DNA of 15,737 nucleotides, taken from positions 1 to 15,737 of the forward strand of contig SLNI01000281.1 in assembly GCA_007133115.1 (NCBI GenBank). Reading direction: 5' to 3'. The position numbers were made by a program, and so were the translations under genes. Below the pieces are notes generated by a model, which was not told the origin of the DNA, searched no databases, and saw only the letters and a program-made list of their open reading frames with translations. Shown here piece by piece: positions 1 to 15,737 of the stretch (positions within the stretch are counted from its first letter, which is position 1; every line of letters begins with the position of its first letter). The DNA is from Thioalkalivibrio sp. Lineage in GTDB: Bacteria > Pseudomonadota > Gammaproteobacteria > Ectothiorhodospirales > Ectothiorhodospiraceae.

Positions 1-17
1 CGAGATCCAGGGGACAC

Positions 18-374
18 ATGCGCGGAATCGGAGCGATCACGGTGATCGTGATCCTGCTGTTCGTGGTGCTGGTGGGCAACTTCCTGCTGACGATGGGGAC
101 GGTCTACATGCAGTACTGGACCGTGCGCAACATCATGAGCGATGTCGCAACGACGCCGGGTGCGTCCAAGCGCTCGCCGCAGCAGATCTGGAATGACATC
201 GATCGGCGTTTCTCGATCAATTCCGTGTACGACAACGTCACGCGCGAGAACTTCAGCTTCGAGGAAGTGGCGGACAACAAATATCTGGTGCTGGAATACG
301 AGGTGCGCAAGCCCTATTTCGGCAACCTGGATCTGGTGGCCAGTTTCGGGCGCCGCGATGCGCTTGCTCCCTGA
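18..374 (+). CDS. DUF4845 family small membrane protein
   Basis: A 118-residue protein with one N-terminal hydrophobic segment (about residues 5-28, from AITVIVILLF onward) and a polar remainder, so probably a single-pass inner-membrane protein with its C-terminal part in the periplasm. Size, the membrane anchor followed by a short soluble domain, and position directly before rnc match the DUF4845 proteins that commonly sit between lepB and rnc in gammaproteobacteria. Its function is not known. An AGGGG stretch lies 4 bases before the ATG and supports this start, but the upstream codons are open to the window edge, so a slightly longer N-terminus cannot be excluded. The upstream gene, presumably lepB, is outside the window. 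The gene ends 35 bases before rnc and is probably cotranscribed with it. Confidence 0.85.
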   Translation: MRGIGAITVIVILLFVVLVGNFLLTMGTVYMQYWTVRNIMSDVATTPGASKRSPQQIWNDIDRRFSINSVYDNVTRENFSFEEVADNKYLVLEYEVRKPYFGNLDLVASFGRRDALAP

Positions 375-409
375 GGCGTGCCGCAGGACCCCCATGGCAA
401 CGTGAGTCG

Positions 410-1114
410 ATGTCGAAGGTTTCCGTGCCGCGTCGGCTGGCATCCGGCTTTCGTGATCTGCTCCCTCCCGCCCTGCGTGAGGAAGCGTCTCTCGAACAGG
501 CGCTGACCCACCGAAGTGCCGGTGGCCGCCACAATGAGAGGCTCGAGTTCCTGGGCGATGCCGTTCTCGGGCTGGTGATCGCCGAAACCCTGTACGATCG
601 ACTGCCCGAGGCCCCGGAGGGCGACCTTACGCGGCTGCGCGCGGCGTTGGTCAACCGGGAAGCCCTGGCGCAGATCGCTCGGGACGCCGGTCTCGAAGGT
701 TCTCTGACCCTGGGCGAGGGCGAGCGCAAGACGGGCGGTCAGCGACGGGAATCCATTCTGGCTGATGCCCTCGAGGCGTTGATCGGCGCCAGTTTCCAGG
801 TGGCCGGTTTCGAGGCGGCTCGGGATTTCGTGCTGCGGTTGTACGAGGAACGGCTGTCGGACCTGCCCAGCGCGGAATCCCTGAAGGATCCGAAAACCCG
901 GTTGCAGGAGTTCCTGCAGGGGCGGGGCGAAGCGCTTCCCGACTACCGGGTACTGGAGGTGAGTGGCCCCGATCATCGTCGGGAGTTCCTGGTCGAAACC
1001 TGGCTTACCGGCCTCGGTTGGGGGTGCCAGGGACGCGGTCCGAGCCGGCGCCGGGCGGAACAGGTGGCGGCCCAGATGGCTCTGGAAAAACTGCAGACAG
1101 GAAAAACCGGATGA
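410..1114 (+). CDS. rnc: Ribonuclease III
   Basis: A 234-residue double-strand-specific endoribonuclease that processes rRNA precursors and structured mRNAs in the cytoplasm. The RNase III signature NERLEFLGDAVL is at residues 42-53, giving E43, E46 and D50. The second metal-binding set is D119 and E122 in LADALEALIGA. The C-terminal third (about 160-231, starting DPKTRLQEFLQ) is a double-stranded RNA-binding domain ending in a basic RRRAEQVAAQMALEKL helix. Length is close to the 226-residue E. coli enzyme. The ATG has only a weak ribosome-binding site, and no other in-frame start lies between it and the DUF4845 stop. The TGA overlaps the ATG of era as ATGA. Rnc in other bacteria cuts its own operon leader; no such leader is visible because the operon start is upstream. 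Confidence 0.98.
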   Translation: MSKVSVPRRLASGFRDLLPPALREEASLEQALTHRSAGGRHNERLEFLGDAVLGLVIAETLYDRLPEAPEGDLTRLRAALVNREALAQIARDAGLEGSLTLGEGERKTGGQRRESILADALEALIGASFQVAGFEAARDFVLRLYEERLSDLPSAESLKDPKTRLQEFLQGRGEALPDYRVLEVSGPDHRREFLVETWLTGLGWGCQGRGPSRRRAEQVAAQMALEKLQTGKTG

Positions 1115-2022
1115 CGGACACGACGGAAGGCACTACACGGTGCGGCATGGTGGCGTTGGTCGGCCGCCCCAACGTGGGCAAGACCACGCTGATGAACCGC
1201 ATGGTCGGCGAGAAACTGGCCGCCATCACCCGCAAGCCCCACACCACGCGCAACCGGATTCTCGGGATCGTGACCCAGGACCGCGACCAGATCGTGCTGA
1301 TGGATACCCCCGGGATCGACCCGGACCGGCGCAAGCTGATCAACCAGACCCTGAACCGGACTGCCGTCCAGGCGTTGGGGGATTCGGATATCGTCTGCCT
1401 GATTATCGAAGCGCTACAGTTCGACTCCGGCGACGCGTTCATTCTGGAGAGCCTGAAAGCCGCGAATCGCCCCGCAGTGCTGGTGATCAACAAGGTCGAC
1501 CGCGTGGCGGACAAGGCGGCTCTGCTGCCCTTCATCGAGGCGCGGGTGGCCGAGCACGATTACCTCGGCGTGGTGCCCTTGTCCGGCAAGACCGGCAAGA
1601 ACCTGCAGGGGCTGGTCGAGGAGTTGCGCAAGCACCTCCCCGCAGGGCCGTTCCTGTACGACCCGGAACAGCTCAGTGACCGTCCCGAGCGTTTTCGCGC
1701 CGAGGAGATGATCCGCGAGGCCCTGCTGGAGCGTCTGGGGCAGGAAGTGCCCTACGCGGTCGCGGTTCGTGTCGACGACTGGGAGGACGCGCCTGGCATC
1801 ACGCACATCGACGCCGTGATCCTGGTCGAACGGGACAGTCAGAAAGGGATCGTCATCGGCAAGGGTGCCCAGATGCTCAAACGCATCGGCCAGGCGGCCC
1901 GGGAGCAGCTGGAGTCGTTGCTCGGCCGCAAGATCATGTTGCGCCTGACCGTCCGGGTGGAGCCGGGTTGGTCGCAGAGCCCGCGTGCGCTGCGCGATCT
2001 CGGGATCGAAGAGTCGCGGTGA
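1111..2022 (+). CDS. era: GTPase Era
   Basis: A 303-residue GTPase that binds the 3' end of 16S rRNA and acts in 30S subunit maturation. G1 is GRPNVGKTT (residues 18-26), G3 is DTPG, and G4 is NKVD. A KH-type RNA-binding domain fills the C-terminus (VIGKGAQMLKRIG and following). The P-loop reads KTTLMN where most Era proteins have KSTLLN, and the stretch after DTPG (IDPDRRKLINQTL) is also somewhat diverged, but no G motif is lost. An upstream open frame exists from 1018, inside rnc. The ATG at 1111 is preferred because it gives the usual Era N-terminus, overlaps the rnc stop as ATGA, and follows AGGAAA at 1099-1104. Confidence 0.98.
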   Translation: MTDTTEGTTRCGMVALVGRPNVGKTTLMNRMVGEKLAAITRKPHTTRNRILGIVTQDRDQIVLMDTPGIDPDRRKLINQTLNRTAVQALGDSDIVCLIIEALQFDSGDAFILESLKAANRPAVLVINKVDRVADKAALLPFIEARVAEHDYLGVVPLSGKTGKNLQGLVEELRKHLPAGPFLYDPEQLSDRPERFRAEEMIREALLERLGQEVPYAVAVRVDDWEDAPGITHIDAVILVERDSQKGIVIGKGAQMLKRIGQAAREQLESLLGRKIMLRLTVRVEPGWSQSPRALRDLGIEESR

Positions 2023-2684
2023 CGGCTCAGCGGCCGGAGACGCTCACACCGGGGTTCGTGCTGCATGCCCGCCCGTTCCGCGAAACCAGCCGGGTCCTCG
2101 AACTGGCGACGCGCGATGCCGGGCGGCTCGCAGTGCTCGCCCGCGGGCGCAGCGGTGGCCTGCGTCCGTTCGTGCTGCTCGACCTGGCCTGGCGCGGCCG
2201 GGGCGAACTGCCCAGCCTGACCACCGGGGAAGAACGCCGGGCGTATCCGCTGTCCGGGCGCCGCATGATCTGCGCGCTGTACCTGAACGAACTGGTGCTG
2301 AAACTGATCCCGCGCGATGCGCCGGCCGGAGAACTGGTCACGATTCTGGAACAGGCCTATGGCGGGTTGCTGGGCGATGGTCGGTCGGAAGACACCCTGC
2401 GCGCCGCCGAGTGGTCGCTGCTGAGCCTGCTCGACTCGGGTCTCGAGCATCTGGGTGGTGGCGATTTCAGTGAGGACCGCCACTACCGCTATCGGCCCGA
2501 GGAAGGGCTGAGCGAGACGCTGGACGAGCGGGCATCAGGTGCGGTTTCCGGGGCGGTTCTGCGCGCGCTCGCCACCGGCTCGGGCCTGCCCGATAATGCG
2601 CACCGGGCGGCTCGGGATTTCATGCGGCGCCTGATCGATGACCATCTGGAGGGTCGGGAAGTGCTGACCCGCCGCCTGCTCTGA
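2019..2684 (+). CDS. recO: DNA repair protein RecO
   Basis: A 221-residue RecF-pathway mediator that helps load RecA onto SSB-coated single-stranded DNA and anneals strands. The N-terminal OB-fold region is recognisable (GFVLHARPFRETSRVLEL, then GRLAVLARG), as are the helical motif LYLNELVLKLIPRDAP and the C-terminal HLEGREVLTRRLL. The family zinc-finger cysteines are absent: only one Cys is present, as in many proteobacterial RecO proteins. The segment after LARG is about 8 residues shorter than is usual. I start it at the GTG that overlaps the era stop as GTGA. The frame extends back to a TTG at 1968, but that would bury 55 bases in era. Confidence 0.93.
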   Translation: MTAQRPETLTPGFVLHARPFRETSRVLELATRDAGRLAVLARGRSGGLRPFVLLDLAWRGRGELPSLTTGEERRAYPLSGRRMICALYLNELVLKLIPRDAPAGELVTILEQAYGGLLGDGRSEDTLRAAEWSLLSLLDSGLEHLGGGDFSEDRHYRYRPEEGLSETLDERASGAVSGAVLRALATGSGLPDNAHRAARDFMRRLIDDHLEGREVLTRRLL

Positions 2685-2696
2685 CGGAAACAACCC

Positions 2697-3461
2697 ATGA
2701 CTTCACATTCGCATACAGGCACCGGGCCGCTTCGGCTCGGGGTCAATCTCGACCACATCGCCACCATCCGCCAGGCGCGGCATACCCCCTATCCGGATCT
2801 GATGCACGCGGTTCGACTGGCCGAGGCCAGCGGCGCCGATTCCATCACGCTGCACCTGCGTGAGGACCGCCGCCATATCCAGGACGACGATGTATTCGGA
2901 ATAAAGCCGCGGCTGGCACGGCCTCTCAACCTCGAGATGGCCGCCACGGACGGCATGCAGACCATCGCTCTCGACCTGCTGCCTGAAGCCTGTTGCATCG
3001 TTCCGGAGCGGCGCGAAGAGCTCACCACCGAAGGTGGTCTTGATGCCCATGGACAACGCGAGCGCCTGCGGGAGTTCGTGCAGCCGTTGACGGCGGCCGG
3101 CATCGAAGTTTCCCTGTTCGTCGAACCCGATGTCCGGCAGCTGGAAGCAGCGGTCGCGATCGGGGCGCCGGTGGTCGAACTGCACACCGGCGCCTACGCC
3201 AACGCGCGGGAACCGGAACTGCGGGAGCGTCTGCTGCGCGAGCTGTTCGATGCCGCTCGCATCGGGCACGACATGGGTCTGGTGATCAACGCGGGCCACG
3301 GCCTGGACTACGACAACGTGCGACCGATTGCAGCGCACCCGCTGTTCCACGAACTCAATATCGGGCACTCGATCATTGCGCGTGCGCTGTTTACCGGCCT
3401 GCCCGAGGCGGTCAGCCACATGCGCAGCATCATGGACGCCACCCGGCGCCAAGGCGCCTGA
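2697..3461 (+). CDS. pdxJ: Pyridoxine 5'-phosphate synthase
   Basis: A 254-residue TIM-barrel enzyme that condenses 1-deoxy-D-xylulose 5-phosphate with 3-amino-2-oxopropyl phosphate (the product of PdxA), the last ring-forming step of vitamin B6 synthesis. Family motifs occur in order: GVNLDHIATIRQAR; HLREDRRHI with the active-site H53; NLEMA with E80; ERREELTTEGGLD; ELHTGAYA; NAGHGL with H201; and ELNIGHSIIARALF. The start has GGAAA at 2686-2690, six bases upstream. It carries about 10 extra N-terminal residues (from SHSHTGTG) before the GVN motif compared with E. coli. It sits 12 bases after recO and 22 bases before acpS, the classical recO-pdxJ-acpS order. The PLP made through this route is the cofactor of CysM, encoded just downstream. 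Confidence 0.98.
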   Translation: MTSHSHTGTGPLRLGVNLDHIATIRQARHTPYPDLMHAVRLAEASGADSITLHLREDRRHIQDDDVFGIKPRLARPLNLEMAATDGMQTIALDLLPEACCIVPERREELTTEGGLDAHGQRERLREFVQPLTAAGIEVSLFVEPDVRQLEAAVAIGAPVVELHTGAYANAREPELRERLLRELFDAARIGHDMGLVINAGHGLDYDNVRPIAAHPLFHELNIGHSIIARALFTGLPEAVSHMRSIMDATRRQGA

Positions 3462-3483
3462 GTTCCTTCGTGGAAGGGCAGCG

Positions 3484-3894
3484 ATGATCCTCGGCATCGG
3501 CATTGACCTCGTCCGCGTGGAGCGTCTGCGCAGCCTCCTCGAACGGCACGGAGAGCGCCTGTTGCAGCGGGTGCTGCACCCGGAGGAGCAGGCGCAATTA
3601 CCCTCCGTCCGTCCGGAGAGTTTTCTCGCCCGCCGGTTTGCCGCGAAAGAGGCCCTCGCCAAGGCGCTTGGCTGCGGTATCGGCAAGGGCATGGCGTTGC
3701 CCGATGCCTGCGTGATTCATGATGCGTCGGGGCGCCCGGGGTTGGCCTTGAGCGGCGCCGCCGCGCGCACCGCCCGGCAGCTCGGCGTGGTCCGGATCCA
3801 TCTCAGCATCAGCGACGAGCACGACTATGCTCAGGCCTTCGTCGTGCTCGAAGGCGACGGTCCATCGGATGCGTCGACCCAAGAATCCGTCTGA
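3484..3894 (+). CDS. acpS: Holo-[acyl-carrier-protein] synthase
   Basis: A 136-residue trimeric phosphopantetheinyl transferase that moves 4'-phosphopantetheine from CoA to apo-ACP, priming fatty acid and hence lipid A synthesis. The N-terminal GIGIDLVRVER carries metal ligand D8. RFAAKEALAKALG carries E56, and a GIGKGM stretch follows. The C-terminus has the family LSISDEHDYAQAFVVLE strand, then a short unconserved tail (GDGPSDASTQESV) slightly longer than in E. coli AcpS. The ATG follows a strong GGAAGGG at 3472-3478 with a 5-base spacer, which decides this start over longer in-frame options inside pdxJ. It is the last gene of the first operon segment; 44 bases after its stop the inverted-repeat element begins. 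Confidence 0.97.
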   Translation: MILGIGIDLVRVERLRSLLERHGERLLQRVLHPEEQAQLPSVRPESFLARRFAAKEALAKALGCGIGKGMALPDACVIHDASGRPGLALSGAAARTARQLGVVRIHLSISDEHDYAQAFVVLEGDGPSDASTQESV

Positions 3895-3938
3895 CCCAAT
3901 CATCGGGCGGCTCGGTCTCGGCCGCACCGCGGAAGGGT

Positions 3939-4040
3939 GCAGGTCGCAGAATCCGTTGGTGGGTGTCGGCAGCAGGGATGCTGCCGTCAAGCCTACATGG
4001 ATGTATTCACGGCGTCCCACCAACGGATTCTGCGACCTGC
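3939..4040 (+). repeat. Nested inverted-repeat element, copy 1
   Basis: Perfect 25-bp arms at 3939-3963 and 4016-4040 enclose a 52-base centre (3964-4015). With the adjacent GGG and CCC, 58 bases match copy 2 at 12416-12473 with a single difference (T3998 here, A in copy 2). The arms are unrelated in sequence to those of copy 2. Inside the centre, hairpin 1 pairs 3967-3974 with 3979-3986 around a GGGA loop. Hairpin 2 pairs TACA 3994-3997 with TGTA 4002-4005 around TGGA. The two GGA triplets are 23 bases apart. An alternative stem pairs GCCGT 3983-3987 with ACGGC 4009-4013 and would exclude hairpin 1. No T-run follows the outer stem, so it is not a standard intrinsic terminator. The element lies between acpS and cysM, with its right arm ending 58 bases before the cysM ATG. 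The sequence structure is certain; its role is unknown. Confidence 0.93.
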
Positions 4041-4084
4041 GCCAGGCCACCGGCGCGCGCGTCCCCGCGTTCGGTTGATGCCGG

Positions 4085-4090
4085 TATACT
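4085..4090 (+). promoter_or_regulatory. Possible -10 box of cysM, near-leaderless transcript
   Basis: TATACT lies 8 bases before the cysM ATG, and no Shine-Dalgarno-like sequence lies between them. Transcription from such a -10 would begin at or within a base or two of the ATG, giving a leaderless or nearly leaderless mRNA. I find no convincing -35 at 16-18 bases upstream (the region around 4062-4068 is C-rich), which lowers confidence. If correct, cysM has its own promoter downstream of the repeat element rather than relying on read-through from acpS. Confidence 0.4.
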
Positions 4091-4098
4091 GTCGCGCC

Positions 4099-5007
4099 AT
4101 GACGCGATCGAACCTGCAACGCTATCCCACGCTGGAACAGTTCGTGGGCAACACGCCGCTGGTGCGCCTGCAGCGTCTGGCCCAGGGCCTGCCGTCGACG
4201 GTGCTGGCCAAGCTGGAGGGCAACAATCCTGCGGGTTCGGTCAAGGATCGCCCCGCACTGAACATGATCGTGCAGGCGGAGGCCAGGGGCGAGATACGGC
4301 CCGGCGACACGCTGATCGAGGCGACCAGCGGCAATACCGGGATCGCACTCGCGATGGTGGCGGCGATCAAGGGCTACCGTATGGTGCTGATCATGCCCGA
4401 AAACATGTCGGCCGAGCGACGCGCGGCGATGAAGGCGTTCGGTGCCGAGATCATCCTGGTGAGCCGCGAGCAGAGTATGGAAGGTGCCCGCGACCTGGCC
4501 AAGCAGATGGAGCAGGAGGGTCGGGGGCGGGTCCTGGACCAGTTTTCCAACGCGGACAATCCGGATGCCCACTACCAAGGCACTGGGCCGGAGATCTGGC
4601 GCGATACCGAGGGAGCCGTCACACACTTCGTATCGTCAATGGGCACCACCGGCACCATCATGGGGACTTCGCGCTATCTCAAGGAGAAGGATCCGCGCGT
4701 GCAGATCGTCGGGGTTCAGCCCACCGAAGGGTCCTCCATTCCCGGAATCCGACGCTGGCCGAAGGAATACCTGCCGTCGATCTTCGAACCCGTCCGTGTC
4801 GATCGGACCCTGGACATCAGTCAGCAGGAAGCGGAAGCCACCATGCGCAGGCTGGCCGCCGAGGAGGGTATCTTTGCGGGTGTCTCCTCCGGGGGTGCCG
4901 TGGCGGCGGCGCTGCGGGTCGCGGCGGAGGTGGAGGGCGGCACGGTCGTGGCGATCATCTGCGACCGCGGCGACCGCTACATATCCACCGGTGTCTTTCC
5001 GGCATGA
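4099..5007 (+). CDS. cysM: Cysteine synthase B (O-acetylserine sulfhydrylase)
   Basis: A 302-residue PLP enzyme making L-cysteine from O-acetylserine and sulfide (CysM types also use thiosulfate). The PLP lysine is K49 in GSVKDRPA. The SGNTGIA loop at 77-83 binds the substrate carboxylate, and SSMGTTGT and GVSSGG supply the phosphate and pyridine-side loops. The PGIRRWPKEYLP stretch is typical of the CysM rather than the CysK branch. The reading frame is open upstream through the repeat element to 3937, but the family N-terminus (YPTLEQFVGNTPLVRL) fits the ATG at 4099. The stop overlaps the next start as ATGA. In Pseudomonas the gene is likewise next to rlmD (from memory); here an exonuclease gene lies between them. 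Confidence 0.96.
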   Translation: MTRSNLQRYPTLEQFVGNTPLVRLQRLAQGLPSTVLAKLEGNNPAGSVKDRPALNMIVQAEARGEIRPGDTLIEATSGNTGIALAMVAAIKGYRMVLIMPENMSAERRAAMKAFGAEIILVSREQSMEGARDLAKQMEQEGRGRVLDQFSNADNPDAHYQGTGPEIWRDTEGAVTHFVSSMGTTGTIMGTSRYLKEKDPRVQIVGVQPTEGSSIPGIRRWPKEYLPSIFEPVRVDRTLDISQQEAEATMRRLAAEEGIFAGVSSGGAVAAALRVAAEVEGGTVVAIICDRGDRYISTGVFPA

Positions 5008-5789
5008 CCGGCCCGGTGCTGATCTTCGATCTCGAGACCGTACCCGATCTCGAGGGCGCCCGACGACTGCACGATTTCGACGGGCTCAGCGATGCGGAAG
5101 TCGCTGACGCACTGTTCGCGCTGCGGCGGATCAAGACCGGCTCGGATTTTCTCGCCCATGCCCTGCATCGGGTCGTATCCATCGGCGTGCTCTACCAGGG
5201 CGGGGACCAGCTGAAGCTCTCGGCCTTCGGACGCGACACCGAGGACGAGGCGGAATTGCTGCACCAGTTCTTCGACGTGATCGAGAAAAGAACGCCCACG
5301 CTGGTCAGCTGGAACGGCGGGGGTTTCGACCTGCCGGTGCTGCACTATCGGGCCCTGCTGCAGCGGGTGCAGGCGCCGCGCTACTGGGAGCAGGGGAGCG
5401 ACGATCCGGCGTTCCGCTACAACAACTACCTGAACCGGTTTCACTGGCGCCACATCGATCTGATGGACGTGCTCGCCGGCTATCAGATGCGCGCCAGCGC
5501 CGGCCTCGACACCATCGCCAGCCTGCTCGGTTTCCCGGGCAAGCTGGGGATGGACGGAAGCAAGGTCTGGCCCGCCTGGCGCGACGGAGATCGCGAGCGC
5601 ATCCACGATTACGTCGAACACGACGTGTTGAACACCTATCTCGTGTACCTGCGCTTCGAACGGATGCGCGGGGGCCTGAACCCCGAGAGCCATGCCAGGC
5701 GCGAGGCGCAGCTGCGTACCTACCTGGCCGATTCGGGCCAACCTCACCTCGAGGCGTTCGCGGCCGCGTGGCAGTCGGGAAGCCCGTGA
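5004..5789 (+). CDS. Predicted 3'-5' exonuclease, PolB-like DEDDy family
   Basis: A 261-residue protein of the RNase H-like DEDDy exonuclease superfamily, matching the stand-alone 'exonuclease related to the exonuclease domain of PolB' family. Exo I is FDLETVP with D9 and E11. Exo II is SWNGGGFDLPVL with D109. Exo III is HDYVEHDVLNTY with Y203 and D207, the DEDDy spacing. The conserved block FRYNNYLNRFHWRHIDLMDVL lies between Exo II and Exo III. No polymerase domain is present, so this is a free-standing nuclease; its natural substrate is not established. It overlaps cysM as ATGA and rlmD as GTGA, so all three should be translated together. The coupling of an exonuclease to cysteine synthesis and rRNA methylation has no obvious functional logic. 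Confidence 0.9.
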   Translation: MTGPVLIFDLETVPDLEGARRLHDFDGLSDAEVADALFALRRIKTGSDFLAHALHRVVSIGVLYQGGDQLKLSAFGRDTEDEAELLHQFFDVIEKRTPTLVSWNGGGFDLPVLHYRALLQRVQAPRYWEQGSDDPAFRYNNYLNRFHWRHIDLMDVLAGYQMRASAGLDTIASLLGFPGKLGMDGSKVWPAWRDGDRERIHDYVEHDVLNTYLVYLRFERMRGGLNPESHARREAQLRTYLADSGQPHLEAFAAAWQSGSP

Positions 5790-7102
5790 ATATCGACCGC
5801 ACCCCCTTCGAACTGCAGATCGATGACCTGACCCTGGAGGGGCAGGGAGTCGGACGCCGTGATGGCAAGGCCTGTTTCGTCGAAGGCGCGCTGCCTGGCG
5901 AACGGGTGCGGGTGGTGCAGACAGGGCGCAAGCACAACTTCGATACCGCACGTCTCGAAGCGGTCCTCGATCCGGCTCCGGAGCGCGTGGAACCGCCCTG
6001 TCAGTGGTTCGGCGTGTGCGGCGGCTGCCGTCTGATGCACGCCGATATCGGTCTGCAACGCGTGCTGAAGGAAAAGAGCCTGTTCGAAACTCTGGCGCGT
6101 GTGGGGCATGTGCAGCCCGAGCGCAGACTGGCCGCACTCGTCGGTGATGATCTCGGTTATCGGCGCACGGCCCGGCTCGGCGTGAAGTACGTGGCTCGCA
6201 AAGGCGGGGTGCTGGTGGGGTTCAGGGAGCGGGCTGGCCGCTATCTTGCCGACATGCACGATTGCCCGGTGCTGCATCCAGCCGTCGGGCAACGGATCGA
6301 CCACCTGCGTGCACTGCTCACCGGCCTCGAGGCGCGAGACCGCATTCCCCAGATCGAAGCCGTGGTGGACGATGCCGGAAACACGGCGTTCGTTTTCCGG
6401 AATCTGCAGACTCTCTCGCCGGAGGATCTCGACCGGCTCGGTGCATTCGCCGAAACGCAGGGCGTGCAGGTTTATCTGCAGCCTGGAGGGGCGTCGACCG
6501 TGGCGTTCCATGCCGGTCCTCGATCCCGGTTGCAGTACGGACATCCGGAGTTCGATGTCACCGTCGCATTCGAGCCGCTGGACTTCATCCAGGTTCATGC
6601 ATTGATCAACCGCCAGATGGTTCGCCAGGCGGTGGCATTGCTGGCGCCCGAGAGCGATTCGCAGGTGCTGGATCTGTTCTGCGGGCTGGGCAATTTCACC
6701 TTGCCGCTGGCCCGTCACGCCGGCGGCGTGCTGGGCGTTGAAGGAGACACGATGATGCTGGAGCGTGCCCGTGCCAACGCCGAGGCACAGGGCATCCTGA
6801 ACACGCGGTATCTTCGCGCCAATCTGGACGACGAGACGCTCGCGGACGCCGACTGGCTCGGCGAGTCCTTCGACAGGGTGTTGCTCGATCCGCCGCGCAC
6901 CGGTGCTGCGGCGGCCGTCGCTGCGCTTGGGCCGCGCGCGATTCCCCGCCTGGTCTACGTCTCATGCAACCCCGCAACGCTGGCCCGGGACGCGGAGCAA
7001 TTGGTGCACCATCATGGCTACCGGCTCGAAGCCGCGGGCATCATGGACATGTTCCCCCACACCGCACATGTGGAGTCGATGGCCCTGTTCACACGGGTTT
7101 GA
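5786..7102 (+). CDS. rlmD: 23S rRNA (uracil-1939-C5)-methyltransferase
   Basis: A 438-residue SAM-dependent enzyme that makes m5U1939 in 23S rRNA. The order is an N-terminal TRAM RNA-binding domain (about 1-62), a [4Fe-4S] cluster site C72-x5-C78-x2-C81 with the fourth ligand C160, then a Rossmann methyltransferase domain with VLDLFCGLGNFTLPLA at about 294-309. The catalytic nucleophile is C394 in YVSCNPATLARD and the general base is E430 in HVESMALF. Length is near the 433-residue E. coli RlmD. I chose GTG 5786 because it makes a GTGA overlap with the exonuclease stop and follows GGGAAG; GTG 5768 is an in-frame alternative adding six residues. In E. coli and Pseudomonas relA follows rlmD; here it does not. 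Confidence 0.95.
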   Translation: MNIDRTPFELQIDDLTLEGQGVGRRDGKACFVEGALPGERVRVVQTGRKHNFDTARLEAVLDPAPERVEPPCQWFGVCGGCRLMHADIGLQRVLKEKSLFETLARVGHVQPERRLAALVGDDLGYRRTARLGVKYVARKGGVLVGFRERAGRYLADMHDCPVLHPAVGQRIDHLRALLTGLEARDRIPQIEAVVDDAGNTAFVFRNLQTLSPEDLDRLGAFAETQGVQVYLQPGGASTVAFHAGPRSRLQYGHPEFDVTVAFEPLDFIQVHALINRQMVRQAVALLAPESDSQVLDLFCGLGNFTLPLARHAGGVLGVEGDTMMLERARANAEAQGILNTRYLRANLDDETLADADWLGESFDRVLLDPPRTGAAAAVAALGPRAIPRLVYVSCNPATLARDAEQLVHHHGYRLEAAGIMDMFPHTAHVESMALFTRV

Positions 7103-7114
7103 CTTTGCCGCCAT

Positions 7115-7139
7115 GCGTGCGGATCGGGGCTCCGGACGC
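7115..7139 (+). terminator. Imperfect hairpin after rlmD, weak terminator candidate
   Basis: GCGTGCGGA at 7115-7123 pairs with TCCGGACGC at 7131-7139 over a 7-base loop, with one internal mismatch. It begins 12 bases after the rlmD stop and is followed only by a weak T-containing stretch (TGTTTCG). It could end the cysM-exonuclease-rlmD transcript partially. The missing U-tract makes a true intrinsic terminator doubtful. Confidence 0.3.
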
Positions 7140-7165
7140 GTGTTTCGCCTACCCCCGCCTGCAGG

Positions 7166-7171
7166 TATGAT
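7166..7171 (+). promoter_or_regulatory. Possible -10 box upstream of exbB
   Basis: TATGAT lies 56 bases before the preferred exbB ATG, in the 125-base gap between rlmD and exbB, downstream of the candidate terminator hairpin. A -35 match at the right distance is poor (TTTCGC near 7143). It would place a leader of about 50 bases ahead of exbB. The position fits a new transcription unit for the envelope genes, but the sequence evidence is weak. Confidence 0.27.
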
Positions 7172-7216
7172 CGAACGTGGACTTCGAATCGTTCACTTGG
7201 GCCTGGCTCGAAGTTT

Positions 7217-7222
7217 GGGAGA
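7217..7222 (+). promoter_or_regulatory. Ribosome-binding site deciding the exbB start
   Basis: GGGAGA sits five bases before ATG 7228. The alternative GTG 7177 has no comparable site at proper spacing, so this purine run is the main reason for choosing the shorter protein. Confidence 0.7.
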
Positions 7223-7227
7223 ACTGG

Positions 7228-7863
7228 ATGCTTGAGATCGTGAAGGCGGGCGGTTGGCTGATGGTGCCGATCCTGCTGTGCTCCGTGATCGCGGTGGCGA
7301 TCGTCCTCGAGCGGCTCTGGAGCCTGCGCCGCCGCCGCGTGGTTCCGCGCGGGCTGCTGATGAAGGTCTGGGAACAGGCCCGCTCGGGCGGGCCCGCGGT
7401 GGAGGTGCAGCTCCAGCGACTGCGCGCGCGTTCGCCGCTCGGCCAGGTGCTGGCCGCGGGGCTGGCCGCGCAGGATCAGTCCCGCGAGGTGATGAAGGAA
7501 ACCATCGAGGAGACCGGGCGCCGGGTCGCCCACGAACTGGAACGTTTCCTGAACACGCTGGGTACCATTGCCATGATCACGCCGCTTCTAGGGTTGCTGG
7601 GAACGGTGGTGGGCATGATCGAGGTCTTTACCGTAATTACGGAGATCGGCGTCGGCAGCCCGCGCGATCTTGCCGGCGGAATCTCCCAGGCGCTCGTGAC
7701 CACAGCAGCCGGGATCGGGGTGGCGATTCCGACGCTGATCTTCCATCGCTATTTCCGCGGCCGGGTCGATGAACTGGTGATCGAAATGGAGATGGAGGCG
7801 GTGAAGCTGGTGGAAGTGATTCACGGTGAACGCAGCGCGGCCGCCGTCGGGGGAGCAGTGTGA
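7228..7863 (+). CDS. exbB: ExbB/TolQ-family proton-channel protein
   Basis: A 211-residue inner-membrane protein of the MotA/TolQ/ExbB family, which with ExbD forms a proton-driven motor energising outer-membrane processes. The first membrane span is about residues 10-27. After a cytoplasmic stretch the two conserved spans follow, the first containing TPLLGLLGTVVGMIEVF and the second the QALVTTAAGIGVAIPTLIF block. A longer frame begins at GTG 7177. I prefer ATG 7228 because GGGAGA at 7217-7222 lies five bases upstream, and MLEIVKAGGWLMVPI is the usual N-terminus of this subfamily. It couples to exbD by GTGA. In Pseudomonas a similar exbB-exbD pair also precedes lpxK-ycaR-kdsB, so this pair may serve envelope or lipopolysaccharide functions rather than TonB; that is inference. 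No tonB is present here. Confidence 0.93.
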   Translation: MLEIVKAGGWLMVPILLCSVIAVAIVLERLWSLRRRRVVPRGLLMKVWEQARSGGPAVEVQLQRLRARSPLGQVLAAGLAAQDQSREVMKETIEETGRRVAHELERFLNTLGTIAMITPLLGLLGTVVGMIEVFTVITEIGVGSPRDLAGGISQALVTTAAGIGVAIPTLIFHRYFRGRVDELVIEMEMEAVKLVEVIHGERSAAAVGGAV

Positions 7864-8285
7864 AATTCCAGCGCCGCAGGGATGAGGAGGTGGGGATCAA
7901 TCTCACCCCGCTCATCGACGTGGTGTTTCTGCTGCTGATCTTTTTCATGGTCTCGACCACGTTCGAGCGACACGGCGAGATTCAGCTGCAACTCCCGTCG
8001 GCCGACCGCGATCCATTGCCGGCGCAACAGTCCTGGATCGATGTGCTGGTCGACGCGACCGGTACCTACTACGTCGACGGGCAGGAACTCGTGAACCGGC
8101 GCCCGGAGACTCTGCAGCGCATGCTGGAAACCGTGCTGAGCGAGCGCAGTGGACAACCGGTCCTGGTGCGCGCGGACGCCAATGCCTCACACCAGTCGGT
8201 GGTCACAGCGCTGGATGTGATCGGCAAGCTCGGCGTGACTTCCGTTTCCATCGCTACCATTGGCCGCGCTCCTGATGACCCCTGA
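7860..8285 (+). CDS. exbD: ExbD/TolR-family proton-channel protein
   Basis: A 141-residue single-span partner of ExbB. The conserved NLTPLIDVVFLLLIFFMVSTTF segment starts at about residue 14 and carries the proton-carrying aspartate D20. The remaining ~100 residues form the periplasmic domain, including VLVRADANASHQSVV and the final helix-strand (LDVIGKLGVTSVSIAT). Length is that of a typical ExbD. It starts at a GTG overlapping the exbB stop as GTGA, and its end overlaps the msbA start by 11 bases, so the three genes are translationally tied. Confidence 0.95.
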   Translation: MKFQRRRDEEVGINLTPLIDVVFLLLIFFMVSTTFERHGEIQLQLPSADRDPLPAQQSWIDVLVDATGTYYVDGQELVNRRPETLQRMLETVLSERSGQPVLVRADANASHQSVVTALDVIGKLGVTSVSIATIGRAPDDP

Positions 8286-10044
8286 ACCCGTGCACGCCGC
8301 GTATGACTCCGGAATGCGGGTCTACAAGCGTTTGCTCGCGATCGCTTTCCTGTACTGGCCCCTGTTGCTGACCGCCACCGTCACCATGATGGTGATGGCG
8401 TTGACCGAGGCCGGTTTCGCCGCATTGATGAAGCCGCTGATGGACGACTCCTTCGGCGAGGGTGACAGCGACCTCGCACGCTGGATTCCCCTGCTGCTGA
8501 TTGTCCTGTTCGCGGTACGGGGTTTTGCCGAGTTCGGAGCGACCTACACCATGCGGTACGTGGGGCGCCAGGTGGTCAAGCATCTGCGCCGACAGTTGTT
8601 CGAACGCCTGCTGGTGATGCCGGTGCAGCATTTTCAGCACCAGTCCAGCGGCGAACTGATCTCGCGCCTGACCTACAACGTCGAGCAGGTGGCCAACGCG
8701 GCCACCGACGGTTTCAGCGTGCTGGTTCGAGACACGCTCACCATTCTCGTGCTGCTCGCGTGGATGCTCTATCTGAGTGCATCGCTCACCCTGGCGGTAC
8801 TCGTCATCGCGCCGTTCGTGGTGCTGGTGGTGAAGGTCGTAGCCCGGCGCTTCCGGAAGATTTCGCACCGCATCCAGGGCAACATGAGTGACGTGACCCA
8901 CGTGACCCAGGAGGTCATCGAAGGCCATCGAGTCGTCCGGATTTTTGGCGGCGAGGCCTACGAACGTGAGCGCTTCGATGGCATCAACGAGCGCAACCGC
9001 CACCTGCATATGCGGATGGAGGGCGTGAAGGCGGCCTACGTTCCGCTGATCCAGTTCATCATCGCGCTGGTGCTCGCGTTCATCATCTGGACCGCAACCT
9101 CGGATGTGTTGGGCGAGCAGGTGACCGCGGGGACGTTCGTCTCGTTTCTCACTGCGATTCTGCTCCTGCTCACCCCCGTGCGCCGGCTCAGCATGATCAA
9201 CGCCACGCTGCAGCGCGGCATCGCGGCGGGCCAGAGCATTTTCGCGGTGCTGGACCAGGAAGCCGAACGCGACGCCGGGCATACGCCGATGGAGCGTGCC
9301 CGGGGCAGGCTGCGTTTCGAGCGAGTGAGCTTCCGCTACGAACCCCAGGGCCCCGAAGTTCTGCGTGACGTCAGTCTCGAGATCCAACCCGGGGAGAACA
9401 TCGCGCTGGTCGGTCGGTCCGGCAGTGGCAAGACCACTCTGGTCAACCTGTTGCCGCGTTTCTTCAGACCCACCCATGGGCGCATCGTGCTCGACGGCCA
9501 TGATCTCGAGGATCTGCGCCTGCGTGACCTGCGGCGGCAGATCGCCTACGTGGGGCAGAATGTCACTCTGTTTGCGGACTCCGTTGCCGCCAATATCGCC
9601 TACGGGCGCATGGAGGCGACGCCCGAGGAGATCCGGGCTGCGGCGGAGGCGGCCCACGCGCTCGAATTCATCGAGCGTCTTCCGGAGGGGTTCGACACCC
9701 AGGTGGGCGAAAACGGGGCGCTGCTCTCCGGCGGGCAGCGCCAGCGCATCGCGATCGCGCGCGCTCTCTTGCGGGATGCCCCTTTGCTGATTCTCGACGA
9801 GGCCACGTCGGCGCTGGACAACGAATCCGAGCGCAGGGTGCAGTCCGCTCTCGAGAACCTCATGCAGACGCGGACGACCGTAATCATCGCGCACCGACTG
9901 TCCACCATCGAGCGGGCTGACCGCATCGTGGTGCTCGACGCCGGGCAGATTGCCGAGATCGGGACGCATGATGAGCTGTTGGCGCGGGACGGCCTGTATA
10001 CCCACCTATACCGACTCCAGTTCCGCGATTCCGAGGTCATCTGA
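8275..10044 (+). CDS. msbA: Lipid A export ATP-binding/permease protein MsbA
   Basis: A 589-residue ABC half-transporter that flips lipid A-core from the inner to the outer leaflet of the inner membrane as a homodimer. The N-terminal part (about 15-320) holds six membrane spans. The nucleotide-binding domain follows with Walker A GRSGSGKTT (from residue 380), signature LSGGQ (484-488), Walker B LLILDEAT with E509, and H-loop H540 in IIAHRLS. Alignment by eye to E. coli MsbA is good along the whole length (LLKPLLDDGF here reads LMKPLMDDSF; VALVGRSGSGK is shared). The start at ATG 8275 has no clear ribosome-binding site and may depend on coupling to exbD; ATG 8314 is a possible shorter start. 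The gene lies with lpxK and kdsB, fitting lipid A synthesis and export. Confidence 0.95.
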   Translation: MTPEPVHAAYDSGMRVYKRLLAIAFLYWPLLLTATVTMMVMALTEAGFAALMKPLMDDSFGEGDSDLARWIPLLLIVLFAVRGFAEFGATYTMRYVGRQVVKHLRRQLFERLLVMPVQHFQHQSSGELISRLTYNVEQVANAATDGFSVLVRDTLTILVLLAWMLYLSASLTLAVLVIAPFVVLVVKVVARRFRKISHRIQGNMSDVTHVTQEVIEGHRVVRIFGGEAYERERFDGINERNRHLHMRMEGVKAAYVPLIQFIIALVLAFIIWTATSDVLGEQVTAGTFVSFLTAILLLLTPVRRLSMINATLQRGIAAGQSIFAVLDQEAERDAGHTPMERARGRLRFERVSFRYEPQGPEVLRDVSLEIQPGENIALVGRSGSGKTTLVNLLPRFFRPTHGRIVLDGHDLEDLRLRDLRRQIAYVGQNVTLFADSVAANIAYGRMEATPEEIRAAAEAAHALEFIERLPEGFDTQVGENGALLSGGQRQRIAIARALLRDAPLLILDEATSALDNESERRVQSALENLMQTRTTVIIAHRLSTIERADRIVVLDAGQIAEIGTHDELLARDGLYTHLYRLQFRDSEVI

Positions 10045-10048
10045 CCCG

Positions 10049-11173
10049 GTGGCTGCCGTGGATTCCGGCTACGGCGGCGGCTTCTGGCCGGTCTGGCGAG
10101 CGACCGTTCAGGATTACCGGTCGGGCGCGGGCGCCAGGGCCCGGGCGCGCCACGGTTTCCTCACCCCCCCTGAGGGTCGCGGGCGAGTGGTCTGGATCAA
10201 GGCCGGGGGCACTCCGGAGTCGCTGCGCCTCGGGGTGGAACTGGTGGGCGCTGTCCGCGAGCGCCGGAAGGACGTACGCATCGTGATGACCTTCGAAAAC
10301 GAGGATCCGGATCTGTTGCAGACCTGGATGCAACCCTGGCGCGGGGTCGGTGTCGGTTACGGGCCCTGTGATCGTCCGGCGGTCGTGCGCAGGGTGCTGC
10401 GCCGGTTCCAGCCCTGCGGCATCCTCCTGGCCGAGTCCGAGCCGCCGAGTCAACTTTTGCACGACGTGCAGGTGCCGGTGGCCGCTGTGGGCACCCCGCT
10501 GCCGGGGGCGCCGGTTCGCGTGGCCTGGCCGCTCAGCGCGGAGACCCAGCGTGCGTGGGAGTCTTCGGGCCTCGCGACCGAACTGATGGTTCCCGCGGAT
10601 CCACAGGCCCGTTTCACCGAGGCGCAGGCCGACGTGGTGCTGCGCGCCCTCGCCGGCGGCGAAACGCGCCGGCTGTGGTGGTGGCACGGCGAAGCACAGC
10701 AGTGGCCCGCCTGGCTCGCCGCATGGCGGGGCGCGGAATTTTCCGGGACCGATGTTCTACTCGCGAGCCTCGAGTCGGGCGCGGTTCTCCCGCAGGCCTC
10801 CCTCTCCGCCAGCGGCTGGGATCGTCGCAAGCTCCCTGGAGGCAGCATCCTGCATCTCGACGATCCCCGCTGGTTTGCCGCCGCCGCGAGTGCCGCGCAT
10901 GCCATTCACCTGGCCGCTCCGGGACGTGGCGCGCTCTGGCAGTCGCTCGCCGCCGGCGCGGCGGTCACGCTGGGCGCGGCGGGGGCTACCCGTGATCCCT
11001 CCTTGCCAGTCCTTGCACGGATCCCGGACGTGATCGAGCAGTGGCGGGGCCTACGCGATGACGAGCAACGGCGGCGCGGGCTGGGCGATGCTGCACGGCG
11101 GCGCTTCTGGGAGGAGCGCCGTCAGGTGGACGCCAACCTCACTGTGCTGATGGACCAGGTCTGGACATGGTAG
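10049..11173 (+). CDS. Divergent WaaA/KdtA-like protein (degenerate GT-B glycosyltransferase)
   Basis: A 374-residue protein I cannot name with certainty. The N-terminal half resembles the Kdo-transferase N-domain: RVVWIKAGG followed by E57 lines up with the IHAxSVGE motif; VRIVMTFEN follows; then GYGPCDRPAVVRRVLRRFQPCGILLAESEP lines up with WaaA's YLPYDLPGAVRRFL...METELWP. In the C-terminal half the spot where WaaA has GGHNPLEPA reads PGRGALWQSLAAGAAVTLG, so the key nucleotide-sugar-binding residues are gone. The usual N-terminal membrane anchor is also missing. It is Trp- and Arg-rich. It starts at GTG 10049, five bases after msbA, with GAGGT at 10033-10037, and overlaps lpxK by seven bases. 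It may be a non-catalytic paralogue acting with MsbA or LpxK, or an enzyme of changed specificity. Family assignment is moderate; function is open. Confidence 0.6.
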   Translation: MAAVDSGYGGGFWPVWRATVQDYRSGAGARARARHGFLTPPEGRGRVVWIKAGGTPESLRLGVELVGAVRERRKDVRIVMTFENEDPDLLQTWMQPWRGVGVGYGPCDRPAVVRRVLRRFQPCGILLAESEPPSQLLHDVQVPVAAVGTPLPGAPVRVAWPLSAETQRAWESSGLATELMVPADPQARFTEAQADVVLRALAGGETRRLWWWHGEAQQWPAWLAAWRGAEFSGTDVLLASLESGAVLPQASLSASGWDRRKLPGGSILHLDDPRWFAAAASAAHAIHLAAPGRGALWQSLAAGAAVTLGAAGATRDPSLPVLARIPDVIEQWRGLRDDEQRRRGLGDAARRRFWEERRQVDANLTVLMDQVWTW

Positions 11174-12171
11174 AGCAGTGGCTTTGGAAGCAGTGGATGC
11201 GTCGCGGCCCGTTTGCGGCCGTGATGTTTCCGCTGTCGCTCATCTATGCGGCACTGGCCAACTGGAATCGCTCCCGACTGGACGCAAACCAACTCCACGT
11301 CGTGTTGCCCCTTAAAGCGGTGATCGTTGTGGGCAATCTGACCGTTGGCGGCAGCGGCAAGACACCGATGACCGCCTGGCTGGCCCGTCGCCTGGAATTG
11401 CAGGGCTATCGTGTCGGTATCGTCAGCCGAGGCTACGGTCGCCGACCCAGCGAAGGCGGATTCCAGGTCCATCCGGGTGCCGATCCCAGGGTGGTGGGTG
11501 ACGAGCCCATCCTGCTGGCGCGCCGCGCCGGCGTGCCAGTGCAGGTGGACCGCGATCGGGTGCGCGCCGCGCGCGCGCTGGCGGAGCAGGGCATCGAGGT
11601 GGTGATCTCCGACGATGGTCTGCAACATCATCGGCTGCCCCGCGACATCGCGGTCCTGATGGTGGACGGCCGCCGTCGTTTCGGAAACGGATTATGTCTA
11701 CCGGCCGGCCCCTTGCGTGAACCGCGTGCGACGGTGGCCCAGGCTGATTTCGTGGTGACCGTGGGTGGGCAGCCGCAGCAAGGGGAGTTCGCAATGTCTC
11801 TGCTGGCGGACGATGAACTCGTGGCTGTAAGGACTGGTGGCGGCGTCCGCCCGCTCACGCAGTTTTGCGGGCGCCCGGCACATGCCGTCGCCGGGATCGC
11901 CGATCCGGATCGCTTTTTCGACGCTCTCGAAGCTGCCGGTGTGCAGGTCATCCGACACCCGTTTCCGGACCATCACCGCTTCCGCGCGAAAGAGATTCGC
12001 TTCGACGACGGCTACCCGGTACTGATGACCGAGAAGGATGCCGTAAAATGCACGGATATTGCCGACAAGCGCCATTGGTACTGGCCGGTGTCGGCCCAAC
12101 CGGAGCCCGCCTTCGAACAGGCGCTTCTGCAACGACTCGAAACCTGTATACGGTTCAAATACCTGGGGTGA
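11167..12171 (+). CDS. lpxK: Tetraacyldisaccharide 4'-kinase
   Basis: A 334-residue P-loop kinase that phosphorylates the 4' position of the lipid A disaccharide precursor to give lipid IVA, acting at the inner membrane. An N-terminal hydrophobic helix (about 15-33) anchors it. The P-loop is VGGSGKTP (60-67); SRGYGRR, GDEP, SDDGLQHHRL (148-157), FGNGLCLPAGPLREP and TEKDAVKC follow in family order. Length is typical. The ATG lies inside the end of the preceding gene (seven-base overlap). The product's pathway neighbours MsbA and KdsB are in the same cluster. Confidence 0.97.
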   Translation: MVEQWLWKQWMRRGPFAAVMFPLSLIYAALANWNRSRLDANQLHVVLPLKAVIVVGNLTVGGSGKTPMTAWLARRLELQGYRVGIVSRGYGRRPSEGGFQVHPGADPRVVGDEPILLARRAGVPVQVDRDRVRAARALAEQGIEVVISDDGLQHHRLPRDIAVLMVDGRRRFGNGLCLPAGPLREPRATVAQADFVVTVGGQPQQGEFAMSLLADDELVAVRTGGGVRPLTQFCGRPAHAVAGIADPDRFFDALEAAGVQVIRHPFPDHHRFRAKEIRFDDGYPVLMTEKDAVKCTDIADKRHWYWPVSAQPEPAFEQALLQRLETCIRFKYLG

Positions 12172-12177
12172 ATCACG

Positions 12178-12372
12178 ATGGACAAGCGCCTGCTCGATAT
12201 TCTCGTCTGCCCGGTCACGAAGGGGCCGCTGCACTATGACCGCGACGCGGGTGAGCTGATCTCGGTCTCCGCCGGGCTCGCGTACCCGATCCGGGACGAC
12301 ATCCCGGTCATGCTCGAGGACGAGGCGCGGGTGCTGTCGGACGAAGAAAAGCAGCGCTGGCGATCGAAGTGA
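12178..12372 (+). CDS. ycaR: Trm112/YcaR family small protein
   Basis: A 64-residue protein of the Trm112 (UPF0434) family: [14 protein letters not shown], then [21 protein letters not shown] closely match YcaR proteins that sit between lpxK and kdsB. Its role in bacteria is not settled; eukaryotic and archaeal Trm112 activates methyltransferases. Only one cysteine remains (the CPV motif), and the second position of the usual CPxC is threonine, so a structural zinc site is unlikely. GGGGTGA, overlapping the lpxK stop, serves as ribosome-binding site. The gene ends 18 bases before repeat copy 2. Confidence 0.93.
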
Positions 12373-12390
12373 TTCCCGGACGTTGCGGTC

Positions 12391-12498
12391 GCCCTGCACC
12401 TCCCGACCTTTCCGCGGGTGTCGGCAGCAGGGATGCTGCCGTCAAGCCTACAAGGATGTATTCACGGCGTCCCGTGGAAAGGTCGGGAGGTGCAGGGC
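12391..12498 (+). repeat. Nested inverted-repeat element, copy 2
   Basis: Arms of 28 bp at 12391-12418 and 12471-12498 pair throughout, with one G-T wobble (12414 with 12475). They enclose a 52-base centre (12419-12470) identical to copy 1 except for A12453 in place of T. Hairpin 1 pairs 12422-12429 with 12434-12441 around GGGA; hairpin 2 pairs TACA 12449-12452 with TGTA 12457-12460 around AGGA. The stretch UACAAGGAUGU, as RNA, matches the CsrA selection consensus RUACARGGAUGU (from memory) at 11 of 12 positions. The arm sequences do not resemble those of copy 1. Orientation is the same as copy 1 and as the flanking genes. It lies between ycaR and kdsB, with its right arm ending 64 bases before the kdsB ATG. 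No T-run follows the stem. The structure is directly visible; its function is unknown. Confidence 0.93.
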
Positions 12499-12562
12499 TG
12501 ACGGGCCGTTGGTGGTTTATCGATGGACGGAACCCGGATCGGGGTGCTTTGCGGGGGCGTGC

Positions 12563-13336
12563 ATGACCGAGCAGGGCTTCGTGGTGGTGATCCCCGCGCG
12601 GATGGGTTCCAGCCGTCTTCCGGGCAAGCCGCTGATCGCGATCGCCGGCCGGCCACTGATTGCTCACGTGGTGGCCCGTGCGAGGGAAAGTGCGGCGCAG
12701 CGGGTGATCGTGGCCAGCGACGACGAACGGGTCCTCGAGGCCGCCCTTCAGGCCGGCGCCGAGGCACGCTGGACGGCCCCGGATCTTCCCTCGGGCACGG
12801 ATCGGATCGCAGCCGTCGCGGCGGAGGAAGGTTGGTCGGACGCGACCTGTGTGGTCAATCTTCAGGGCGACGAACCGCTGACCCCGGGAAACCTGCTGGA
12901 CCGGCTCGCGGGGTTGCTGCAACGGTATCCGCAGGCGGACATGGCCACGTTGGGAGTGCCGCTTCGGCGGGTGGAGGATCTCAGGGATCCCCACCAGGTG
13001 AAGCTGGTGACCGATGATGCCGGCCGGGCGCTGTACTTTTCCCGGGCACCCATTCCCTGGGATCGCGAGGCGCACCGTCTCGGGCATGAGCCGGATCTGG
13101 CGCTGGCCCGTCGCCACCTCGGTCTGTACGCCTACCGGGCCGGCTTCCTGCGCCGCTTGACCGCTCAGCCGCCCGCGGGACTCGAGCGGCTGGAGCAACT
13201 CGAACAGTTGCGCGCGCTGGCGCTCGGCGCATGGATCCAGGTCGGCATCGTCGACGCGCCGGTCCCCGCAGGCGTGGATACGCCCGAGGATGTCGAGCGC
13301 CTGGAAGCGCTCATGGGCGCAACGGCGCGGGCGTAA
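12563..13336 (+). CDS. kdsB: 3-deoxy-manno-octulosonate cytidylyltransferase (CMP-Kdo synthetase)
   Basis: A 257-residue enzyme that activates Kdo with CTP to CMP-Kdo for the inner core of lipopolysaccharide. Visible motifs: IPARMGSSRLPGKPL (10-24), ASDDERV, PSGTDRIA, NLQGDEPL with D103, YFSRAPIPWDR, HLGLYAYR, LERLEQLEQLRAL, and VDTPEDVERLE near the C-terminus. The frame is open upstream through repeat copy 2 as far as 12383, which could mislead gene callers; the ATG at 12563 gives the normal N-terminus and has a G-rich ribosome-binding site five bases upstream. Its 3' end overlaps the opposing HAD gene by 26 bases. Confidence 0.97.
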   Translation: MTEQGFVVVIPARMGSSRLPGKPLIAIAGRPLIAHVVARARESAAQRVIVASDDERVLEAALQAGAEARWTAPDLPSGTDRIAAVAAEEGWSDATCVVNLQGDEPLTPGNLLDRLAGLLQRYPQADMATLGVPLRRVEDLRDPHQVKLVTDDAGRALYFSRAPIPWDREAHRLGHEPDLALARRHLGLYAYRAGFLRRLTAQPPAGLERLEQLEQLRALALGAWIQVGIVDAPVPAGVDTPEDVERLEALMGATARA

Positions 13337-14060
13337 CCAGCCCCAGTCGAACGGGAATCTGCCCGAGGCGGCCGAACGTCAGCTCCGGCTGGGGTTCCGG
13401 CTGCGACCAGCGCGTCGTGCCGGGATTGAACCAGGCCGACTGCATGCCGGCCTTGCGCGCACCCAGTACATCGCAGACGGCGTCATCGCCGATGTGCAGG
13501 ATGGTTTCCATCGGCACCTGTGCCCGTTGTGCAGCGGCGTGAAAGATCGCTGGATCGGGCTTGGCCGCACCGGCTTCGGCAGCGGGAATGGCAAAGTCGA
13601 AAAAGCGCCCGAGCGGCGTGCGGAAGACGTCGGCATTGCCGTTGCTGATCGCCCCCAGCCGGAAATGTCCCGACAGCATCTCGAGAACGCCGGCGGCCTC
13701 GGGATCAGGGTCGACCTCGTTGCGGGCGATCCAGAACACCTCGAATCCCTCGGTGCTGACGCGGTCGGGGCAGGCGCCCGATTCTTCCGCAATCCCCCGC
13801 AGCCAGCGTCTGCGCAGGCGGGTCAAGTCGTGCTTCTCGTCGGCGGGCGCGGCTTTCATGAAGCATGAGCGGGCCTCCACCAGCGCGTGCGGGGTATAGC
13901 GGGCGCACACCTCCGGCGCATGCTCACGAAGCCAGTCGTAGAAGCGCGCCTCGGCCCGGTGGATCGCGGGCATCACCGGCCAGAGCGTGTCGTCCAGATC
14001 AAAGGTGATGCAGTCCACGCGCAGATCGTGTGGGCGGTTGGGGAACGGACGTCGGCTCAT
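13311..14060 (-). CDS. HAD-superfamily phosphatase, YigB-like
   Basis: A 249-residue haloacid dehalogenase-type hydrolase of subfamily IA. Motif I is FDLDDTLW with nucleophile D21 and acid/base D23. Motif II is ISNGNAD with S139. Motif III lysine is K167 in KPDPAIF. Motif IV is HIGDDAVCDV with D192 and D193. The helical cap lies between motifs I and II (about 35-125). It resembles E. coli YigB, which dephosphorylates FMN and the riboflavin precursor 5-amino-6-(5-phosphoribitylamino)uracil, but substrates cannot be read from sequence. It is the only minus-strand gene in the window, converges on kdsB with a 26-base overlap, and diverges from the Sfum_1244-like gene. Its start has no strong ribosome-binding site. 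Confidence 0.92.
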   Translation of the reverse strand: MSRRPFPNRPHDLRVDCITFDLDDTLWPVMPAIHRAEARFYDWLREHAPEVCARYTPHALVEARSCFMKAAPADEKHDLTRLRRRWLRGIAEESGACPDRVSTEGFEVFWIARNEVDPDPEAAGVLEMLSGHFRLGAISNGNADVFRTPLGRFFDFAIPAAEAGAAKPDPAIFHAAAQRAQVPMETILHIGDDAVCDVLGARKAGMQSAWFNPGTTRWSQPEPQPELTFGRLGQIPVRLGLVTPAPLRP

Positions 14061-14074
14061 GGGTCGAAGGGTAC

Positions 14075-14191
14075 CGCGCTTGGGTATCACTTTCAGACCG
14101 GCTGGGAGGGGTTGCGGTTCCGCGCCGCGCGGCACCGGGAGGAAAGCGCACGAATGCCGTGGGTGGGTTTCCACACGAAGCGCGCTTGGGT
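14075..14191. repeat. 11-bp direct repeat in a divergent intergenic region
   Basis: CGCGCTTGGGT occurs at 14075-14085 and again at 14181-14191, starts 106 bases apart, both in the 177-base gap between the divergent HAD and Sfum_1244-like genes. It could be a pair of operator half-sites for the two outward promoters, or chance in a GC-rich sequence. I see no clear sigma-70 promoter on either strand in this gap. Confidence 0.35.
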
Positions 14192-14237
14192 CAGAATGCC
14201 GGCAGGCATGCGCCTGAGCGTGAGGAGATCTCAACCG

Positions 14238-15320
14238 GTGAACCCCGTGACCGTGGCTTTTCCGCCCGCGCCGACCGCGCCCTGGATCGGTGATTTGCGC
14301 GCTGCGGTGCAGCGCAACTGCGACATCGCCGATGCCCGGTTTGCGGGCAACTACACGCTTTGCACCTACCTGCTGAAAATGCGCGAATTCTACCGATGGG
14401 AACGGGGCCTGCCCTTGTCCGCAGCACTGAACCGCCAGGAAGTCGGCGACTGGGTGAGTCAGCGAGAACAGGGCTGGGAAGCGCTCGAGGGTCTTGATCC
14501 GGAGTCCCTGCCGCTGGGGGGAGTCCGCCGCGACCCGTTCGATCAGGACTCGGTGAACCGGTTTCTCGACGGGCACGGGCTGGTCTACGGCGCGGGATAC
14601 GGTCGCGGCGCTCGCCCCCTGTTTTTTCTGGGAACGCTGCTCCGGCGCGAGGATTTCGAGGGGTATCGGGTCTGCGTGGTGGGCGAGGAAAAGGCGCGCG
14701 ATCTCGCTTCGCCTCCGGCGATGTCCCGAGGCGATCTGATCTTCGTGCGCCGGGAGTCCCTGCAGCGCTTGCTGTTCGAGATGATCGAGGCCTGGCAGAT
14801 GCGCGGGTCGCCGGCAGATGACGCTCTGGCGCGCGCACTCGAGGCCTACGGCTACGTCCCCGGCGATGCGTCGTCGCTGGAACGGATGACCGATGGCGAA
14901 GTGGAGTCCGCGGTCTGGCACGAGGTGGGGGAGGTGCTCGCCGGGCGGCGCCTGGGTGCGCGTTGGCAGGATCGCGTGATGGAGGTGGCGGGTACGCGCG
15001 GGGAAGTCGTGGCGCGCGCGGTACGGGACCACCTCGCGGATTGCCTGACCACCCTGCCCGCGCTGCTGGAGGAGGGTGCCGACGGTGCCCTGCATTTCTA
15101 CTTCGCCAATCTGACCGGCATGCGCGCGGTGCTGTTCCCCCAGTTGCGCGAGGCCTACGATCGCTGGACCGGGGGTGCGTCGGTGGCGGCGCTGAAGGCG
15201 GTGATCGCGCCTGGACGGGAGCACTGGCTCAAGGTGGCGCAGCGCCTGCTGGCCGAACCGTCGGCATCCTGGCCGGTGGACGATGATCGGCTTGCCGAGC
15301 TGCAGCCCGATCTGGCCTGA
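14238..15320 (+). CDS. Conserved protein, Sfum_1244 type, unknown function
   Basis: A 360-residue soluble protein that I recognise as resembling the uncharacterised Sfum_1244 family. Conserved-looking blocks are RNCDIADARFAGNYTLCTYLLKMREFYRWE near the N-terminus, RDPFDQDSVNRFLDGHGLVYGAGYGRGARPLFFLG in the middle, and MSRGDLIFVRRESLQRLLFE after that. No signal peptide, membrane span or known catalytic motif is visible. The frame is open far upstream (to 13887, inside the antisense HAD gene) and ATGs at 14196 and 14208 are in frame. I chose GTG 14238 because AGGAG at 14223-14227 precedes it by ten bases and the conserved part starts soon after. The start is uncertain; the coding region is secure. 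Confidence 0.8.
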   Translation: MNPVTVAFPPAPTAPWIGDLRAAVQRNCDIADARFAGNYTLCTYLLKMREFYRWERGLPLSAALNRQEVGDWVSQREQGWEALEGLDPESLPLGGVRRDPFDQDSVNRFLDGHGLVYGAGYGRGARPLFFLGTLLRREDFEGYRVCVVGEEKARDLASPPAMSRGDLIFVRRESLQRLLFEMIEAWQMRGSPADDALARALEAYGYVPGDASSLERMTDGEVESAVWHEVGEVLAGRRLGARWQDRVMEVAGTRGEVVARAVRDHLADCLTTLPALLEEGADGALHFYFANLTGMRAVLFPQLREAYDRWTGGASVAALKAVIAPGREHWLKVAQRLLAEPSASWPVDDDRLAELQPDLA

Positions 15321-15401
15321 GGCTTTTTGCGGTTTCGTGGGGGTTCGGATGCCTTTCGGACCTGCGCGCGTTCACAGGATGCCGTTTTCCAAGGAGCCGA
15401 T

Positions 15402-15737
15402 ATGCTGATCACCATTCCCCGGGTTCTCGACGACGCGGCCCTGGACCATGTGCGTGCGCTGCTGGGGGACATCGCCTTCGTCGACGGCCGCAGCTCGGCC
15501 GGGGGCGATGCGCGTCGGGTCAAGGAAAACGAGGAGGCGGATTCCGCGGATGAGCGGGTGGGGTTGCTCAATCGGCTGGTGCTGTTGCCGCTGTACCGAG
15601 ACCCGCTGTTCCAGGCGGCCGCCATGCCGCGACGCCTCTCCGGCGCGTTCTTCGCGCGGTATCGACCGCAGATGCACTATGGTTCGCACGTCGATGACCC
15701 GGTGATGGGGCCCGAGAACGGGCGGTACCGCTCGGAC
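15402..15737 (+). CDS. PKHD-type Fe(II)/2-oxoglutarate hydroxylase, partial (window edge)
   Basis: The first 112 residues of a protein of the PiuC/YbiX family of Fe(II)- and 2-oxoglutarate-dependent hydroxylases, often linked to iron uptake. The N-terminus MLITIPRVLDDAALDHVRALL, then FVDGRSSAGGDARRVKENEEA, NPLF-like RDPLFQAAAMP, and RYRPQMHYGSHVDDPVM match the family order. H96 and D98 in HVDD form the first part of the iron triad; the distal His and the Arg that binds 2-oxoglutarate lie beyond the edge. AAGGAG at 15391-15396, five bases before the ATG, gives a strong ribosome-binding site. The 81-base gap before it shows no firm promoter or terminator. The 3' end is truncated by the window, not by mutation. 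Confidence 0.9.
   Translation, partial: MLITIPRVLDDAALDHVRALLGDIAFVDGRSSAGGDARRVKENEEADSADERVGLLNRLVLLPLYRDPLFQAAAMPRRLSGAFFARYRPQMHYGSHVDDPVMGPENGRYRSD

Follow-up and report, generated by a model that had tools for sequence, protein, structure and literature searches.

The window, a 15,737-nt stretch of a Thioalkalivibrio contig, contains two copies of a structured repeat, both intergenic and flanked by genes on the + strand (Table 1). Their 58-nt cores differ by one base and form the top direct repeat listed in the window, at the coordinates where the first-pass annotation had placed a common 58-base centre with one difference. Complementary arms enclose each core. The inverted repeat of copy 1 (3936-3963/4016-4043) covers 28 nt with one T·G pair, with 25 nt perfect from 3939, and that of copy 2 (12391-12418/12471-12498) covers 28 nt with one G·T pair, in each case with 52 nt between the arms; both were recovered as top inverted repeats, in line with the arms described earlier (25 bp perfect; 28 bp with one wobble). 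The presumed start codons of the downstream genes lie 55 nt (copy 1) and 64 nt (copy 2) past the stem, with further ATGs in between, in keeping with the ~60 bases first reported. A covariance model matches copy 1 at 3960-4019 (80.7 bits) and copy 2 at 12415-12474 (80.3 bits), both copies being part of its training set.

Table 1. Repeat copies and neighbouring genes in the window.
Feature	Position	Strand	Basis
Gene upstream of copy 1: 4'-phosphopantetheinyl transferase (acpS-like, ACPS); start approximate	3481..3894	+	PF01648, 68.8 bits
Copy 1 left arm, locus-specific	3936..3960	+	inverted repeat
Copy 1 core, 58 nt and conserved, comprising a GGG/CCC base and hairpins 1 and 2	3961..4018	+	direct repeat, BLAST
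Copy 1 hairpin 1; ANGGAN loop AGGGAT at 3974-3979	3967..3986	+	counted structure, loop counts
Copy 1 hairpin 2; loop ATGGAT at 3997-4002; TTCAC unpaired on 3' side	3991..4013	+	counted structure
Copy 1 right arm	4019..4043	+	inverted repeat
Gene downstream of copy 1: PLP enzyme (cysM-like, PALP)	4099..5007	+	PF00291, 262.1 bits
Gene upstream of copy 2: Trm112p-like; start approximate	12187..12372	+	PF03966, 62 bits
Copy 2 left arm	12391..12415	+	inverted repeat
Copy 2 core, conserved; its ortholog in G015 (L192) is inverted	12416..12473	+	direct repeat, alignment
Copy 2 hairpin 1; loop AGGGAT at 12429-12434	12422..12441	+	covariation structure
Copy 2 hairpin 2; loop AAGGAT at 12452-12457	12446..12468	+	covariation structure
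Copy 2 right arm	12474..12498	+	inverted repeat
Gene downstream of copy 2: cytidylyltransferase (kdsB-like, CTP_transf_3)	12563..13336	+	PF02348, 181 bits

Dispersed between genes in Gammaproteobacteria, this structured repeat has a full unit of ~110 bp (a core of 58 and two arms of ~26). In the window's draft genome BLAST found nine copies and the covariance model ten matches. Across this genome and its relatives, 18 of the 58 genomes searched carry it, and the number of units in a carrier ranges from one to at least 17; its distribution within the genus is patchy (14/30 genomes), and matches occur in 71 of the 369 genomes of the organism's class, with 14 matches scored in G324. The search of the genome and its relatives that the first-pass annotation had proposed recovered many copies with near-identical centres, copy-specific complementary arms and compensatory arm changes, and the outcome it had held against itself, two copies only and none in relatives, does not apply. 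We found no exact pattern match to the element in viral_contigs, and no blastn match to the 58-nt core in plasmids or in E. coli genomes; a phage or plasmid origin was rejected on the viral_contigs and plasmid results. Rfam gave no match in the window at gathering score. Six sub-threshold hits at three loci, some overlapping an element, score no higher than 26.3 bits where 50 is the cut-off; these were taken as chance, and a known Rfam RNA family was rejected. Among the matches listed in the open PubMed Central literature we found no description of the element, and the core letters gave zero matches.

The ~58-nt core folds into two hairpins on a GGG/CCC-type base, for an overall three-way fold. 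Covariation demonstrates this fold: 42 gap-free cores contain 163 two-sided cells vs 43.3 when shuffled, and the covariation of the core fold is 0.583 vs 0.159 for shuffled cores (0/500 shuffles) and at most 0.136 when the structure is slid. Hairpin 1 covaries strongly. Of the 132 family copies, 129 have the hexamer ANGGAN in loop 1 and 123 have it in loop 2; in a wider set of elements it is found in 76 of 92 upstream hairpins, and GGA alone in 79 of 92, vs 16 of 568 in shuffled upstream DNA.

A stem of ~26 further base pairs carries the core, and among intact copies arm length is sharply peaked at 25-26 bp beyond the GGG/CCC. Over 102 copies, decayed ones included, the stem formed with the true partner has a median of 25 bp, vs 2 bp when a left arm is re-paired with the right arm of another copy, where 33 of 2015 pairings (orthologs included) reach 15. 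One >50-bp arm (L007) runs up to the end of its contig and resembles an assembly foldback; it is kept in these statistics and dropped from other arm counts. Arms of different loci have a mean identity of 0.419 vs 0.311 for shuffled arms, which amounts to a weak common pattern. The first description of the arms as unrelated between copies holds by sequence in the window's genome and is qualified by this pattern and by G144, G324 and G392, where several copies have arms in common; such sharing, which had been named as a result that would count against the original reading, is seen in these genomes and not in the window's genus. In G166 and G160 the arms of different copies trace back to one ancestral sequence; they have parted mainly through paired changes in G166, and through paired and single changes alike in G160 (125 single vs 137 Watson-Crick double changes, the latter comprising 99 transitions and 38 transversions). 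Genomes outside the genus hence span a series whose two extremes are arms common to several copies and arms with no resemblance.

Arms stay largely complementary while their sequence drifts. Between sister species (22 pairs, right arm unconstrained), 39 of the 71 changed arm pairs are changed on both sides, vs 5.6 expected, in line with the compensatory arm changes predicted at the outset. Watson-Crick pairs result in 36 of these 39 cases (23 transversions and 13 transitions), so most cannot have gone via G·U; one-sided changes are common too, 32 standing alongside the 39 double ones. A separate comparison of 28 pairs, which required both arms to be intact, gave 114 Watson-Crick double, 60 single and 11 other double changes (68 transversions, 46 transitions), a spectrum that we did not use as evidence because it includes pairs such as L217/L251 or L204/L246, whose arm identity is at background. 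Total arm replacement was considered for such pairs and set aside; with arm identity equal to that between unrelated loci, they lie outside the 22-pair set and were not taken as evidence of drift. At L204 a decayed older element lies beside a newer one. In more distant species, arms at the same locus are at background identity, and separate insertions at one locus are therefore possible there.

Cores also invert in place. The core of window copy 2 is inverted in a sister species (G015, L192) with nearly unchanged arms, so that the common orientation of the two copies, correctly described for the window, is not a stable property. Flips with 23/26 arm pairs unchanged were found at L004/L192, L018/L268, L216/L258 and L186/L220 (two aligned), and by reading L378 and L381 of G144 are further cases. 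According to excerpts of PMC8604942, template switching makes the arms of inverted repeats alike and turns their spacers around, and from the same combination of matched arms and inverted cores we infer that process here. One arm would be copied from the other, which would keep the two matched, and the core would be flipped by the same process, while purifying selection on an RNA stem read from the core strand would act alongside. If pairing alone matters, the arms of old copies would become unrelated while the core is unchanged. Template switching and stem selection, both raised in the first-pass annotation, are the two processes to which the data point. Inverted repeats under template switching, as excerpted from PMC8604942 and PMC8794818, resemble the present elements in arm homogenisation, multinucleotide paired changes and spacer or loop inversion; in the cases given there the arms measure 7-16 bp and the spacer or loop that flips is 2-8 bases long, whereas here cores of 58 nt flip within arms of ~26 bp, and do so at several loci belonging to a single bacterial repeat family. 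The elements offer a natural, replicated record resembling bacterial template switching, which would let the event rate be measured.

On the core strand of the wider set, G·T wobbles outnumber A·C mismatches: a non-redundant set of 40 elements has 39 v 5, and counted by element the ratio is 21 v 2 (p=6.6e-5). Such an excess suggests that the RNA of the core strand is under selection, but within the family of the window copies the bias is weak, at 20 v 10 loci (p=0.10). One-sided arm changes of the sister-species set, on the correct strand, comprise 13 G·T, 7 A·C and 12 other, and G160 has wobbles at 15 v 11; pooled over the 102 copies, with orthologs counted repeatedly, there are 54 G·T, 16 A·C and 57 other, and the 28-pair comparison, with orientations mixed for inverted pairs, gave one-sided changes of 18 GT, 14 AC and 28 other. 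Gene orientation gives no support to transcription from neighbours. Between codirectional genes the core is sense in 21 and antisense in 17 family copies (rough gene calls), and sense in 10 and antisense in 19 wider-set elements (p=0.14; counts equally rough, with 18 of the 116 placed elements 'inside' ORFs). The same ORF calling fails at GC-rich loci, placing 55 of 116 family copies 'inside' an ORF, and family counts from it were not used. Window copy 2 also shows that a core lying between codirectional genes can flip and be tolerated.

The core resembles a paired binding site for CsrA, an RNA-binding regulator. Excerpts of PMC7652899 give the CsrA SELEX consensus RUACARGGAUGU, place its sites in ANGGAN hexaloops and state that two sites can be bridged when 10-63 nt separate them; the core holds UACANGGAUGU plus a second site, 20 nt separate the two GGA triplets, and both loops usually conform in the family counts given above. 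The same excerpts state that very stable hairpins may be disadvantageous for CsrA sites, against which the seven or eight pairs of hairpin 1 have to be set. Sequestering sRNAs of the CsrB/RsmZ type likewise present ANGGA in hairpin loops, at a spacing that suits a CsrA dimer, but those described in the available text of PMC7652899, PMC5864184 and PMC9788540 are individual sRNAs with several sites, whereas here there are two sites per unit, between one and at least 17 units in a carrier genome, and long locus-specific stems. A CsrA family member is encoded in 40 of 41 wider-set carrier genomes; among the 18 carriers of the own-and-relatives set it was not found in six, of which five are 58-81% complete and one (G003) is rated 96%. 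Such presence proves little, as CsrA is common anyway (45/48 good genomes). The core RNA would bind one CsrA/RsmA dimer via both loops, hence its conservation, and each copy would mark the transcript that carries it or titrate CsrA from it.

MITEs are small non-autonomous dispersed units with inverted ends that are shared among copies. The elements are MITE-like as small dispersed units with inverted ends, shared in G144, G324 and G392; unlike in MITEs, copies in the window's genus differ in their ends and have the middle conserved. Copies would multiply as such a non-autonomous unit via some enzyme. We lean slightly toward a joint reading in which template switching and RNA-stem selection would keep the arms matched, the core would serve a CsrA dimer and spread would be MITE-like. 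Appreciably more tentative is the proposal of a class-wide set of self-correcting, flip-flopping hairpins that spread ready-made CsrA/RsmA dimer sites as a distributed CsrA sink or tag, in which orientation would be a heritable switch choosing the neighbouring transcript that carries the site. Should the CsrA reading be right, a repeat element has supplied this global regulator with numerous sites that have gone unrecorded, and existing CLIP, RIP and RNA-seq data could reveal them at once.

It is rather unlikely, though still credible, that the core hairpins are instead a signal for a transposase acting on one DNA strand (of HUH/RAYT type or other), such that conservation and strand bias would reflect mobility and the likeness to CsrA sites would be coincidental. 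The dispersed, patchy occurrence fits such an element, as do the apparently recent multiplication in some genomes (identical cores and shared arms in G144) and the lack of a clear orientation preference relative to genes, and G·T pairs would be tolerated in a one-strand DNA hairpin too. It accounts poorly for loops that mostly retain A and GGA but are variable at positions 2 and 6, as in CsrA sites, and for a GTAG/CGTC tag that is not kept: the complementary-strand GTAG is paired inside hairpin 2 and elsewhere replaced together with its partner (TCCA/TGGA, CCCA/TGGG, GACA/TGTC). REPs, in excerpts of PMC3733652, are palindromes of 20-40 bp: the stem is particular to each family, and one end carries a GTAG or CGTC that stays unpaired. 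Here the unit is far longer, CTAC covaries within hairpin 2 and the base after GGCG varies, and we rejected the REP class on the tag. REPs as excerpted there are likewise palindromic, lie between genes that are often convergent or codirectional, and have been proposed to be transcribed, but the present elements differ in their ~110 bp, three-way fold, lack of a conserved tag and free arms. The Thioalkalivibrio REP listed in the available part of PMC2817692, GTAGGTCGGCCTTCAGGCCGAC, is another sequence.

An improbable reading is that the transcribed hairpin acts by structure alone (3'-end protection, an RNase III cut site or a transcription barrier), the ANGGAN loops serving junction folding. 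A stem of ~26-30 bp in most intact copies, the strand-biased wobbles of the wider set and the 31 of 89 family copies that lie between convergent genes would suit this function, which leaves unexplained why A.GGA with a variable second base is kept in both loops. Nor is the element an intrinsic terminator, a role rejected for want of a T run after the stem: among 99 intact copies, none has TTTT within 10 nt 3' of the stem, and a single one has it when the other strand is read.

We consider it very improbable that the core inserts into existing palindromes or duplicates flanks on insertion, so that arms would be of local origin: no arm pair of non-orthologous loci exceeds 0.77 identity (91 intact copies) and by reading eight of nine copies in G384 have cores within a few bases of one another yet unrelated, well-paired arms, but the peaked arm length, the arms shared in G144, G324 and G392 and those partly diverged in G160 and G166 speak against it, as they do against the initial suggestion of flank duplication around an inserted core. 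Within the window's genus, where arms are not shared, flank duplication may still have occurred. The comparison of loci with and without the element, suggested in the first-pass annotation, could be made at the kdsB loci and the L195 locus, where, again counting against a local origin of the arms, no palindrome is readable at empty sites that are all too diverged to show the state just before insertion. Fourteen of the 26 kdsB loci are empty sites, with -2 to 3 nt between the genes.

The repeats in the window belong to a family of structured intergenic elements that is absent from the catalogues searched, whose arms drift, largely bound by pairing alone, and whose centre is invertible. Its fold, a surplus of paired arm changes and the flipping of its core are demonstrated below. 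The two 58-nt cores of the window differ at one position and each lies within 28-nt inverted arms with one wobble apiece, and the arms of copy 1 are unrelated to those of copy 2.

Copies of the element in the window
Feature	Position	Strand	Location
Copy 1	3936..4043	+	between acpS-like and cysM-like genes
Copy 2	12391..12498	+	between Trm112p-like and kdsB-like genes

The source genome is a draft of 1.6 Mb in 288 contigs, rated 81% complete; BLAST finds nine copies in it, each with long arms of its own, and a covariance model gives ten matches. Matches occur in 18 of the 58 genomes searched (own included), comprising 14 of 30 in the genus (16 without matches; four with at least 16) and four further carriers outside it. 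A search of a species-level genome collection for an exact 19-letter segment of hairpin 2 gave at least 124 matches in at least 119 stretches (the wider set). Nearly all of the matches listed are gammaproteobacteria as labelled in the records, with a few labelled just Proteobacteria or Pseudomonadota and one Rhodobacteraceae; listed carriers include Methylococcales, Lysobacter, Luteimonas, Microbulbifer, Rheinheimera, Pseudomonas, Halopseudomonas, Saccharospirillum, Ectothiorhodospira and Thioalkalivibrio, among others. Matches labelled Rhodobacteraceae, Klebsiella pneumoniae (MAG; two matches) and Yersinia pekkanenii are L084, L080 and L141; the first two records may be mis-binned. A covariance model of 42 cores found the element in 71 of 369 class genomes, or 64 of 271 genera (E <= 1e-4). 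An exact pattern had no match in viral contigs, and BLASTN of the 58-nt core had none in plasmids or E. coli genomes. Several draft contigs (G014:C360; G027:C95, C15, C29; G016:C54, C85, C155, C188) break off no more than about 115 bp from an element, so the hairpins may interrupt assembly and drafts probably undercount the copies. Tandem triplets spaced about 108-114 bp apart occur in a related genus (G035; L231 and L232), and pairs about 100 bp apart, with arms apparently common or overlapping, at L200 (G016) and L214 (G027).

The 42 cores (the two window copies plus 40 of the at least 124 wider matches, picked because hairpin 1 pairs well and lies at its usual spacing, and <90% alike) align gap-free over 60 columns, and 92.6% of cells pair in the proposed structure. 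Two-sided changes affect 163 cells, compared with a shuffled mean of 43.3, and occur at all eight hairpin 1 pairs and all four base helix pairs; covariation is 0.583 vs 0.159 when shuffled (reached in 0/500 shuffles) and at most 0.136 for slid structures. In 24/42 cores the outermost hairpin 1 pair is open. Because the probe pattern holds hairpin 2 constant, its invariance in this set is uninformative; among 95 distinct family cores, 94.7% of its cells are paired, with 14 two-sided cells vs 3-8 when slid, and model-found copies replace its TACA/TGTA with TCCA/TGGA, CCCA/TGGG or GACA/TGTC. Core pair 10-21 of hairpin 1 is A-T in 60 and C-G in 26 of these 95, and the same alternation is seen between orthologs L199 and L282, a possible sign that gene conversion exchanges cores between copies.

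Arm length past the GGG/CCC base peaks at 25-26 bp (102 copies, about a quarter decayed or cut short), and wider-set stems span 20-34 bp (40 elements). At orthologous loci, assigned by flanks, the less alike the flanks are, the less alike are the arms (r=0.73 across 91 intact pairs). We examined paired changes in 22 independent ortholog pairs, whose selection considered only the left arm and the intactness of one partner. With 51 left and 59 right changes across 541 arm base pairs, 5.6 double changes are expected; we observed 39, of which 36 are Watson-Crick, alongside 32 one-sided changes. Transversions account for 23 of the 36 and transitions for 13, and thus most double changes did not go via G·U. 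Other genomes represent stages from alike to unrelated arms. G144 has seven copies with an identical core and nearly identical arms. In G166, six comparisons among four copies (cores 59-60/60 alike) show 34 double changes of Watson-Crick type, 9 single changes and 4 of other kinds. The eleven copies of G160 still have similar arms; 36 comparisons show 137 double changes of Watson-Crick type, 125 single changes and 38 double changes of other kinds. G384 has nine copies with unrelated arms (420 double, 46 single differences). The G160 spectrum is mostly transitions (99 vs 38 transversions), which is also consistent with stepwise change. Over 3,491 comparisons between separate loci in the window's genus and family, arm identity never exceeds 0.77 and averages 0.419 vs 0.311 when shuffled, with the excess greatest in the inner nine bases.

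The core is inverted relative to its flanks in 75/170 ortholog pairs (which are not independent) and in 9/28 independent closest pairs. Of these nine, four keep 23/26 arm pairs: window copy 2 against its ortholog in the sister species (L004/L192), L018/L268, L216/L258 and L186/L220; the first two were aligned. By reading, the core is turned in 2/7 of the near-identical G144 copies, with the same outer sequence. Template switching is described as homogenising the arms of inverted repeats and inverting spacers (PMC8604942) and as creating and helping to maintain RNA hairpins (PMC8794818). We infer that it acts on the arms and core, as this one known process would explain both matched arms and core flips.

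Mismatches in the arms of 40 non-redundant wider elements, read on the core strand, comprise 39 G·T against 5 A·C, with 44 of other kinds; G·T outnumbers A·C in 21 elements and the reverse holds in two (p=6.6e-5). The window's family, with one value per locus, gives 38.0 vs 18.3 (20 vs 10 loci, p=0.10), and G·T vs A·C counts are 15 vs 11 in G160, 4 vs 0 in G166, 4 vs 1 in G384 and 9 vs 1 in G392, with none in G144. Mutation alone should produce both equally, barring strong strand bias. Toleration of G·U in a core-strand RNA stem would yield the G·T excess; the same bias is expected of a hairpin formed by one DNA strand. Neighbouring genes, from rough GC-based calls, are convergent around 31/89 family copies, codirectional around 38 (21 core-sense, 17 antisense) and divergent around 13, with a gene called on one side in seven; in the wider set, 10 are sense and 19 antisense. 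These orientation counts give no support to the core strand being transcribed from neighbour genes.

Family copies carry ANGGAN on hairpin 1 in 129/132 and on hairpin 2 in 123/132, counts favoured by their collection through likeness to the window core. Hairpin 1 lay outside the wider probe; of the 120 listed matches whose upstream sequence is long enough, 92 have a hairpin there that closes a six-base loop with four or more Watson-Crick pairs, and its loop contains GGA in 79/92 and ANGGAN in 76/92 (after shuffling of the upstream DNA, GGA in 16/568 loops). Thirty-two distinct five-base stems carry the 79 GGA loops, and loop positions 2 and 6 vary. PMC7652899 gives ANGGAN as the loop of CsrA/RsmE, an RNA-binding regulator, and RUACARGGAUGU as the CsrA SELEX consensus, with which we compared hairpin 2 (UACANGGAUGU). 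The GGA triplets of the core are spaced 20 nt apart, within the 10-63 nt that one CsrA dimer bridges (same source). CsrA (PF02599) was detected in 12/18 carriers among own and related genomes, the other six being fragmented drafts (one rated 96% complete), and in 40/41 wider carriers. The core is a plausible candidate CsrA-binding site, and both binding and transcription of the core are predictions from sequence.

At the kdsB locus, by reading, 5/26 genomes have the element, three with arms unlike those of the source genome and G015, its sister species; the intergenic gap is -2 to 3 nt in 14/26, and G003 keeps an arm-like remnant. At acpS-cysM (24 regions examined by reading; 3/27 could not be placed), the element is complete in the source genome and present in G015 as a piece next to another repeat. 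Most of the 13 genus genomes searched contain several to many members of a second family of repeats, ~165 bp long (L189:1077-1243). The broken element at G015 acpS-cysM encloses a similar-looking stretch (L158, about 1330-1500), CCACGGAAAACACGG... / ...CCGTGTTTTCCGTGG, which in our reading would belong to this ~165-bp family.
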